A DNA stretch of 64,000 nt from Carnobacterium jeotgali MS3. GTDB lineage: Bacteria > Bacillota > Bacilli > Lactobacillales > Carnobacteriaceae. The translations under genes were made by a program, and so were the position numbers. The notes under the pieces were generated by a model. It was not told the DNA's origin and searched no databases. It worked only from the letters and a program-made list of their open reading frames with translations. Positions 1-64,000 of this stretch are shown piece after piece (position 1 is the first letter of the stretch; each line of letters starts with the position of its first letter). The stretch spans positions 372,001 to 436,000 of the forward strand of contig NZ_JQNF01000010.1 in assembly GCF_000745125.1 (NCBI RefSeq), written 5' to 3'.

Positions 1-534
1 TAGTTTACCTGTTTCCATTTGAGACATCACATGGATACCAAAAACATTGTCAACTCCATCTAGTGCGTGATCTTGAATCATTTGTATTGCTCCACCTGGA
101 GGCATTTCTTCCGCATGTTGATGGATAACAACGATTTTCCCTGCTAATGAATCTTTTAGTTCAATCAAAGATTCAGCTAAGATTAACATGTATGCCGTAT
201 GCCCATCATGCCCACAAGCATGCATCACACCCGCATTTTTAGATTTAAAGGAAACATCTGCTTCTTCTTCAATTGGCAATGCATCAAAATCAGCGCGAAT
301 AGCCACTGTTTTTCCGGGTTTACCAGAATCAATTGTTACGACTATACCTCTTCCACCTACATTTGTTCGCACGTTACAGTCTTTGCCTTTATAAAAGTCA
401 GCAATATAAGCAGCCGTTTTTTCTTCTTGAAAAGACAACTCAGGATTTTCGTGCAAATAACGGCGTATCTCAATCATACGGTCTTGCTTCTCATTCATTT
501 TTTCAAAAAGGACATTTTTAATCGATTCATTCAT
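1..534 (-). CDS. M20 family amidohydrolase, C-terminus beyond the window
   Basis: This gene enters from the left edge, so only the first 178 codons are visible. The ATG at 534 follows a strong AAGGAGGA ribosome site 7 bases upstream. The visible part has the M20 amidohydrolase/aminoacylase signature: RADFDALP near residues 80-87, HACGHDGH at 105-112 and HAEEMPPGG at 140-148. The Cys and His of the second block and the paired Glu of the third are the usual metal ligands and catalytic base. Such enzymes hydrolyse amide bonds of N-acyl amino acids, N-acetyl-diaminopimelate or related compounds in the cytoplasm; the substrate cannot be told from this fragment. It is transcribed alone and starts leftwards from the 535-918 spacer. 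Confidence 0.9.
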   Translation of the reverse strand, partial: MNESIKNVLFEKMNEKQDRMIEIRRYLHENPELSFQEEKTAAYIADFYKGKDCNVRTNVGGRGIVVTIDSGKPGKTVAIRADFDALPIEEEADVSFKSKNAGVMHACGHDGHTAYMLILAESLIELKDSLAGKIVVIHQHAEEMPPGGAIQMIQDHALDGVDNVFGIHVMSQMETGKL

Positions 535-918
535 TTTTTCTCCTCCTTAGTTATCTTTCAGAGCAATTGAATTTGTTCTTTCATTCTTTACTCTTCTATT
601 CTAAGATAGATTCAGGAAAAAAATAGGGCATAAGTTTACACAAAAGAGCTCTTTTTTGCTCTCGTCATCTTTCATTAGGCTCAAAGAGGTAAAGAAAAGA
701 GGCTTTTTTATCCCTTAATTGCTTTTATTGCAAAAAAAACGTTATTCTACTCAGTATCAGCTAGAATAACGTTTTTTTATTTATTTTGGTTTTTGGGACT
801 TGTATAGATCTTAAGACTTAAGACGGTACCAGGGCTCTTACAAGTATATCCGTCTATTCCGCAAGAACTTTTTTGAAGTAGCCACATTATTTGACGAAGA
901 GCTATAATCTTATCTTCA
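535..918. other. Intergenic spacer without a gene
   Basis: This 384-base AT-rich stretch separates the leftward amidohydrolase from the leftward AraC-type gene. It holds the ribosome site of the amidohydrolase (541-547), a strong hairpin at 733-778 listed separately, and about 140 bases downstream of the AraC gene in which I see no gene or conserved motif. Short ORFs reading rightwards through this area are antisense shadows. Confidence 0.7.
733..778. terminator. Bidirectional terminator
   Basis: A perfect 17-bp stem (733-749 with 762-778) around a 12-base loop is flanked by an A-run on one side and a T-run on the other. It would end leftward transcription from the AraC-type gene before the amidohydrolase promoter. 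Confidence 0.85.
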
Positions 919-3270
919 TTAATAATCTGGTTCGATTTTTTTCAACTCAATAAAATGAATCGAATTGATGTCCATGTAAGCATAAAAAGACCATTTTCCA
1001 TCAATAAGTTCATCATTTATTTCTACATCTGGAGTTGTCGTCGAAATAATATATTTCATGACCTCTTGATTGATACCATATTTACTATTTATTTTTCTTA
1101 AGTTATCATACAATGCGCCATTTTTACGGTCAAATTTAAAACGAGTGACTTGATATTCACCTGGTTCTAAATTTTCTATTTTAACTTGCAACTCTTTACT
1201 ATGTTCACGCAAGAATAAATCATCAACTGAATACCTAGGGTTAAAGTTCCGTTCATGGAATAACGCAATTTGATAGCCATCTTCATTTTGTGTTAAAAGA
1301 TGGTTTTCTCCTTCAGATAAGACGGTACCGTACAACCTTTCTTTAAAAAACATAGCATAATAAACCGGTCGTTTACCATCAAAATAATGAAAGAGTTCAA
1401 GACCATCAGAAACCAAATCTTGACTGTTATGGACCCTTTCGTGTATTTCATTATTAATCCAAAAACCTAAACCTTGAACTTCTTGACTCAGCTCTAGCAC
1501 GGTGTTGAAAATGAGTGCCGCACGAAAAAAAGTGCCATTACTATACCGAGAATCTCCCGTCAGTGTATTCCAAATATCAAGGAACAACGGTTTTTCAATT
1601 TTATTTTTCTTGAGAAAGTGTTTCAACCTCTTCGTTTTGTTCATATGGTAATTTTGTGCTTTCATAAAATTCTTATCACTTGTGTCTTCAAAATTAATAT
1701 CGCTATTTCGATTGGCATCAAAACTTATGAAATCAATAGTTATGGCCTTATTCAGAAGCCACATGTGACTTTTTTCAATACTTTCCGTGTCTTCATCAAA
1801 AGGTAAAAAAACACCTAATTGAATATGTGGCATTTTATTTTTCAATGTCCTTTGTAACGTATCGTATAACTCCTCTAGTAACGCAGGATCAAGTTTTGTC
1901 TCTTTTGGTGCATAAAACAAAACATGCCATTTCTGAACAAATTCTTTACCAAACACTTGAACAGCATGATTTAGAAATGCCCTAAGTTTAGAGAAGTAGT
2001 CTTCGAAGTAAAGTATTTCATTTACATTGATCCGCAAAAAGATACTAAATCCCGAATCCTTAATTGTACGTAAAGCTAGATCAGCGTTGGCGTATATCGA
2101 AATAGTAGAAATGGCTTCATCGGTATTTATTTCTGGTAGAATTGTTGAACCGCTGATTAAATTACGGATACCGATATAGTTTATTTTCATGGAATCATTT
2201 GCCATCAAAATTTGTTTCTTTATATTCTCATTTAAAATGTCTTTCAATTCGCCAATAAAAACAATGTGTTTTTCATGAATAAGTGCTGTTTTTGTCTGCT
2301 CCATGGGTGAAATCAGTAGTTTTTCGTTTGTAAAATCATTTCCTAAAAGAGTTTGGTTCATTTCTTTATCACAATACTTAGTTAATTTCACAAGTACCTC
2401 AGGTGAATCTAAAATACTAGATTTACCAGTATTCTGTTTAGCCATACTTTCCTCTAAAGGAACCATTGATTTATGCTTTTTTCGATAACTAGCTGGTGTT
2501 TGTTCGTAAGCTGTTTTAAAAGCCAGGGCAAATTGTTTCGCTGTGGAGAACCCATTGCGGGACGCTATTTGAAAAAGCGAATCTGATGAATGAATCAAAT
2601 CTTCTTTACTGTGCTTAAGGCGAACGTTCGTCAGATACTTTGAAAAATTGATACCGACGAATTGTTTAAAATAACGTGAAAAATAAGAAGGCGATAAGAA
2701 TTCTTGATTTGCCATATGGGTTAACGATAAGGGTTCGCCATAATGGTGTTCAATATGGTTTAAAATACGAGTTATTCGTTCGTCTTCTAATTCAATTTGT
2801 TCTTGATAAGGAATGCTCTTTTTGAAAAAACGAATCATCATCAATAAAACTTGATAAAGATCGCTTTGAACGCTAATGGAACTATCCTCCCCCTTTTGCA
2901 AATGAGCAATCACCATTTTCGCTAATAAACGGCGCAGTTGGGCTAAAACTTCCTCACGACCAGTATCAATCTTTTTAGAGAAACATTCAAAAACATAATG
3001 GTAGTAGGCTTCGTACTGCATTTTAAAAAAGTGGTTCGTAATAGCTAAAGAAACGACAACATTCGATGAGTCTCCTATGATACTATAAATGGTATTTCGA
3101 TTAATAATCAGAATATCGCTTTCCTGTAAGAAATACTCTTCTCCATCCATCGAAACCGTAATAGTCCCTTCAACCACAAACAAAAGCATTGTACCTGCAA
3201 ATTGGTGAGCTGAAACAGATTGAATGCTTTGTATCATAATTTCAAAGTCGTTGATCAGTTTTTGTTCCAC
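919..3270 (-). CDS. AraC-family regulator fused to a GH39-like glycosidase domain
   Basis: This is a 783-residue protein, far longer than the roughly 290 residues of an ordinary AraC regulator. Residues 1-130 look like a cupin-type sensor, with FVVEGTITVSMDGEEYFL as the beta-strand core. Residues about 163-268 are the double helix-turn-helix of AraC/XylS, with SPSYFSRYFKQFVGINFSKYL and a second helix pair ending near ASYRKKHK. Residues about 300-783 resemble the TIM-barrel and C-terminal beta domain of GH39 xylosidase-type proteins. I chose the GTG at 3270 because AAAGGGGGG lies 5 bases upstream; an in-frame GTG at 3288 has no ribosome site. The glycosidase part may act as a sugar sensor rather than an enzyme. 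No glycosidase or sugar transporter is adjacent, so its target is unknown. Confidence 0.75.
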   Translation of the reverse strand: MEQKLINDFEIMIQSIQSVSAHQFAGTMLLFVVEGTITVSMDGEEYFLQESDILIINRNTIYSIIGDSSNVVVSLAITNHFFKMQYEAYYHYVFECFSKKIDTGREEVLAQLRRLLAKMVIAHLQKGEDSSISVQSDLYQVLLMMIRFFKKSIPYQEQIELEDERITRILNHIEHHYGEPLSLTHMANQEFLSPSYFSRYFKQFVGINFSKYLTNVRLKHSKEDLIHSSDSLFQIASRNGFSTAKQFALAFKTAYEQTPASYRKKHKSMVPLEESMAKQNTGKSSILDSPEVLVKLTKYCDKEMNQTLLGNDFTNEKLLISPMEQTKTALIHEKHIVFIGELKDILNENIKKQILMANDSMKINYIGIRNLISGSTILPEINTDEAISTISIYANADLALRTIKDSGFSIFLRINVNEILYFEDYFSKLRAFLNHAVQVFGKEFVQKWHVLFYAPKETKLDPALLEELYDTLQRTLKNKMPHIQLGVFLPFDEDTESIEKSHMWLLNKAITIDFISFDANRNSDINFEDTSDKNFMKAQNYHMNKTKRLKHFLKKNKIEKPLFLDIWNTLTGDSRYSNGTFFRAALIFNTVLELSQEVQGLGFWINNEIHERVHNSQDLVSDGLELFHYFDGKRPVYYAMFFKERLYGTVLSEGENHLLTQNEDGYQIALFHERNFNPRYSVDDLFLREHSKELQVKIENLEPGEYQVTRFKFDRKNGALYDNLRKINSKYGINQEVMKYIISTTTPDVEINDELIDGKWSFYAYMDINSIHFIELKKIEPDY

Positions 3271-3337
3271 GCTATCCCCCCTTTGCACAAATTATTTTTT
3301 TCGCATTGCTGCTCAGTTTACAGACCTCATTATTCTA

Positions 3338-4036
3338 TCAAACCAATAATAACCCATCTAAATCAAGTACTCTAATTCGTTTATGAGTAATTTGTTTGAT
3401 GTACCCTTTCTCCTCTAGGTCATTGAACTTACGACTGATGGTTTCAGGAGTCGTTCCCAAATAAGAAGCCAAATCTTTTTTGCTCATAGGTAAAGTAAAT
3501 TCGGCTGCTCCTAGTTCTTCATCATTGAGACTTTCTGCTAAATATAAAGCAATACGAGTTTCAACTTTTTCTGTTGAAAAACGTGTCGTTTGCTTTTCAG
3601 ATGCTTCAAGGCGACTTGAAAATTCAGCAATCACTTTTAGAGCAATCGAAGGGTATTTCAGCAAGAATTCTTGCAAATCAGAGCGCTTAATCATACAAAT
3701 TTTTGTGTCCACAATAGCTTCAGCATACGATTCATGTGTAGATTCTGAAAATAAAGCCATTTCACCAGTGAATTCGCCAGGATTTAACATACGAACTAAT
3801 TGTTCTTTCCCAGAATCTGATAATCTGTAGATTCGAACTCTTCCTTTATTAATAATATAAAGAGAATCCGATTCATCTCCAGCATGATAAATAAGTTCAT
3901 TTTTTTTATACGTTACAGATCGCGTTGTTTTCATAATTTCATCTAACTGCTCATCTTCTAAGTGATTAAAGATGGGAACCAAAGATACGCATGCTTTATG
4001 CGAATTACTCGAATGGTCATGGTGTGTATGATTCAT
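3338..4036 (-). CDS. Crp/Fnr-family regulator with a His-rich N-terminus
   Basis: A 232-residue transcription factor. The N-terminus carries six histidines in the first 15 residues (MNHTHHDHSSNSHKAC) followed by a cysteine. A cyclic-nucleotide-type beta-barrel spans about 25-140, and a winged helix-turn-helix near 160-225 contains KKDLASYLGTTPETISRKF. The ATG at 4036 is preferred: GGAGGA at 4044-4049 is 7 bases upstream, while the in-frame ATG at 4042 and GTG at 4051 lie too close to or inside it. The His/Cys tail could bind metal or an Fe-S cluster; this is an inference. It precedes dps and the metal ATPase on the same strand, and Fnr-type boxes lie upstream of two nearby metal-binding genes, so it is the likely regulator of this block. 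Confidence 0.88.
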   Translation of the reverse strand: MNHTHHDHSSNSHKACVSLVPIFNHLEDEQLDEIMKTTRSVTYKKNELIYHAGDESDSLYIINKGRVRIYRLSDSGKEQLVRMLNPGEFTGEMALFSESTHESYAEAIVDTKICMIKRSDLQEFLLKYPSIALKVIAEFSSRLEASEKQTTRFSTEKVETRIALYLAESLNDEELGAAEFTLPMSKKDLASYLGTTPETISRKFNDLEEKGYIKQITHKRIRVLDLDGLLLV

Positions 4037-4154
4037 ATTCATTTCCTCCACATAAGTTACTTTTTTGACAGTATCATTAACCTTAGTATACCAATTTCAG
4101 CTGGATTCTTCGAGTTAAGTTAAACATTCTTTCTTATTTGCTTAGATTTCATCA

Positions 4155-4201
4155 AAGTCAGCCTACTGCAGAAATGAATTTTTTCTGTAGTAGGCTGACT
4201 T
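4155..4201. terminator. Strong hairpin between dps and the Crp/Fnr gene
   Basis: A 20-bp stem with one wobble pair (4155-4174 with 4182-4201) lies just after dps. The trailing T-runs are short in both directions, so efficiency as an intrinsic terminator is uncertain, but the position fits the end of dps. Confidence 0.65.
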
Positions 4202-4221
4202 TGACTATTTATTTAATGGGT

Positions 4222-4764
4222 TTACTCATCTTCTCCTTCAAGAGCTGATTGGCTAAGAAACGCTTGTAACAGCCAAATTGTTTTGTCTAAATAGTTCTTG
4301 TAACCAATCATGGTATCTTCTAATACAAAGTCTTCTTCTTTCTGTGCTAGTCGGATCGTTCTTAGTGTCAAATCTCTTGTGAGACGGTAATCATCTACTA
4401 GATTTCCAACCATTTCTTCAGCTGACAAATATTTATCTTTTGATGATTCAGAGATCAACCCATACTTCGCATACTCTTCAGTAGTAGATGCTGGTTTGGC
4501 ACCTGAAGCAATTAAGCGCTCTGCAATGTCATCGTAATACTTAGCATTTTCCTCATATAAATTTTCAAATTTTTCATGCAATGAAAAGAAATTTGGTCCT
4601 TTTACATACCAATGATACTGGTGCAGTTTCACATGTAAGATTGCTTGGTTAGAGATAATATGGTTCGTCATAGCCGCTGCAGTTGGATTGTGATGATCAT
4701 GCTCTTTTTCCTCTTGTACGGTCTCAGCTTGATATAATTCTTCATTGGTGTGTGCTTCAGTCAT
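4222..4764 (-). CDS. dps: Dps family ferritin-like iron storage and DNA protection protein
   Basis: A 180-residue Dps protein. These proteins form 12-subunit shells that oxidise Fe(II), store iron and protect DNA from peroxide. The intersubunit ferroxidase ligands are all visible with the spacing known from Listeria Dps: His51, His63, Glu67, Asp78 and Glu82. The tail before residue 30 is acidic and His-containing (EKEHDHH) and longer than in short Dps proteins. The ATG at 4764 follows CTAGGAGGA. It lies between the Crp/Fnr regulator and the P1B ATPase, all on the minus strand, which ties iron handling to the metal export genes. I saw no clear Fnr or PerR box directly upstream. Confidence 0.95.
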   Translation of the reverse strand: MTEAHTNEELYQAETVQEEKEHDHHNPTAAAMTNHIISNQAILHVKLHQYHWYVKGPNFFSLHEKFENLYEENAKYYDDIAERLIASGAKPASTTEEYAKYGLISESSKDKYLSAEEMVGNLVDDYRLTRDLTLRTIRLAQKEEDFVLEDTMIGYKNYLDKTIWLLQAFLSQSALEGEDE

Positions 4765-4923
4765 TTTTAAATCCTCCTAGTTTTATCATTCGATTAGTTA
4801 CGGTTGCCTTTTGAACAAATTAGCTTGAATTAACTTAGTGTAGGACTCGCACTTAATTTTGACTAATCACTCCTTTCAATGGTTCAGCACATTTCCTTGC
4901 CTATTGGGTAGTACTCCAGTTGA

Positions 4924-6831
4924 TTACGCTTCGACAGGTACTACAACTCCTTCTACGTTTGCTTGCATATTTTTACGGTTGAAATGAATCAAACGCATCG
5001 CATTTAAAATAACGATTAGTACACTGGCTTCATGTATGAACATTCCAGATGCCAAATGAACACTTCCCATTAAGACCCCAGTTAATAAAATAGCTACTAC
5101 AGCTACCGCAATGAAAATATTTTGTTTCATATTTCTAGTTGTTGCTTTAGATAATGAGTAAGCATGTGAGAACTGCATCAACTTATCAGCCATTAAGACA
5201 ACATCTGCTGTTTCCATCGATACATCAGTTCCGCCTTCACCCATTGCTAAACCAATATCAGCCGTTGCAATCGCTGGAGCATCGTTGATTCCGTCTCCCG
5301 CCATAGCAACAATGTGTCCTGATTCTTTCAATTTCTTTACATATTCTACTTTGTTTTCTGGTAATAATTCAGCATGGAACTCATCTAATCCTAGTTCCAT
5401 TGCAACAGCTTCTGCAGTATGTTTGTTATCTCCAGTCAACATGACGATTTTCTTAATTCCATTTGCTCTCATTTGTGCCAAAGCTTTCTTAGCATCATCA
5501 CGAATCTGATCGGCAATAGAGATAATACCAGCAATATTTCCGTCAATTGCGATAAAGATAGCAGAGTTACCTGCTTTTTCACGGCTCACGGCATAGCTTT
5601 CAACAGCCGTTGACAATGTGATGTTTTCAGTTGTCATTAATTTTCGATTACCAGCAATAATTTTACGCTTGTTCACTACAGCTTTGATCCCGTTGCCTTT
5701 GATTGCTTCTCCATCAGTTAGTTCCATAGAAGCAAGGTCCATGCCACGGTTTCTGGCTGTTTTTACAATTGTTTGTCCCAAATGGTGTTCAGAAATGGTT
5801 TCTGCTTTAGCCACTAGTTCCAATAACGTATCCTTATCGACTTTGTTAAACGTGTGAATGTCTGTCACTTCAGGTTTTCCTTTTGTTAAGGTACCTGTTT
5901 TATCAAAAACCAAGGTATCAACTTTGGAAAACTTATCCATAATTTCTCCACCTTTAATCAACACCCCATTCTTTGCGCCATTTCCGATACCGGCAACATT
6001 TGAAACGGGAGCTCCGATAACTAAAGCACCAGGACATGCGATAACTAAGAACGTAATGGCCAAATGGAGATCTCTAGTAAAGAGGTACACGATAATCGAT
6101 AAGACAACTACAGTTGGTGTGTAGATATTGGCGAATTTATCTAAGAATTTTTCGGCTTTAGATTTTGATTCTTGTGCTTCTTCAACTAGCTCAATAATTT
6201 TCGCAAATGTCGTATCATCACCAACTCTTTCAGCGATGATTTCAATGTACCCATTGTCTACTATAGTTCCACTAAAAACTTTAGCGTCGATTGTCTTTGA
6301 AGCTGGAACAGATTCCCCAGTAATCGCCGCTTCATTAATAGAAGCTTTTCCGGAGACAATTTTACCATCAACAGGAACTTTTCCACCTGGATGAATCACG
6401 ACACGGTCTCCTTCTTCAACCTCTTCGACGGGAATTGTCTCTGTGTTTCCATCTGCCCGTAATATTGTCGCTTCTTGTGGAGCCATATCAACCAATTCTC
6501 TTAAAGAAGAACGGGTTTTTTCTAACGTTCTCATTTCTAAATAATCTCCAAATAAGAACAAGAAGGTTACCACAGAAGATTCGGTGTACTCGCCAATGTA
6601 CAATGCCCCTAGAACAGCAATACTGACCAATAAATCAATGCTGAAAGCTTTCATACGCAACGCTTGAATGGCTTTGATAAAAATAGGTACACTGGCAATA
6701 AGAGTTGCAATAATTAAAGCGATGTCTTTTAAATTTTCAGTTCCCAAGAAGCCAGAAATAAATCCAATAGCGATTAAGACTCCTGATAAAATAGTGATAT
6801 GATTTTTATGATGATTAATATGTGCAATCAT
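4924..6831 (-). CDS. P1B-type heavy-metal translocating ATPase with CPG motif
   Basis: A 635-residue membrane pump that uses ATP to expel a transition metal. Visible signatures are the actuator TGES at 171-174, phosphorylation site DKTGT at 310-314, and AGDGINDAP in the P-domain. Two normally invariant sites differ. The transmembrane metal motif is CPG (266-268) instead of CPC, and the nucleotide-binding HP motif reads SEHHLG. The last membrane pair has HEASVLIVILN, a pattern nearer P1B-4 pumps (Fe, Co or Zn) than Cu pumps. There is no N-terminal CxxC domain, only a short His-rich start; the CxxC domain is encoded separately just upstream at 6851. Start ATG at 6831 after GGAGGA. The exported metal cannot be named with certainty; Cd/Zn or Fe are the main candidates. 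Confidence 0.9.
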   Translation of the reverse strand: MIAHINHHKNHITILSGVLIAIGFISGFLGTENLKDIALIIATLIASVPIFIKAIQALRMKAFSIDLLVSIAVLGALYIGEYTESSVVTFLFLFGDYLEMRTLEKTRSSLRELVDMAPQEATILRADGNTETIPVEEVEEGDRVVIHPGGKVPVDGKIVSGKASINEAAITGESVPASKTIDAKVFSGTIVDNGYIEIIAERVGDDTTFAKIIELVEEAQESKSKAEKFLDKFANIYTPTVVVLSIIVYLFTRDLHLAITFLVIACPGALVIGAPVSNVAGIGNGAKNGVLIKGGEIMDKFSKVDTLVFDKTGTLTKGKPEVTDIHTFNKVDKDTLLELVAKAETISEHHLGQTIVKTARNRGMDLASMELTDGEAIKGNGIKAVVNKRKIIAGNRKLMTTENITLSTAVESYAVSREKAGNSAIFIAIDGNIAGIISIADQIRDDAKKALAQMRANGIKKIVMLTGDNKHTAEAVAMELGLDEFHAELLPENKVEYVKKLKESGHIVAMAGDGINDAPAIATADIGLAMGEGGTDVSMETADVVLMADKLMQFSHAYSLSKATTRNMKQNIFIAVAVVAILLTGVLMGSVHLASGMFIHEASVLIVILNAMRLIHFNRKNMQANVEGVVVPVEA

Positions 6832-6850
6832 TTTTATTCCTCCTAATTTT

Positions 6851-7072
6851 TTATGTGCTTACTTTTGAATGAATGGAATGTCCGGTTAACAGAATGGCTT
6901 TTTCAATTTGATGGATCGTAACTTTTTGGTTGTCAAATGTCGTGCGAATCTTTCCAAGTTGAGGAAAAACTCTGACCGATTCGATACCGTCTAATTCTTT
7001 GACCTGATTTTCTATTTTTTTTGCACATCCAACACAGTCAAGCGGTTCGATTTTAAATAAGGCTTTAGCCAT
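6851..7072 (-). CDS. Free-standing heavy-metal-associated (HMA) domain protein, first copy
   Basis: A 73-residue protein with the ferredoxin-like HMA fold, CVGC at residues 13-16 binding one metal ion. It starts 19 bases upstream of the P1B ATPase on the same strand, so the two are probably one operon. It is likely the metal chaperone or detached N-terminal domain of that pump. The ATG at 7072 follows GAAAGGAG. The promoter region contains an Fnr-type box (7141-7154) 41.5 bp upstream of the predicted transcription start, with a TAAGAT -10 element. It is clearly related to the second HMA protein at 8144-8365, sharing length, an EPL lead-in to the CxxC motif, KKIE after it and GIES in the following loop. 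Confidence 0.9.
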   Translation of the reverse strand: MAKALFKIEPLDCVGCAKKIENQVKELDGIESVRVFPQLGKIRTTFDNQKVTIHQIEKAILLTGHSIHSKVST

Positions 7073-7112
7073 TGATCTTTCTCCTTTCTTTTTGCTCTCT
7101 CTTTATAGTCTT

Positions 7113-7118
7113 ATCTTA
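7113..7118 (-). promoter_or_regulatory. Predicted -10 element of the HMA1-ATPase operon
   Basis: TAAGAT on the minus strand matches the -10 consensus at five of six bases after a one-base shift in the centre. No -35 hexamer is visible at the normal spacing; the Fnr-type box occupies that area, as expected for an activator-dependent promoter. The implied start is near 7106. Confidence 0.5.
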
Positions 7119-7140
7119 CTTCTTAATACGCAGTTAAAAA

Positions 7141-7154
7141 TTGACCACAGTCAA
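7141..7154. promoter_or_regulatory. Fnr/FLP-type binding site
   Basis: TTGACCACAGTCAA is a perfect TTGAC-N4-GTCAA dyad of the Crp/Fnr family type. Its centre (7147.5) is 41.5 bp upstream of the transcription start implied by the -10 at 7113-7118, the classical class II activator position. The adjacent Crp/Fnr gene is the obvious candidate regulator. Confidence 0.7.
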
Positions 7155-7156
7155 TA

Positions 7157-7195
7157 AAAAAAAGATTTCAGCACATTTTGCTGAAATCTTTTTTT
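7157..7195. terminator. Bidirectional terminator after lgt
   Basis: A 17-bp stem, AAAAAAAGATTTCAGCA paired with its complement ending in T7, around a CATTT loop. It ends the leftward lgt transcript just before the promoter of the first HMA gene. Confidence 0.9.
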
Positions 7196-7196
7196 G

Positions 7197-8045
7197 TTAT
7201 ACTAATGACCTTAGTTTCGTTGTCTCTCTACCCTTGGAATAGTACGGAATAGGCGGATAATCTTGCCTGCGGAGATACCATATGAGAATAGCTCCGATGA
7301 ATAACACTAAAGATAAGGCTTGCGATACGCGCATCAAATCCCCTATCCACAAGCTATCTGTTCTCATCCCTTCAATGAAGAATCTCCCTACTGAGTACCA
7401 AAGTACGTAACTTAACGCTACTTCTCCTTGACGCAACATGTTCTTCCGATTCCTTAATAGGATAATCAGTCCAAATCCCACTACGCTCCACAGTGATTCA
7501 TATAGAAACGTTGGATGGTAATAGGTACCCTTAATGTTCATTTGCTCAATAATAAATTTTGGTAAATATAATTTTTCAAGAAATGCATAACTAACAGGTC
7601 CTCCATGAGCTTCTTGGTTAATAAAGTTTCCCCAGCGTCCGATAGCTTGAGCCAACAATACATTAGGTGCCAAGATATCTAATAACAATGATAAAGAAAC
7701 GCCTTTCTTATTTGTATACCAGTATAGTGTAAGTCCTCCTGCAATCAACCCTCCGTAAATAGCAATTCCACCATTCCAAATAGCTACAATTTCTCCTGGG
7801 TTCTGGAGATAATAATCTAATTCGAATAAAACGTAATAGAGACGTGCACCTATAAAACCAATCGGAATAGCCCATAAAGCCATATCAATGATGATATCCT
7901 CTTCAAGACCTTTTTTCTTTGCTTCTCTGGTGCTTAAATGAATAGCTAAAACTATTGCTGCAGCAATGATGACACCATACCAATGGATCACGAAAGAGCC
8001 TATCTCAATAGCATGGGGGTTGATTGATCCTAATCCTACTTCCAT
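7197..8045 (-). CDS. lgt: Prolipoprotein diacylglyceryl transferase (Lgt)
   Basis: A 282-residue multi-pass membrane enzyme that transfers diacylglycerol from phosphatidylglycerol to the lipobox cysteine of prelipoproteins. The family signature GRWGNFINQEAHGGP is at 136-150, containing the conserved Arg and Asn, and the N-terminus has the usual HWYG. Length is normal for Lgt. The ATG at 8045 is poorly supported by a ribosome site; only GTGAAATGGAG is seen upstream. It lies between two HMA-domain genes in a metal-resistance setting and not beside hprK, its usual neighbour in Firmicutes. It may therefore be a second, metal-linked copy; mobile copper and cadmium clusters in related bacteria sometimes carry an extra lgt. 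The window cannot show whether another lgt exists. Confidence 0.93.
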   Translation of the reverse strand: MEVGLGSINPHAIEIGSFVIHWYGVIIAAAIVLAIHLSTREAKKKGLEEDIIIDMALWAIPIGFIGARLYYVLFELDYYLQNPGEIVAIWNGGIAIYGGLIAGGLTLYWYTNKKGVSLSLLLDILAPNVLLAQAIGRWGNFINQEAHGGPVSYAFLEKLYLPKFIIEQMNIKGTYYHPTFLYESLWSVVGFGLIILLRNRKNMLRQGEVALSYVLWYSVGRFFIEGMRTDSLWIGDLMRVSQALSLVLFIGAILIWYLRRQDYPPIPYYSKGRETTKLRSLV

Positions 8046-8075
8046 TTAATCTACTCCATTTCACTTTTCAAAAAA

Positions 8076-8103
8076 AGATTCCCACTATTGAAAGTCGGAA
8101 TCC
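8076..8103. terminator. Imperfect hairpin between HMA2 and lgt
   Basis: GATTCCCAC pairs with GTCGGAATC with one central mismatch, and an A-run lies on the lgt side. It may terminate or attenuate leftward transcripts from the second HMA gene into lgt, so lgt may be only partly co-transcribed. Confidence 0.5.
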
Positions 8104-8143
8104 TTCTTTAGATTATTTTCAACTCATTATCAGACTTCATCTA

Positions 8144-8365
8144 TTAAGATATTTTGGCAGATAGTACGGGATAACCTAATTTTTGAATGGTTTCTTGAAT
8201 TTTACTAGCTTCAATAGCTGTTTCATCGAACTCTGTTTTTACTTTGCTTGAATTAAACATTACCTTGGCTGATTCAATACCTGCCGTTTTATTTAAAGTC
8301 GTTTCGATTTTCTTGATACATGATGGACAAGTTAATGGTTCTAATTGATATACTGCTTTACTCAT
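8144..8365 (-). CDS. Free-standing HMA domain protein, second copy
   Basis: A 73-residue HMA-fold protein with CPSC at residues 13-16. It resembles the first HMA protein closely enough to suggest duplication, but the residues inside the CxxC loop differ (PS versus VG), so the metal or partner may differ. ATG at 8365 follows ATAGGAGGA. Its promoter has a good TATACT -10 (8397-8402) and an Fnr-type box centred exactly 41.5 bp upstream of the implied start, as for the first copy. It likely hands metal to the P1B ATPase or buffers it; which metal is unknown. Confidence 0.88.
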   Translation of the reverse strand: MSKAVYQLEPLTCPSCIKKIETTLNKTAGIESAKVMFNSSKVKTEFDETAIEASKIQETIQKLGYPVLSAKIS

Positions 8366-8396
8366 AATGATCTTCCTCCTATCTTTTATTATCTTT

Positions 8397-8402
8397 AGTA
8401 TA
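8397..8402 (-). promoter_or_regulatory. Predicted -10 element of the second HMA gene
   Basis: TATACT on the minus strand matches five of six consensus bases. No -35 hexamer is visible; the Fnr-type box covers that region. The implied transcription start is near 8390, 25 bases upstream of the start codon. Confidence 0.6.
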
Positions 8403-8424
8403 AGCAGTCCTACTCCTTAAAAAA

Positions 8425-8438
8425 TTGACCTTCATCAA
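8425..8438. promoter_or_regulatory. Fnr/FLP-type binding site
   Basis: TTGACCTTCATCAA fits the TTGA-N6-TCAA dyad of Crp/Fnr proteins. On the minus strand it shares 10 of 14 bases, including the GGTCAA end, with the box at 7141-7154. Its centre lies 41.5 bp upstream of the start implied by the TATACT element. Confidence 0.7.
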
Positions 8439-8458
8439 TTTCCGATAAAAAGCTCAAC

Positions 8459-8496
8459 AAAAAAAGACCGAATCTAAAATGATTCGATCTTTTTTT
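8459..8496. terminator. Bidirectional terminator after the ABC exporter genes
   Basis: A 16-bp stem with one mismatch (8459-8474 with 8481-8496) has an A7 and a T7 flank around a six-base loop. It ends the leftward ABC exporter operon. Confidence 0.88.
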
Positions 8497-8518
8497 GATA
8501 GTTAATCGGTTTAAGTGT

Positions 8519-10309
8519 TTATAAGTCGCCTGTTCTTTCTTGATAGGTCTGTAACTGATACATATCGTAATAGGTGCCTTTTTGATCAATTAATTCATCA
8601 TGACTTCCTTGTTCAACAATTTCACCGTTATGCAGAACTAAGATCTTATCTGCATCTTTAATCGTAGATAAACGATGGGCAATAATCAAAGAGGTCCGAC
8701 CTTTGCGCATATTGGCTAAACCTTTTTGAATTTTTTCTTCTGTTTCTGTATCGATATTAGCCGTTGCTTCATCAAGGATTAGTATACGTGGTGAACGTAA
8801 AATGGTTCTAGCAAAACTGATTAACTGCTTTTCTCCAGCAGATAAGCTTGCTCCTCGTTCAATGACTTTTGATGCATAACCATTTTCCATTTCAGATATA
8901 AAATCATCTGCATAGACAAATTCAGCCGCTTGCTTAACCTCTTCTTCTGTATAAGAGGTATTGTACATTCGGATATTGTCGGCGATATTTCCATAAAACA
9001 AGAAACTATCTTGCAAAACTAAGCCCATTTTAGTTCTAAGCCCTTCAATAGACATATCCTTTAACGAGTGTCCATCAATAGTAATTTCTCCTTCATGGTA
9101 TTCATAAAAGCGCATCAAGACATTAATGATGGAACTTTTTCCTGATCCCGTTTGACCGACCAAAGCAACTGTTTGACCTGGTTTCACTTCAAAGCTGATG
9201 TTGCGTAAAACTTGTTTCTTACCATCATATGAAAAGTTCAAATTATTTACTTTGATGTGTCCGTTAGTAATCAACCCATTTTCCCCTGGCATAGATTGCG
9301 GTGCAAGTTCATCATTTTTCAATAATTCTTGGACCCGATACCCAGAAACAATACCATCTTGTAAGGAGCTTAAGCTATTCATCATTTGACTAATGGGTTG
9401 AAAGAATGAGCGCGAATATGCCGTAAACGCATAGACCAGACCAATATCAACTGCACTTTGATTCCAATCTTGATACCCAAAAATTAGCAATACTACTACT
9501 AGAGCAACGGATTCAATCACATTGATAGCTGGTGCTAATAATAATGCATTCATGCTATACATCGAACGTCGAGAAACGACATATTCTTGATTGATATCGC
9601 TAAATTCTTCTATCAAACGCTCTTCTTGGTGGTACTTTTGGATAATACTCATTCCGCTGATCGATTCACTTAAACTCGCATTTAGCTGACTCAATACTTT
9701 TCTCATCTGACTGTAGACAACCGTACTTTTCTTTCGATAGATTCCTGCAATCCAGATAATGAAAGGTGTAAACAGCAAAAAGACTAACGCCATTCGCCAA
9801 TTCAATGCAAACATAGCAATTGTGATTGAAATGACATTAAATAACCCATTTGCAATATTTAAAAAGACTGTCCAAAAGTCTTTTATGGTTTCTGTATCAT
9901 TTGTTACTCTAGAAACAACTGTACCCGCGGGAGTTTGGTCAAAATAACGCATTCCCAATGAAACAACTTTTTCATACAATTGATTTCGAATATTCGCAAC
10001 GGTTCTTTCAGAAGCCGTGTTAAATAGAAAATCCTTTGCATATGAAAAGATGGCCTTGAGGAGAGTCAGTACTCCATAAAAAATTACTATACGTACTGTA
10101 ATTTCCATTGTTGCTGTCCCATTTGCTAAATAAGTGTCAATGTAACGTTGAATAATGATTGGCAAATACGCAGCTATTGCTGCACTCAACGCTAAAAATA
10201 GAAATGAGAAGATGAAAAGAAATTTATGCGGTTTTGCAAAACGGATTAGACTAAACAAGATACGCCCTGATTCTTTAGTGGAAAAGGCTGTTTGTTTTTG
10301 TGCTTCCAT
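8519..10309 (-). CDS. Heterodimeric ABC multidrug exporter, subunit with the catalytic Glu
   Basis: A 596-residue half-transporter of the LmrCD/BmrCD/EfrAB type. Six membrane helices lie before about residue 320 and the nucleotide-binding domain after it: Walker A GQTGSGKS at 385-392, Walker B ILILDEA near 509-515 with the catalytic Glu. The signature motif is degenerate, LSAGEKQ (489-495) instead of LSGGQ. Its partner has the opposite pattern, so the pair forms one full and one degenerate ATP site. The ATG at 10309 overlaps the stop codon of the upstream gene by one base (TAATG), so translation is coupled. Likely exports lipophilic compounds or peptides; the substrate is unknown. Confidence 0.92.
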   Translation of the reverse strand: MEAQKQTAFSTKESGRILFSLIRFAKPHKFLFIFSFLFLALSAAIAAYLPIIIQRYIDTYLANGTATMEITVRIVIFYGVLTLLKAIFSYAKDFLFNTASERTVANIRNQLYEKVVSLGMRYFDQTPAGTVVSRVTNDTETIKDFWTVFLNIANGLFNVISITIAMFALNWRMALVFLLFTPFIIWIAGIYRKKSTVVYSQMRKVLSQLNASLSESISGMSIIQKYHQEERLIEEFSDINQEYVVSRRSMYSMNALLLAPAINVIESVALVVVLLIFGYQDWNQSAVDIGLVYAFTAYSRSFFQPISQMMNSLSSLQDGIVSGYRVQELLKNDELAPQSMPGENGLITNGHIKVNNLNFSYDGKKQVLRNISFEVKPGQTVALVGQTGSGKSSIINVLMRFYEYHEGEITIDGHSLKDMSIEGLRTKMGLVLQDSFLFYGNIADNIRMYNTSYTEEEVKQAAEFVYADDFISEMENGYASKVIERGASLSAGEKQLISFARTILRSPRILILDEATANIDTETEEKIQKGLANMRKGRTSLIIAHRLSTIKDADKILVLHNGEIVEQGSHDELIDQKGTYYDMYQLQTYQERTGDL

Positions 10310-12063
10310 TACACTCCCTCCCCATCTAATTTTTTCTCGAGTTGTTGTTTATGGTACATATCGTTATACCAGCCGTCTATTCCGATCAATTCTTGATGAG
10401 AACCGCGTTCACTGATCTTTCCTTTTTCCATTACAATGATTTCATCTGCATTCATGATTGAACTAATACGATGGGCAGAAATAATGGTTGTTTTGTGGCG
10501 TCTTTCTTGCTTCAATAAACTTAAAATAGTTTCTTCCGTTTGAGCATCTACTGCTGAGAGAGAATCATCTAAAATCAAACATTCTGGTTCTACAGCTAAA
10601 GCACGTGCAATCGCAATCCGCTGTTTTTGTCCACCAGATAAAGAGACTCCTCGTTCCCCAACTTTCGTATCATAGCCCTCAGAGAATTGTAAAATATCTT
10701 CATGGATGTTGGCTAATGTTGCATATTTTTCAACTTCTGCTTGCGATAAATTCGGATTCCCAAAACGGATATTTTCTCGAATAGTTGTTGAAAATAAAAA
10801 GTTTTCTTGTGGAACAATAGCTATTCCTTTTTTAAGTGACTCTAATGCGTACTCTTTTATATTAATCCCATCATAGGATATCGTTCCCTCATATTGATCA
10901 TAATCACGTAGCAGTAATTTGTATAACGTGCTCTTTCCAGCACCCGTTCTGCCGACTACTCCTAGCATTTCACCTTTTTTTAATTGGAAAGAAACATTAG
11001 TTAAAGTAGGATGCGGATCATCTGGATAAGCAAACGATTGAATATCAAACGCAATATCTCCATTTAAAGATTGACGGTAAGGATTATCCAATTCCACAAT
11101 TGAAGGAGTGTAATCTAATAAAGCATCTACCCTATCGTAAGCGGCATTTCCTCGTTCAAGTGTATTAATAAGACCCCCTGCAGCTAGCAATGGCCACTGC
11201 ATCATGCCAATATAACTAATGAAAGCCACTAAATCTCCAATAGAAATACGTCCAATTTGCACATAATTCCCACCAACTAACAAGGCAATTACATACGTTA
11301 ATCCCATAATTATCTCAATGCTTGGGTTTAAAGCTGCTTTTAATTTGTAGACGCGTTGGTTTGTATTTACAACCTTTTGTGTTTCTTCTTTAAAAGCAGA
11401 AAAATCTTCTTTTTCTTCTCCAAGTGTTTTGAGCACTTTCATACCCGTTACACTTTCTTGAACGTGATCGTTCATAGATGAAAAAGCTTGTAAGGCTCCA
11501 CGGTAACGGGCATGAATCATTTTCCCTAAATAAGTTGAGACAAAAATCAAGATTGGCAATGGCAAAATAGAGACGAGCGTTAGCTTCCAATCAATAAAAA
11601 AGAACATAGAAAAAAGCGTAACACCGCCTAATGATAGAGCATCCGTTAATGTTAAGACACCATCAGCTGCTACAAATCGAATAGCTGCCAAATCATTTGT
11701 AGCATGGGCCATCAAATCTCCCGTACGGTATTTATGAAAAAATTCTGAATCCATTCGAGTGAAAAATGTAAACAAACGATTACGTAAAATAGACTCAATC
11801 AATGTTGAGTTCCCAAATAAAGCCATTCTCCAGCCATATCTCAAAGCATACATAACCAATGAAAAAATAAGAATTAGTGCAACCCAAAAAGACAAAATTT
11901 GCCAATTTAGCGTTCCTGCTATGAAATGGTCAATAATAGTACCGATGATTTTTGGATTCATAACTTGTAAAATAGCACAAATAATTAAAGCTGTAACACC
12001 AAACGTATAACTTTTCCAGCGCAACTTGAAAAACCAACCATATTTTTTAAACGTATTAAACAT
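10309..12063 (-). CDS. Heterodimeric ABC multidrug exporter, subunit with degenerate catalytic site
   Basis: A 584-residue half-transporter, first gene of a two-gene operon. Walker A GRTGAGKS lies at 371-378 and a canonical LSGGQ signature at 475-479. After Walker B it has Asp instead of the catalytic Glu (LILDDSLSAVD, 496-506). This asymmetry is known for LmrC/BmrC-type subunits. ATG at 12063 follows AAAGGAAC. With the 596-residue partner it should make one heterodimer in the membrane. I see no adjacent regulator. Confidence 0.92.
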   Translation of the reverse strand: MFNTFKKYGWFFKLRWKSYTFGVTALIICAILQVMNPKIIGTIIDHFIAGTLNWQILSFWVALILIFSLVMYALRYGWRMALFGNSTLIESILRNRLFTFFTRMDSEFFHKYRTGDLMAHATNDLAAIRFVAADGVLTLTDALSLGGVTLFSMFFFIDWKLTLVSILPLPILIFVSTYLGKMIHARYRGALQAFSSMNDHVQESVTGMKVLKTLGEEKEDFSAFKEETQKVVNTNQRVYKLKAALNPSIEIIMGLTYVIALLVGGNYVQIGRISIGDLVAFISYIGMMQWPLLAAGGLINTLERGNAAYDRVDALLDYTPSIVELDNPYRQSLNGDIAFDIQSFAYPDDPHPTLTNVSFQLKKGEMLGVVGRTGAGKSTLYKLLLRDYDQYEGTISYDGINIKEYALESLKKGIAIVPQENFLFSTTIRENIRFGNPNLSQAEVEKYATLANIHEDILQFSEGYDTKVGERGVSLSGGQKQRIAIARALAVEPECLILDDSLSAVDAQTEETILSLLKQERRHKTTIISAHRISSIMNADEIIVMEKGKISERGSHQELIGIDGWYNDMYHKQQLEKKLDGEGV

Positions 12064-12124
12064 TATTTCGTTCCTTTCTTTTAATCTTCCATTTTTCTAT
12101 GCAAGATTCTAGCTTGATCCATGA

Positions 12125-12160
12125 AAAAACAAATAGAAAGGAAACTTCCTATTTGTTTTT
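12125..12160. terminator. Bidirectional terminator
   Basis: AAAAACAAATAG (12125-12136) pairs with CTATTTGTTTTT (12149-12160) around a 12-base loop. It separates the CoA-disulfide reductase gene from the ABC exporter operon. Confidence 0.85.
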
Positions 12161-12183
12161 AATAGTAGCTTTTTTTATTGATT

Positions 12184-13854
12184 TTATTTTTTCAAACCTA
12201 TCATTCTAATGTAACTTTGATAATTTTTATTCCCACCAGACAAATTATATACTTTTTTAAATCCACTATTAAGCAATATGTTTTGAGCAGCATTTCCCGT
12301 GACCCCTTTATTGCAATAGACAATGGTGGTAGGGGATTTATCCAACTCTTTACTTCTTTCTCTTAGTTCAGCGAGTGGAATATGAATAGCTCCTTTTACA
12401 TGGGCTTTTTCAAAATCTTTTTTTGAACGCGTATCAATAATTTGCAAAGCTTCATCATCCCGTTGACGATTTACTAAATCTGCCGGTGTCATCAGTGGAT
12501 TGCTTTTCAATGCATTGTCTAAAGCCATTCCAGTATAGAGAACCGGGTCTTTAGTTGTGGCAAAAGGTGGTGCATAAGCTAAATCCAAATGGAACAAATC
12601 TTCTGCTTTAGCTTTAAACGTTATGGCGGTTGCAATCACATCAATTCGTTTGTCGACTCCACCTTGACCAATGGCTTGCGCTCCCAGAATGCGGCCCGTT
12701 TTCTTATCGGCTAAGGCTTTAATGGTCAATTCTTTTCCGCCCATATACTCTGCATGATCTGGTTTGATATTGAATAAAACTTCAATCTCATAGCCAGCTT
12801 TCGCTGCGTCTTTTTCGGTCATTCCGGTATACCCAACATGCCTATCAAAAATTCTAAAAATCCCTGTTCCCAAGATACCGCGGTGTTCTAAATTCCCACC
12901 AGTAATCACATCACCTGCAATGCGACCCATTTTATTAGCCGTTGTTCCAAGCGGGCGATACATTGGAGTATTGGTCAAAAGAGAATAACTCTCTGCTACG
13001 TCTCCCACTGCATAAACATCAGGAATGTTGGTCTGCATTTGATGATTGACTGCGATAGCACCGGTTTCTCCTATATTCACACCGATTTGTTCTGCCAATG
13101 CAGTATTTGGACGAACCCCAGTCGCTAGAATAACCATATCCGTTTCGATTTCTATCCCTTTGGTCGTGGTTACTCCAGTAATGGTTTTTTCTGTTTCGAC
13201 AATCGCATGCACTGTATCGTCAAGAATCAACCGAATCTCTTTTTCGCGTAAGTAACTTTCTACTCGAAAAGCCATGTCTGGATCCATTTGCGGCATAATG
13301 TGTTTTCCTCTTTGAACTACTGTCACTTCGATTCCTAAATTTTCTAGCTGTTCCGTCATTTCTAAGCCAATAAAACCGCCTCCGATAATTAGCGCTTTTT
13401 TAGGTTGTTTACTAGCAATAAAAGTCGTGATATCTCGGTCATCTTGAATATTTCTAACTACAAAAGTATTTTGGTAGTCTTTTTGGTCAAACGGAACAGG
13501 AATAATAGGTGTTGCTCCGGTCGCAAATACCAACACATCATAAGTATCTTTTTTACTTTCCCCAGTTACTTTATTTTCAACCAGTAGCGTTTTTTCATTA
13601 GCATTCACATGAGTCACTTTATGTTCCGTATAAATATCTACATTGTATCTTTTCTTGAACCATACAGAATCACGTGGCGTCAATTCTTCAATTGTTGCGA
13701 CTTCTCCACCAATTTGATAAGGAATGCCGCAGACAGAATAAGAAATATCCTTCCCTTGATCGTAAACTGTTATCTCAGCTTCTTCTGTATTTCTTCTAGC
13801 TTTAGCTGCTACAGAAGTTCCCGAAGCAACCGATCCAATTATGACAATTTTCAT
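12184..13854 (-). CDS. cdr: CoA-disulfide reductase with C-terminal rhodanese domain
   Basis: A 556-residue FAD/NAD(P)H flavoprotein. The N-terminal half has the dinucleotide motif IGSVASG and the single redox cysteine in SYSVCGIPY (Cys42), typical of CoA-disulfide reductases that use one Cys and bound CoA. A second nucleotide-binding motif, IIGGGFIGLEMTEQL, lies near 155-170. The last ~100 residues are a rhodanese domain with active loop CNKGVTG (Cys514). Such CoADR-RHD fusions reduce CoA disulfide, persulfide or polysulfide. ATG at 13854 follows AAGGAGAG and the gene starts 1 base after the ArsR-type regulator ends, so they are one operon. Confidence 0.92.
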   Translation of the reverse strand: MKIVIIGSVASGTSVAAKARRNTEEAEITVYDQGKDISYSVCGIPYQIGGEVATIEELTPRDSVWFKKRYNVDIYTEHKVTHVNANEKTLLVENKVTGESKKDTYDVLVFATGATPIIPVPFDQKDYQNTFVVRNIQDDRDITTFIASKQPKKALIIGGGFIGLEMTEQLENLGIEVTVVQRGKHIMPQMDPDMAFRVESYLREKEIRLILDDTVHAIVETEKTITGVTTTKGIEIETDMVILATGVRPNTALAEQIGVNIGETGAIAVNHQMQTNIPDVYAVGDVAESYSLLTNTPMYRPLGTTANKMGRIAGDVITGGNLEHRGILGTGIFRIFDRHVGYTGMTEKDAAKAGYEIEVLFNIKPDHAEYMGGKELTIKALADKKTGRILGAQAIGQGGVDKRIDVIATAITFKAKAEDLFHLDLAYAPPFATTKDPVLYTGMALDNALKSNPLMTPADLVNRQRDDEALQIIDTRSKKDFEKAHVKGAIHIPLAELRERSKELDKSPTTIVYCNKGVTGNAAQNILLNSGFKKVYNLSGGNKNYQSYIRMIGLKK

Positions 13855-13855
13855 C

Positions 13856-14173
13856 TCATTTCTCTCCTTGTCCCTTTACTTCTCCGCCAATAGACGTCGC
13901 GCTGGCTGAGGCGAGTTTTAGCGTATCCGTTACCAATACAGTCATTATATCTTCATTTAATGAGTAGTAATGCCATGTTCCTATTTTTTCTACTGTTACC
14001 AACTCAGCAGTCACTAACACTTTTATATGATGAGACAAAGTAGGCTGTGTAAAATTAAATTGCTCCAGAATAGCGCAAGCACATAACTTGCCGTTAGAAA
14101 GCATATCTACTATTTTTACCCGTTTAGGATCAGATAAAGCTTTCATCACTTTTGCATAAGAATTATAGTCCAC
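13856..14173 (-). CDS. ArsR/SmtB-family repressor
   Basis: A 105-residue winged-helix regulator. The DNA-recognition helix carries FTQPTLSHHIKVL, and just before it is LCACAIL with Cys31 and Cys33, the CxC pattern (compare ELCVCDL) used by ArsR-type sensors to bind As(III) or other thiophilic ligands. The GTG at 14173 has AAGAGG 8 bases upstream. The gene leads an operon with the CoA-disulfide reductase/rhodanese. The ligand may be a metalloid, or a reactive sulfur or thiol stress signal detected through the two cysteines; the partner enzyme favours the latter, but this is inference. A dyad operator covers its promoter. Confidence 0.9.
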   Translation of the reverse strand: MDYNSYAKVMKALSDPKRVKIVDMLSNGKLCACAILEQFNFTQPTLSHHIKVLVTAELVTVEKIGTWHYYSLNEDIMTVLVTDTLKLASASATSIGGEVKGQGEK

Positions 14174-14209
14174 ATTTAGACCTCTTTTCTTCCATTTTGC
14201 TTCCTTACT

Positions 14210-14238
14210 AATATAGATGATATTCTATCTATGTGCAA
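14210..14238 (-). promoter_or_regulatory. Promoter of the ArsR-CoA-disulfide reductase operon
   Basis: On the minus strand TTGCAC (14233-14238) and TATATT (14210-14215) are separated by exactly 17 bases. The implied start near 14203 gives a 30-base leader containing the ribosome site. Confidence 0.75.
14213..14232. promoter_or_regulatory. Probable ArsR operator dyad
   Basis: ATAGATGATATTCTATCTAT contains the inverted arms ATAGAT and ATCTAT around 8 bases. It fills the whole region between the -35 and -10 elements and part of the -10, so a bound repressor would exclude RNA polymerase. The most likely ligand is the ArsR protein encoded immediately downstream. Confidence 0.65.
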
Positions 14239-14256
14239 CTTTTTCTTTGCAAAAAG

Positions 14257-14296
14257 ACCCCAAGTAATAGTGAACCCACTCACTATTACTTGGGGT
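14257..14296. terminator. Terminator after topB
   Basis: A perfect 16-bp stem, ACCCCAAGTAATAGTG with its complement, around an 8-base loop. On the minus strand it is followed by CTTTTT, so it ends the topB transcript. Confidence 0.9.
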
Positions 14297-14332
14297 TTCA
14301 TTTCAAAATCTCTTCATACTAATGTTTAGCCT

Positions 14333-16474
14333 TTATTTATCCGTTTTTTTATAGGGCTTAAACATTACCTTATGCTCCTCATTCACTATAAGAGCAGCTG
14401 AAAAAGTCTCGCCTGTTTTTTTCTTGAATCCTTTTAACAACGATGTTTCTTTTGTCTTTAATAGTTTTTTTATTGTTGCTTCAGATAATGTTTTTCCTAC
14501 ATATCTTTTTGGCAATGTGAAGGTACAGCCGTTACTGTATCCACTACAACCATAAAATTTCCCTTTATCTATTATCGACTGGCCGCATGCAGGACAAGTT
14601 CCAATTGTCTGCTTTGTTTGACTAATCGTTTGATTCATACTCGTTATACGAGTAGACCAGTCACTGCTTTCAATTACTTGAGCGCTTGAAGCCAATGTAT
14701 GGTCGATAAATTTTTGAATATTTTCCAAAAATGCTTCTTGAGTGCCTTCTTCTTTCTTTATTTTCTTTAAATAAGTTTCCCATTTGGCTGTCATTTCAGG
14801 ACTGCTTAATAAGGTGTTTTTTACTGCTTGACACAGTATCGCTCCTTTTTGGGTAACCGTCACATCGTTTTTTTGAATCTCAATATAGTGTTGTTTTTTA
14901 AGTGTCTCAAGAACATTCGCTCTGGTCGCTTCTGTTCCAATCCCTTCAGTGGCTTTTAGGATTTCTTTTTCTTCCACATTTTCCAGTTCTTTACCACAAG
15001 TCTTCATAGCAGTGATTAAGGTACCTTCTGTGTAAGATTTTGGTGGTGCTGTAAACCCTTCTGAAGTAGCTAAATCTGCTTCAATTGCTTCATTTTTTTG
15101 TACTAAAGGCAATTCTGTATTTTCTTCTTTATCTGTTTTCTTACTAGCAGCATACTCCAACTTGCGCCAGCCTTTATCCAGAATCGTTCTTCCTTTACTT
15201 ATAAAAGGGAGCTTTTTAATTTCTACCGTGATGGTGGTTTCATCATATTTATAGTCTGTTTCAAACATCGCCATTGTCCGCTTCAAAACAGTATAATAAA
15301 TTTCTTTTTGAATGGATGTCAACTTGTCTAACTCTTTTTGCGTGGGTACTTTTTTAGTCGGAATAATAGCGTAATGCTCTTGAACTTTTGAACCATCTAC
15401 ATACCGTTTTCGTTTACTTGTATTCGGCTGTTCTATGGTATAATTCAATACACTTTGATAACCGTCAATTCTTTCTATCAAGTAATGAAACTCTGAATCA
15501 GTAATATGCCGGCAGTCGCTTCGTGGGTAACTGAGCAATTTAGCTTCATAAAGCGATTGGACATGTTTCAATGTATCTGATGGGCTCACTTTATATTTTT
15601 TATTTATCAAACTTTGCAAGTCACTTAAGGAAAACAAAAACGGTGAAGGCTGTGAAATGCGTTTCGTTCCGATATCAGAAATCACTCCAGGATTGCTAGC
15701 TAGTAATTCATGTTTTTTGATTAGATCTTGTAATTCTTTTTTTGTTGGAAATTTTTTGTTATATTTGGCTTTAAATGACCCTTTTTCAGCTTTTATTGTA
15801 GCGTGCATTTCAAAAAAAGGTTCCGGGATAAAATTTTCAATCTCTTTTTGACGAGTATAAATCATATAAAGGGTTGGTGTTTGAACACGCCCCACGCTAA
15901 ATACCCCTTCATTAATGCCTTTTTTTTGCAGCGAAAGAGTGTACATGCGCGATAAATTAATACCCACTAACCAGTCGCTTATTTGTCTTGTTTGAGCTTC
16001 AATGTAAGCAGAATAAAAGTCTTTTCCATCTCTTAAATCAGAAAATCCTTTTTGTATCTCATCCGCTTCAAGTGAGTTGATCCACAGACGTTTAATTTCC
16101 TTGTTATCTGCTTTTGCTTGGCTGATGATTGACCGCGCAATATTTTCCCCTTCGCGATCGCTATCAGTAGCGATCACGATTTGGTCTGCTTCTTTCAACA
16201 GTCTTTTTATGATATTAAACTGTTTGCTTTTGCCTTGCCCAACTTTAAATTTAAACGTTTGCGGAATAATGGGCAGTTCTTTCATATTCCATTTTTTCCA
16301 TTCATCTCTATATTCTTCTGGGGAAGCCAATTCGACTAAATGTCCGAATCCCCAAGTAATGATATCATTGGATGGATTTAAAATAATATACCCATCTTTT
16401 TTTGAAAATTTTCCAAAAGATTCAGCATACGCTTGTGCCTGGGAAGGTTTCTCTGCTAAGATAACCCGCTTCAT
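14333..16474 (-). CDS. topB: DNA topoisomerase III
   Basis: A 713-residue type IA topoisomerase that relaxes and decatenates DNA. The Toprim domain starts MKRVILAEKPSQA, with acidic DSDREGENIA near 104-113. The active-site tyrosine is in LLSYPRSDC near residue 316, and the C-terminus has a four-Cys zinc-ribbon (CPACG and a second pair ending SNGC). ATG at 16474 is preferred, because GGGGAAG lies 8 bases upstream; the GTG at 16483 is too close to it. It stands alone between the ArsR operon and an unknown gene. topB occurs on both chromosomes and mobile elements of lactic acid bacteria; nothing here indicates mobility. Confidence 0.95.
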   Translation of the reverse strand: MKRVILAEKPSQAQAYAESFGKFSKKDGYIILNPSNDIITWGFGHLVELASPEEYRDEWKKWNMKELPIIPQTFKFKVGQGKSKQFNIIKRLLKEADQIVIATDSDREGENIARSIISQAKADNKEIKRLWINSLEADEIQKGFSDLRDGKDFYSAYIEAQTRQISDWLVGINLSRMYTLSLQKKGINEGVFSVGRVQTPTLYMIYTRQKEIENFIPEPFFEMHATIKAEKGSFKAKYNKKFPTKKELQDLIKKHELLASNPGVISDIGTKRISQPSPFLFSLSDLQSLINKKYKVSPSDTLKHVQSLYEAKLLSYPRSDCRHITDSEFHYLIERIDGYQSVLNYTIEQPNTSKRKRYVDGSKVQEHYAIIPTKKVPTQKELDKLTSIQKEIYYTVLKRTMAMFETDYKYDETTITVEIKKLPFISKGRTILDKGWRKLEYAASKKTDKEENTELPLVQKNEAIEADLATSEGFTAPPKSYTEGTLITAMKTCGKELENVEEKEILKATEGIGTEATRANVLETLKKQHYIEIQKNDVTVTQKGAILCQAVKNTLLSSPEMTAKWETYLKKIKKEEGTQEAFLENIQKFIDHTLASSAQVIESSDWSTRITSMNQTISQTKQTIGTCPACGQSIIDKGKFYGCSGYSNGCTFTLPKRYVGKTLSEATIKKLLKTKETSLLKGFKKKTGETFSAALIVNEEHKVMFKPYKKTDK

Positions 16475-16584
16475 ATTTATCACTTCCCCAATCTTTTCAC
16501 TTAATTCGCTCCTACAAATGATTCTTCATTTTAGTTAATTATTTCACCAGTTCAATTCACTTGGTAGATACTACTTTTTATTCG

Positions 16585-17370
16585 TTAGACTGGATAGCGA
16601 ATATATGCTTTTTGTTTATCAATACCTTTTTTAAGATCACTTTTCGCTTTTTCCTTATTCAATGCAATCATTTTTTCTTGATCATCCACTTCAATAAGCG
16701 CTAAAGAACGGCGGTTTTCTTCCACTTTAGCAACATTATCTGTGATTTGAGTAACAAATATCCGTTGATCACGTGATAAAGATTTCCATTCTTTCGTTTT
16801 CATCAGATAATTAGAATATACGCGCAATGCGTTATTTCGATCTAATAATAGCGATAATGTTTCATATTGGTAAAGATTGACCCAATTGGCTATTTCAATA
16901 TTATGGTCAATATCTTTTTGCATTAATTGCTCTCTCTGCAATAGTTCATCGTAATAGCTTTTGTAATCATTGGTCAACTGATTAAACTTCTGTTGTAAAT
17001 CCCACAGTTGTTCAAAAGCTTTATGACCTTCATTTACGGTTAAATCTGTTGAATTTACCGGTATTTTTAGGGGTTCCGTATAGTAAGTAATGTCTATTTT
17101 TAGATGTTCACCGCCAACCTTAAAAATATTTGTACTAGTATCTGAAAAAAGTGATAATGAAGATTGAGCTATTTCTGCTTCTTCTCTCGTTTCTTCCCCT
17201 ACAGTTGTTAAATAAGCTGTCGCTTTTGCGGTATTATGCACTGTAAATCCAGCCATGTAGTACGGTTTTCCATTTACTTCCCAAAAAACGGGATTTACAA
17301 ATACACCTTCATACCACTTAGCTAATTTCTTTGCTTTCTTAATCAATAATTTCTCTGTTTTTTTATCCAT
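16585..17370 (-). CDS. Uncharacterised 261-residue protein
   Basis: I do not recognise this protein. It has no signal peptide or membrane segment. The first 110 residues look like a mixed alpha/beta domain with an opening basic helix (KKTEKLLIKKAKKLAKWY). Residues about 115-260 are strongly helical and charged and could form coiled coils. The ATG at 17370 is preceded by a GGAGG-type site. It is transcribed alone, leftwards, with a spacer to topB of about 110 bases and a 293-base spacer on its upstream side. Base composition resembles the neighbours. A structural or scaffold role is conceivable, but no function is assigned. Confidence 0.75.
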   Translation of the reverse strand: MDKKTEKLLIKKAKKLAKWYEGVFVNPVFWEVNGKPYYMAGFTVHNTAKATAYLTTVGEETREEAEIAQSSLSLFSDTSTNIFKVGGEHLKIDITYYTEPLKIPVNSTDLTVNEGHKAFEQLWDLQQKFNQLTNDYKSYYDELLQREQLMQKDIDHNIEIANWVNLYQYETLSLLLDRNNALRVYSNYLMKTKEWKSLSRDQRIFVTQITDNVAKVEENRRSLALIEVDDQEKMIALNKEKAKSDLKKGIDKQKAYIRYPV

Positions 17371-17663
17371 TTTTTTCCTCCATAGTGTAATAAAACGTTA
17401 GGATTAGACACTATCCATTTTTCATTGTATCTATACAAAGTATAAAGAATTCTTTCTATGTCCGCAAATCAAACCTAATCCTTCTACCGGTTTCTCACTT
17501 TGTCTTTCTTACGATAAAACCAGCCTTTTCTTCTCATTTCTCGGGCTATTTGTAGTATATTTAGATTAATTTACTTGCCCTTATTAATAGCTTTTTAGGA
17601 TTATTCATTGGAACATGACCCTGCATCAGCAGAACATAAAATAAACGTACTGGAGGAAAACAA

Positions 17664-18542
17664 ATGTTAACATTAGAAAACGAACAATTATTTGTTGAAA
17701 TAGCAACAAAAGGAGCTGAACTACAGAAAATTTATAATAAACAAGAAAACTTTGATTACCTATGGACTGGAGACCCTGATTTTTGGGGAAGTCATGCACC
17801 AAATTTATTTCCTATTATTGGTCGCTTAAATGACTATAAATATACTAAAGATGGCAAAACTTATGAACTGCCACAACATGGATTTGCGAAAGACCTTGAA
17901 TTTGAAGTAGCGGAAGCTTCTGATATAAATGCAGTTTTTGTATTAAAATCAACGGACGAAACAAAAGCAATGTACCCGTACAATTTTTCATTAGTCATTA
18001 GTTATAATTTAGAAGGCTCCGAGCTGAAAACAACTTATCAAGTAACAAATGAATCAACTGAAACTATGCCTTTTTCAATTGGTGGTCACCCTGCATTCAA
18101 CATTCCAATGAACGGAGAAGGTACTTATGACGACTATACATTGAGAATTGAGCCTAAAAAAGAAGTGAATTACTTCGAAAGTGACCCTGTACCTTACCGA
18201 AGTGGAAATAAGAAACCATTTAAAAATATGAAAAATGGTGTTTTAAATATGAATCACGAAACCTTCCGTGATGGATTGATTATTATTGATGAACCAACTA
18301 TTGAAACGGTCACATTAGCTTCTCCTCAAAATAAACATGGAGTAACAGTAGATATTTCAGATTTCCCCTACCTATGCTTATGGACCAAAGAACAAATGGA
18401 TGCACCCTTTATTTGTATCGAACCATTTTATGGGCTGCCAGATGTTATAGGAGAAATTGGAAAACTTGAAGAAAAAGAAGGCATTATCTTACTAGAAGCA
18501 AATGAACAAAAAGAAGTTTCTTTTACGATTACAACCTTTTAA
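17664..18542 (+). CDS. Aldose 1-epimerase family protein, LacX-like
   Basis: A 292-residue beta-sandwich protein of the galactose-mutarotase superfamily, LacX/YihR branch rather than classical GalM. Visible family features are HAPNLFPIIGR near residues 46-56, the His-containing PQHGFAKD, and FSIGGHPAFNIP with the central histidine. These proteins interconvert alpha and beta anomers of sugars or sugar phosphates in the cytoplasm; the substrate is not evident. ATG at 17664 follows CTGGAGGA. It is a single-gene unit, convergent with the Gfo/Idh/MocA operon, and both share the terminator at 18579-18627. A true GalM is encoded at 45085-46134. Confidence 0.88.
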   Translation: MLTLENEQLFVEIATKGAELQKIYNKQENFDYLWTGDPDFWGSHAPNLFPIIGRLNDYKYTKDGKTYELPQHGFAKDLEFEVAEASDINAVFVLKSTDETKAMYPYNFSLVISYNLEGSELKTTYQVTNESTETMPFSIGGHPAFNIPMNGEGTYDDYTLRIEPKKEVNYFESDPVPYRSGNKKPFKNMKNGVLNMNHETFRDGLIIIDEPTIETVTLASPQNKHGVTVDISDFPYLCLWTKEQMDAPFICIEPFYGLPDVIGEIGKLEEKEGIILLEANEQKEVSFTITTF

Positions 18543-18578
18543 TCGTTCCATTAAAACGCATGGAATAGAACGCAATAT

Positions 18579-18627
18579 AAAAAGCTGCAGCGAAAATCCT
18601 TTATTAAGGAATCTCGCTGCAGCTTTT
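18579..18627. terminator. Shared bidirectional terminator
   Basis: AAAAAGCTGCAGCGA (18579-18593) pairs perfectly with 18613-18627, and the loop folds further through ATCCTT/AAGGAT. A- and T-runs on the two sides let it serve both convergent transcripts. Confidence 0.93.
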
Positions 18628-18633
18628 TGTTTA

Positions 18634-19713
18634 CTATTTTGTTGGGATAACCAGCGCTTTTTCTTGTGTGATCAAACACAATTCTTGCGCTTTAAAAATA
18701 TGTTCTTGTGTCATAGCATTTTCTGTTCGATGGATACAATCTTTAATCATTTCACCAAAGAATGGGAAGCCTACTTCTCCCGTTAAAGAATAGTGTTTTT
18801 CTCCTTCTGCGGTGACTAGGTACAAATGATCCCCAGTTTCTTCACGAGCAACATCTAGATATTTACGAACTTCGATCGTTCCTTTTGTTCCGGTAATAAA
18901 GACGCGTCCATCACCCCAAGTGTTCAATCCATCAGGAGTAAACCAATCGACTTTAAACATAAAAGTAGCACCATTTGCTCCAAGTAAAGTCGCATCGCCA
19001 TAGTCTTCTAATTCTGGCGTATCCGGATTCGCGTAGTTTCCTACTTTACTGTGCAGTACTTCCGCATCTTCATTCCCAGTAAAGTATAAGAACTGTTCTA
19101 TTTGATGACTTCCAATATCACAAAGGATCCCGCCATATTGTTCTTTATCGAAGAACCAGTCAGGACGTTTTTCTTTGTCTAAACGATGTGGACCAAACCC
19201 CGTTACTTGAATAACCTCGCCGATCGTTCCATCTTTAATTAATTGACCTGCAAATACAGCTCCTTCAACATGAAGACGTTCACTGAAGTAAACCCAAAAT
19301 TTTTGTCCGGTCTCTTTTACAACACGCTTGGTTTCGTCTAACTGTTCCATAGTGGTAAAAGCAGTCTTGTCTGTAAAATAATCTTTCCCAGCTCTCATTA
19401 CTCGGTTTCCTAGTTCACTCCGTTTGTTCGGAATTGCTGCTGCTGCAACCAAATGGATCTCTGGGTCTTTTAAGATTTGCTCTAAAGATTCAGCAACTTG
19501 TGCATCCGGGAATTGTTCTTGATAGGCCGCTACTTTCTCAGGATCTGGGTCGTATACCCATTTTAACGTAGCTCCTGCTTCTAGTAATCCATTTGTCATC
19601 CCGTTAATGTGCCCGTGATCTAAAGCTACTGCAGCAAAGTTAAATTCGCCTTCTTTTACTACACGATTGATTTTTCCTTTTGGAGCATAGTTCATACCGT
19701 CTTTACTAGCCAT
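18634..19713 (-). CDS. Atypical Gfo/Idh/MocA-family oxidoreductase
   Basis: A 359-residue sugar-dehydrogenase-fold protein, last gene of the AraC-led operon. The C-terminal half is typical, with CDIGSHQIEQF carrying the conserved catalytic Asp and His and a long beta-sheet. The N-terminal Rossmann motif is unusual: ALDHGHINGM in place of the GxGxxG loop. The usual EKP lysine motif reads DKT in YFTDKTAF, keeping the Lys. It starts with ATG at 19713 after GGAAGCG. These changes set it apart from the two other oxidoreductases of the operon and suggest a different substrate or bound cofactor handling. Substrate unknown. Confidence 0.85.
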   Translation of the reverse strand: MASKDGMNYAPKGKINRVVKEGEFNFAAVALDHGHINGMTNGLLEAGATLKWVYDPDPEKVAAYQEQFPDAQVAESLEQILKDPEIHLVAAAAIPNKRSELGNRVMRAGKDYFTDKTAFTTMEQLDETKRVVKETGQKFWVYFSERLHVEGAVFAGQLIKDGTIGEVIQVTGFGPHRLDKEKRPDWFFDKEQYGGILCDIGSHQIEQFLYFTGNEDAEVLHSKVGNYANPDTPELEDYGDATLLGANGATFMFKVDWFTPDGLNTWGDGRVFITGTKGTIEVRKYLDVAREETGDHLYLVTAEGEKHYSLTGEVGFPFFGEMIKDCIHRTENAMTQEHIFKAQELCLITQEKALVIPTK

Positions 19714-19751
19714 TTCATTCGCTTCCTTTCATGCATCACTCAATAGAAAAG

Positions 19752-19774
19752 AGAGCTAGGGATAAATCCCTAGT
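19752..19774 (-). terminator. Hairpin between isomerase and last oxidoreductase gene
   Basis: CTAGGGA and TCCCTAG pair around TAAA, with partial extension. On the minus strand it is followed by CTCTCTTTTCTATT. It may partially terminate the operon before its last gene, or protect the upstream messenger. Confidence 0.5.
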
Positions 19775-19798
19775 CTCCTTAGTTAGTCAGTTTGTTGG

Positions 19799-20665
19799 TT
19801 AAAATAAATCTGCATACCCAATTTTTTTCAGGTAGTCACGTGATTCTGCTAAACATTCAAACGGATCGCGTCCATATTGGTCATCTTGTTCGACCAATAA
19901 GTAACGTGCACCACTTGCAATACTTTGTTCGATAATCGCTGGCAAGTCTAATGTCCCTTGTCCCAATTCAGCAAATTCGATATTATTCGTGAAGGCATGC
20001 ATGAAATCTCCGGCGTTTCCTTTTAGTATCTCATCTACCGCTTCTTGTGGAACAGGTACGATACGGTAATCTTTTAAGTGAACTAAATCCACTTTTCCAG
20101 CATACTCTTTCAATACTTCTACCGGGTTGCGTCCACCACGTTGTACCCAGTGAACATCCAATTCTAAACCTAACAATGGTGCTTCCTCACGGATAATGTC
20201 TAACAAGTAACGCCCATCGTATTTTACAAATTCAATGTGGTGATTATGGTAGTACAATTTGATTCCTTGTTCTTTCATTGTTTCTGCTACTGCGTTTGCT
20301 TCATGGCAAAATTCTACAACTTTTTCCAAAGAAGCCATCGCTTCAAATGGCAGCATGCCGATGCGAACGATATCTGTGTTTAACGTTTTGCAGTCTGCAA
20401 TGATTTTGTCCAAATGAGTAGATAAAGATTCTTGTCCTTCCATCATTGGTTTCAATCCTGCTGATAAAGAAGCAATTTCCATTCCGAATTCCTCAGAAGC
20501 ACGTTTGATTTCTGCAACATTTTCTGGAGTCATGTCTACTTGAGAGATCTCCACTGCGTTATATCCTAATTCGTTTATTTTCTTTAGCGTTTCATAAGGT
20601 CCTAATTCACTGAACTGCTTCTTCAGTGTGTACCCTTGTACCCCGATTTTCACTTGTTGTCCCAT
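19799..20665 (-). CDS. Sugar phosphate isomerase/epimerase-type TIM-barrel protein
   Basis: A 288-residue AP-endonuclease-2/xylose-isomerase-like TIM barrel. Metal-binding residues of the family are visible in YYHNHHIEF, LELDVHWVQRGG, VHLKDYR and LLVEQDD. Such proteins isomerise or dehydrate sugars and inositols, and act on 3-keto-glycosides in some oxidative glycoside pathways. The ATG at 20665 lies inside the upstream oxidoreductase gene, a 59-bp overlap, with AGAGGAG upstream of it. Translation is therefore probably coupled. Its placement among three Gfo/Idh/MocA enzymes suggests it acts on their oxidised product. Confidence 0.87.
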   Translation of the reverse strand: MGQQVKIGVQGYTLKKQFSELGPYETLKKINELGYNAVEISQVDMTPENVAEIKRASEEFGMEIASLSAGLKPMMEGQESLSTHLDKIIADCKTLNTDIVRIGMLPFEAMASLEKVVEFCHEANAVAETMKEQGIKLYYHNHHIEFVKYDGRYLLDIIREEAPLLGLELDVHWVQRGGRNPVEVLKEYAGKVDLVHLKDYRIVPVPQEAVDEILKGNAGDFMHAFTNNIEFAELGQGTLDLPAIIEQSIASGARYLLVEQDDQYGRDPFECLAESRDYLKKIGYADLF

Positions 20666-21680
20666 ATAAAAGCTCCTCTCTTTTCACTCGTTGTGCGTTT
20701 CCAGTATTTTTTGACGAACGATCCATCATTTCAATCATTTCCATTGTTGGAATGGATTCTCTTACATGTACGTAATCTTCGGTATTATCCAAAATGCTCT
20801 TGTAAAAACGTTCAATCAAAATCCGATGCCCCATTCCATAGTAAAATTTCGATCCAGGAATGCGATCATCTTCTACTATGACTTCTTTCCGTCCATTCTC
20901 ATTTGTAAAGTATAAACGGCTATCTTTAATGGTGAATTTTTCTTTTTCAGTAATCACTTGTAATTCCACTGAAGAGTTCTCTGTATAAGCGTTGGTCGCA
21001 TGGAAGAAAGCTTTTACTCCAGATTGAAAACTGAAGGTGGCACTAGCCGTATCTTCTACCTCAATAGCGTAATCCGTCAAATTAGACAGGGACGCTCTAC
21101 AGCTCTTCAATTCTCCAGCAATCAATTGGATCAAATCTAGTGTGTGAATCGATTGATTGATGATCGAACCGTATCCGGCTTCTAGTTTCCGTCCACGCCA
21201 TGGTTTTGAAGTATAGTAACTTTCTGGTCGAAACCACGTGACTAAACCTTTGATAGACGTGATTTCTCCAACATCATCATTTTTAAGGATATCTACTAAT
21301 TTCATAAAGCTCTTATTGTAGCGGTTCTGAAAACTAACACAGATTTTCCGATCCGTACTTTCTGCTAATGCAAGCTGTTGCAAGGACTCTTCATAATTTA
21401 TGGCTACTGGTTTTTCCAAATACACATGTGCCCCATACTTCACGCACAATTCTGTACTCGGTTGATGTAAATAATGCGGCAAACAAATGTGCACCACATC
21501 CAGTTGCATCTTTTTCAACATCGCTTCCGTATCACTGAAGAAAGGAAACTCCATCCATTCACTTTTTTTATCCGGATCGCTATCGCATACCGCTACTAAC
21601 TCTCCGTATTCACTAGCATTAATGGCATTCACGTGAATAGGAGAAACTTCTCCTAATCCTATTAAACCAACTCTTAGCAT
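20607..21680 (-). CDS. Gfo/Idh/MocA-family oxidoreductase
   Basis: A 357-residue NAD(P)-dependent oxidoreductase. The Rossmann motif GLIGLGEVSP starts at residue 5, and the family EKP motif is present in YLEKPVAI. The substrate-domain motif GSIINQSIHTLDL carries the expected His. I start it at the ATG at 21680, because AAGGAGAG is 7 bases upstream; an ATG at 21686 lies 1 base from it. The C-terminus overlaps the next gene by 59 bp, an unusually long overlap whose extra residues (after about 335) are polar and lie outside the conserved domain. It likely oxidises a sugar, inositol or glycoside hydroxyl. Confidence 0.87.
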   Translation of the reverse strand: MLRVGLIGLGEVSPIHVNAINASEYGELVAVCDSDPDKKSEWMEFPFFSDTEAMLKKMQLDVVHICLPHYLHQPSTELCVKYGAHVYLEKPVAINYEESLQQLALAESTDRKICVSFQNRYNKSFMKLVDILKNDDVGEITSIKGLVTWFRPESYYTSKPWRGRKLEAGYGSIINQSIHTLDLIQLIAGELKSCRASLSNLTDYAIEVEDTASATFSFQSGVKAFFHATNAYTENSSVELQVITEKEKFTIKDSRLYFTNENGRKEVIVEDDRIPGSKFYYGMGHRILIERFYKSILDNTEDYVHVRESIPTMEMIEMMDRSSKNTGNAQRVKREELLYGTTSENRGTRVHTEEAVQ

Positions 21681-21725
21681 ACACATTCTCTCCTTGCATT
21701 GCTTCTTAGTTCACTAATGATTTTT

Positions 21726-22901
21726 TTATGAAGATGTTCTTTCAGAAAATTTGCCTTCTTCACGGATCCGTTTGTTCAATTCTTCCAAATACAACTCTTC
21801 ATCTAACTCTTGTAAATTAACTTCTTTGCCTGTCCAACTTGATAAGTGGATTGCATTTGCTAAACGAACTCCTTTGATTCCGTCTGATCCAGGTGCTAAT
21901 AATGGCGTACCATCAAGAATGTTAGCCGCAAAGTTCTCTAGCACACCTGAATGTTGTTCGCCCCATGCACTATCAAACTTAATTGTCTCAGTTGTATATA
22001 ACTCTTCAACATTCATTTGTCCCATAAATAATTTAGCAACGTCTTCCATGCCCATATTTTCGCTTAATTCTGTTTCATCTTTTTTTAGACGTGTAACAGT
22101 AGCAGTCAAACTATCTTCAACCACAATTTTTCCTTTATCGCCTAATATTTCAAAACGATCGGTTCCAACAATATCATGAGTCGAAGTAACAAAGACACCT
22201 GTTGCGCCGTTACCATAGTCTACGACTGCAGTTACTTCATCTTCAACAGCGATATTACGCTTAAATCCATAAGCAACTTTGGAATAAACAGATTCAGGAA
22301 CACCACAAATCCATTGCCATAAATCTAATTGGTGAGGAGCTTGATTGACTAAAACGCCTCCGCCTTCTCCACCCCAAGTTGCTCTCCATTCGCTTTGATC
22401 GTAATAAGGTTGCGGTCTCCACCATGTAGTGATGATCCAACTTGTATGACGCACTTTACCGATTTCACCATTGTCCATGATTTCCTTCAGCTTTTTATAT
22501 AAAGGATTATTGCGTTGATTGAACATAATTCCAAAAGTCAATTCCGGTTTCATCGCTGCGTAGTCATTTAATTCTTTGACTTGAGCCGTATAGACGCCTG
22601 CTGGTTTTTCAACTAAAGCATGAATATCGTGTTTTAAAGCTTCAATTCCCATTTCTGGATGCAAGAAATGCGGCACACAAGTGATGATTGCGTCTACCTT
22701 TCCACTTTCAAGCATTTTAATATAATCCTCATAAAACGGAACACCTGTGTACTGCTCTTCAACTAATGTTTTTTTACTTAAATCGATATCACAAATTGCC
22801 GCAATTTCCATATTTGGTACCATACCGTCTTTAATAAACTTTGCATACATTGATCCTTGTGTTCCGATACCTATAATTCCTAATCTAACTTTTTTAGTCA
22901 T
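21726..22901 (-). CDS. Gfo/Idh/MocA-family oxidoreductase
   Basis: A 391-residue dehydrogenase with a canonical Rossmann loop GIIGIGTQGSMYAKF near residues 8-22, the lysine motif VEKPAGV near 97-103 and GGGVLVNQAPHQLDLWQW with the catalytic His. It is the first enzyme gene after the AraC regulator, starting 3 bases downstream of it with ATG at 22901 and GGAGAATG upstream. It is longer at its C-terminus than the other two oxidoreductases of the operon. Substrate is not identifiable; the set suggests stepwise oxidation and reduction of one carbohydrate. Confidence 0.88.
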   Translation of the reverse strand: MTKKVRLGIIGIGTQGSMYAKFIKDGMVPNMEIAAICDIDLSKKTLVEEQYTGVPFYEDYIKMLESGKVDAIITCVPHFLHPEMGIEALKHDIHALVEKPAGVYTAQVKELNDYAAMKPELTFGIMFNQRNNPLYKKLKEIMDNGEIGKVRHTSWIITTWWRPQPYYDQSEWRATWGGEGGGVLVNQAPHQLDLWQWICGVPESVYSKVAYGFKRNIAVEDEVTAVVDYGNGATGVFVTSTHDIVGTDRFEILGDKGKIVVEDSLTATVTRLKKDETELSENMGMEDVAKLFMGQMNVEELYTTETIKFDSAWGEQHSGVLENFAANILDGTPLLAPGSDGIKGVRLANAIHLSSWTGKEVNLQELDEELYLEELNKRIREEGKFSERTSS

Positions 22902-22904
22902 TTG

Positions 22905-23813
22905 TCATTCTCCTATCATTCTAGTGTATTTGTATAATTTTTTCTTCCTATATTCATTCGGGGTCATACCAATTTTCTTCTTAAAAAAACGATTAAAATG
23001 TGCATCACTTTCAAAACCACATTCTCTAGAAACCTCTTTGATTGTTTTATTTTCTCCTGCAACTTCAATCAGGTATTTCGCTTGTATCAGCCGATAATCC
23101 ATTAAGTATTGCATTACGGTGTAACCGGTAGACTCTTTAAACGTATGTGAAATGTACGAAGAGCTCAAATTCAGTGCTTTTGAGATATCTTCTATAGAAA
23201 TGGCCTCTTTAAAATATTTTTGGAGGTAAGAAGCAATTTTCTCTACATATAAATACTTACCTTCATTCCCTTTATCTAACACCAACATTGTTGTTTTCTC
23301 TAATTCATGAACTTTAAAAAGCAATTGAATTAACAAAATTTTTGCTTTGGCCTCTGCTTTTGCTTCATTGTCCACCTCTGTTGCTTGAGATAATAGTGAC
23401 AACTGATTGATTAATCTTTCAATTTCAAGAGTTTCTTTTACATTTGATGTGTGAAATAGCCCATGATGCAACTGACTAAAAGTATCAAATAAAAAAAGCG
23501 CATCCAATTCTTGCAAAACTGGTAAAATCCATTCTGGTGAAAAATGAATCATGCTTCTTTCGTATAACTCTTTGTTCCCCGTTACATGTGCCTTATGCAA
23601 ATCTAGACCATCTAAAAACAGCATATCTCCGGGTTGTAGATCATATATTTGATTATTAATCAAATACTTGCATTCTCCTCCATAAAAAAAATAAAGTTCG
23701 TATTGTTGATGAGAATGAAACTCTAAATCTGCCACTTGTCCTTTCACATGAGAATAAGCAACTAAAGATAATTGATAGTTCATTTTTTGGTTCTTGTTTG
23801 AATGCCCTTTCAT
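22905..23813 (-). CDS. AraC-family transcriptional regulator
   Basis: A 302-residue regulator. The N-terminal cupin domain has EFHSHQQYELYFFYGGE and a PGDMLFLDG turn, typical of sugar-sensing AraC proteins. The C-terminal double helix-turn-helix (about 195-295) has LNLSSSYISHTFKESTGYT and ends FKKKIGMTPNEYRKKK. ATG at 23813 after AAGGAGGA. It leads the operon with three Gfo/Idh/MocA enzymes and a TIM-barrel isomerase and most likely activates it in response to the pathway's sugar. Confidence 0.92.
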   Translation of the reverse strand: MKGHSNKNQKMNYQLSLVAYSHVKGQVADLEFHSHQQYELYFFYGGECKYLINNQIYDLQPGDMLFLDGLDLHKAHVTGNKELYERSMIHFSPEWILPVLQELDALFLFDTFSQLHHGLFHTSNVKETLEIERLINQLSLLSQATEVDNEAKAEAKAKILLIQLLFKVHELEKTTMLVLDKGNEGKYLYVEKIASYLQKYFKEAISIEDISKALNLSSSYISHTFKESTGYTVMQYLMDYRLIQAKYLIEVAGENKTIKEVSRECGFESDAHFNRFFKKKIGMTPNEYRKKKLYKYTRMIGE

Positions 23814-24012
23814 TATACGATTCCTCCTTGGTTATTACATTATCTAATCGTGTCCATTTGCAAGCAGATAATTGACTGAAACTGCTTTCTATTTCAGTGT
23901 AGCATATTATTAGCCCGTTAAGAAGAGAATCCCTTCTCTATAAGAATGGTTTCACAGTGTTTGGTTCTTTGCGCTTTTTTTAGCCATACGACGTCTAGGA
24001 AAAAGAAAAAAA

Positions 24013-24050
24013 CACCCTTACACAACAGAAAATTCTCTTGAGTAAGGGTG
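24013..24050 (-). terminator. Terminator of the galactitol-type PTS operon
   Basis: CACCCTTAC (24013-24021) pairs with GTAAGGGTG (24042-24050). On the minus strand the stem is followed by TTTTTTTC. The 20-base loop is large but the stem is clean. Confidence 0.75.
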
Positions 24051-24086
24051 AAGTTATTGTCTTCTTTTTATCAATATACGCCTTGC

Positions 24087-25430
24087 TTATGCTTCTTCGA
24101 TTTTATCTTCTTTTATAATTAGAACTCTATTCCAATACATTAACACTATCGCAACAACTGAAGAGATTGCTACACCAATCCATTTGTATTTTGCAATCTT
24201 TACAATTACAAATGGTAACCACGAACTGCCATAATCAATACTTGAAATTAAACTTGATCCTTCTGGGACAGAAAAGTTTGCTGCAGCAGCCGCTTGTGTA
24301 AAGATAGGAGCAATATTTGTTCCTATTAAAAGTCCTCCGGAAACGATTATGATTCCGACCACTAACGTTCTGAAGAAATCTCCTTTACATAGTGGAGCAA
24401 TTAAAACAAACATAAAAGGTAACCCAGCTAAACTTGCAAATGGAAGAAATTCATTTCCAGGAATAAGGAAAGCTAATAATATAGTTATCGGAACCATCAC
24501 AAGTGAAATGGTTAAAGTAACGGGGTTTCCTACACCAACAGCTGAATCTAAACCAATATATAGTTTACTATTCCCTTTAAATTTTTCTTGAATTTTTTGT
24601 TGGACGGTTTCACTGATTGGCATTAACCCTTCCATCAATACAGCTGCCATTTTGGGAGTTAAAACCAATACAGCTGCCATAACGATTGCAAGATTTAATG
24701 AGCTTTTAATATCATATCCGGCCACTATCCCTAACAAGATACCTACCAATGTTCCTAAAATTGCTGGATCTCCAAATATTCCAAATCTTTTTTGAAATTC
24801 TTTTTCATCTAATTTTATTTTGTTGATTCCCGGTATCTTATCCATAATTGCATTCAATACAAACGCAATTGGAGCAAATGAACCTGTGAAAGCATGTGGA
24901 ATTGATATTCCAGGCAATCCTAATTCTCTCTCTACCATTGGTGCTGTTCTATCTGCTATAACCATAATAATGATCATATTGATTGCTGCCATAATTAGGC
25001 TGACGATAATGTCATTTGTGATCAGATATACCATTGAACCTGTAAAAGCAAAATGCCAGTAGTTCCAAATATCTACGTTTATTGTTTTGGTAGTCTTAGT
25101 GAAAAGCATAAGTAAATTGACAACGATACAAACTGGGATTATTAGTACCCCTATTGCTGAACCAAATGCGATTGCACTTGCTGCAGGCCAGCCTACATCA
25201 AGTACTCGTAAGTTTAGCCCAAAGTTTTGAACCATTTGTTCCGCTGCTGGTCCTAAATTGTCAGTCAATAAAGAAATAATGACATTTAATCCTGTAAATC
25301 CTATCCCGACCATTAAACCTGATTTTAATGCTTTACCAAATTTAACACCTAAAACCAAAGCAAAAACTGTAAAAATGATTGGCATCATTACTGCTGCACC
25401 TAAATCAACTAAATAATTCAATATCCCCAT
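24087..25430 (-). CDS. PTS galactitol-family EIIC membrane component
   Basis: A 447-residue, highly hydrophobic permease of the EIIC-Gat family with about ten membrane segments. It forms the sugar channel of a phosphotransferase system. The family is recognised by the opening VMMPIIFTVFALVLGVKFGKAL block and the GLPGISIPHAFTGSFAP loop. ATG at 25430, 4 bases after the EIIA gene ends. No polyol dehydrogenase or tagatose kinase is adjacent, so galactitol is not certain; pentitols and other sugars are transported by relatives. Confidence 0.93.
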   Translation of the reverse strand: MGILNYLVDLGAAVMMPIIFTVFALVLGVKFGKALKSGLMVGIGFTGLNVIISLLTDNLGPAAEQMVQNFGLNLRVLDVGWPAASAIAFGSAIGVLIIPVCIVVNLLMLFTKTTKTINVDIWNYWHFAFTGSMVYLITNDIIVSLIMAAINMIIIMVIADRTAPMVERELGLPGISIPHAFTGSFAPIAFVLNAIMDKIPGINKIKLDEKEFQKRFGIFGDPAILGTLVGILLGIVAGYDIKSSLNLAIVMAAVLVLTPKMAAVLMEGLMPISETVQQKIQEKFKGNSKLYIGLDSAVGVGNPVTLTISLVMVPITILLAFLIPGNEFLPFASLAGLPFMFVLIAPLCKGDFFRTLVVGIIIVSGGLLIGTNIAPIFTQAAAAANFSVPEGSSLISSIDYGSSWLPFVIVKIAKYKWIGVAISSVVAIVLMYWNRVLIIKEDKIEEA

Positions 25431-25434
25431 ATTG

Positions 25435-25884
25435 TCACTCCTTCATTTCTTTATTTATAGTTTCTAATATTTGAATTTTGCTTTCAGACTGCAATAAAGC
25501 ATTAACAAATTGCTTATTTGAAAATAAACCCATTAAATTACTTAACACTTGAACTTGGCTTTCTTTTTCCTTCACTAATAAGAAAAAAAGCAATTTAACC
25601 GAAACGTCGGCATCACCAACCATTTCCTTAAACATAATGCCCTCATCTAATTTAACAACTGCAATTGCTTGTTTTTTGATGTGCATCGCATCTGTATGTG
25701 GTATTGCGATACCACATACTTCTGTTTGTAAACCTGTTGGATATTTGATTTCTCTTTGCTTCAGTGCTTCTTGGTAACTATCATAAACGTATTCATTTTC
25801 CAAAAGATCTTTTGAAATTTGATTAAAAAGATCATCTTGTGAGCTGTAACTTTCATTTATATATATTAAGTCTTCTGAAAACAT
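25435..25884 (-). CDS. PTS fructose/mannitol-family EIIA component
   Basis: A 149-residue cytoplasmic phosphocarrier. The phosphorylated histidine is in GIAIPHTDA (His63), the hallmark of the PTS-EIIA type 2 family. It accepts phosphate from HPr and passes it to the EIIB encoded just upstream. ATG at 25884 after TAGGAGGAA. Operon order is regulator, EIIB, EIIA, EIIC with gaps of 4-12 bases. Confidence 0.93.
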   Translation of the reverse strand: MFSEDLIYINESYSSQDDLFNQISKDLLENEYVYDSYQEALKQREIKYPTGLQTEVCGIAIPHTDAMHIKKQAIAVVKLDEGIMFKEMVGDADVSVKLLFFLLVKEKESQVQVLSNLMGLFSNKQFVNALLQSESKIQILETINKEMKE

Positions 25885-25894
25885 TATATTCCTC

Positions 25895-26179
25895 CTATAA
25901 CTCTAACGTCTTAATTACGTCATCAATTATTTTATCTATACCTATCCCTGTGATTAAACCTAATCCTGAAATAACAGGCACGCCATAACCCGTCCCACCT
26001 TGTGCTGTTGTTACGATTAAATCGTGCCCACTTACCATTGAAGGTAGTTCAGCCAATGAAGTTTGTGTAAATGTTACAGAATCCGCTTTACCTCTAGCTT
26101 CCATACCATCTTTTAATTTTCTTAAAGCTACCGTACTAGTTGCGATACCTGCTCCACACGCTACAATTATTTTTTTCAT
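25895..26179 (-). CDS. PTS galactitol-family EIIB component
   Basis: A 94-residue phosphocarrier of the EIIB-Gat type. The phosphocysteine is Cys8 in IIVACGAGIATSTVAL, the P-loop that defines the family. It passes phosphate from EIIA to the sugar in EIIC. ATG at 26179 after TTAGGAGGA, 12 bases after the regulator gene. Confidence 0.94.
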   Translation of the reverse strand: MKKIIVACGAGIATSTVALRKLKDGMEARGKADSVTFTQTSLAELPSMVSGHDLIVTTAQGGTGYGVPVISGLGLITGIGIDKIIDDVIKTLEL

Positions 26180-26191
26180 TATTTTTTCCTC

Positions 26192-28117
26192 CTAATTAAA
26201 TAATTTTTTTAAGTAATTAAAATCTTTTTGTTTTATAAATTCATCTACTTTGTATTGAAAATCAACTTTTTCATATATTTCTAAAAATAGTTCATTGTAT
26301 TCTCTGATTGCTTTTTTATCTACAACAATCATAATAATCAATTGAACTTTTCCGAATTCCCATAAAATTGGATCTTTTAAAATCCCTATACAGATAGAGG
26401 AGCGAAAAACTTTTCCGTCCATATTATGTGGTACACATACCCCATTACCAATTTCAGTAGTTGCCATCTCCTCTCGAGCATAAATTGATTCTTTACACTT
26501 ATCATCTATAAAACTTAGCTGATATAATTTGTCTGTCATTATTGATAAACACTCATCTTTTGTTTTACAGTTTAAATCAGTAAAAAATAGCTCTTTACAA
26601 AATAAACTAGAGATAGAAAACTCATTAGATCCATACGTTATAAATTCATGAATTTTTTCTATATCGTTGTTGCTAACAATTGGTGTAATCACTACATCTG
26701 GAATTGAATATTTTTTTGACAAAGGTACAGTAGATATAATAATATCAACATCTGTAAATTCTATATCATCCAATTGGTACAGTGCATATACGCCAACAAC
26801 TTTAATATTCAAGTTAATCTTAGATTGAAGTTTAGCCTTTAATAAAACTGAGGTTCCTAAACCTGTTGTACAAACTACCACGGCTCGTATTTCTTTATTT
26901 GATTGAATTGAATCTGCTCTTTCGAGAGCACCACAGAAATGTAACGTTAAAAAACCAACTTCATTGATATCAATCTTAATGTCAAAATTTGTTTCTAGAG
27001 AACTAGCTAAAAGTTTTGCTAGTTGCATTGGAAATGGATAATTATCTTTTATTTCTTCAATTAATTCATTGTTAATCGGCATATTTAGCCGGATTCTATG
27101 CAATGCACTTTCAAGATGTAAGAGCAAACCATTTTTCAATATAGCATCCTGTCTAAAATCCAATTGATACATTTCATTAATTTCAACTATGACCCTTTCT
27201 ATTAATTCGCTTTCAGGAGTCTCTAGTCTACTTTTTAATGTGTCTTCACTTACCAACATTCTTTTTTGCCCCAGTAGATGCAAATAAATGTTAACTATTT
27301 CATTTTCAGGAATGATTAAATTAATTTTCGTTTCTATTTCTTTGGAAATTGCCTTTGCACACTGGTATTCCTCGGAGTGCTCTTCGATTATATTTGGCTT
27401 TTGTTCAACACTGATATTCTGGAATCGGAGCCTTGAAACAGCAATTTCTACGTGAATAATCAGATTTCTAAAACCAATATCCGTTATCGGAATTTGATAT
27501 TTTCTAATATTCCGGATTACAATTTCTTCAACGGAAACCTTATCGGTTGATGATATGCTGAATATTCTATCTAACTTCAATTCACTTTGCTCAAGAACTA
27601 AATAGTCTACAATTAATTGGCGGATGTTTTTTTCTTCTCCTTGTAGTTTTAGTCCCTTATTAGAGATTTTAGCTAGTTGAATGTGATATTTTTGTAAAGT
27701 ATCTTTTACGCTGTTCATATCCTTTTTTAGCGTTGTCAAACTTACAAATAATTCATCAGCTAATTTTTCTAAGGTGCATTCTTTTTTCTCCATACTTAAA
27801 ACAGCAAACTTTCTGATTATCCACTCAATACGAGACTGTTGCATGTTTGGAACCAAAGCATCCTTATCTTCATAATCTTTAAAAACTAATTGAATAGATT
27901 TTTTTGATTCAAGAGGAATTATATAGCCTTTTCCTCTTGAAGATTCTATACTATCTGTTTTCAATTCTCTTAAAAGCACATTAATATTTTTAATTTCTCG
28001 TTGCACTGTTTTACTTGATATCCCTATTTCTTCGGCAATGTAATCGCTCTTAATATATTCATCACTTTTCAATAATAAAGACAGCATTTCTTTTTTTCGA
28101 TTTGAAAAATCTACCAT
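26192..28117 (-). CDS. PRD-domain transcriptional activator with EIIB and EIIA domains
   Basis: A 641-residue MtlR/LicR-type regulator. Two N-terminal DNA-binding helix-turn-helix domains cover about 5-165 (first SDYIAEEIGISSKTVQREI). Two PTS regulation domains follow with candidate phosphorylated histidines 222 and 280 in PRD1 and 334 and 393 in PRD2. An EIIB-Gat-like domain has Cys416 in VVVCTTGLGTS, and a C-terminal EIIA-like domain has His564 in GNGVCVPHN. Phosphorylation by HPr and by the cognate EIIB would couple activity to sugar uptake. It heads the galactitol-type PTS operon and has a near-consensus promoter. ATG at 28117 follows GAGCGGAACC. Confidence 0.93.
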   Translation of the reverse strand: MVDFSNRKKEMLSLLLKSDEYIKSDYIAEEIGISSKTVQREIKNINVLLRELKTDSIESSRGKGYIIPLESKKSIQLVFKDYEDKDALVPNMQQSRIEWIIRKFAVLSMEKKECTLEKLADELFVSLTTLKKDMNSVKDTLQKYHIQLAKISNKGLKLQGEEKNIRQLIVDYLVLEQSELKLDRIFSISSTDKVSVEEIVIRNIRKYQIPITDIGFRNLIIHVEIAVSRLRFQNISVEQKPNIIEEHSEEYQCAKAISKEIETKINLIIPENEIVNIYLHLLGQKRMLVSEDTLKSRLETPESELIERVIVEINEMYQLDFRQDAILKNGLLLHLESALHRIRLNMPINNELIEEIKDNYPFPMQLAKLLASSLETNFDIKIDINEVGFLTLHFCGALERADSIQSNKEIRAVVVCTTGLGTSVLLKAKLQSKINLNIKVVGVYALYQLDDIEFTDVDIIISTVPLSKKYSIPDVVITPIVSNNDIEKIHEFITYGSNEFSISSLFCKELFFTDLNCKTKDECLSIMTDKLYQLSFIDDKCKESIYAREEMATTEIGNGVCVPHNMDGKVFRSSICIGILKDPILWEFGKVQLIIMIVVDKKAIREYNELFLEIYEKVDFQYKVDEFIKQKDFNYLKKLFN

Positions 28118-28162
28118 AGGTTCCGCTCCTCATAAGTATACTTTAATAGTTTTCCAGCATTC

Positions 28163-28190
28163 ATCATAGACTCTTAATGTCTCTTGTCAA
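28163..28190 (-). promoter_or_regulatory. Promoter of the galactitol-type PTS operon
   Basis: On the minus strand a perfect TTGACA (28185-28190) and TATGAT (28163-28168) are separated by 16 bases. The start lies about 40 bases before the regulator gene. Such a strong core promoter in front of a PRD activator suggests constitutive regulator supply. Confidence 0.75.
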
Positions 28191-28333
28191 CGGACATTGC
28201 TATATTATAGCCTTTTTCCTCCCATTATTCAGCAATATCATTCCCAGAGCTTCCTATCTACTTTGTTTCATTTTCTATTTAAGTAAAAAAAAGCCCTTAC
28301 TAGGTTGCTGCTAGAGTCATTGCGCTTGCAAGC

Positions 28334-28370
28334 ATACCAAACAGTAATTAGAGTCTCATTACTATGGTAT
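28334..28370. repeat. Hairpin-forming inverted repeat of unknown role
   Basis: ATACCA plus AGTAAT on the left pairs with ATTACT plus TGGTAT on the right, with a small internal bulge (AAC against A) and a loop of about 9-11 bases. No T-run follows, so it is not a typical terminator. It adjoins the palindrome GCTTGCAAGC at 28324-28333. It may be a remnant of an RNA or mobile element. Confidence 0.5.
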
Positions 28371-28557
28371 TAGTCCGAAAATCAAATAACGAGGTAATTT
28401 TTTTGTTTAGGGGTACAACATATCGAAGAGAAATAAAACAGTACAAAAAAATAACACTATGAAGGAAATCATTAACTGATTAACCTCTGTAGTGTCATTT
28501 TCCATTGCTACTGATGATCTTTTTTGTTAGAAAAATCGATTTTTACCTTATCTTTCT

Positions 28558-29406
28558 TTAATCAAATTCTTCGTATTCATTTGGATGTTGTCCTTCTACT
28601 CTGCCAGCTTCACCTTTATCTAAAGCATCAATTTTTTGAATATCTTCATCGTTTAATGCAAAATCAAAGACAGCAAGATTGGCTTTCTGGTGACTAAAAG
28701 AAGAAGCTTTTACAATTGGCATAACCCCATTTTGCAAGTTCCAACGAATAATGACTTGCGCAGGTTCTTTGCCATATTTTTCAGCAATTGCAACAATCGT
28801 TTCATTTTCTAATACATCATTGATTTCACGCCCAAAGGGACTCCAAGCTTCCGTAAGAATACCTAATTTTTTATTGGCTTCAACCAACTCTTTATTATTA
28901 AAATAAGGATGGCGTTCAATTTGATTTGTAGCAGGAGTAACGCCAGTCTTTTCAATAATGCGTTCAAGATGTTCAGGTAAGAAATTAGATACACCAATTG
29001 TTTTAATTAACCCAAATTTTTTTGCATCCACTAATGCTTGCCATGCTTCTTCATATTTGCCTTGTTTAGGTAATGGCCAATGAATCAAATATTTATCAAA
29101 AGAGTTAATCCCGATACGATACAATGATTCTTGGATCATCTTGATGGCTTTATCATATTCATGCGCTTTTCCGGGCAACTTGGAATTGATCATCAATTCT
29201 TCACGCGGAATAGACGAGCGTCGGATAGCTTCTCCTACCATTCCCTCATTCATATAGTTAGTTGAAGTATCGATAAGTCGATAACCCGCATCAATTGCCG
29301 TGAGTACACTGTTCACACCAGTAGCTCCTTGGATATTTACCGTACCAAATCCAATAGCTGGTAAACTTGTTCCATCATTTAATTCGAATTTTTCTATTTT
29401 TGTCAT
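28558..29406 (-). CDS. Aldo/keto reductase
   Basis: A 282-residue NADPH-dependent carbonyl reductase of the AKR5/2,5-diketo-gluconate reductase type. The catalytic tetrad is visible: Asp in IDTSTNY, Tyr in the same segment (TNYMNEG), Lys in INSKLPGK and His in YLIHWPLP. The C-terminus contains the nucleotide-binding GNIRWNLQ-like stretch (IIRWNLQNGVMPIVKASS). ATG at 29406 after GGATGAAAG. It is monocistronic. The substrate range of such enzymes is broad, so no pathway is assigned. Confidence 0.92.
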   Translation of the reverse strand: MTKIEKFELNDGTSLPAIGFGTVNIQGATGVNSVLTAIDAGYRLIDTSTNYMNEGMVGEAIRRSSIPREELMINSKLPGKAHEYDKAIKMIQESLYRIGINSFDKYLIHWPLPKQGKYEEAWQALVDAKKFGLIKTIGVSNFLPEHLERIIEKTGVTPATNQIERHPYFNNKELVEANKKLGILTEAWSPFGREINDVLENETIVAIAEKYGKEPAQVIIRWNLQNGVMPIVKASSFSHQKANLAVFDFALNDEDIQKIDALDKGEAGRVEGQHPNEYEEFD

Positions 29407-29487
29407 CTTACTTTCATCCTTTCTATGAATATTTTACTGCTTCCAGTGTAAAGGAATAATCAATGAGTATCATGTAATATGCTTTGT

Positions 29488-30188
29488 TTATTCAATATAA
29501 AATGAAAAAACAGTCTGTTTGTTATAACTTTTATCATCTTCTAGCAGAATTGTTGGAAGATTTTCATAATGTAAGGATGCTGGTGGTGCTTCAACTTCTC
29601 TTGCTCCTTGTTTTCCACCGACAACATGGGGCATTTTTCTTCCTAATGCGCACCCACATCTAGGACTAATTGCTGATTCTGTTTTATGCTGACAGGGTCT
29701 ACCTGTTAAATGGGCAAAGTACCATTCTCCACTAGGGGTTTCAACTAAAGATCCATGGCCACACTTTTGATGATAGTTCCTTGGAGAGTCATAGGCTGCT
29801 AAGAATGCTTCACCCGGTTGAGTTTCGAACTCACCGAAAAGTTCTTCTGAACGAGCAACGACTTCTTGATGGGTATAAACTGTTCCACCTTCTGCAGCAA
29901 ACAAATAATAGTTCCCAAAAATTTTATAAATGTGGGAGCCTTCAACCAATTTAACATCCGTTCCCTGATAAATGATTTTAGCTGTTTTTGGAGGCAACAT
30001 TTGCTGGTTAATAGAATACTCGGTAAGTTTAATTCCATTAAACGGATAACAATATTCACGACGATCCCATTCCATTTGAACAAGGTATTTTTCCCGTCTT
30101 CATCATGGAACAAAAATGCATCAAAACCAACACCATTTAATTTTATCGGGTCACTCCATTGACCAATATTTTTTTGATGTGTAGTTAC
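29488..30188 (-). pseudogene. Decayed GH43 glycosidase (beta-xylosidase/arabinosidase type)
   Basis: Only the middle of a GH43 gene remains. The reading starts without initiation codon around VTTHQ (30188), continues through GQWSDPIKLNG and FLFHDEDGK, then needs a -1 shift in an A5 run (plus-strand T5 at 30088-30092) to reach YLVQMEWD, PFNGIKLTEYS and the longer 195-codon piece. The conserved GSHIYKIFGNYYLFAAEGGT and HGSLVETPSGEWYFAHLTGRP are intact. Near the end, a section between ALGRK and VVGGKQG is missing compared with GH43 enzymes, and the normal C-terminal beta domain is absent. The catalytic Asp region of the first propeller blade is lost. It is therefore non-functional: truncated at both ends, frameshifted and internally deleted. 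Confidence 0.82.
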
Positions 30189-30363
30189 TTGTAATACTTT
30201 TTTCTTGAAAAAACAATAATTTCTATGAAATACTTGAAGATAACCTATACTGATTATCTAATTATTTAATTTGATTATGTTTAATACACTACTAGTAGTA
30301 TCTCTTCCCTTTTGCATATGCTATGATAAATACAACTAAACGAAACGACATTTGGAGGAACAT

Positions 30364-31227
30364 ATGACTCAATTTATTATTACTACCGAAAGCGGCTCTG
30401 ACTTATCCTCAGAACTTATCAATCGTTACAATGTACAAGTTATTCCAATGCACGTCACAATGGGTTTGGAAACGCTTGACGATGGCAGCTTTGATGTTGA
30501 AGACGTTTATCGTTTTTATGATCAAACAGGCACTTTGCCTAAAACTGCAGGAACGACTCCACAGGATAATAGTAATGTTTTCAAACATATTCTTACTCAA
30601 TATCCTGAAGCACACATCATTCATATTGCTTATTCAGCAGTAACCACTGTTTCATATAATTCGTGTAATATTGCTGCTCAAGATTTTAAAAACATTCATC
30701 TTGTAGACAGCAAGAATGTTTCAGGTGGATTAACTGCTGTCATTGTTGCAACAGCAAAATTTATCGAAAAAAATCCAGCTGCTACAGCTGAAGAGATTGT
30801 GTCTTTTGTTGAAGATGTTCGCGAGCGAACTCGTTTCGTTTTCTTACCTCAGTCTTTGCTTTACTTGAAAGCGGGAGGACGAGTTTCAAATGTAGCTTAT
30901 CTTGGTGCTTCTCTTTTAAATCTTCACCCTACAATTATTTTAAAAGATGGATACTTGGTCGCTTCTAAAAAATATCGTGGATCCTTTGATCGTTGTTTGA
31001 AAAATACTATTAAAGACTTCCTAAAAAATTATGATATTGATCCAGAAACAGTGATTATTGGTGGCACAAAAAGATTGAGTGAAGACCATAAACAACTTGC
31101 TACAGTACTGTTACAAGAAGCCGGTTTCAATAACTTCTCATGGTTCACTGCTGGATCCGTTATTTCAAGTCACGGTGGTCCTGGAGCTTTCGGTATTATT
31201 GGGATTGAAAAAAGACAACTTTCTTAA
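30364..31227 (+). CDS. DegV family fatty-acid-binding protein
   Basis: A 287-residue DegV protein. The family (FakB-like) binds a fatty acid in a cleft between two alpha/beta domains and can present it to fatty-acid kinase. Recognised by the N-terminal TTESGSDLSSEL, the IPMHVTMG strand and the later LKAGGRVSNVAYLG segment, with the C-terminal SHGGPGAFGI loop. The ATG at 30364 is 5 bases after GGAGG; the in-frame TTG at 30352 lies before that site. Monocistronic, with a terminator at 31250-31300. Confidence 0.92.
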   Translation: MTQFIITTESGSDLSSELINRYNVQVIPMHVTMGLETLDDGSFDVEDVYRFYDQTGTLPKTAGTTPQDNSNVFKHILTQYPEAHIIHIAYSAVTTVSYNSCNIAAQDFKNIHLVDSKNVSGGLTAVIVATAKFIEKNPAATAEEIVSFVEDVRERTRFVFLPQSLLYLKAGGRVSNVAYLGASLLNLHPTIILKDGYLVASKKYRGSFDRCLKNTIKDFLKNYDIDPETVIIGGTKRLSEDHKQLATVLLQEAGFNNFSWFTAGSVISSHGGPGAFGIIGIEKRQLS

Positions 31228-31249
31228 TTTTTCCTAACACAAATCAGAT

Positions 31250-31300
31250 AAAGAGACAGCCAATTTTAGTACAATTATTGGTTGCCTCTTTATCTTTTTT
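31250..31300 (+). terminator. Terminator after the DegV gene
   Basis: AAAGAGACAGCCAAT pairs with ATTGGTTGCCTCTTT apart from one mismatch and one wobble, and is followed by ATCTTTTTT. Confidence 0.85.
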
Positions 31301-31422
31301 ATTAGTATAATCTTTATCGGCTGAAATTCATTCTATGATAAACTAACATTAAGGAACTTTATAGTATTAATGTTAGTATCCTATTAGAGGTGCTTTAACT
31401 AACGAAAGGAGCTGATCAAAAT

Positions 31423-32238
31423 ATGCATATCACACTAAAAAAGAATTGGCCCTATTTGATAACGGCTTTTGGAATAATTGCTTTATTTGTATTCCTACCC
31501 GTTCAATCGGTAGTCGCTATTGAATTGCCAGATGCTACATCTGATTTTTACTATTATGATGAGCCGAACATTTTAACCCCTGATACTAAAGAACTGATCA
31601 TGAATATAAATGATACTTATGAACAAACAGTTGAAAAACCTCAAATTGTTGTAACCGTCATTGATTCATTAGATGGTGAAACCATTGAAAACTATAGTGC
31701 TGCCTTATTCGAAAAATGGAAAATTGGAAATACTGACTACGATAATGGTGTCCTCATCTTACTAGCTTTAAAGGAACGAGAAATTCGTTTCGAAGTTGGC
31801 TACGGTTTAGAAGGCATTCTAACAGATGGAAAAACAGGAAAAATATTAGATAATAACATAACTTATTTAAGCAACAATTTATTCGATAGTGGGCTTCAAC
31901 AGATATTTAGAGCTACTGCAATAGAAGTAGCTACCGAATACCAGTATGATATTGAGGCAACTTTAGCTTCTAGTAATTCAAAAGTCATTGAAACGCTCAA
32001 CACTACACCGCGTGACAAGGGTTTTATTCCATCTACTATTCGTTTTTTTAAGAGTTTAAAACCCTTTAATGTGCTTATTATTATTGTGGGTATAGCTTTT
32101 GCTGTTTTCACCCCTGGTAGTGGCGGCGGTTCAAGTGGGCGTAGAAATAAATCCGGTTCTGGAAGAAATAGGAAATCAAGCAGACGCTCTGGTGGCGGTG
32201 GTCGTTCTGGCGGTGGCGGTTCTAGTCGGAAATTTTAA
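31423..32238 (+). CDS. TPM-domain membrane protein (YgcG family)
   Basis: A 271-residue extracytoplasmic protein anchored in the membrane. Residues 1-32 are a signal/anchor segment ending PVQSVVAIELP. Residues about 35-165 form the TPM (TLP18.3/Psb32/MOLO-1) domain, with YEQTVEKPQIVVTVIDSLDG and VLILLALKEREIRFEVGYGLEG. A membrane helix lies near 208-228, and the tail after it is a low-complexity run of Gly, Ser and Arg with about 25 glycines and serines. ATG at 31423 after GAAAGGAGC. Function is poorly known in the family; roles in membrane-protein turnover or phosphatase activity have been proposed. Monocistronic. Confidence 0.9.
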   Translation: MHITLKKNWPYLITAFGIIALFVFLPVQSVVAIELPDATSDFYYYDEPNILTPDTKELIMNINDTYEQTVEKPQIVVTVIDSLDGETIENYSAALFEKWKIGNTDYDNGVLILLALKEREIRFEVGYGLEGILTDGKTGKILDNNITYLSNNLFDSGLQQIFRATAIEVATEYQYDIEATLASSNSKVIETLNTTPRDKGFIPSTIRFFKSLKPFNVLIIIVGIAFAVFTPGSGGGSSGRRNKSGSGRNRKSSRRSGGGGRSGGGGSSRKF

Positions 32239-32387
32239 ATGAATATTTCGAACGAACTTAACGACTAACAGTCTTATTGACAGATTATCTGATAATTTAT
32301 TACCATGATGAATTTGATAACGATTGTTTTTCTGCCGAGTAAATCTAGAATATACCGTAAATATTTTTTTAGGATTATGACTCAACA

Positions 32388-32423
32388 AAAAACCGTTGCT
32401 CACATCTGTAAGCAACGATTTTT
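32388..32423. terminator. Shared terminator between TPM gene and lacD
   Basis: AAAAACCGTTGCT-type left arm pairs with AGCAACGATTTTT with one mismatch around a 10-base loop. A- and T-runs on both sides suit the two convergent transcripts. Confidence 0.88.
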
Positions 32424-32464
32424 CTTTTATCTCTAAATTTATAAGATAGCTTTCTTTATTAATT

Positions 32465-33463
32465 CTATCTCACTAATTCACTTACTTCTACTTTTTCATG
32501 CCAAGAAGTAGCTGTGCGTTCTACTACTTTGTTTAAACTTTCAATATTTTCTCTGCCTTCTGATTGAAGCCATTTTCTAGTAGCGTCTTCTCCATTTGCT
32601 ACAAAGTGGTGAACACCATTTTTCCATGTTGCTCTTCCACAAAGAACACCACTAAAAGTAGAACCTGCTTCTTTTGCAAATTCAAGCGTCTCTTGGAATA
32701 AGTTTGCAGACACACCAGCACTAAGAAAAATAAACGGTAACTGTGTTGATTCACTTTGTTCTTTAAAATAAGCTGCAGCAGTTTCTTTTGTATAAACAGC
32801 TTCTTTCCCAAAACCTTCAACTACATCCATGTTGACAGGTACTTCTACCTTTAACACGTCAACTTTATATTGAGGTTTGGAAAATTCTTTCATCATATCG
32901 ATTACTTTACGAGGTTTAACTTTTGCATAGTCGTTAGAATTATTATCTTGAATAGTTTTATCATAAGACAGTAGTTCTAAATAGAACGGGATATCTTCTC
33001 CAAAACATTCGCTTCCTAAACGTTCTACAAAAGCATGCTTTTGATGGTTTATTTTAGGTTCCTCATTTACATCATAATAAAGCAAGAATTTGATTGCATC
33101 TGCACCTTTATCTTTTAAGCCCTTTACTGACCAGTCTTCTAACAAGTCAGGTAATCGTCCAGGAATTGTCACGTCATAGCCTGTTTTTTCATAGGCTAAT
33201 AGTAATCCAGCTTCAGCATGGCGAGCATCAGCTGCTTCTATACCAAACTCAGGATCCAATAAAATAGAAGAAGCATATGGCGTTAATTCTTCAGATACTA
33301 ATTTTTTGAATTCAATAATGAGTTCATCAGTTGGTTCTTGACCTTCTGCTTTAATCATTTTTTTTAAAGCACCGCGTTGATCAATAGCTAAAGCTTCTAT
33401 AAAGCCTTCTTTAGTAGATAAACGATCCATTGCTGCCTTTTTTGCTTTTGAAATTTTTAGCAT
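32465..33463 (-). CDS. lacD: Tagatose 1,6-diphosphate aldolase
   Basis: A 332-residue class I aldolase that splits tagatose 1,6-bisphosphate into glyceraldehyde 3-phosphate and dihydroxyacetone phosphate. The LacD family is recognised from [11 protein letters not shown] at the start, [12 protein letters not shown], and [17 protein letters not shown] near the end. The ATG at 33463 is favoured, as AAAGGA sits 8 bases upstream; the ATG at 33472 overlaps it. It is the last gene of the galacto-N-biose operon, right after nagA. The kinase needed to make its substrate from tagatose 6-phosphate (LacC) is not in this window. Confidence 0.92.
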
Positions 33464-33475
33464 TTTCTTCATCCT

Positions 33476-34636
33476 TTAGTTATCATTTTTGTAAACAGAT
33501 ACACCATTTAAATAGGTTTCATGTAACTTCAATTGAGGATCTATCACTAAAAAATCCGCATCATGACCAGCTTGTAAACTGCCACAACAATCATCGATAT
33601 GACAGCTTCTTGCTGGAATGATAGAAGCCATTCGAATTGTCTCTTCAATGGTTGCACTATCCCAATCACAAACATTTCTGACAGCATCCATCAATTTCAG
33701 AACACTACCAGCTAGGCTTCCATTTTCTTTTAAACGAGCTGCTCCGTCTTTTACTTCAACTGGAAAGTCTCCTAAAGTGTAATCTCCCTCAGGCATTCCA
33801 CCAGCTCTCATACAATCGGTGACTAAAACAATATGTTCTGGCGTTTTTGCTTTTATTAAAACATCTGCCGCTGCTGGATGGACATGGTGTCCATCACAAA
33901 TCAACTCAGCAAAAGTATCTTTTGTTGTCATAGCTGCTCCAACCATTCCAGGTTCTCTGTGGTTCATACCACTCATTCCATTGTATGTGTGAACAAAGAT
34001 TGAAGCACCAGAAGAAACAGCTGTTCCAGCTTGTTCATATGTTGCAGAACTATGCGCCAGGGCAACAGTTACCCCTTCTTTGACTACATTTTCGGTAAAG
34101 TGAACTGCTCCTGCTCTTTCTGGAGCAATAGCAATTTTCTTTATTAAGCCCTTTGATAATTCTTGCCAATGATGAAAAATCTCTAGATTAGGATCTTGGA
34201 AGAACCGAGGATTTTGCGCCCCCTTGTGTTCTTCTGTAAAAAAAGGTCCCTCAAAGAAAATACCACGAATTTTAGCTCCTTGTACTTCTTGATAGTGATC
34301 CCCGATTGTCCGACTCACTTGATTTAAAGTTTCAATATCTGAAGTCAGTGTAGTAGGTAAAAAGGACGTTACACCACAACTTAATAACCCTTTTGATATT
34401 GCCTTGAGGCCTTCAAAGTCATTGTCCATCACATCATGACCCATAAATCCATGAATATGTGTATCCACAAGGCCAGGTGTAATCCATTTTCCTGAATAAT
34501 CAAGAACTTGCTCATTTTCATTAGGTAATTCCTTTATATACGACCCAAACTTTCCATCTTTAACCGCTAGATAGCCTTCACCTTTTATTCCACTCGGCAA
34601 GAAAAACCGGCTCGCGTATATATAATAGGTTCCCAT
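33476..34636 (-). CDS. nagA: N-acetylglucosamine/galactosamine-6-phosphate deacetylase
   Basis: A 386-residue amidohydrolase-superfamily TIM barrel. It removes acetate from N-acetylhexosamine 6-phosphate in the cytoplasm. Family motifs: LVDTHIHGFMGHDVMD near residue 57, FFEGPFF with the metal-binding Glu, LAHSSATYEQA, CDGHHVHP and LVTDCMRAGGMPEG with the catalytic Asp. ATG at 34636 after AAAGGGATG. In this operon, between agaS and lacD, the acetylated sugar is most likely N-acetylgalactosamine 6-phosphate. Confidence 0.94.
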   Translation of the reverse strand: MGTYYIYASRFFLPSGIKGEGYLAVKDGKFGSYIKELPNENEQVLDYSGKWITPGLVDTHIHGFMGHDVMDNDFEGLKAISKGLLSCGVTSFLPTTLTSDIETLNQVSRTIGDHYQEVQGAKIRGIFFEGPFFTEEHKGAQNPRFFQDPNLEIFHHWQELSKGLIKKIAIAPERAGAVHFTENVVKEGVTVALAHSSATYEQAGTAVSSGASIFVHTYNGMSGMNHREPGMVGAAMTTKDTFAELICDGHHVHPAAADVLIKAKTPEHIVLVTDCMRAGGMPEGDYTLGDFPVEVKDGAARLKENGSLAGSVLKLMDAVRNVCDWDSATIEETIRMASIIPARSCHIDDCCGSLQAGHDADFLVIDPQLKLHETYLNGVSVYKNDN

Positions 34637-34656
34637 CTTTTCATCCCTTTTTTTGA

Positions 34657-35844
34657 TTAGTCCTTGTACTCGTGTATCGTTACACCTTTGACTACTCGAT
34701 TAACCGTTCCAGATTTAGAAGGAGTATCCGGTGTATTAGTCACTTTAATAGAAGCTAGTAACGAAACGGTCTGTGCTGCCATGATAAATGGCAACGCAAG
34801 ATAAGCTTCTGGCAAGAGCAAATGCTGGTTATCAAAATCAATTGTTGTACCAGAAAAATTTTGTCCTTCAACAGGCTGAGCTATCGCTATTGTTTGCATA
34901 GCAATTTGATCCTGTTGTATTTCTTCTAAAATATCTAAATCATATTTACGGGTATAGGGGTCATTGCTTACAAAAACAAAGACCAGCGTTTGTTCATTTA
35001 CAAATGATTTAGGTCCATGGCGGAATCCCATAGAGGAGTCAAACATTGTTGCAATTTTCCCAGCTGTTAATTCTAATACTTTTAGCTGTGCTTCACGTGT
35101 TAAACCTGCTAAGCTGCCGGATCCTAAATAAACAATGCGATTGAAGTCAACCGCTACTAATTTATCTAAGTTTCCTTCATGTTCAATCACTTCTTTGCCC
35201 ATTTTAGTTGCAGTCATCACATAACTTTCTTTATCAGCCACAGAGGACTGATCAAAAACCAGTAATGCAGTCAATGTCATACAAGTAAAACTTCCCGTCA
35301 TAGCAAATCCTTGATCATTTGATCGTTCAGGCATTAGTAACAATAAATTTTCTTTATCTGTGGCTGCTGCTTTTGCTAAAGCTCCATCTGCTGCACAAGT
35401 AATGGTGATGTGTCGAATATTTTTCACGACTTTATTCGCATTGGAAACTGCTGTAACACTTTCAGGGCTGTTTCCACTTCTTGCAAATGAAACCAATACC
35501 GTCCAATCATTTTCATGCAGATAATCTTTTGGGGAAGAAACAAGGTCCGTTGTTGGAATACTTTCAAAAATAAATGAATCTGTATCTCCCGCATTATTTA
35601 AGTATGGTAGCACAGTATCCCCAACATAAGCCGATGTTCCTGCTCCAGTAAAAACTACACGTATTTTACTAGAGGACTCTTTTTTTATTTGTTGCAAAAA
35701 AGAGTCTATTACATCTTTTTTATCTTGATAGTTATCCCAGGCTTCTTCCCAAAGCCCAGGTTGTTGTATGATTTCTTGAGTCGTAATCGCTGCTCCAAGA
35801 TCCTTTAATTCATTTTGTGATTTAGTAAATAGTTGCACGTTCAT
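34657..35844 (-). CDS. agaS: AgaS-type SIS-domain sugar isomerase/deaminase
   Basis: A 395-residue protein with two SIS sugar-isomerase domains, family AgaS. It converts galactosamine 6-phosphate to tagatose 6-phosphate with release of ammonia. Features include FTGAGTSAYVGDTVLPYL near residue 65, SFARSGNSPESV in the first SIS domain, and YLGSGSLAGLTREAQLK plus SSMGFRHGPKSF in the second. ATG at 35844 after TTGGAGTG. It lies between the PTS EIIA and NagA genes, which supports GalNAc catabolism. Confidence 0.93.
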   Translation of the reverse strand: MNVQLFTKSQNELKDLGAAITTQEIIQQPGLWEEAWDNYQDKKDVIDSFLQQIKKESSSKIRVVFTGAGTSAYVGDTVLPYLNNAGDTDSFIFESIPTTDLVSSPKDYLHENDWTVLVSFARSGNSPESVTAVSNANKVVKNIRHITITCAADGALAKAAATDKENLLLLMPERSNDQGFAMTGSFTCMTLTALLVFDQSSVADKESYVMTATKMGKEVIEHEGNLDKLVAVDFNRIVYLGSGSLAGLTREAQLKVLELTAGKIATMFDSSMGFRHGPKSFVNEQTLVFVFVSNDPYTRKYDLDILEEIQQDQIAMQTIAIAQPVEGQNFSGTTIDFDNQHLLLPEAYLALPFIMAAQTVSLLASIKVTNTPDTPSKSGTVNRVVKGVTIHEYKD

Positions 35845-35855
35845 TTCACTCCAAT

Positions 35856-36263
35856 CTATTCATCTTCTTCATCAAAATCATTTGCTTCTAATAAATCATT
35901 TACTTTGATGATGCTCTCTTTCGTTTCCTCTAAAACTGAAAGCGGATTGCCAATCAATGTTGCATTTACAAAACTAATGATCATTGGCAAGTTCATACCC
36001 GTATATAGATCAAAATGAGCACCGTTCATAATTTTTTTTGAAACGATGTTACAAGGAGTGCCACCCAATAAGTCAGAGAATACAATATAATCTCCCTCTA
36101 ACGAATCAGCTACTGCATCAAATTTCTCAGTAAATTCTTTTTCACCTTCGTGTGGCAATAAAGATACCGTGAAAATATTTTCTTGTGAACCTAGTATCAT
36201 TTCTGCACTCTTCTTTAATTCTGTACTGAAATCTCCATGGCTTACGAGTATCAAACTTTTCAT
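35856..36263 (-). CDS. PTS mannose-family EIIA component
   Basis: A 135-residue phosphocarrier of the EIIA-Man/AgaF type. The phosphohistidine is His9 in ILVSHGDFS, and the DLLGGTPCN segment is typical of the fold. The ATG at 36263 is preferred: GAAGGA is 9 bases upstream, whereas the ATG at 36272 abuts it. It completes the four-protein transporter encoded by the B, C and D genes upstream. Confidence 0.93.
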   Translation of the reverse strand: MKSLILVSHGDFSTELKKSAEMILGSQENIFTVSLLPHEGEKEFTEKFDAVADSLEGDYIVFSDLLGGTPCNIVSKKIMNGAHFDLYTGMNLPMIISFVNATLIGNPLSVLEETKESIIKVNDLLEANDFDEEDE

Positions 36264-36287
36264 TCTATTCATTCCTTCACTTGATTC

Positions 36288-37097
36288 TTATTTTGAAATC
36301 ACGCCTAATGCAGATAAAGCGATAGAAACTATTAATACAATAAAGATAGCTTTAGTAGAGGTGATATTCTTTTTACCTAATAACCAATAGACAGCTCCAA
36401 CGATTACAGCTGGTAACAGACGAGGCATAATCATATCAACGTTATTTTGTACATCAACAACTAAATCGCCAATCATAGGTGTCCAAGATAAACGAACATT
36501 GATCATGGTTGCTACTAAAGCACCAACCATAAATACACCTAATAATGTAGCTGCATCTGTGATAGCTGTTAGTCGACTCTGCATGGTTGTAACAAGTGAT
36601 ACTCCTTCTTTATGAGCAATTTCAAGTTGTTTCCAACGGAAGAACATTACCGCAAAGTTAACGATCATCCATATAAATGCGCCTATTGGGTTTCCGCTTA
36701 CGGCCATATTAGCTGCTAATGCTCCAAAAATAGTTGGCAATAAAGCTCCGAAAATTGAGTCTCCAATTGCAGCGAATGGTCCCATCAAACCAACTTTAAT
36801 CCCAGCAATTGATTCTTGTGCATCAATACCTTCTTCTTCTTCAATCGCCATATCAATCCCTGTAACGATTGTATTTAAAAAGTTACTTGTGTTGAAGAAT
36901 TGAGCATGTGTTTTCATCATTGCTTTCAACTCTGGTGTACCATCACCATACAATTTTCTTAATTGCGGTAATATCGTATACAGATACCCAGATCCTTGCA
37001 TACGTTCGTAATTCCAACCAAGTTGAAATCCAAACAAACTTCTTCTATTAATTTGGTTAAAGTCTTTTTTGGTCAATTTATAATTAGATTTCGTCAT
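36288..37097 (-). CDS. PTS mannose-family EIID component
   Basis: A 269-residue membrane component of the EIID-Man/AgaE family. It has the typical soluble N-terminal part (LTKKDFNQINRRSLFGFQLGWNYERMQGSGY) followed by hydrophobic helices, including GLMGPFAAIGDSIFGALLPT. It pairs with EIIC to form the sugar-translocating unit. The start overlaps the EIIC gene by 14 bases, so translation is coupled. Confidence 0.94.
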   Translation of the reverse strand: MTKSNYKLTKKDFNQINRRSLFGFQLGWNYERMQGSGYLYTILPQLRKLYGDGTPELKAMMKTHAQFFNTSNFLNTIVTGIDMAIEEEEGIDAQESIAGIKVGLMGPFAAIGDSIFGALLPTIFGALAANMAVSGNPIGAFIWMIVNFAVMFFRWKQLEIAHKEGVSLVTTMQSRLTAITDAATLLGVFMVGALVATMINVRLSWTPMIGDLVVDVQNNVDMIMPRLLPAVIVGAVYWLLGKKNITSTKAIFIVLIVSIALSALGVISK

Positions 37098-37971
37098 CTT
37101 CTATTTCCCCTTCCTCTGATGCAGAATTAGTTGTGTGTTGCGTTTTTGGGGCTTCTGTTGTTCGTTTATATTCTTTAAAAGCAAAGGCAAAGCCAATCAA
37201 TGCAATAGCTAACATTGGCATACCTGTAAATGTATTTGCAAATCCGTCTACTACACCTGCTACAGATCCGCCAAGTACTTGAATATTTCCAAATACTGTT
37301 GTTAACAATGCGGTAATAACAAATCCTAAAATCAAGTACGGCAGGTGTTTTTTCACTGGTAAGTATCTTAATAAGATAGCAAACCCAACTGCAGGTAGAA
37401 CAGCACCAGCTACAGCTAATCCATTACCTAACCACAACAATTGATTGTTTAGAACGCCTACAATAGAATTAACAAAACTTCCACCTAGACTCAATGCTAA
37501 TAAGACTGGAACTGCTCTTGATAATGACCAAGAAAGAGCACCCATAAGATAATTGCGTTCAATGCCTTTGTAGTCCATTTCTTCAATTTTTGTATCAATA
37601 CGATGTGCAAAGAATGTATTTGCAAATCGTCCTAGGATATCCATTTGAATCATTAATCCTGCTACTGGAACTGCGATTGCAGCGATTGCTTGCTCCGGAT
37701 TCATTCCAATTCCTACTGAAAAAGCTGTAGCCAAAACGGTACCAGAGTTAGCATCAATTTTTGATGAACCCCCAAATGTACCTATACCCAAAACGGTTAA
37801 TTGCATACTTCCACCAATAATAAGTCCAGTTGTTACGTCACCCATAATTAAACCCGCTACTAATCCGGCAAATACCGGTTGAGCAAGCCCAGTATAAACT
37901 TGCAATTCATCTAAAATTTGATACCCTGCGTAAAGCGTTAATAATATTATCTGCCACCATGCTACTGCCAT
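37084..37971 (-). CDS. PTS mannose-family EIIC component
   Basis: A 295-residue membrane protein of the EIIC-Man/AgaC (sorbose-type) family. Recognised by GLVAGLIMGDVTTGLIIGGSMQLTVLG-type helices near 35-60 and further membrane segments to about 265; the C-terminal tail is acidic and hydrophilic. ATG at 37971 after GAGGAAAAAT. It follows the EIIB gene by 30 bases. Confidence 0.94.
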   Translation of the reverse strand: MAVAWWQIILLTLYAGYQILDELQVYTGLAQPVFAGLVAGLIMGDVTTGLIIGGSMQLTVLGIGTFGGSSKIDANSGTVLATAFSVGIGMNPEQAIAAIAVPVAGLMIQMDILGRFANTFFAHRIDTKIEEMDYKGIERNYLMGALSWSLSRAVPVLLALSLGGSFVNSIVGVLNNQLLWLGNGLAVAGAVLPAVGFAILLRYLPVKKHLPYLILGFVITALLTTVFGNIQVLGGSVAGVVDGFANTFTGMPMLAIALIGFAFAFKEYKRTTEAPKTQHTTNSASEEGEIEDDEI

Positions 37972-38001
37972 TATTTTTCCTCCTCTATCTATCTTTATTT
38001 A

Positions 38002-38487
38002 TTAAATATGTTGTTTTAACAAGTCCATAAATTTCTCTTCACGATCATTTGGCACCATTTGCGATACCAACTCGACACCTTTTTCATCAAGTTTTTTAAA
38101 GTTTTCAATATCTTCTTCTATAACGTTAATCGATCTTGTAATAGATTTTGAGTCATCCGATTGAGACATATTCCCCACATTAATTTTTTTAATAGGTACC
38201 CCTAATTCCACCAGTTTTAATAAACGATTTGGTTTCTTTGCAATAATCAGCAATCGTTGTGAATCATATTTTCCAGCCAATATATTTGTAGCTGCTTTTT
38301 CAATCGACAAAATACTTAATTTAACCCCTGCTGGAGTAGCCAATTTCAAACCACTTTTTTCAATTGCATTCGTCGTTACTCCATCATCTACAACCATGAT
38401 TCTGTTAATACCTAATTTTGTAGTCCAAAGATTTGCAACTTGTCCGTGAATCAATCTTCCATCTATTCTTACTGCTGTGATACTCAT
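38002..38487 (-). CDS. PTS mannose-family EIIB component
   Basis: A 161-residue phosphocarrier of the EIIB-Man/AgaB type. The phosphohistidine is His14 in RIDGRLIHGQVA, the signature of the family. The start codon lies 1 base after the beta-galactosidase stop, and the ribosome site is inside that gene, so the glycosidase and transporter are translationally linked. Confidence 0.95.
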   Translation of the reverse strand: MSITAVRIDGRLIHGQVANLWTTKLGINRIMVVDDGVTTNAIEKSGLKLATPAGVKLSILSIEKAATNILAGKYDSQRLLIIAKKPNRLLKLVELGVPIKKINVGNMSQSDDSKSITRSINVIEEDIENFKKLDEKGVELVSQMVPNDREEKFMDLLKQHI

Positions 38488-38488
38488 A

Positions 38489-40276
38489 TTACTCTTCCTC
38501 CTTATCCATTTTTTTAAATTTTGGTTCTTTTTCTAAACTTATTGTCTCTGACCAAATACCTTCTGTTTCAAAAACAATAATCTCATTTTCTCCCTTTTTA
38601 AAGAGAGATTTTGGAGCATATAAAGACAGTGTCGGTCCTACATTCCAGAATCGTCCAATATTAAACCCATTTACTAGGACAATTCCTTTACCAAATAATT
38701 CCATGTTGATAAAGGTATCTTCTGGTGTATCAATTGTGACCTTATACTGGTAAAAAGAAGGTGCATTCTCTTTCCATTCTTCATTAAAATCTATCGTTAA
38801 CGGTTTCAAAAAATCTAAACTGTACTGTTCCCAATCCGTAATAAAGTGCAAATCAGACATGACACCTCTTCGAATTCCTTTTTGTTGTGTATCTGCTAAT
38901 AATTTATGCCCATAATTGACACGTCCCATATTTTCTACTAATACATCTAGCTGATTAGAACCCGCTATAGGTGAACCGTATATTTTTTCGCCAATTTCTT
39001 CTTGGTACTGTGTAGCAATTTTTTCTTCATTCAGGAAAAAGTGTACTCGATCGCTTCCGTCTATTACACGGTAAAATTCTTCGTCACTGTCTTTTGTTAC
39101 AAAACTTCTATATAACGTGTAGCCATATTGCTGTCCTAATGCTTCCATTGTTTTTGGGTATTTTGATTCTTGTTTATCCGCAATACGATCGATAATAGAA
39201 AGCAGGTTTACTTTTCCAACAACTGGAACATCCGTGATGCTCATACTATTTTTAACTAGCGGAGAATGTTGTTCAATCCCTGGAAAACTTTCTTTCATCA
39301 TTTTTTGCAAACTATCGTATTTATTCGTTGGATTTCCTTGTTCATTTAATGGTGCATCATAGTCATAAGACGTTAATTGAGGTAAATCTTTTCCTAATCT
39401 TGCTGAACAACCATTCATGAAACCAAAATTAGTTCCGCCATGAAACATATAAAGATTTAGGCTTCCAATTTTTAATGCTTCTTTTACATCATTTGTTAAA
39501 TCTTGTGCATCTCTTTTTATGATGGGATCATTCCAGCGATTGAACCAACCACCCCAATATTCCATACACATTAAAGGCCAATTTTTTCCTTTTGATTCAT
39601 GAAACTCTTTCAAATTTTTAAAATTTTCTTTTGATTGGGAGCCAAAATTTCCTGTGGTCAAAATATCAAGATCCGTCATTGTTCCTGCTTCTTGAGTTGC
39701 TTTCCAAGCTCCGTCTGATGTGAAAATTGGAACCGTTACGCCCAATTCTAGCATTAACTCATAAAGTGTTTTCAAGTACTCCTTATCTTCACCATAAGAC
39801 CCATATTCATTTTCTAACTGCATCATAATAACCGGTCCACCTGAAGTTACTTGTAACGGTACAATTTGTTCAAAAAGTTTTTTATAATAACTAGAAACTT
39901 TTTCAATGAACTGTGGATCAGAAGAACGAATGCGCATATTTTTATAAGTGAGTAACCATGCAGGCAGTCCTCCAAATTCCCATTCTGCACAAATATAAGG
40001 AGACGGTCGAAGAATTACAAACAAACCTAATTCTTTTGCTGTTTGAACAAATCGTTGAATATCTAACTGACCAGAAAAATCATATTCTCTTTCTTTAGTT
40101 TCATGTACATTCCAAGGAATATAGGTTTCTACTGTATTAAACCCAAGGGCTTTTAAATTGTATAATGAATGGTACCAATCCTCAGGGAGAATTCTAAAGT
40201 AATGAATAGCTCCTGATATAATTTTAAATGGTTCACCATTTAGTAAAAATTCTTCTTTCACTTCAAATGTATTCAT
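38489..40276 (-). CDS. GH35 beta-galactosidase, BgaC/GnbG type
   Basis: A 595-residue GH35 enzyme without signal peptide, so it acts in the cytoplasm on imported, phosphorylated disaccharide or free disaccharide. The acid/base Glu is the second one in QLENEYGSYG (Glu157), and the nucleophile is Glu239 in MCMEYWGGWFN. Known relatives of this size with the same operon partners hydrolyse Gal-beta-1,3-GlcNAc and Gal-beta-1,3-GalNAc. C-terminal beta domains extend from about 370 to 580, ending before a short charged tail. ATG at 40276 after AAAGGGGAAC. It leads the PTS-AgaS-NagA-LacD operon. Confidence 0.94.
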   Translation of the reverse strand: MNTFEVKEEFLLNGEPFKIISGAIHYFRILPEDWYHSLYNLKALGFNTVETYIPWNVHETKEREYDFSGQLDIQRFVQTAKELGLFVILRPSPYICAEWEFGGLPAWLLTYKNMRIRSSDPQFIEKVSSYYKKLFEQIVPLQVTSGGPVIMMQLENEYGSYGEDKEYLKTLYELMLELGVTVPIFTSDGAWKATQEAGTMTDLDILTTGNFGSQSKENFKNLKEFHESKGKNWPLMCMEYWGGWFNRWNDPIIKRDAQDLTNDVKEALKIGSLNLYMFHGGTNFGFMNGCSARLGKDLPQLTSYDYDAPLNEQGNPTNKYDSLQKMMKESFPGIEQHSPLVKNSMSITDVPVVGKVNLLSIIDRIADKQESKYPKTMEALGQQYGYTLYRSFVTKDSDEEFYRVIDGSDRVHFFLNEEKIATQYQEEIGEKIYGSPIAGSNQLDVLVENMGRVNYGHKLLADTQQKGIRRGVMSDLHFITDWEQYSLDFLKPLTIDFNEEWKENAPSFYQYKVTIDTPEDTFINMELFGKGIVLVNGFNIGRFWNVGPTLSLYAPKSLFKKGENEIIVFETEGIWSETISLEKEPKFKKMDKEEE

Positions 40277-40290
40277 TAGGTTCCCCTTTC

Positions 40291-40304
40291 TTAAAACGTT
40301 TACA
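40291..40304 (-). promoter_or_regulatory. cre site (CcpA) at the beta-galactosidase start of transcription
   Basis: On the minus strand TGTAAACGTTTTAA matches the Gram-positive catabolite-responsive consensus at 13 of 14 or 12 of 14 positions depending on the consensus used, with a palindromic AAACGTTT core. It begins at the predicted start of transcription, a position where CcpA blocks elongation or initiation. Confidence 0.72.
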
Positions 40305-40310
40305 TTTAAT

Positions 40311-40340
40311 ATATTAATATACTAAGTTGCTTTCTGTCAA
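40311..40340 (-). promoter_or_regulatory. Promoter of the beta-galactosidase-PTS operon
   Basis: A perfect TTGACA (40335-40340) with 18-base spacing to TAATAT (40311-40316) on the minus strand. The spacer and -10 contain the operator copy at 40314-40325, so repressor binding there would block transcription. Confidence 0.7.
40314..40325. promoter_or_regulatory. Candidate GntR operator, first copy
   Basis: TTAATATACTAA. Its exact reverse complement occurs at 40410-40421 in front of the divergent GntR gene. A pair of identical inverted 12-mers, one in each promoter, is what an autoregulated local repressor would use. Confidence 0.62.
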
Positions 40341-40346
40341 TCATTT

Positions 40347-40375
40347 TTTAGTAAAAAAGAAAAAAATTTACTAAA
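40347..40375. repeat. Inverted repeat TTTAGTAAA/TTTACTAAA
   Basis: TTTAGTAAA (40347-40355) and TTTACTAAA (40367-40375) are exact reverse complements 11 bases apart, between the two operator copies. The same TTTACTAAA occurs twice in the galK promoter. Possible secondary regulator sites. Confidence 0.5.
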
Positions 40376-40409
40376 GAAAGAAATAATTGGTAAAATTCCT
40401 TTTTTTAAG

Positions 40410-40421
40410 TTAGTATATTAA
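40410..40421. promoter_or_regulatory. Candidate GntR operator, second copy
   Basis: TTAGTATATTAA, the exact reverse complement of the copy at 40314-40325. It contains TATATT, which could be the -10 of the GntR gene, so the repressor would control its own expression. Confidence 0.6.
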
Positions 40422-40447
40422 ATAAATGGTATAGCAAGGAGAAAAGC

Positions 40448-41161
40448 ATGAGAATCCCAAAGTATCAACAAATTAAAGATGATTTACTCAAAAAAATTGA
40501 AGTTGGAGAGTTTAAACATGGCGATCGTTTTTATAGTGAAGCAGAGTTAGTAAAAATTTATAATGTCAGCTCAATTACCGTTATTAGAGCCATCCAAGAG
40601 TTAGCAAATGATGGTTATCTTGTCCGCTATCAAGGAAAAGGGACGTATGTTTCACGCTCACGGAAACGGAAACTGGTTGGATTCTCAGATATAGAAGTTT
40701 ATTCTGGCGAACCAGAAACCGTTGAAGTCTTAAGTATGAAGATTCAAAAGGATGAGGAAAAACGAAAAGAACTACAATTAAGAAAAAAGGAAGATTATTA
40801 TGAAATTATTCGCTTGAGAAAAGTTAATGATGATCCTTTTTTATTGCATCTTTCGTATATTCCCAACAAGTTTATTAAACAGGACATTCCAAGTCTTGAC
40901 TATTATGATTCCATTTATAATCGCTTTAAAGATGATTTCAATATCTACATGTACGACGAAGAATCGAAAGAAACCAATGAAATTTGTTTTCCTACAGATG
41001 ACTGGGTTGCTGAATTATTAAAAATGGGAACAAACGAACCTACTATCAGACAAGAAAAGAAAACTATTTTACAAGATGGAACTGTAGCTGAAGTCGTGAT
41101 TAGTTACAAAAAATGGAACTATTATAAGATAGAATTGACTTCATTCAAAAACCCGAATTAA
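40448..41161 (+). CDS. GntR-family repressor with UTRA ligand domain
   Basis: A 237-residue HutC/GntR regulator. The winged helix (about 1-70) has FYSEAELVKIYNVSSITVIRAIQELANDGYLVRYQGKGTY in the usual order; the UTRA sensor covers about 85-232. ATG at 40448 after AAGGAG. It is transcribed away from the galacto-N-biose-type operon, matching the gnbR or bgaR position in Lacticaseibacillus and pneumococcus. The inducer is probably a phosphorylated sugar from the operon's pathway. Confidence 0.93.
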   Translation: MRIPKYQQIKDDLLKKIEVGEFKHGDRFYSEAELVKIYNVSSITVIRAIQELANDGYLVRYQGKGTYVSRSRKRKLVGFSDIEVYSGEPETVEVLSMKIQKDEEKRKELQLRKKEDYYEIIRLRKVNDDPFLLHLSYIPNKFIKQDIPSLDYYDSIYNRFKDDFNIYMYDEESKETNEICFPTDDWVAELLKMGTNEPTIRQEKKTILQDGTVAEVVISYKKWNYYKIELTSFKNPN

Positions 41162-41240
41162 AGAATAGCGGGCTCCACGGTTAACATATATAGAAAGCTA
41201 AAGAGCTGTCTTCTTTTAATTAGCTTATCAACCAATCCTA

Positions 41241-41305
41241 ATAACCATAACAAAACGGTCTCAGAAATTACACTGGTCCATTTTGCTATGGTTATTCTCT
41301 TTTTT
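41241..41305 (+). terminator. Terminator after the GntR gene
   Basis: AATAACCATA (41241-41250) pairs with TATGGTTATT (41287-41296), with additional AAAAC/TTTTG pairing inside, and is followed by CTCTTTTTT. Confidence 0.82.
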
Positions 41306-41310
41306 AAAAT

Positions 41311-41353
41311 TTTACTAAATTTACTTGATTTTATTTACTAAATTAATTAAACT
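41311..41353 (+). promoter_or_regulatory. galK promoter with duplicated TTTACTAAAT elements
   Basis: TTGATT (41325-41330) and TAAACT (41348-41353) are 17 bases apart. Two copies of TTTACTAAAT, 41311-41320 and 41334-41343, lie one upstream of the -35 and one in the spacer, 23 bp apart, on the same face of the helix within two turns. They may be operator half-sites. Confidence 0.55.
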
Positions 41354-41390
41354 GATGACAATAACCTATTCTTAAGGAGGATATTTAAAA

Positions 41391-42569
41391 ATGGACTTAA
41401 ACACACTGAAAAACAGATTCGAGGAGTTATTTAAACAATCAGATATGAAAGCGTTCTTCTCTCCAGGAAGAATTAATTTAATTGGCGAACATACAGACTA
41501 TAATGGAGGAAACGTGTTTCCTTGCGCTATCACTTTAGGAACCTATGGCCTAGCCACCAAAAGAGATGATACTCTAATCAAACTCTATTCTGAAAATTTT
41601 TCTGAATTAGGCGTGATTACGATTGACTTAAACAATTTAGAATATGATCCAGCAGACAAATGGACTAATTACCCTAAAGGAATGATTAAATTTTTAAAAG
41701 AAGCTGGCTACGTTATTGATCATGGATTAAATATTCTATATTACGGAACTATTCCAAATGGAGCTGGACTTTCCTCTTCTGCTTCTATTGAACTATTGAC
41801 TGGTTTTATCGTTCAAGATTTATTTGAGTTAGAGTTAGACCGATTAGATCTAATAAAAACGGGACAACGAGTTGAAAATGAGTTTATCGGAGTCAACTCA
41901 GGAATCATGGATCAATTTGCAATAGGAAAAGGGAAAAAAGATACTGCAATCTTGCTAGACTGCAACACCTTAGAATATGAAATGATTCCAGTAGTCTTAA
42001 AAGATCATTCTATCGTGATTATGAATACTAAAAAAAGGCGTGAGTTAGCTGATTCTAAATACAATGAACGTCGCAGTGAATGTGATCAAGCTCTAGCAGA
42101 ATTTCAAAAAGAACTTAATATCTCTTCATTAGGTGCTATGGATGAAAAAACATTTGATGAGCACAAAGCAATTCTTTCAAATGAAACTATTCTAAAACGA
42201 GCACGACATGCTGTGACCGAAAACCAACGGACATTGAAAGCTGCTACCGCATTAAAAGCTGGTAAATTAGCAGAATTTGGCAAGTTAATGAACGAATCAC
42301 ACATTTCTTTACGAGATGACTATGAAGTAACTGGCTTAGAGTTAGATGCTTTGGTTCAAGCTGCTTGGGACCAATCAGGTGTGTTAGGTGCTCGAATGAC
42401 TGGTGCTGGTTTTGGTGGATGTGCCATTGCTATTGTTGAAAATAATGCGATTGATGATTTTATCGGTCAAGTTGGCAAACAGTATCAAGAGAAAGTCGGT
42501 TATCCAGGTGAATTTTACATTGCTCAAATCAGTGATGGTCCTAAAGTACTTGAGGGAGAAAACTTATGA
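41391..42569 (+). CDS. galK: Galactokinase
   Basis: A 392-residue GHMP kinase that phosphorylates alpha-galactose at C1. The signature [15 protein letters not shown] lies near residues 31-45, the ATP loop in [13 protein letters not shown] near 123-135, and the third motif in [14 protein letters not shown] near 345. ATG at 41391 after AAGGAGGA. First gene of the Leloir operon; it overlaps galE by 4 bases (ATGA). It can process galactose released by the GH35 enzyme. Confidence 0.97.
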
Positions 42570-43567
42570 CCGTATTAGTGTTAGGTGGAGCAGGATACAT
42601 TGGTTCTCACGCTGTCGATCAGTTAATTGAAAAACAGTATGATGTTGCAGTAATCGACAACTTGCGCACAGGACATCAACAAGCTGTTCACAAAAAAGCA
42701 CGCTTCTATCAAGGAGACATTCGTGATAAGTCGTTTATGGAATCTATCTTTGAAAAAGAAGCTATCGAAGGAGTTCTTCATTTTGCAGCTCATTCATTAG
42801 TTGGAGAATCTATGCAACAACCTTTACAATATTTTAATAATAATGTTTATGGAACGCAGGTAGTCTTAGAAGTTATGCAAAAATTCGGCGTGAAATTAAT
42901 TGTCTTTTCTTCTTCAGCTGCCACTTATGGCGAACCTAAAGAGATTCCAATCAAAGAAACTGCTGATACGAATCCTGAAAGTCCTTATGGAGAAACAAAA
43001 TTAATGATGGAGAACATTTTAAAATGGTGTGATCACGCTTATGATATGAAATTTGTTGCTTTGCGTTATTTTAATGTTGCCGGAGCAAAATTAGACGGCA
43101 GTATTGGTGAAGACCATTCGCCTGAATCACACTTAGTGCCGCTTATCCTCCAAACTGCTTTGGGTCAGCGTAAAGAAATGCTTATCTTCGGAGACGATTA
43201 CCCAACAGCTGACGGAACTTGTATTCGTGACTATGTCCACGTCGTCGATTTAATTGAAGCCCATATTTTAGCACTTGACTATTTGAAGGCTGGAAATCAA
43301 AGCACTATTTTTAATTTAGGTAGCAGTGCCGGTTTTTCAGTCAAACAAATGTTGGATACCGCTCGAGAAGTTACTGGAAAAGAGATTCCAGCGGTAGTGA
43401 CTGCACGCCGCGCTGGTGACCCAAGTACTTTGATTGCTTCGAGTGAAAAAGCAAGAAACATCTTAGGTTGGAAGCCTCAGCATACAGATATAAAGGCTAT
43501 TATCGCTTCAGCTTGGAACTGGCATAATGCTTTTCCAAATGGCTATGACGATACTAAAAATGAATAG
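42566..43567 (+). CDS. galE: UDP-glucose 4-epimerase
   Basis: A 333-residue short-chain dehydrogenase/reductase enzyme. NAD-binding GGAGYIGSH lies near 7-15, the catalytic Ser in [10 protein letters not shown] and the Tyr-Lys pair in [16 protein letters not shown] follows near 170. It interconverts UDP-galactose and UDP-glucose. The ATG at 42566 overlaps the galK stop (ATGA) and its ribosome site lies in galK (GAGGGAGAA). Confidence 0.97.
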
Positions 43568-43581
43568 AAAGGATGAATAGC

Positions 43582-45066
43582 GTGATTGACCAAGCAATAA
43601 CAGATTTCATTCAAATTGGGTATATAAATGAAGACATTCATCCATTAGATTTACTTCTCAAACAAAATCAACTTCTCGCTTTAGTTGGAAAACAAGCATT
43701 AAATACAGACCTAACTGCTGCTACACTTTTGCCTGATCGTTTAGACGTATTGGATTCTTTAGTCAACTATGCTGTCAAAAAAAAAATCATCTCTGACAAT
43801 GAATCTGAAAGAGACATCTTGGCATCAAAAATAATGAACCTTATTACACCTCTGCCTTCGGAAATAAACCGCAAATTTTGGGAGCTATATCAAGAGAGTC
43901 CTGCAGCTGCTACAACTTATTTTTACAACCTTAGCCAAGAAAATGATTATATTAAAACGAGAGCTATTGAAAAAAACATCGAGTTTACTAAGACAACTAT
44001 TTATGGGGATTTGGAGATTACAATAAATTTATCTAAACCAGAAAAAGATCCAAAACAAATTGCTTTAGCTAAAACTGCTCCTGCTTCATTTGGCTACCCT
44101 ACTTGTCTTTTATGTATGGAAAATGAAGGGTATGAAGGTCATTTAAATCATCCGGCTAGAAGCAACCATCGAATTATTCGTTTAAAGATTAACCAAAATG
44201 ACTGGGGATTGCAATATTCGCCTTACGCTTACTATGAAGAACATTGTATTTTTCTATCCCAAGAACACAAACCGATGAAATTAGAAAAAGCGACATTTGC
44301 AAAACTACTCAATATAGTTGAGCAGTTTCCCCATTATTTTGTGGGATCTAACGCTGATTTACCGATAGTTGGGGGATCAATTCTCTCTCATGATCACTAT
44401 CAAGGCGGCCAACACACTTTTGCAATGGCAAATGCAGCAATCGACTTTCCTTTTGAGCTAAAAGACTATCCGACTGTAGCAGCTGGGCTTGTTCAATGGC
44501 CTATGTCTGTTATTCGCTTAAGTAGTACTCATCAAGCTGATTTAACGGCTGCAGCTAGCATGATTTTGGACAAATGGCGCTCTTATTCAGATGAATCTGT
44601 AAATATAATAGCTCATACAGATGGGGAGCTTCACAACACAGTCACCCCTATCGCAAGATATAATGACGGAAAATACGAACTAGATTTGGTATTACGCAAT
44701 AATCGAACTTCAAAAGAATACCCAGATGGCATCTTCCATCCACATTCGGATGTTCAACACATAAAGAAAGAAAATATTGGCTTAATTGAAGTCATGGGTC
44801 TTGCTATATTGCCACCTAGACTGAAACAAGAACTTGCTGAGGTTGAACGTTATTTATTAGAAGAACCTAATCAGTTAGATCCTTCGCATAAACAATGGGC
44901 TAATGAATTAAAGAATTCATCCAACATCACTAAAGAAACTGTAGGAACTATTGTAGAAGAGGCCGTTGGTTCTGTTTTTCTACGAGTCTTAGAAGATGCG
45001 GGTGTATTCAAAAAATCCGCTGAAGGAAAAGCCGCGTTCAAGAAATTTGCAACCCTTTTTTGCTAA
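43582..45066 (+). CDS. galT: UDP-glucose--hexose-1-phosphate uridylyltransferase, Firmicutes type
   Basis: A 494-residue GalT2-family enzyme, longer than the ~350-residue proteobacterial GalT. It exchanges UMP between UDP-glucose and galactose 1-phosphate. Recognised by FGYPTCLLCMENEGYEGHLNHPARSNHR, GGSILSHDHYQGG with the catalytic His-x-His and FHPHSDVQHIKKENIGLIEVMGLAILPPRL. The GTG at 43582 is preferred, AAAGG being 9 bases upstream; the ATG at 43573 directly abuts it. Confidence 0.96.
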   Translation: MIDQAITDFIQIGYINEDIHPLDLLLKQNQLLALVGKQALNTDLTAATLLPDRLDVLDSLVNYAVKKKIISDNESERDILASKIMNLITPLPSEINRKFWELYQESPAAATTYFYNLSQENDYIKTRAIEKNIEFTKTTIYGDLEITINLSKPEKDPKQIALAKTAPASFGYPTCLLCMENEGYEGHLNHPARSNHRIIRLKINQNDWGLQYSPYAYYEEHCIFLSQEHKPMKLEKATFAKLLNIVEQFPHYFVGSNADLPIVGGSILSHDHYQGGQHTFAMANAAIDFPFELKDYPTVAAGLVQWPMSVIRLSSTHQADLTAAASMILDKWRSYSDESVNIIAHTDGELHNTVTPIARYNDGKYELDLVLRNNRTSKEYPDGIFHPHSDVQHIKKENIGLIEVMGLAILPPRLKQELAEVERYLLEEPNQLDPSHKQWANELKNSSNITKETVGTIVEEAVGSVFLRVLEDAGVFKKSAEGKAAFKKFATLFC

Positions 45067-45084
45067 AATATGAGGAGGAATATC

Positions 45085-46134
45085 ATGGAAATTTCAATTA
45101 AGGATTTTGGAAAACTTTCAGAAACTATCATTCAAGAATATACTTTGACGAATCGTCAAGGCGTATCCCTTTCAGCTATAACTTATGGAGCTGCCGTCAC
45201 TTCTATTCAAACACCAGACAAGAATGGACTTTTTCAAAATATTTTATTAGGTTATACCGACTTAAATGAGTATGCCAATTATCGTCCTTATTACGGTGCA
45301 ACAATTGGTAGAGTTGCTGGAAGAATTGATAAAGGGTCGTTTACATTAGAAGGTACCCCTTACAAGCTAGAAACAAATGATAAAACCAATCATTCTCATG
45401 GTGGAATAAATGGTTTGGATACCAAAATTTGGACTGTTGAAACAGTTTCTTCAGAAGATGAAGCTCAGCTGATTTTCACTTATACTAGTCCACATCATGA
45501 AAATGGCTATCCAGGAAATTTGACCGTTCAAGTTACTTATACTTTAAACGAATCGAATGAATGGAAAATCAATTACCAAGCTACCACAGATAAAACAACC
45601 TTATTTAATCCAACAAATCACGTCTATTTTAATTTGTCAGGAGAGCCAACTAAAGGGATTAACCAACATGAATTGACTTTAACTAGCTCCCATTTTGCTG
45701 AACTACGAGCAGACTCTATTCCAACCGGAAAGTTGTTGCCCGTAAATGGAACACCGTTTGATTTTAGAACGACTGATACTGTGAATAAAGGTTTTGAAAG
45801 CGACTATCCACAAAACAAACTCGTTTCAGGATATGATCACCCTTTTATTCTTGAGCATCTAGCGAACAAACCAGAAGCAATCTTATCTGACCGTGCTAGC
45901 GGTAGACAAGTTCAAATGGTTACGGATAGAGATGCTGTTGTGATTTATGCTGTCAATACATTAGATGGTCGACATACTGATGAAGGTAGCTTACAAGAAC
46001 ATTTTGCTGGAATTACTTTAGAAGCGCAAAATCTACCTAACGCAATTAACCAAGCTGGTTTTGGGAACGTCATCCTGCATCCTAATGAAACTTTTCATTC
46101 CGAAACGACTTACCGCTTTGATACCATGTTATAA
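45085..46134 (+). CDS. galM: Aldose 1-epimerase (galactose mutarotase)
   Basis: A 349-residue beta-sandwich enzyme that converts beta-galactose to the alpha form used by GalK. Catalytic His and Glu segments are visible: NHSHGGINGLD, NPTNHVYFNLSG, SGYDHPFIL and GITLEAQNLPNAIN. The ATG at 45085 lies 6 bases after AGGAGG; the in-frame ATG at 45070 precedes it and is unlikely. Fourth gene of the Leloir operon. Confidence 0.95.
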   Translation: MEISIKDFGKLSETIIQEYTLTNRQGVSLSAITYGAAVTSIQTPDKNGLFQNILLGYTDLNEYANYRPYYGATIGRVAGRIDKGSFTLEGTPYKLETNDKTNHSHGGINGLDTKIWTVETVSSEDEAQLIFTYTSPHHENGYPGNLTVQVTYTLNESNEWKINYQATTDKTTLFNPTNHVYFNLSGEPTKGINQHELTLTSSHFAELRADSIPTGKLLPVNGTPFDFRTTDTVNKGFESDYPQNKLVSGYDHPFILEHLANKPEAILSDRASGRQVQMVTDRDAVVIYAVNTLDGRHTDEGSLQEHFAGITLEAQNLPNAINQAGFGNVILHPNETFHSETTYRFDTML

Positions 46135-46159
46135 TAGAGAAAGAGTAATGATAAACTAA

Positions 46160-47182
<1,023 letters not shown>

Positions 47183-47206
47183 GGGTTTATAACCAAATCA
47201 AAAAAA

Positions 47207-47246
47207 GGTACAAGCCTAGAATTCAAGTGAATTCTAGGCTTGTACC
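47207..47246. terminator. Strong bidirectional terminator
   Basis: A perfect 18-bp stem (47207-47224 with 47229-47246) around AAGT, with A6 before and TTTTATTTTTTATT after. It separates the convergent gal and acyl-CoA operons. Confidence 0.95.
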
Positions 47247-47264
47247 CTTTTATTTTTTATTCCA

Positions 47265-48602
47265 TTACCCTTCCATCATGACCATTGTTTCTTCTTTTTC
47301 AGCAACTTCTTCCACAATAAAGTGTTTTTCAATGGCTTTTTGTCGCAATTCTTCACGAAACTTAGGATGTGCTACTTCAATCAAAGCCTCTGCTCTTTCT
47401 TGTACTGTTTTCCCAATTAATTCAGCTTTTCCATACTCCGTTACAATTGTATCGATATCATTTTTAGAAGTTGATACAGCTGATCCTAAAGCTAATTCAG
47501 GTACAATTGTAGAGATAGTGTCGTTCTTAGCTGTTGAATACAAGCAGATGATTCCACAGCCATTTTTAGCTAGTCTAACTCCTTTAGTAAAGTCAGCTTG
47601 ACCACCTGTAGATGAATAATACGAACCTTTTACCGTTTCTGAATTGCATTGTCCTAAAAAGTCAACTTCAACTGTCGAATTGATGGCTTTTAAATTATCA
47701 ATTTTAGCAATTTCGCGAATATCATTCGTCATATCACAGGGCAACATCAATATATCTCTGTTGTTATTCATAAATTCATATAATTGTTTTGAGCCGATCG
47801 CGAACGTAGAAACTGTTTTTGTTGGATAAGTAGTTTTATATTTATTGTTGACAATGCCTTTTGCATAGAGTTCCACAATTTTATCTGGAAGCATCTCACT
47901 ATGAACACCTAAATTTCGTTTATCCATCAAGTAGTCCATTACAGCATTTGGCATTGAACCAAAACCAATTTGAACCGTATCTCCATCTTTCACCGTTTCA
48001 GCAATGATTTTGCCGATAGCCAAATCTTTTTCACTTAATTTAGGGCTAGGTAAAGTTGGCAATTCAAAATCGTGTTCAATTAATGCTGAGACTTCACTAA
48101 TATGAATGGTATTTTTGGCACCAAATGTACGTGGCATATTCTTGTTGACTTCAAGAATGATGGTTTTTGCATCTTCAATCAATGAAGCAACATAAGAAGG
48201 ACTTGTTCCTAAAGAGAAGTTACCGTCTTCATCCATTGACGATACTGTCGCCATGATTACTGGACGATCTGTACGTTTTTTTAGTAATGCCGGTATATCC
48301 GAAAAGTGATTTGGCAGTAAATCAATGTTGCCTTGATTAAATCCTTTTCTGTCCATACCTGATAAAAATATTGATACTTGTTTTAGCTTAGATGGCGAGA
48401 TATCCACGGTCGGAAAGCTTGGCAGCATACGGTATAAAGTATTTCCTTTTAACGACCCATTTATAGGTAACGCTTCCAATAATGCTGGAGGTTCGCCTGG
48501 CATGATTGGGAAAATGATCCCCTCTCCTGGCTCAATCAATTGTACCGCTTCTTGTGCTGTTGTTTTTTTCTTTTCATACATTTTTTCGTATAATTTTAAC
48601 AT
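47265..48602 (-). CDS. Acetate/butyrate-type CoA-transferase (acetyl-CoA hydrolase family)
   Basis: A 445-residue protein of the Cat1/4-hydroxybutyrate CoA-transferase family, which moves CoA between short-chain acids such as acetate and butyrate. The catalytic glutamate is expected in NSTVEVDFLGQCNSE, and the family GSYYSSTGGQADFTKG and SEKDLAIGKIIAETVKDGDTVQIGFGSMPNAV are present. The C-terminal tail is short and acidic. ATG at 48602 is preceded only weakly. It is the last gene of the thiolase operon, where it could activate acids or release products without ATP. Confidence 0.9.
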   Translation of the reverse strand: MLKLYEKMYEKKKTTAQEAVQLIEPGEGIIFPIMPGEPPALLEALPINGSLKGNTLYRMLPSFPTVDISPSKLKQVSIFLSGMDRKGFNQGNIDLLPNHFSDIPALLKKRTDRPVIMATVSSMDEDGNFSLGTSPSYVASLIEDAKTIILEVNKNMPRTFGAKNTIHISEVSALIEHDFELPTLPSPKLSEKDLAIGKIIAETVKDGDTVQIGFGSMPNAVMDYLMDKRNLGVHSEMLPDKIVELYAKGIVNNKYKTTYPTKTVSTFAIGSKQLYEFMNNNRDILMLPCDMTNDIREIAKIDNLKAINSTVEVDFLGQCNSETVKGSYYSSTGGQADFTKGVRLAKNGCGIICLYSTAKNDTISTIVPELALGSAVSTSKNDIDTIVTEYGKAELIGKTVQERAEALIEVAHPKFREELRQKAIEKHFIVEEVAEKEETMVMMEG

Positions 48603-48637
48603 GACTACAATCCCCCAATCAGATGAATGATTCTTTT

Positions 48638-49423
48638 TTATTTATTTTCAAATTGTGCATTACGCTTTTCAACAAAAGCAGTCATACCCTCTTTTTGATC
48701 TTCAGTAGCAAATAAAGCTCCAAAAACTTCAGATTCCAATGCTAATCCTTGCTGTATACTCATTTGCATGCCTTGATTGATTGATTTTTTACTGCCTTCT
48801 ACACCTAATGGCGAATTTTTGATTATTTTTTCAGCCATCGCTTTTGTTTCTTCTAGCAAGTCTTCAACGGCTACTACTTTATTCAGTAAACCAATTCGAT
48901 AAGCTTCTGCGGCTGCGACGTTTGCTCCTGTGTAAATCAATTCTTTAGCTTTCCCAGTTCCAACCAGGCGTGGCAAGCGTTGGGTTCCGCCAAATCCAGG
49001 AATGATTCCCAACCCTACTTCAGGTTGTCCAAATTTTGCATTTTCAGCGCCGATTCGAATGTCACAAGCTAAAGCAAGTTCACACCCACCGCCTAAAGCA
49101 AATCCATTAACGGCAGCTATAGTCGGCTGACGTAATTGTTCCAATTTTGAAAAAACCGCATTGCCTAAGGAAGAAAAAATTGTTCCTTCAACTGCATTTT
49201 TTTCTTTCATTTCTTTGATATCTGCACCTGCTACAAACGCTTTAGTACCTGAACCGGTCACGATTAGCACACGAATCGCACCATCTTTCTCCACCTCATC
49301 AAGCGCAACCGACACTTCTTCTAAGACTTCTTGACTTAATGCGTTTAACATTTTAGGTCGATTAATGGTTAAAGTAGCGATTCCTTCTGCTTTTTCTAAA
49401 GTAAGTGTATTATATTCTGTCAT
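48638..49423 (-). CDS. Enoyl-CoA hydratase (crotonase)
   Basis: A 261-residue crotonase. The oxyanion-hole segment AFVAGADIKEM lies near 65-75, and the catalytic Glu pair is in NGFALGGGCELALACD and EVGLGIIPGFGGTQRLPRL. It hydrates crotonyl-CoA-type enoyl-CoA to 3-hydroxyacyl-CoA, or the reverse. ATG at 49423 after AAGGAGAGG. It follows the 3-hydroxyacyl-CoA dehydrogenase by 15 bases. Confidence 0.93.
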   Translation of the reverse strand: MTEYNTLTLEKAEGIATLTINRPKMLNALSQEVLEEVSVALDEVEKDGAIRVLIVTGSGTKAFVAGADIKEMKEKNAVEGTIFSSLGNAVFSKLEQLRQPTIAAVNGFALGGGCELALACDIRIGAENAKFGQPEVGLGIIPGFGGTQRLPRLVGTGKAKELIYTGANVAAAEAYRIGLLNKVVAVEDLLEETKAMAEKIIKNSPLGVEGSKKSINQGMQMSIQQGLALESEVFGALFATEDQKEGMTAFVEKRNAQFENK

Positions 49424-49438
49424 TTCGTTGTCCTCTCC

Positions 49439-50296
49439 TTATGAAGCATATTCATAAAACCCTTTACCGGTTTTTCTACCTAGCCAGCCAGCTTCTACAT
49501 ATTTTTTCAACAACGGACAAGGACGATATTTGGAATCATTAAATCCTATATATAAAACTTCCATAATAGCTAAACAAACATCCAGTCCAATATAATCTGC
49601 TAAAGCAATTGGACCCATTGGGTGATTTGCACCTAGCTTCATTGCTTCGTCGACTTCTTCAAGTGTTGCTATGCCTTCATGCACCGTAAAAATGGCTTCA
49701 TTGATCATTGGTATCAAAATACGATTAACGGCAAACCCTGGCGAATCTTTAATATCAATCGTAATTTTCCCGATTTTTTCGCTCAACGCTTTAATAGTGG
49801 CTGCTGTTTCATCATCTGTTGCCAAACCTCGATTGATCTCTACTAATTTCATAACAGGAACCGGATTAAAGAAGTGCAATCCAATAACTTTTTCAGGTCG
49901 ATTTGTCGCTGCAGCAATTTCTGTAATCGAAAGAGAGGACGTATTGCTGGCTAAAATCGTTTCTTTATCTGTAATTTCATCTAGTTCTTTAAAAATAGAC
50001 AATTTGATTTTTTTATTTTCTGTCGCTGCTTCAATGACTAATTGCGCTTCTTTTGCATCTTGAATATCTGTTGAAAGTGTAAAATGAACTAAAATACGTT
50101 GTTTTTCGGCTTCTGTTTTACGACCTTTTTCAACTTCACGAGTTAACCCTTTTTCGATCTTAGTGAATCCTCGTTGCACAAATTCTTCTTTTATATCGTT
50201 CAAGATAACATCATATCCAGCTTGTGCCATAACTTGCGCAATACCACTGCCCATTTGTCCTGATCCGATTACCATAACTTTTTTGATTTCCATCAT
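49439..50296 (-). CDS. 3-hydroxybutyryl-CoA dehydrogenase
   Basis: A 285-residue Hbd/FadB-type dehydrogenase. NAD(P) motif [20 protein letters not shown] near residue 11, catalytic His in [15 protein letters not shown] near 142, and Asn/Ser in [10 protein letters not shown]. It interconverts 3-hydroxybutyryl-CoA and acetoacetyl-CoA. The start is ATG at 50296, the first of two adjacent Met codons, with GAGGAGTG upstream. Confidence 0.95.
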
Positions 50297-50336
50297 CTCA
50301 CTCCTCTAAATAAGTAACTAGTACTTTTCTTTGTGA

Positions 50337-51458
50337 TCAGTTAATCCATTTTTTTGCAATTGCATCTTTTTGCGTTTCTAACGTACCACCATAAATGGCT
50401 GTTAACTTAGCATCTCTAACGTAGCGTTCGATATCGTTGTTCCGCATGTATCCGTAACCGCCAGTTACTTGAATGGCCATTTCAGTCATTTCGATACTAG
50501 TATTTGCAGCTTTCAACTTAACCATAGCGACCATTATTGAATCAAGTTGATCGTTTTTCGCTACTTGATCCAACAGTGCAGCCGCAGCTTGTAATTCTGT
50601 ATACATTTCAGCGAGTTTAAATTGTGTGTTGCGCAGATCAATCAGTCGTTGCCCAAATTTACGATCTTGACTAACATAGTTTAAAGCTCGTTCAAAAGAT
50701 CCTTCAGCGATTCCTATCGCTTGAGCGGCAATTGACAATCGCATATGATCACTGATAGATTGGCATTGCTCTGCTCCATTACAGCTACCACCCAATAAAT
50801 TTTCTTTTGAAACGCATATCTGGTCAAACTCAAGTGAAGCCACAGGAAGAGCACGTATACCCATCTTTTCTTCTCTATTTCCTATAGTAAGCCCACGCAT
50901 TTCAGCTGTTATAATAAAGATACCGTATCCGCTTGTTCCATCTTTAGCTATGGTCTTACTTCCTATTAAATAAACGTTTGCTTTTCCCGCATTTGAAACA
51001 AATGCTTTAGCCCCACTTAGTTCCCAATAATTTTCTTTTTCAACTGCAAGAGTTTCCATGTTTTCAAGATTATTGCCCATCCCTAACTCATTTAGTCCAA
51101 ATGCACCAAAGGTTTCTCCACTTAGCATAGCAGGCAGATGCTTCTGTTTTTGTCGTTCAGTGCCATATTGATAGATTGGCCAAAGGCTCATAGATGTTTG
51201 AGTCAGTAAAATACTAGCTGTTGAAGCACAATCTCTTGATACGATCCGAATGACTTCCAACAAATCTTTAAATGATCCCCCAAGTCCCCCATGCAACCGA
51301 TCAAATGGCATCCGTAAAACGCCCATATCACTTAATTGATTTAGTTGTTCTTCAGGAAATGCTTCTGTTTTATCATATTCAGAAGCATTTGGTCGTATGA
51401 CTGTTTTAGAAAAATCAGCTACTCGACTGATCAAATGGTTCATTGTTTCATTCATCAT
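50337..51458 (-). CDS. Acyl-CoA dehydrogenase with no catalytic Glu at either usual site
   Basis: A 373-residue flavin-dependent acyl-CoA dehydrogenase. FAD-binding and dimer motifs are present: FGLNELGMGNN (GLTEPGxGSD position), YVSQDRKFGQRL, and TGGYGYMRNNDIERYVRDAKL. The catalytic base is normally a Glu in Y-E-G-T near the C-terminus (short/medium-chain enzymes). Here it reads AIYGGTLETQ, as in long-chain enzymes; those use a Glu in helix G, but that position reads HMRL here. So neither standard base is present. ATG at 51458 may instead be the next Met. Operon position between thiolase and Hbd gives an expected role of butyryl-CoA-type oxidation or reduction. Confidence 0.88.
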   Translation of the reverse strand: MMNETMNHLISRVADFSKTVIRPNASEYDKTEAFPEEQLNQLSDMGVLRMPFDRLHGGLGGSFKDLLEVIRIVSRDCASTASILLTQTSMSLWPIYQYGTERQKQKHLPAMLSGETFGAFGLNELGMGNNLENMETLAVEKENYWELSGAKAFVSNAGKANVYLIGSKTIAKDGTSGYGIFIITAEMRGLTIGNREEKMGIRALPVASLEFDQICVSKENLLGGSCNGAEQCQSISDHMRLSIAAQAIGIAEGSFERALNYVSQDRKFGQRLIDLRNTQFKLAEMYTELQAAAALLDQVAKNDQLDSIMVAMVKLKAANTSIEMTEMAIQVTGGYGYMRNNDIERYVRDAKLTAIYGGTLETQKDAIAKKWIN

Positions 51459-51512
51459 GTTTGGATACTCCTCTTTGAATTTTCTACTAGCTAGCCATAC
51501 ATTTTTTATTTC

Positions 51513-52691
51513 TTAACGTTCAACGATTAGTGACATTCCTTGTCCTCCGCCAATACATAACGTTGCTAATCCACGTTTTGAATCGCGTTTTTCCATTTCG
51601 TGAAGTAAAGTGACCAAGATACGAGCACCACTAGCTCCAACTGGGTGTCCTAAAGCAATCGCACCACCATTGACGTTAACGATATCCGTGTTGAATTTTA
51701 AATCTGTTATGACACTTAATGCTTGTGCCGCAAAAGCTTCATTTGCTTCGATCAAGTCTAAATCTTCTACTGTTAAACCGGCTTTTTTCAATGCTTTTTG
51801 AGTTGCTGGAATTGGACCACATCCCATAATTTTTGGATCTACACCTGCACTTGCATATGACTTGATTGTAGCTAGAGGTTTCAATCCTAACTCATCTGCT
51901 TTTTCACGGCTCATAACGATCAAGACTGCTGCACCATCGTTCAATCCTGAAGCATTTCCTGCTGTTACTGAACCATCTTTTTTGAAAGCGGGTTTTAATT
52001 TCGCCATTGCTTCATTTGTTGTACCAAAACGTGGGTGTTCATCTGTATCGATTACTTTAGGTCCTCCTCTGCGTTGAGGTACTTCGATTGGAACGATTTC
52101 TTCTTTGAATCGGCCAGAGGTTACAGCCTTCTCAGCATTATTTTGACTGCGAACCGCTAATTCGTCTTGTTGCTCACGAGTAAATTGATATTTTTCAACA
52201 ATATTTTCAGCTGTTATGCCCATATGAATATCGGTAAAGGCATCCGTTAAACCATCCTTCAACATTGTATCGATCATTTGACCATTACCCATTCGTTTAC
52301 CCCATCGTGCATCAGGCAATACGTATGGTGCTTGACTCATACTTTCGGTTCCACCAGCAATAACAATTTCATTGTCTCCTGAAAGAATTGATTGCGCTGC
52401 TAAAGCGACCGTTTTCAATCCCGAACCACATACTTTATTGATAGCAAAAGATGGAACGTGTTTTGGGATTCCAGCTTTTATTGCTACTTGTCTAGCAACA
52501 TTTTGACCTAAACCTGCACTTAAAACGTTTCCAAATATCATTTCATCAATTGTTGCTGGATCTAATCCAATACTGTCAATTGCTTTTTTTACAACAGCAG
52601 CTCCTAAATCAACGGCTGATACATCTTTAAAAGCTCCTCCAAATGATCCAACTGGCGTTCTTAATGCTGACACGATTACTGCTTCTGTCAT
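51513..52691 (-). CDS. Acetyl-CoA acetyltransferase (thiolase)
   Basis: A 392-residue thiolase II. Acyl-accepting Cys88 in [12 protein letters not shown], His349 in [13 protein letters not shown] and Cys379 in [12 protein letters not shown] form the active site. It condenses two acetyl-CoA or cleaves acetoacetyl-CoA. ATG at 52691 after TTGGAGGTAA. It is first in the operon of acyl-CoA genes and has a cre site over its predicted transcription start. Confidence 0.96.
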
Positions 52692-52742
52692 TTAAATTAC
52701 CTCCAAATAATTTCCCTATTTTTATTACGTCTTCAAGTTTAC

Positions 52743-52756
52743 GTGAAGCGTTTACA
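52743..52756 (-). promoter_or_regulatory. cre-like site in front of the thiolase operon
   Basis: On the minus strand TGTAAACGCTTCAC matches TGWAARCGYTWNCW at 12 of 14 positions. It covers the predicted transcription start next to a TATGAT -10 element (52762-52767). This predicts repression by CcpA when glucose is present. Confidence 0.68.
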
Positions 52757-52761
52757 TCGTT

Positions 52762-52767
52762 ATCATA
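52762..52767 (-). promoter_or_regulatory. Predicted -10 of the thiolase operon
   Basis: TATGAT on the minus strand, with a weak TAGACG -35 17 bases upstream. The weak -35 is compatible with activator dependence, perhaps on the nearby LysR protein. Confidence 0.5.
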
Positions 52768-52858
52768 AATGGATTGATTCTAAACGTCTAACAAGTATAT
52801 ATTACAGATTCAATAAGTTTTATTAATACCTTTGTGAAAGGGTATTCAAAAAAAACAA

Positions 52859-52901
52859 AAATACGAAAGAACCGGATAAAAACATCGGGCCTTTCGTATT
52901 T
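52859..52901 (-). terminator. Terminator after the LysR gene
   Basis: AAATACGAAAG pairs with CTTTCGTATTT, with CCGGAT/ATCGGG extending inside. On the minus strand TTTTGTTTTTTTT follows. Confidence 0.9.
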
Positions 52902-52957
52902 GAGTAAAGAAATTTCTTGCACAATTTCAAGCTAATTTGTACTGCTTACTTCATGAA

Positions 52958-53848
52958 TCAGTAAAAATAACTTAAAACAGATTCATGTAAATTTGTTTCA
53001 ACAACTGAATAATTAGTTTTTATCGGACGGCACAATAGAACATTAAAAGGAATCGGGTTCTTAAATGTTTTTTCCACATAATCCTCACTGTTTAAATAGC
53101 GTCCAATAGGTGAAGGTAAAATAGCAATTGTATCTGAGTAACGAGTTGTTTCAATTAAAAAATCCCACGAAGAAGAAGTAAAAATAATTTCTGCATTAGA
53201 ATTTTGTTCCTTAAATGTTCGTTTAACTAAATCGTTGGTCACAAATGATTCATTAAATGTAGCAATTGGGTAATCATCAATTTCTGTCCAATTGATTTTA
53301 TTCTTCCTGCTTAAATCATGAGTTGTTGACATAAAAGCTGTTAATTCATCAATTTGAATCACATGCTCTTCATAGGCTTTCGGATCAAGATTCGTTGGTT
53401 CGATCAATACGACATAATCTAAATCTTTTTGCAAGAACATCCTTCTCAACTCATTACAGCCATCTTCTACAATCTCTATTTTAATTTCCGGGTTTTCCAC
53501 GATGAATTTAGAGAAGAAGTTGGAAAAGAAAACACGTAAAATCAAAGAAGGTACACCTAAACGAATCGTTCCTTTTTGTTTGGATGATTCTTTACGAATC
53601 ATATTTTTCATTTCATCATGCATTTTCAAAATATCTAAAGCATATCGGTATAACTTAATACCACTTGGTGTCATTTCTTCTAATCTTCCATTTTTACGAT
53701 AAAAGAGACTTAATTCTTCATCTTTTTCAAAATTAGTAATCATTTGGCTTAAAGCTGACTGCGAGATATGAATTTTTTTTGCAGCTAACGATAAATTGCA
53801 ACCGCATTCAACAATGTTGATAAAATAATTCAATTGTGTAATATCCAA
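52958..53848 (-). CDS. LysR-family transcriptional regulator
   Basis: A 296-residue LysR regulator. The winged helix-turn-helix is at the N-terminus, with LAAKKIHISQSALSQMITNFEKD; the rest is the two-lobe effector domain. It lies just upstream of the thiolase operon on the same strand, separated by a terminator and about 266 bases. Its effector could be an acyl-CoA or fatty acid, inferred from position only. No ribosome site better than a run of As and Gs (AAAAGGGGAATAAC) precedes ATG 53848. Confidence 0.92.
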   Translation of the reverse strand: MDITQLNYFINIVECGCNLSLAAKKIHISQSALSQMITNFEKDEELSLFYRKNGRLEEMTPSGIKLYRYALDILKMHDEMKNMIRKESSKQKGTIRLGVPSLILRVFFSNFFSKFIVENPEIKIEIVEDGCNELRRMFLQKDLDYVVLIEPTNLDPKAYEEHVIQIDELTAFMSTTHDLSRKNKINWTEIDDYPIATFNESFVTNDLVKRTFKEQNSNAEIIFTSSSWDFLIETTRYSDTIAILPSPIGRYLNSEDYVEKTFKNPIPFNVLLCRPIKTNYSVVETNLHESVLSYFY

Positions 53849-53965
53849 TTCCAGTTATTCCCCTTTTTTTTGATTATTCCTTTTGAGACCAGTTTATGTC
53901 ATAAGAAATAATTATATCTATATATAGAATACCATGGTTAAAGATGTTTGTGCAAAAGGAGACAA

Positions 53966-54011
53966 AAAAACTCAGAAAACAAGGATCATTGATCCCGTTT
54001 TCTGAGTTTTT
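53966..54011. terminator. Terminator after the second acyl-CoA dehydrogenase
   Basis: AAAAACTCAGAAAAC (53966-53980) pairs perfectly with 53997-54011, and GGATC/GATCC pairs in the loop. Flanking A7 and T5 runs allow both directions. Confidence 0.93.
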
Positions 54012-54019
54012 AATAACAT

Positions 54020-55240
54020 TTAAACAAAAGCGCCTACACCTGTCAAATATCTTCCAACAATTAAAGCATTGATTTCATGTGTTCCTTCGTAAGAGTAGAT
54101 AGCTTCTGCATCTGCAAAGAATCGAGCAACATCCGTTTCCAGTGTAATTCCATTTCCACCGACTACTTCGCGAGCTAATGCAACAGTCTCACGCATGCGT
54201 AAAGCATTATGCATTTTTGCCATTGAAGAATTCACTTCGCGGTAATTGCCTTCTTCCTGCATTTGAGCTAAACGTACAGAGAAACTTAAATTAGCCGTTA
54301 CGTTTGCTTGCATGATAGACAGTTTTTCTTGAACCAATTGGAATGAACCTAAATTCTTACCAAATTGTTCGCGTTGTTTGACGTAACGTAAAGCAGCTTC
54401 AAACGCACCTGCTGTTAATCCTGTCGCCAAATGAGAGATATCTGCACGCGTAATCCGTAGAATACCTGCTACATCTTTAAATGAATTCACGTTTTGCAAT
54501 CTGCGATCTTCTCCAACTTTCACATCCGTAAACGTGATATGCCCATTTTGTGTCATACGAAGTGAAATTTTTCCTTCGATTTTTTGAACATGTACCCCTT
54601 CAGCTTTACCAGGAACCATAAAGGCTTTAACTTTTCCATCCGCTTCATCACGAGCAAATACAGCCATTTCATCTGCTGATCCAGCTCCACCGATCCAACG
54701 TTTTTCTCCATTGATGATCCAAGTATCGCCTTCTTTACGTGCAGTAGTTGCTAGTCCGCCAGCAATATCTGAACCGTGTTCGGGTTCGGTCAAAGCAAAA
54801 CACCCTTGAATTTCATACGAAGCTGTTTTATCAGCCCAACGTTCGATTTGTTCTTCATTTCCGCCTTGTAACAACGTTGCGTAGAATAATCCGCCATGAA
54901 CCGTGTAGAAGGTTGCGATAGAAGCATCTAGTTTAGCTAACTCAAAATATCTAAAAACGTTGTATAATTCGCTTGGTTTACGTGTATTTTCACGACCTTC
55001 AAATAACAATGGATTATCCATCATTCTTACTTTTCCGATTTTCTCAAAAGCTTCAAAAGGAAATTCGGCTTTTTCCCAATACTCACTTAGTACAGGACGT
55101 AAATTTATTTCAAGAGCCTCACGCAACTCTTTTAAAACTGTTAATTCTCCATCTGTTAATGCACTTGAATACTCATAAAGATCTGATGGATAAAAAGTAG
55201 CTAAATCAACTGGTCTTTCCATTGTCTTTGTGTTCATCAT
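54020..55240 (-). CDS. Acyl-CoA dehydrogenase, glutaryl-CoA dehydrogenase-like
   Basis: A 406-residue flavoprotein. The catalytic Glu is intact in YSYEGTHEINALIVGRYLTG near the C-terminus, and FALTEPEHGSDIAGGL and WIINGEKRWIGGAG fit the family. The YEGTHEINALIVGR form resembles glutaryl-CoA dehydrogenase. However, the Arg that binds the glutarate carboxylate is replaced by Ala in the KLDASIATFYTVH segment. It probably uses a neutral short- or branched-chain acyl-CoA. Start at one of two adjacent ATGs (55240 or 55237) after AAGGGGCG. Monocistronic, with its own cre-like site upstream. Confidence 0.92.
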   Translation of the reverse strand: MMNTKTMERPVDLATFYPSDLYEYSSALTDGELTVLKELREALEINLRPVLSEYWEKAEFPFEAFEKIGKVRMMDNPLLFEGRENTRKPSELYNVFRYFELAKLDASIATFYTVHGGLFYATLLQGGNEEQIERWADKTASYEIQGCFALTEPEHGSDIAGGLATTARKEGDTWIINGEKRWIGGAGSADEMAVFARDEADGKVKAFMVPGKAEGVHVQKIEGKISLRMTQNGHITFTDVKVGEDRRLQNVNSFKDVAGILRITRADISHLATGLTAGAFEAALRYVKQREQFGKNLGSFQLVQEKLSIMQANVTANLSFSVRLAQMQEEGNYREVNSSMAKMHNALRMRETVALAREVVGGNGITLETDVARFFADAEAIYSYEGTHEINALIVGRYLTGVGAFV

Positions 55241-55286
55241 TTTAATCGCCCCTTAATTATTTTTAATTTTTAATAGGTTTTGTTTT

Positions 55287-55300
55287 ATCAACCGCTTACA
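55287..55300 (-). promoter_or_regulatory. cre-like site upstream of the second acyl-CoA dehydrogenase
   Basis: On the minus strand TGTAAGCGGTTGAT matches the CcpA consensus TGWAARCGYTWNCW at 12 of 14 positions. It lies 47 bases upstream of the start codon. Confidence 0.6.
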
Positions 55301-55429
55301 ATGCTTAATTTAAGCCATTTATAAATTTTAGTCTACTTACCATAAATTATAGAAGGTATAAGAAGAACTTAACGTCATTCTACAAACCTATAGTTTATTG
55401 CTTTTTTCAAAATAAATGACAAAAATAAA

Positions 55430-55476
55430 AACACTATCTAAAAACAGATTCTTAAAATCAGCTTTTAAATAGTGTT
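55430..55476 (-). terminator. Terminator after the metallo-hydrolase gene
   Basis: AACACTAT and TAAAA arms at 55430-55443 pair with TTTTA and ATAGTGTT at 55463-55476, with a GATT/AATC pair inside. A-rich sequence follows on the plus side, giving T-rich RNA on the minus strand. Confidence 0.82.
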
Positions 55477-55483
55477 GTTTGTT

Positions 55484-56350
55484 TTAGTTAAAGGTAATAT
55501 ATGCTTGTTTACTTCGCTTCAATGAATCTACTACATTTTTTCCAGTCTCATCCCATTCAATCATACGATAATACGCATCGTGGTAAAAAATGAATTTATA
55601 CTGGTTTTTATAAGCTTCTTTCATCCATTTTTCTTTACTGAATATAGACGTCATTGGATAATCATCGTAAGCCAAGACCCATAAAGGATTTTGATGTGCA
55701 TGTGTTGGCATGATGTCGGCCATATGCACTAACGTTTCACCATTTTGTGTTAGTTTGATTAATGCATGCCCTACACTGTGTCCTCCAGTGTGGATCATAT
55801 CAATTCCAGGCACTACTTCAAGCGATTCCTGATACGTAATGATTTGATCCTGAACTGGCTCCCAATTTTCTTTCCAATACGTGCTTTTGGAACGAATATT
55901 TGGATTTCTCATTTCATCCCATTCAATCTCGTTAACGTAAATAGCTGCACTTGGAAAAGTAGAAACGAGCTTCTCATTTTCCCAATGTGTTAATCCGCCG
56001 GCATGGTCAAAATGTAAATGTGTCATTAATAATACATCAATGTCATTCACGGTCAATCCAAGTTCTGCTAGACTTTCCTTTATCTTTGTCTCTTCCACAA
56101 CTCCATAATTGCGTCGTTGCTTATCTGATAATTTCCCTTGCCCTACTCCAGCATCAATCAAATAATTCTTATTTTGATATTGGATCAGAATCGAATCCGT
56201 TGGTAACTCGATTTGATTTTTTTCATTGACCGGATATTTACGTGACCATAATGGTTTAGGCACTACCCCAAACATTGCTCCTCCATCCATAGAAGTGATT
56301 CCACCATCCATCCAAGTTAACTTCATGTCATGAAATACTAAACTATCCAT
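55484..56350 (-). CDS. MBL-fold metallo-hydrolase
   Basis: A 288-residue metallo-beta-lactamase-fold enzyme. Zinc ligands are in [10 protein letters not shown] (111-116) and later His in HTGGHSVGH, with Asp in [10 protein letters not shown]. The protein resembles AttM/AiiA-like lactonases and MBL-fold hydrolases; no specific substrate can be deduced. ATG at 56350 lies after AGAAGGAGGA; the longer in-frame start at 56395 precedes that site. It is a single-gene unit with a near-consensus promoter and a cre site, next to acyl-CoA genes, so a thioester or lactone substrate is plausible. Confidence 0.9.
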
Positions 56351-56370
56351 CTTCTTCCTCCTTCTATTAA

Positions 56371-56384
56371 AAAAAGCGTTTCCA
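56371..56384 (-). promoter_or_regulatory. cre-like site in the metallo-hydrolase leader
   Basis: On the minus strand TGGAAACGCTTTTT matches the consensus at 12 of 14 positions and lies at about +9 to +22 from the predicted transcription start. This is a CcpA roadblock position. Confidence 0.65.
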
Positions 56385-56398
56385 TTCATTCCCAATTG

Positions 56399-56427
56399 AT
56401 TATACGCAATCTTTCGTATTTATTCAA
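56399..56427 (-). promoter_or_regulatory. Promoter of the metallo-hydrolase gene
   Basis: TTGAAT (56422-56427) and a perfect TATAAT (56399-56404) on the minus strand, 17 bases apart. Confidence 0.78.
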
Positions 56428-56458
56428 AATTAAGAAAAACATTTAATAATTTGATCAA

Positions 56459-56497
56459 CAAAAAAAGATTCAAAGTTTTTTACTTTGAACCTTTTTT
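56459..56497. terminator. Bidirectional terminator after the reductase gene
   Basis: AAAAAAAGATTCAAAGT pairs with ACTTTGAACCTTTTTTT with one mismatch around a T-rich loop. It ends the ketopantoate-reductase-type gene. Confidence 0.88.
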
Positions 56498-56508
56498 TAA
56501 AGTCGTTT

Positions 56509-57435
56509 TTAACGTTTAATTCCTAGGATATCTTCTTTTGCATGGATTAACTGCGTGATTTGTTTGCTATATGGTGCTTCAAAACCTCTACGTTCAGATT
56601 CTTTTGCTACCATGCCATTCAAAAAGTCGATTTCAGTTGGGCGTTTATTCTTTAAATCTTGATGCATTGATGGATAATGTCCACCAACTTTTTCGGCAAT
56701 TCCTTTCAAGTAATTAATCGTTTCTTCAACATCTAATGTTACACCTTCCGTTTCTGCTACACGAGAAAATTCACTAACAATTCCTTGATTTAATTCGTCA
56801 ATTTGAGCCACATCAAACAATTCTTTGATATTGCAGTCCAATAAAGAACAAAGGGCATTCATTGTTCCATTAACACATGCTTTTCTCCAAGTTGTAAAAT
56901 GGACATTTGAACTATACACTCCGTTTAGTCCACAATCTGCCATCATTTGAACAACTTGACGTGTACCTTCTTCTTCGTTCTCATCACTATTTTGAACTTC
57001 AACAGGACCTTCTCCCATAAAATGCGTTTTCCCAGGTGCGTCTAGACCACCTGTCCACACTGTTGTTCCCATGATGATATTCTTTTTAGGAATATATTCA
57101 GAGATGGTATTCGCATGTCCTAATCCATTTAATAAGCACACCACTTTTGTGTCTTCTGTTAACGTGTGTTTGATTTCTTCCAACATATGTCTCAAACCCA
57201 TTGATTTAGTAAAGATAAAAATAGTATCAAATGTATCCTTGATCTCTTCCGGTTTGCCAATTGAAATATTGATAGTATCTTCTTTGCCATTTACTGTAAC
57301 TGACAATCCATTTTCTTTAATGGTATTGATATGTTCGTCCCAAAAATCTAATAATGTAACATCATTTCCACCTTTTTGCATCATGTAACCAAATCCACAT
57401 CCTAAAGCTCCTGAACCTGCAATTGCTATTTTCAT
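56509..57435 (-). CDS. Ketopantoate reductase family protein (PanE/ApbA)
   Basis: A 308-residue NADPH-dependent 2-oxoacid reductase. The Rossmann loop GSGALGCGFG is at 7-16 and the catalytic Lys is in TWRKACVNGTMNALCSLL. The GHYPSMHQDLKNKRPTEIDFLNG segment is typical of the C-terminal domain. The family includes true ketopantoate reductase and D-2-hydroxyacid dehydrogenases of lactic acid bacteria, so the substrate may be ketopantoate or a branched 2-oxoacid. ATG at 57435 after TTGGAGGAA. It forms a two-gene unit with the EIIC-like protein 40 bases upstream; other pan genes are not seen. Confidence 0.9.
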   Translation of the reverse strand: MKIAIAGSGALGCGFGYMMQKGGNDVTLLDFWDEHINTIKENGLSVTVNGKEDTINISIGKPEEIKDTFDTIFIFTKSMGLRHMLEEIKHTLTEDTKVVCLLNGLGHANTISEYIPKKNIIMGTTVWTGGLDAPGKTHFMGEGPVEVQNSDENEEEGTRQVVQMMADCGLNGVYSSNVHFTTWRKACVNGTMNALCSLLDCNIKELFDVAQIDELNQGIVSEFSRVAETEGVTLDVEETINYLKGIAEKVGGHYPSMHQDLKNKRPTEIDFLNGMVAKESERRGFEAPYSKQITQLIHAKEDILGIKR

Positions 57436-57474
57436 TATAAAATTCCTCCAATTTAATTTAACGTATCTTTTGTA

Positions 57475-58521
57475 TTAGTTTGATGCAGGGATAAATTTAA
57501 AGATTTCATCCTCATAAACATGTAAGAACTTGCTACATACCAAGTCAATAATATATCCTCCAACGAAAGGAATTACAAAATAGGCTAATAAAACATTTAA
57601 CAACCCAGTTCCCATATTGAAAGCTTGAATAGGTCCAACTAGTCCCACGATTCCAAAACCAGCTGTTTGCGGAGTTCCATGAATCGTAAGAACATAAACC
57701 CCTATACCTGAAACAATGGCATTCAGCACAACAGGAATCATGATTTTTGGGTACTTAATTAAGTTAGGAATCATCATCTTCATAGCACCAAGTAAGATGG
57801 CCAAAGTGGTTCCTGTTTGATTAATTCGGATAGAGCCGATAACAAGAATAGCTGTACATGCTGTCACTCCTACTGCTGCAGCACCAGCTCCTAAACCAGA
57901 TACGCCAATAGCAATTCCAATCGCTACTGTTGAGATCGGTGAAATAATTAATACTGAGAAAGCCACCGAAATCAAAATAGCCATCACTAATGGTTGAAGA
58001 GTCGTGAAGCTATTGATTAAATTCCCTATTGTAGAAGTAATCATTCCAACATATGGTAACATAATCAAACCAATTGTTCCTACCCCAGCACCAACAATAA
58101 TTGGCATCAAGATCAATGTCAATGAGCCTAATTTGCCTTGCAATAAACGGGTAACAAAAACGGCAATAGCAGAAACAAGCATAACATTTATTAAATCTCC
58201 GATGCCAACTAATTGAACACCCGTTTCGGTAACTTTATAAGCACCAGATCCTAAGAATGTTGCTGCTCCAATAACGACACTTTCCATTCCGTTCATTTTA
58301 AACTGTAAAGCTACAAGCACACCAATAATAGCGGGTGTAATAAATTGCATAACCATAACCACACTTGATAGCAGTGCAAATATAGATCCATAAGGAATAA
58401 GAGCTTTAAATATCGACCCTAGTATCGCATTAGCAATCAATCCGATAACAATACCCGATGCCGTTCCTCCTAAAACCTTGTTTAAATAATCTTTACTCGT
58501 ATATTTTACTGTATCTCCCAT
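57475..58521 (-). CDS. Orphan PTS EIIC-like membrane protein (PTS_EIIC_2 type)
   Basis: A 348-residue very hydrophobic protein with about ten membrane helices and many Gly and Ile/Val residues. It resembles the PTS_EIIC_2 domain family, which is annotated as a phosphotransferase EIIC although members often lack EIIA and EIIB partners, as here. The segment IRINQTGTTLAILLGAMKMMIPN and the C-terminal VCSKFLHVYEDEIFKFIP fit the family. ATG at 58521 is preferred over TTG at 58530, because AGAGAGG lies 9 bases before it. Paired with a ketopantoate-reductase-like gene, it may transport a 2-oxoacid, 2-hydroxyacid or pantothenate precursor. Confidence 0.78.
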   Translation of the reverse strand: MGDTVKYTSKDYLNKVLGGTASGIVIGLIANAILGSIFKALIPYGSIFALLSSVVMVMQFITPAIIGVLVALQFKMNGMESVVIGAATFLGSGAYKVTETGVQLVGIGDLINVMLVSAIAVFVTRLLQGKLGSLTLILMPIIVGAGVGTIGLIMLPYVGMITSTIGNLINSFTTLQPLVMAILISVAFSVLIISPISTVAIGIAIGVSGLGAGAAAVGVTACTAILVIGSIRINQTGTTLAILLGAMKMMIPNLIKYPKIMIPVVLNAIVSGIGVYVLTIHGTPQTAGFGIVGLVGPIQAFNMGTGLLNVLLAYFVIPFVGGYIIDLVCSKFLHVYEDEIFKFIPASN

Positions 58522-59029
58522 TAAACTCAACCTCTCTTGTTTTATTAAATGAATAATTAACCCTTTTTTATATTTGTTAAACTATTCACTAATATTTACT
58601 ACTAGTTAAATTTATCACAATCTATCTTTCGTTTCAATATAAATATCATATTCTAATTTTTTACTCATCTGTTTTTTTCGCGTAATTGATTGGTATACTT
58701 ATCTAAACAATCATCTTTCCTATTACAAACAACGTATATAAAGACTCGTTTGAAAGATGACTATGCTTAAAATACCAATTGATTTCAAATACAAATTTAA
58801 TTTTCCAACTTAATACCCATCTAATTGCTCAACGAATAACAAAACAAACCATTTAATTACCTAATCACTAATAAAAAAATCTATCTGAACATTTTCTTGC
58901 ATAAAAAAACATTTTATCAAATTTTAAAAGTACTCTCAAATATTAGTCACCTCATCACACAAAAAGAAAGAAAGAAAGAGCAAAATTTAAAAATTGAAGA
59001 ATTTGCTCTTTCTTGTTTAAAACATTTTA
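58522..59029. other. AT-rich spacer of about 500 bases
   Basis: This spacer lies between the EIIC-like gene and the end of cstA, both leftward. It is very AT-rich and contains the terminator of cstA (58971-59015). The rest should contain the promoter of the EIIC-like gene; no clear hexamer pair stands out. A rightward ORF of 80 codons (58897-59139) runs antisense to cstA and is rejected. No conserved RNA or gene is seen. Confidence 0.6.
58971..59015 (-). terminator. Terminator after cstA
   Basis: AAGAAAGAGCAAA pairs with TTTGCTCTTTCTT around a 17-base AT-rich loop. On the minus strand CTTTCTTTCTTTCTTTTTG follows, produced by a four-base AAAG repeat. Confidence 0.85.
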
Positions 59030-60508
59030 CTAATTATTTGATGAAAATGTACCAATTGGCAATTGATCATTTAACAATTCGTCTGATGGATCTAAACTTC
59101 TTTTTTGCTTTTTACCGGTTTCCCAATAAAGAATCATAATACCAATTGTTAAAATTAAACTTAAAATATACGTTAGCCTACTCAATCCCATACCTAAGCC
59201 AATTGGTTCACTAAATATATAGACCACACAAGCATATAGCATGAATATTCCGGGAAGAAGAGTCACGAAATAGTTTTTATTTTTTAAATATAAATAACGT
59301 GTAGAGACTAATAGAGAAATTACTGCCGTAACTTGATTTGCCCAGTTGAAATATCTCCATAAAATATTAAAATCAACTTGCGTTAAGATTAAAGAAATAA
59401 TGTATAGAGGAATGGTTACCATCAATACTTTTTTCAGTGTATCTTGTTTAATATGCAAGTAATCTGCAGCTATCGTACGTAAACTTCTAAAAGCAGAAAG
59501 ACCTGAAGAGATTGGCAATACAATTACACCAATAATCGCAACTGTCCCAAAGACACTACCCAACAACATGTAAGATACTTGGTTCACTACAAGTGATGGC
59601 GTCCCATTATTGATCATTTGACTGAGTGTTTGTCCATTAAATAAAGACATAGATGCCGCAGCCCAAATCATTGCAATCACACCTTCAGCAATCATCATGC
59701 CATAAAAAGTAAAGCGTCCTTCTTTTTCATTTTTAGACGTTCTAGAAACCATTGGCGCTTGTGTAGCATGAAAACCAGATAAAGCTCCACAAGAAATGGT
59801 AAAGAATAGCGCAGGAAAAATAGGTGTCCCTTCTGGATTGAAGTTTTGCATCGTCCCTGGTGTTAAGTTTGGTATGCTGTGTCCACCAAAAATCAAGCTC
59901 AATCCAATAGCTAGCGTGCTGATAATTAAAATAGCTCCAAAATAAGGATAAACAGCCCCCATTGCTTTATCGATTGGCAAAATGGTTGAAATGAGATAAT
60001 ACATAAAGATTAATCCAATGATTACACCTAATGTTAACCAGTCAGGTGTAATACTTTCAATCAAATTAGCTGGTGAAGTAACGAAAACTGTACCAACTAA
60101 CATCAGAAGCAGCATAGAAAAAATATTCACCACATGTTTTACCGGTTTCCCTAAGTATTTGCTAGCTAATTCTGGCAAGTGGGCACCATCATTTCGTAAA
60201 GAAATCATACCTAGCATATAATCGTGCACTGCTCCTCCTAGAATACAACCTACGATAATCCAAATGTAAGCAACTGGTCCGTAAAGCGCTCCCATTATTG
60301 GTCCGAAAATAGGGCCTGTTCCTGCAATATTTAATAATTGAATAATAGCATTTTTAGATTTAGACATTGGGACAAAATCGTAGCCGTCTCTCAATGCTTC
60401 TGCAGGCGTTGTACGATCCGGATCAATACCAAAATTCTTTTCAATATACTTTCCATAAATAAAATAACCTAAAATTAATAACGCGATACCACCCAACAAC
60501 GTAATCAT
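59030..60508 (-). CDS. cstA: CstA-family carbon starvation/pyruvate transporter
   Basis: A 492-residue membrane protein with about 13 helices of the CstA/BtsT family, which includes pyruvate-proton symporters and peptide-linked carbon-starvation proteins. Typical motifs are NIAGTGPIFGPIMGALYGPVAY, GGAVHDYMLGMISLRNDGAHLPELA and FFTISCGALSGFHATQAPMVSRT. It is shorter than E. coli CstA (701 residues), as usual in Firmicutes. ATG at 60508 after AAGGAGG. The LytS/LytR two-component genes lie directly upstream, as for BtsSR/BtsT in E. coli, so pyruvate uptake is the best guess. A stem-loop in the leader is listed separately. Confidence 0.93.
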   Translation of the reverse strand: MITLLGGIALLILGYFIYGKYIEKNFGIDPDRTTPAEALRDGYDFVPMSKSKNAIIQLLNIAGTGPIFGPIMGALYGPVAYIWIIVGCILGGAVHDYMLGMISLRNDGAHLPELASKYLGKPVKHVVNIFSMLLLMLVGTVFVTSPANLIESITPDWLTLGVIIGLIFMYYLISTILPIDKAMGAVYPYFGAILIISTLAIGLSLIFGGHSIPNLTPGTMQNFNPEGTPIFPALFFTISCGALSGFHATQAPMVSRTSKNEKEGRFTFYGMMIAEGVIAMIWAAASMSLFNGQTLSQMINNGTPSLVVNQVSYMLLGSVFGTVAIIGVIVLPISSGLSAFRSLRTIAADYLHIKQDTLKKVLMVTIPLYIISLILTQVDFNILWRYFNWANQVTAVISLLVSTRYLYLKNKNYFVTLLPGIFMLYACVVYIFSEPIGLGMGLSRLTYILSLILTIGIMILYWETGKKQKRSLDPSDELLNDQLPIGTFSSNN

Positions 60509-60535
60509 TTTTCCTACCTCCTTATAGTATTAAGC

Positions 60536-60560
60536 AAAAAATTGGCGTTGCCAATTTTTT
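60536..60560 (-). terminator. Terminator-like stem-loop in the cstA leader
   Basis: On the minus strand AAAAAATTGGC, loop AAC, and GCCAATTTTTT form a perfect hairpin with T6, 13 bases before the cstA ribosome site. The predicted transcription start (about 60568) is only 8 bases before it. So near the 5' end it may stabilise the RNA or give attenuation rather than terminate. Confidence 0.72.
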
Positions 60561-60574
60561 TATAGCCCTACTGT

Positions 60575-60602
60575 ACTATAAAAAATGAGGTTTAGGATCC
60601 AA
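60575..60602 (-). promoter_or_regulatory. Predicted cstA promoter
   Basis: TTGGAT (60597-60602) and TATAGT (60575-60580) on the minus strand, 16 bases apart. The weak -35 would fit activation by the LytTR regulator encoded upstream. Confidence 0.55.
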
Positions 60603-60620
60603 ATCAAGCTGACATAGCAA

Positions 60621-60650
60621 AACTGCTAGCTAAAGTGCCCGCCAGCAGTT
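60621..60650 (-). terminator. Terminator after lytR
   Basis: AACTGCT pairs with AGCAGTT at 60621-60627 and 60644-60650. On the minus strand the stem ends in TTTTGC. It separates lytSR from cstA. Confidence 0.6.
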
Positions 60651-60676
60651 CTCAAATTCATTTAATCAATGAGCCA

Positions 60677-61405
60677 TTACAATCCTACTTCTTCTTTAAA
60701 TTGTTTCATATAATGTCTACTTACCGGGATTTTCACTTGATTGCTCATCGTAACGAGAAACGTATGGTTAAACCACGGCTGTATTTCTAGGATCTCTTTC
60801 ATGTTAAGCAAATAAGAGCGGTGTACTCGCAAAAAAGCATGCCCTTTCACTTTTTCTTCATAGGCGTTTAAAGGTTCAGTCGCAGTGTATTCTTTCTCAT
60901 CAGTATAGATAGTTGTAATGCCGTTTTCCACAGCGATAGCAATAATGTCTTCGATTTTAACAATGTAGATACGCTCGTCCATTTGAATAGGGATCGTCTT
61001 TAAGTATTCTTGTTTGTCCTCCGCTTGCAATTGTACCCGTTCTTTTTGATATCTAGTGTACGCTTTTTGGACAGCATCTTGAATTCGAGGCAATTCAAAC
61101 GGTTTTAAAACGTAATCCGTTGCATTTAATTCAAATGCTTTTATGGCATATTCATCATAAGCGGTCGCAAAAATAATCATTGGCGGATTCTTTAACTGGT
61201 TGATTTTATTCGCTAACGTCAGTCCGCTTTCACTGGTCAAATGAATATCTAAGAAAATCAAATCTATTTCATGCTGCAGCATTTTTTCCAAAGCTTCTTC
61301 AATAGATTCGGCTTCAACGATAGCTGTAATTCCTTCACAACGTTCCAATAAATACGCCAGTTCATTTCTAGCTAATGGTTCATCATCCACTATTAAGGTA
61401 TACAT
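60677..61405 (-). CDS. lytR: LytTR-family response regulator
   Basis: A 242-residue response regulator. The receiver domain has acidic residues Asp8 and Asp9 near IVDDEPLARNEL and the phosphorylated Asp53 in IFLDIHL; YVLKPFELPRI carries the conserved Lys. The C-terminal LytTR DNA-binding domain (about 140-240) includes the HAFLRVHRSYLLNMKEI segment. ATG at 61405 lies 2 bases after the lytS stop, with GGAGGG upstream; the start at 61441 lies inside lytS. It should activate cstA. Confidence 0.95.
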   Translation of the reverse strand: MYTLIVDDEPLARNELAYLLERCEGITAIVEAESIEEALEKMLQHEIDLIFLDIHLTSESGLTLANKINQLKNPPMIIFATAYDEYAIKAFELNATDYVLKPFELPRIQDAVQKAYTRYQKERVQLQAEDKQEYLKTIPIQMDERIYIVKIEDIIAIAVENGITTIYTDEKEYTATEPLNAYEEKVKGHAFLRVHRSYLLNMKEILEIQPWFNHTFLVTMSNQVKIPVSRHYMKQFKEEVGL

Positions 61406-61407
61406 TT

Positions 61408-63156
61408 TTATCCCTCCATTCCTTGGTAAGGTATCTTGCAAAAAACAACGGTTCCTTGTTCTGAAGATTTAAAGTTCAATTGAGCTTTATCCCCAAATAA
61501 ACTGATCAGGCGCTTATTTAAATTTTCTAAAGCTGATCCGGTTCCTTTTTCAGAAGTAACACTTTCTTTGCCTAATTTTCCAAGCCTATCCTCTTCTATC
61601 CCATAACCATTGTCTTGTACACTTACGAGAATGTCCTGATTCATCTTATTGACCGTTACTTGGACTAGATTATCCACTTTCCGGTTTTTAAATGCATGTT
61701 TAAAGGCATTTTCTACCAATATTTGAATCACAAATGGAGGCAATAAAATATTCTTCAACCCATTTTCTATGTTCATTTCGACCTGATAGCGATCTGGAAA
61801 GCGCGCTTGTTCCAACTTCATATAAGCTTCTACTTGAAGCAGTTCTTTTTCTAAAGGAATCACATTCGTTCTGGCACCTTGCAGATTAGATCGGAAAAAG
61901 GTACTCAACTGCAGCAACATTTCGCGAGCTTTCTCACTATCCACTCGAATCAATGCAGAAATGGTATTGATGGTATTAAAGAAGAAATGTGGATTTACTT
62001 GAGCTTGCAACGATTTGATTTCTGCATCTTGCAATAGTTGACTTTGCAATTCCATTTCGCCAAGTTCAATTTGACTGGAAAATATAGTAGCCAAGCCTTC
62101 CGCTAATTGTCTTTCAACAAAGGTCAACTTTGAGGCGTCAGTGAAATACAACTTTAACGTTCCAATCGTTTTTTCCTTTGACTTTAAAGGAATAACGATT
62201 GCAGCTTCTAATGGGCAGCCAGGGTGATCACACCCGATTTCTCCATGAGAATGTGCTTCTTTGATCTCTCCCGTTCGCAAAACTTCTTTAGATAAGTTGG
62301 TCACTATTTTTTTTGACGGAAAATGATGATCACTGGCTGCACCAACATGTGCTAAAATGCTATCTTTGTTGGTGATGCTTACAGCTGAAACTTTGATCAG
62401 CTTCTGAATGATTTTTGCTGCTTGCGTACAGGATTCTTCATTCATGCCCGAACGAAAATAAGGCATCGTTTCATTGGTCAATTGGAAAACATCATGGGTT
62501 TGGACGGCTCTTGTCTGTTCTTCCTGCCGCAATGTTGAGTCAATGATCGACAAGAAAATCCCTGTTCCAATACTGTTCGTCAAAATCATGGGCAACCCAA
62601 TAAATTTGACTAAATTTACAGCTTCTTGGAAGTTTGTACTTAATAAAATAATACACACCATTTGGACAGCTTCCATTGCTGCACCAAAGACGAGTCCCTC
62701 TCCAACTTTTGGATAAGTATTTTCCCGAATAGACTTCAACCCATATAACCCGGAAAATAATCCAACTAATATAGATGAAATCACGTAAATATAAGCGTCC
62801 ATTCCGCCTTGAAGATAGCGGATAGCTCCCGAAATGATTCCTACACTCACACCTATGATCGGTCCTCCTATCAATCCTGAAACACCAATCGTCAATACAC
62901 GTGTATTAGCCAGCGAAGAATGGGTGGCTAAGTCAGTAAATGGTTGATCGATCATAATTTGATTTCCGTCAATTTCTATACCGGTAAAATTAGAAATAAT
63001 AGCAAATATTCCGAATACTACAATCAGCTGAACCATCGTACTTGCTCTTCTTCGATTTCCTAAAAGATTTTTAAAATAAGGAATATTCATTAAAATATAT
63101 GCCAAAATAATAATCAATCCGCCACGTTCAAGCATTAAAATAAATAAGTTGAACAT
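61408..63156 (-). CDS. lytS: LytS-type sensor histidine kinase
   Basis: A 582-residue sensor kinase. The N-terminal 210 residues are the 5TM-LYT receptor domain with several helices and GLIGGPIIGVSVGIISGAIRY. A GAF domain follows (about 225-365) with a Cys/His-rich stretch HSHGEIGCDHPGCPLE. The His-kinase domain has His390 in AQVNPHFFFNTIN and an ATPase domain near 470-580, with VENAFKHAFKNRK and GTGSALENLNKRL. Relatives sense pyruvate or membrane state. ATG at 63156 after TTAGGAAGTG. It is followed by lytR and then cstA. Confidence 0.95.
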   Translation of the reverse strand: MFNLFILMLERGGLIIILAYILMNIPYFKNLLGNRRRASTMVQLIVVFGIFAIISNFTGIEIDGNQIMIDQPFTDLATHSSLANTRVLTIGVSGLIGGPIIGVSVGIISGAIRYLQGGMDAYIYVISSILVGLFSGLYGLKSIRENTYPKVGEGLVFGAAMEAVQMVCIILLSTNFQEAVNLVKFIGLPMILTNSIGTGIFLSIIDSTLRQEEQTRAVQTHDVFQLTNETMPYFRSGMNEESCTQAAKIIQKLIKVSAVSITNKDSILAHVGAASDHHFPSKKIVTNLSKEVLRTGEIKEAHSHGEIGCDHPGCPLEAAIVIPLKSKEKTIGTLKLYFTDASKLTFVERQLAEGLATIFSSQIELGEMELQSQLLQDAEIKSLQAQVNPHFFFNTINTISALIRVDSEKAREMLLQLSTFFRSNLQGARTNVIPLEKELLQVEAYMKLEQARFPDRYQVEMNIENGLKNILLPPFVIQILVENAFKHAFKNRKVDNLVQVTVNKMNQDILVSVQDNGYGIEEDRLGKLGKESVTSEKGTGSALENLNKRLISLFGDKAQLNFKSSEQGTVVFCKIPYQGMEG

Positions 63157-63224
63157 CTTTTCACTTCCTAAAGTTTGATGTCTTTAGTTTACCTTACAAA
63201 AACCCGTTATGCACACAAATAAAT

Positions 63225-63255
63225 AGAGCTCCACCATCAATTGACGCAGAGCTCT
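63225..63255 (-). terminator. Hairpin after the HTH gene
   Basis: AGAGCTC (63225-63231) pairs with GAGCTCT (63249-63255) around a 17-base loop. On the minus strand A/T-rich sequence follows. It probably ends the DUF2975/HTH unit. Confidence 0.6.
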
Positions 63256-63278
63256 GTTTGTTCATTTTTCTATCTATT

Positions 63279-63494
63279 TTATTGAGTATTATTATTTTTG
63301 TATTCTAAAATGTCTCCAGGTTGACAGTCTAATGCTTTGCAAATCGCCTCTAAAGTTGAAAAACGGATCGCTTTTGCCTTTCCATTTTTCAATATCGAAA
63401 GATTAGCCATTGTAATTCCAACCTTTTGGGAAAGTTCGGTTACGCTCATTTTTCGTTTAGCCAACATTACATCAATATTGATTATAATTGCCAT
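63279..63494 (-). CDS. Small Cro/CI-type HTH regulator (YozG-like)
   Basis: A 71-residue DNA-binding protein consisting of one XRE helix-turn-helix: LAKRKMSVTELSQKVGITMANLSILKNGKA, then IRFSTLEAICKALDCQPGDILEY. The ATG at 63494 is favoured; GAGGTGA is upstream, and the in-frame GTG at 63503 is part of that site. It follows a DUF2975 membrane protein gene by about 15 bases. Such pairs are common in Firmicutes; the regulator probably controls the pair. Confidence 0.9.
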   Translation of the reverse strand: MAIIINIDVMLAKRKMSVTELSQKVGITMANLSILKNGKAKAIRFSTLEAICKALDCQPGDILEYKNNNTQ

Positions 63495-63509
63495 ATTATT
63501 CACCTCAGA

Positions 63510-63986
63510 TTAGACTATTAAATCATTTTCCTTTTTTATCTCAATAGCATCTTGCAAAAGTCTTTGAAGAACAGCAGCAAAGACTGCGATAACCAATGAT
63601 GCAAAAATTGGAACCATTCCGACTAAGACAAGCCCTGGGGCATCATCTATTTGTGCTAAACCAAAAACAAATGGTAGAATTACCACATATAAACCACTGA
63701 TTATCAATGCACAAAATTTAATCTTTTTTAGCGCTTTAACAGATAGATCAGAGAACGCTTGGTTCTTGTCAATATAGCTTAACAATTTAAATGCCTGATA
63801 CAGAGCAATGAAAAAAGGGATAGTAGATATATAAATACCAATTATGATGGGATAGAGTACTTGGTCATAATCTGGATTTGCCGGATTACTTATTAACCCA
63901 ATCAATCCGAATATACACAATGCAATAATCGGAAGACCAATAAAAAGAACGGCTAACTTCAAAAACAATGTTGTTCCTCGTTTCAT
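63510..63986 (-). CDS. DUF2975 membrane protein
   Basis: A 158-residue protein with four predicted membrane helices (about 8-30, 45-65, 90-112 and 122-145). The segment FKLLSYIDKNQAFSDLSVKALKKIK between helices 2 and 3 is the typical DUF2975 feature. ATG at 63986 after GAGGAGGTT, near the right window edge. It leads a two-gene unit with the HTH regulator. Function is unknown; the pair may form a membrane-tethered signalling unit. Confidence 0.88.
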   Translation of the reverse strand: MKRGTTLFLKLAVLFIGLPIIALCIFGLIGLISNPANPDYDQVLYPIIIGIYISTIPFFIALYQAFKLLSYIDKNQAFSDLSVKALKKIKFCALIISGLYVVILPFVFGLAQIDDAPGLVLVGMVPIFASLVIAVFAAVLQRLLQDAIEIKKENDLIV

Positions 63987-64000
63987 AAAATAACCTCCTC

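Follow-up and report, generated by a model that had tools for sequence, protein, structure and literature searches.

FNR-Like Regulators and the Closest Described Systems

FNR of Escherichia coli and Aliivibrio fischeri has an established target sequence and established class II promoter rules, and both were used here for comparison with the CRP/FNR regulator encoded in the window (the whole stretch of 64,000 nt of DNA that was analyzed). The proteins are alike in fold, in the recognition helix (ETISR), in TTGAT-like half-sites, and in the class II position of the site at -41.5, and in an alignment with A. fischeri FNR, C119 of the regulator falls on the central cysteine of the cluster. They differ in that FNR has an N-terminal Cys triad for a [4Fe-4S] cluster (three N-terminal cysteines and one central), whereas the regulator has no triad, only C21 and C119, and scores far below the cut-off of the FNR family model (91.5 vs. 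228).

Closer to the regulator are Lactobacillus casei FLP and Lactococcus lactis FlpA/FlpB, CRP/FNR proteins with two conserved cysteines rather than four, which it matches by description; FLP and FlpA are named as examples of this type (PMC5039431). FlpS of Streptococcus suis is similarly a two-Cys FNR-like activator, and its deletion altered expression of the Dps-like gene dpr, but FlpS activates the arginine deiminase genes and no metal cluster is described for it (PMC5039431). The FlpA regulon is filed as metal homeostasis in lactic acid bacteria (PMC3616900), and the title of an L. lactis paper connects zinc uptake and oxidative stress with FNR-like proteins. On a Lactococcus plasmid, a P-type ATPase gene is followed by an HMA (heavy-metal-associated domain)-Dps-regulator unit, with both transcripts behind class II boxes. 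A ZosA-like ATPase borne on a Listeria plasmid (PMC6985202) resembles the ATPase of the present cluster in being a P-type metal ATPase of ∼630 aa, and a Listeria plasmid in our comparison set carries the boxed cluster, which does not imply identity with that gene. The two differ in that a NiCo riboswitch has been proposed for the ZosA-like gene (PMC6985202), whereas Rfam gave no match for the window or for any of eight related loci, and riboswitch control of the cluster was rejected on this ground.

The proposed control of the cluster extends known FLP/FlpA regulation and is not of a new kind; FLP regulators have been described before, as have FNR sites of class II. No paper on the regulation of this cluster was found in the literature covered, which took in neither the FlpA member list nor the original FLP papers. 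Within the FLP/FlpA literature compared, we found no description of a cluster with lgt, of a base-exact promoter rule across Bacillota, of a distant RIC-like member, or of the link to a CPG-type ATPase. For a Gram-positive class of FNR-like proteins with a disputed signal, the cluster would provide an exact promoter signature and a limited set of genes, both searchable in any genome, and it draws attention to the CPG group of metal ATPases.

Organization of the Gene Cluster

The cluster in the window runs in the order HMA2, lgt, HMA1, ATPase, Dps, and regulator (Table 1), while the HMA, ATPase, Dps, and regulator genes of relatives occur in several orders and are often plasmid-borne. No N-terminal HMA domain was found by Pfam in the ATPase of the window, which suggests that the free HMA proteins may act as its detached domains. 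The ATPase gene is assigned to the HMA1 transcript because it lies only 19 bp past HMA1; the Dps gene, with no box in the gap upstream of it in the window, is possibly carried on the same transcript. All cluster ATPases of the comparison (∼70, L031-L208) share the TM4 motif CPG and, close to their C-terminal end, the motif HE-x-S, and the other ATPases of those loci lack CPG, having CPC, CPH, or SPC. The TM4 motifs of the known P1B metal classes (CPC, CPH, SPC, and TPC) occur neither in the ATPase of the window nor in the cluster ATPases of relatives, and from their sequences the CPG enzymes possibly form a distinct P1B group. Regarding the substrate, Dps, the RIC-like protein described below, and the plasmid neighbors FetB or VIT1/CCC1 point to iron or oxidative stress, and the HMA proteins point to a thiophilic metal. 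Between dps and the regulator gene (4150-4206) lies a near-perfect long inverted repeat (AGTCAAAGTCAGCCTACT...) without a T run, present as a single copy in the window.

Table 1. Features of the cluster and its promoters (positions in the window unless another locus is named).
Feature	Position	Strand	Basis or remark
HMA2, 73-aa free-standing heavy-metal-associated domain, CPSC motif	8144..8365	-	Pfam HMA 5.5e-14
HMA2 promoter -10, TATACT	8397..8402	-	begins 22 bp past box; equal gap in 87/91 related promoters
HMA2 promoter box, FNR/FLP-type, TTGATGAAGGTCAA	8425..8438	-	forward-strand letters TTGACCTTCATCAA; centre -41.5
Terminator-like hairpin followed by T run, between HMA2 and lgt	8077..8102	-	
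lgt, accessory prolipoprotein diacylglyceryl transferase	7197..8045	-	TIGR00544 above cut-off; doubtful regulon member, readthrough only
Terminator-like hairpin past lgt, immediately ahead of HMA1-ATPase box	7164..7188	-	
HMA1-ATPase promoter box, FNR/FLP-type, TTGACTGTGGTCAA	7141..7154	-	forward-strand letters TTGACCACAGTCAA; centre -41.5
HMA1-ATPase promoter -10, TAAGAT	7113..7118	-	begins 22 bp past box
HMA1, 73-aa free-standing heavy-metal-associated domain, CVGC motif	6851..7072	-	Pfam HMA 2.3e-9
P1B-type metal ATPase, 635 aa, TM4 CPG	4924..6831	-	TIGR01525 above cut-off
Dps/ferritin-like protein	4222..4764	-	Pfam Ferritin 5.9e-28
Extended -10 TGGTATACT, probably the promoter of the regulator gene itself; no box	4085..4090	-	sequence
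FLP-type CRP/FNR regulator	3338..4051	-	Pfam cNMP_binding and HTH_Crp_2, conservation, fold; true start possibly a Met few codons in
98-aa RIC/ScdA-like protein	L110:1714-2010 (C10, ∼145 kb from cluster)		no Pfam family; class II promoter upstream

The Regulator

Pfam places the regulator in the CRP/FNR superfamily (PF00027, 1.4e-25; PF13545, 2.5e-18), and its fold matches CRP and FNR structures. The recognition helix reads TPETISRK, with E203, T204, S206, and R207 invariant in 74 sequences, and this E-x-x-S-R helix together with TTGAY-N4-RTCAA sites corresponds at the sequence level to FNR-type DNA specificity. C21, which follows a His-rich N-terminus, and C119 are invariant in 74 orthologues and provide the one N-terminal and one central conserved cysteine of the two-Cys FLP type; by these features the regulator is an FLP-type FNR homologue of Gram-positive bacteria. 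The original prediction had given the protein a His-rich, Cys-containing tail, which exists but is N-terminal, and had overlooked the second invariant cysteine, C119. Cys5 and Cys102 of L. casei FLP work as a dithiol-disulfide switch, and their spacing nearly equals that of C21 to C119, which is taken as a lead only. The C21/C119 pair is the likeliest input and would sense either a thiol-binding metal or oxidation, possibly with a contribution from the His-rich N-terminus. Box-driven autoregulation in the window was considered and rejected, as no site with two or fewer mismatches upstream of the regulator gene has a -10 at 22 bp.

Promoter Architecture

The two FNR-type boxes predicted ahead of the HMA genes are both present (Table 1), and each is centered at -41.5 relative to its own -10, as had been claimed, with an identical 22-bp gap at the two promoters and with the start taken to lie 7 nt past the hexamer. 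A TTGACA-like -35 at 15–19 bp from the -10 is likewise absent from both (best match, 3/6). Both promoters therefore combine, in sequence and with an inferred start, the elements of a class II CRP/FNR-dependent promoter (site at -41.5, -10, and no -35). In relatives within the genus, the HMA1-ATPase -10 is TAAGAT or GATAATAT-like at the identical gap to the box, and the HMA2 box of orthologous promoters lies 66.5 ± 1 bp ahead of the HMA start in many species. Both boxes directly follow the terminator-like hairpin of the preceding gene and so sit where a promoter is needed. They had been described as the only such dyads in the block, which holds for intergenic sites in promoter position but not for dyads as such, since others occur at 4979 within the ATPase gene and at 15455 within a topoisomerase gene.

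The dyad itself is common: TTGA-N6-TCAA occurs nine times in the window against 4.2 expected, and a scan of the 2.5-Mb genome, as the original prediction had proposed, returned 125 sites. Its rarity was accordingly rejected as proof, and the weight was shifted to comparative tests. This frequency is what speaks for taking the boxes as chance dyads in AT-rich intergenic DNA with a coincidental -41.5 spacing, a reading which is contradicted by the conserved position, the conserved -10 gap, and the association with the regulator across many genera, and which is extremely improbable.

Conservation in Related Genomes

The comparison comprised 40 regions of related genomes and 80 named loci around regulator orthologues, the loci being mostly from Carnobacteriaceae, Enterococcaceae, Bacillaceae, and Clostridia, and the box-bearing promoters from Lactobacillales, Bacillaceae, and Clostridia. 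Boxes were counted as strict TTGAYN4RTCAA matches from -180 to +25 of a gene, with other genes limited to those of at least 120 aa. In the related loci, a strict box preceded 73/97 HMA genes, 42/73 cluster-type ATPase genes, 7/20 dps genes, and 10/96 orthologous regulator genes, as compared with 23/901 other genes and with none of 44 ABC or 14 ArsR genes. Across 60 related genomes, a regulator homologue (E up to 1e-20) was found in 28 and the promoter pattern in 28; 27 genomes have both, 31 have neither, and two are discordant. G007 has the promoter without the regulator, and its ATPase is fragmented; the site in G057, counted among the 27, lies inside a gene and may be due to chance.

Among 91 non-redundant box-bearing promoters (<75% identity) of HMA, P1B-ATPase, Dps, and regulator genes, 87 have, exactly 22 bp past the box, a hexamer that agrees with TATAAT in at least four positions (runner-up gap, 42), and TANNNT stands at 22 bp in 42/44 promoters under a stricter redundancy cut. 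The same gap is seen separately within the HMA, ATPase, and regulator families and, because the sites were selected without regard to the -10, gives independent support to the -41.5 geometry, the class II arrangement that had been predicted for the window; the shared ancestry of the sequences means that formal p-values overstate their independence. The related promoters share an extended motif of roughly AAAC-TTGAY-N4-RTCAA-KT and are depleted of the -35 relative to shuffles, and the promoter geometry is also preserved where the cluster lies on plasmids of Enterococcus, Listeria, Leuconostoc, and Lactococcus.

Repressors, ArsR and CopY among them, control many Gram-positive metal-export genes, and the regulator could by analogy repress from its boxes until a metal or an oxidant relieves the repression. 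A repressor needs no exact spacing, whereas the -41.5 center, the depleted -35, and the base-exact phasing of the -10 are marks of class II activation, and repression is very unlikely. From the geometry alone, we infer activation rather than repression.

Genome-Wide Sites and a Second FLP Paralogue

The pattern TTGAYN4RTCAA has 55 sites in the genome, which were located by pattern searches and in fetched stretches, only part of them being inspected singly. Six of the sites in the 2.5 Mb have TANNNT at 22 bp, compared with none for a reversed-pattern control, and three of these six are of the cluster kind, namely the two boxes of the window (HMA2 and HMA1-ATPase) and C10:524457-524498. This third site precedes the gene for the 98-aa RIC/ScdA-like protein (Table 1), its -10 reads TATACT, and the promoter is kept in the genus, always 82.5 bp ahead of the start. 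The protein is 35-73% identical to in-cluster proteins of other species, the genes of which lie downstream of a boxed HMA gene or have their own box, and it resembles RIC/ScdA Fe-S repair proteins in their C-terminal part, with an E of 1.9e-9 and a score that falls well short of the family cut-off. In two relatives (G003 and G013; L220 and L221), this class II promoter was also seen at the gene for a secreted protein of 233 aa that contains the motif HCDTEQGP, a possible extra regulon member.

The remaining three sites are all the palindrome TTGATTTAAATCAA (C10:363022, C5:564732, and C10:559765), found between the gene for a second FLP paralogue (C10:363213; 44% identical to the cluster regulator) and an acyl-CoA-dehydrogenase-like gene, upstream of a small oxidase-like gene, and upstream of an FMN-binding gene that adjoins apbE. 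The small oxidase-like gene resembles, by our reading, those of pyridoxamine-phosphate oxidases, with no match in Pfam. The three sites probably belong to the paralogue, and their promoters form a likely second FNR-like regulon with an AT spacer.

The paralogue could also be the protein which mainly binds the cluster boxes, these then being genuine FNR-type sites of another family member. Its recognition helix is related (TSESLSRE in relatives), the genome has class II sites in which the TTGA/TCAA half-sites recur, and possible cross-talk through such sites weighs against assigning the boxes to the local regulator, as does the lack of an own box at the regulator and Dps genes of the window. 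However, the boxes are present in relatives that have the cluster-type regulator only (e.g., G009, G012, G020, G036, and G050), so the paralogue is not needed for their retention. Furthermore, the sites associated with the paralogue are TTGATTTAAATCAA, whereas in 80/91 cluster boxes the spacer contains at least one G or C, and on plasmids it is the cluster-type regulator that is linked to the boxed genes. Binding mainly by the paralogue is thus unlikely.

Proposed Regulation

The two dyads are very probably class II operator sites of the regulator encoded at 3338-4051, which would activate the HMA2, HMA1-ATPase, and RIC-like genes. A dimer of the regulator would bind TTGAY-N4-RTCAA at -41.5, next to RNA polymerase, where a promoter offers a -10 and no -35, and once bound would switch transcription on. 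The first transcript would comprise HMA2 and the second HMA1 with the CPG-type ATPase and possibly Dps, and the distant RIC/ScdA-like gene would also be switched on in this genome, the products together forming a transition-metal and iron stress kit. The sequence comparisons support a class II regulon to which the local CRP/FNR protein is dedicated, and the shared promoter suggests that it extends to Dps in relatives and to the RIC-like protein elsewhere in the genome. More tentatively, this might represent a two-Cys FLP regulon that is mobile and common throughout Bacillota and is dedicated to a distinct class of CPG-type P1B ATPases working with free HMA domains, Dps, and the RIC-like protein, which could together provide redox- or metal-gated protection, with C21/C119 and the His-rich N-terminus reading the signal. 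Plasmids of Enterococcus, Listeria, Leuconostoc, Weissella, and Lactococcus carry the cluster, and its control is therefore relevant to how food and clinical bacteria tolerate metals and oxidants.

The lgt Gene

The original prediction had counted HMA proteins, ATPase, and Lgt as one dedicated regulon. The boxes, their spacing, and the co-occurrence with the regulator bear this out for the HMA genes and the ATPase, but direct membership of Lgt is not supported, since HMA2 and lgt have a terminator-like hairpin between them and none of the 11 lgt genes in the related loci has a strict box; lgt is at best a readthrough passenger. The genome has a second lgt (C7:201630-202448), 73% identical to the cluster copy, which is an accessory paralogue, and lgt genes of the cluster type also adjoin metal genes on Enterococcus plasmids.
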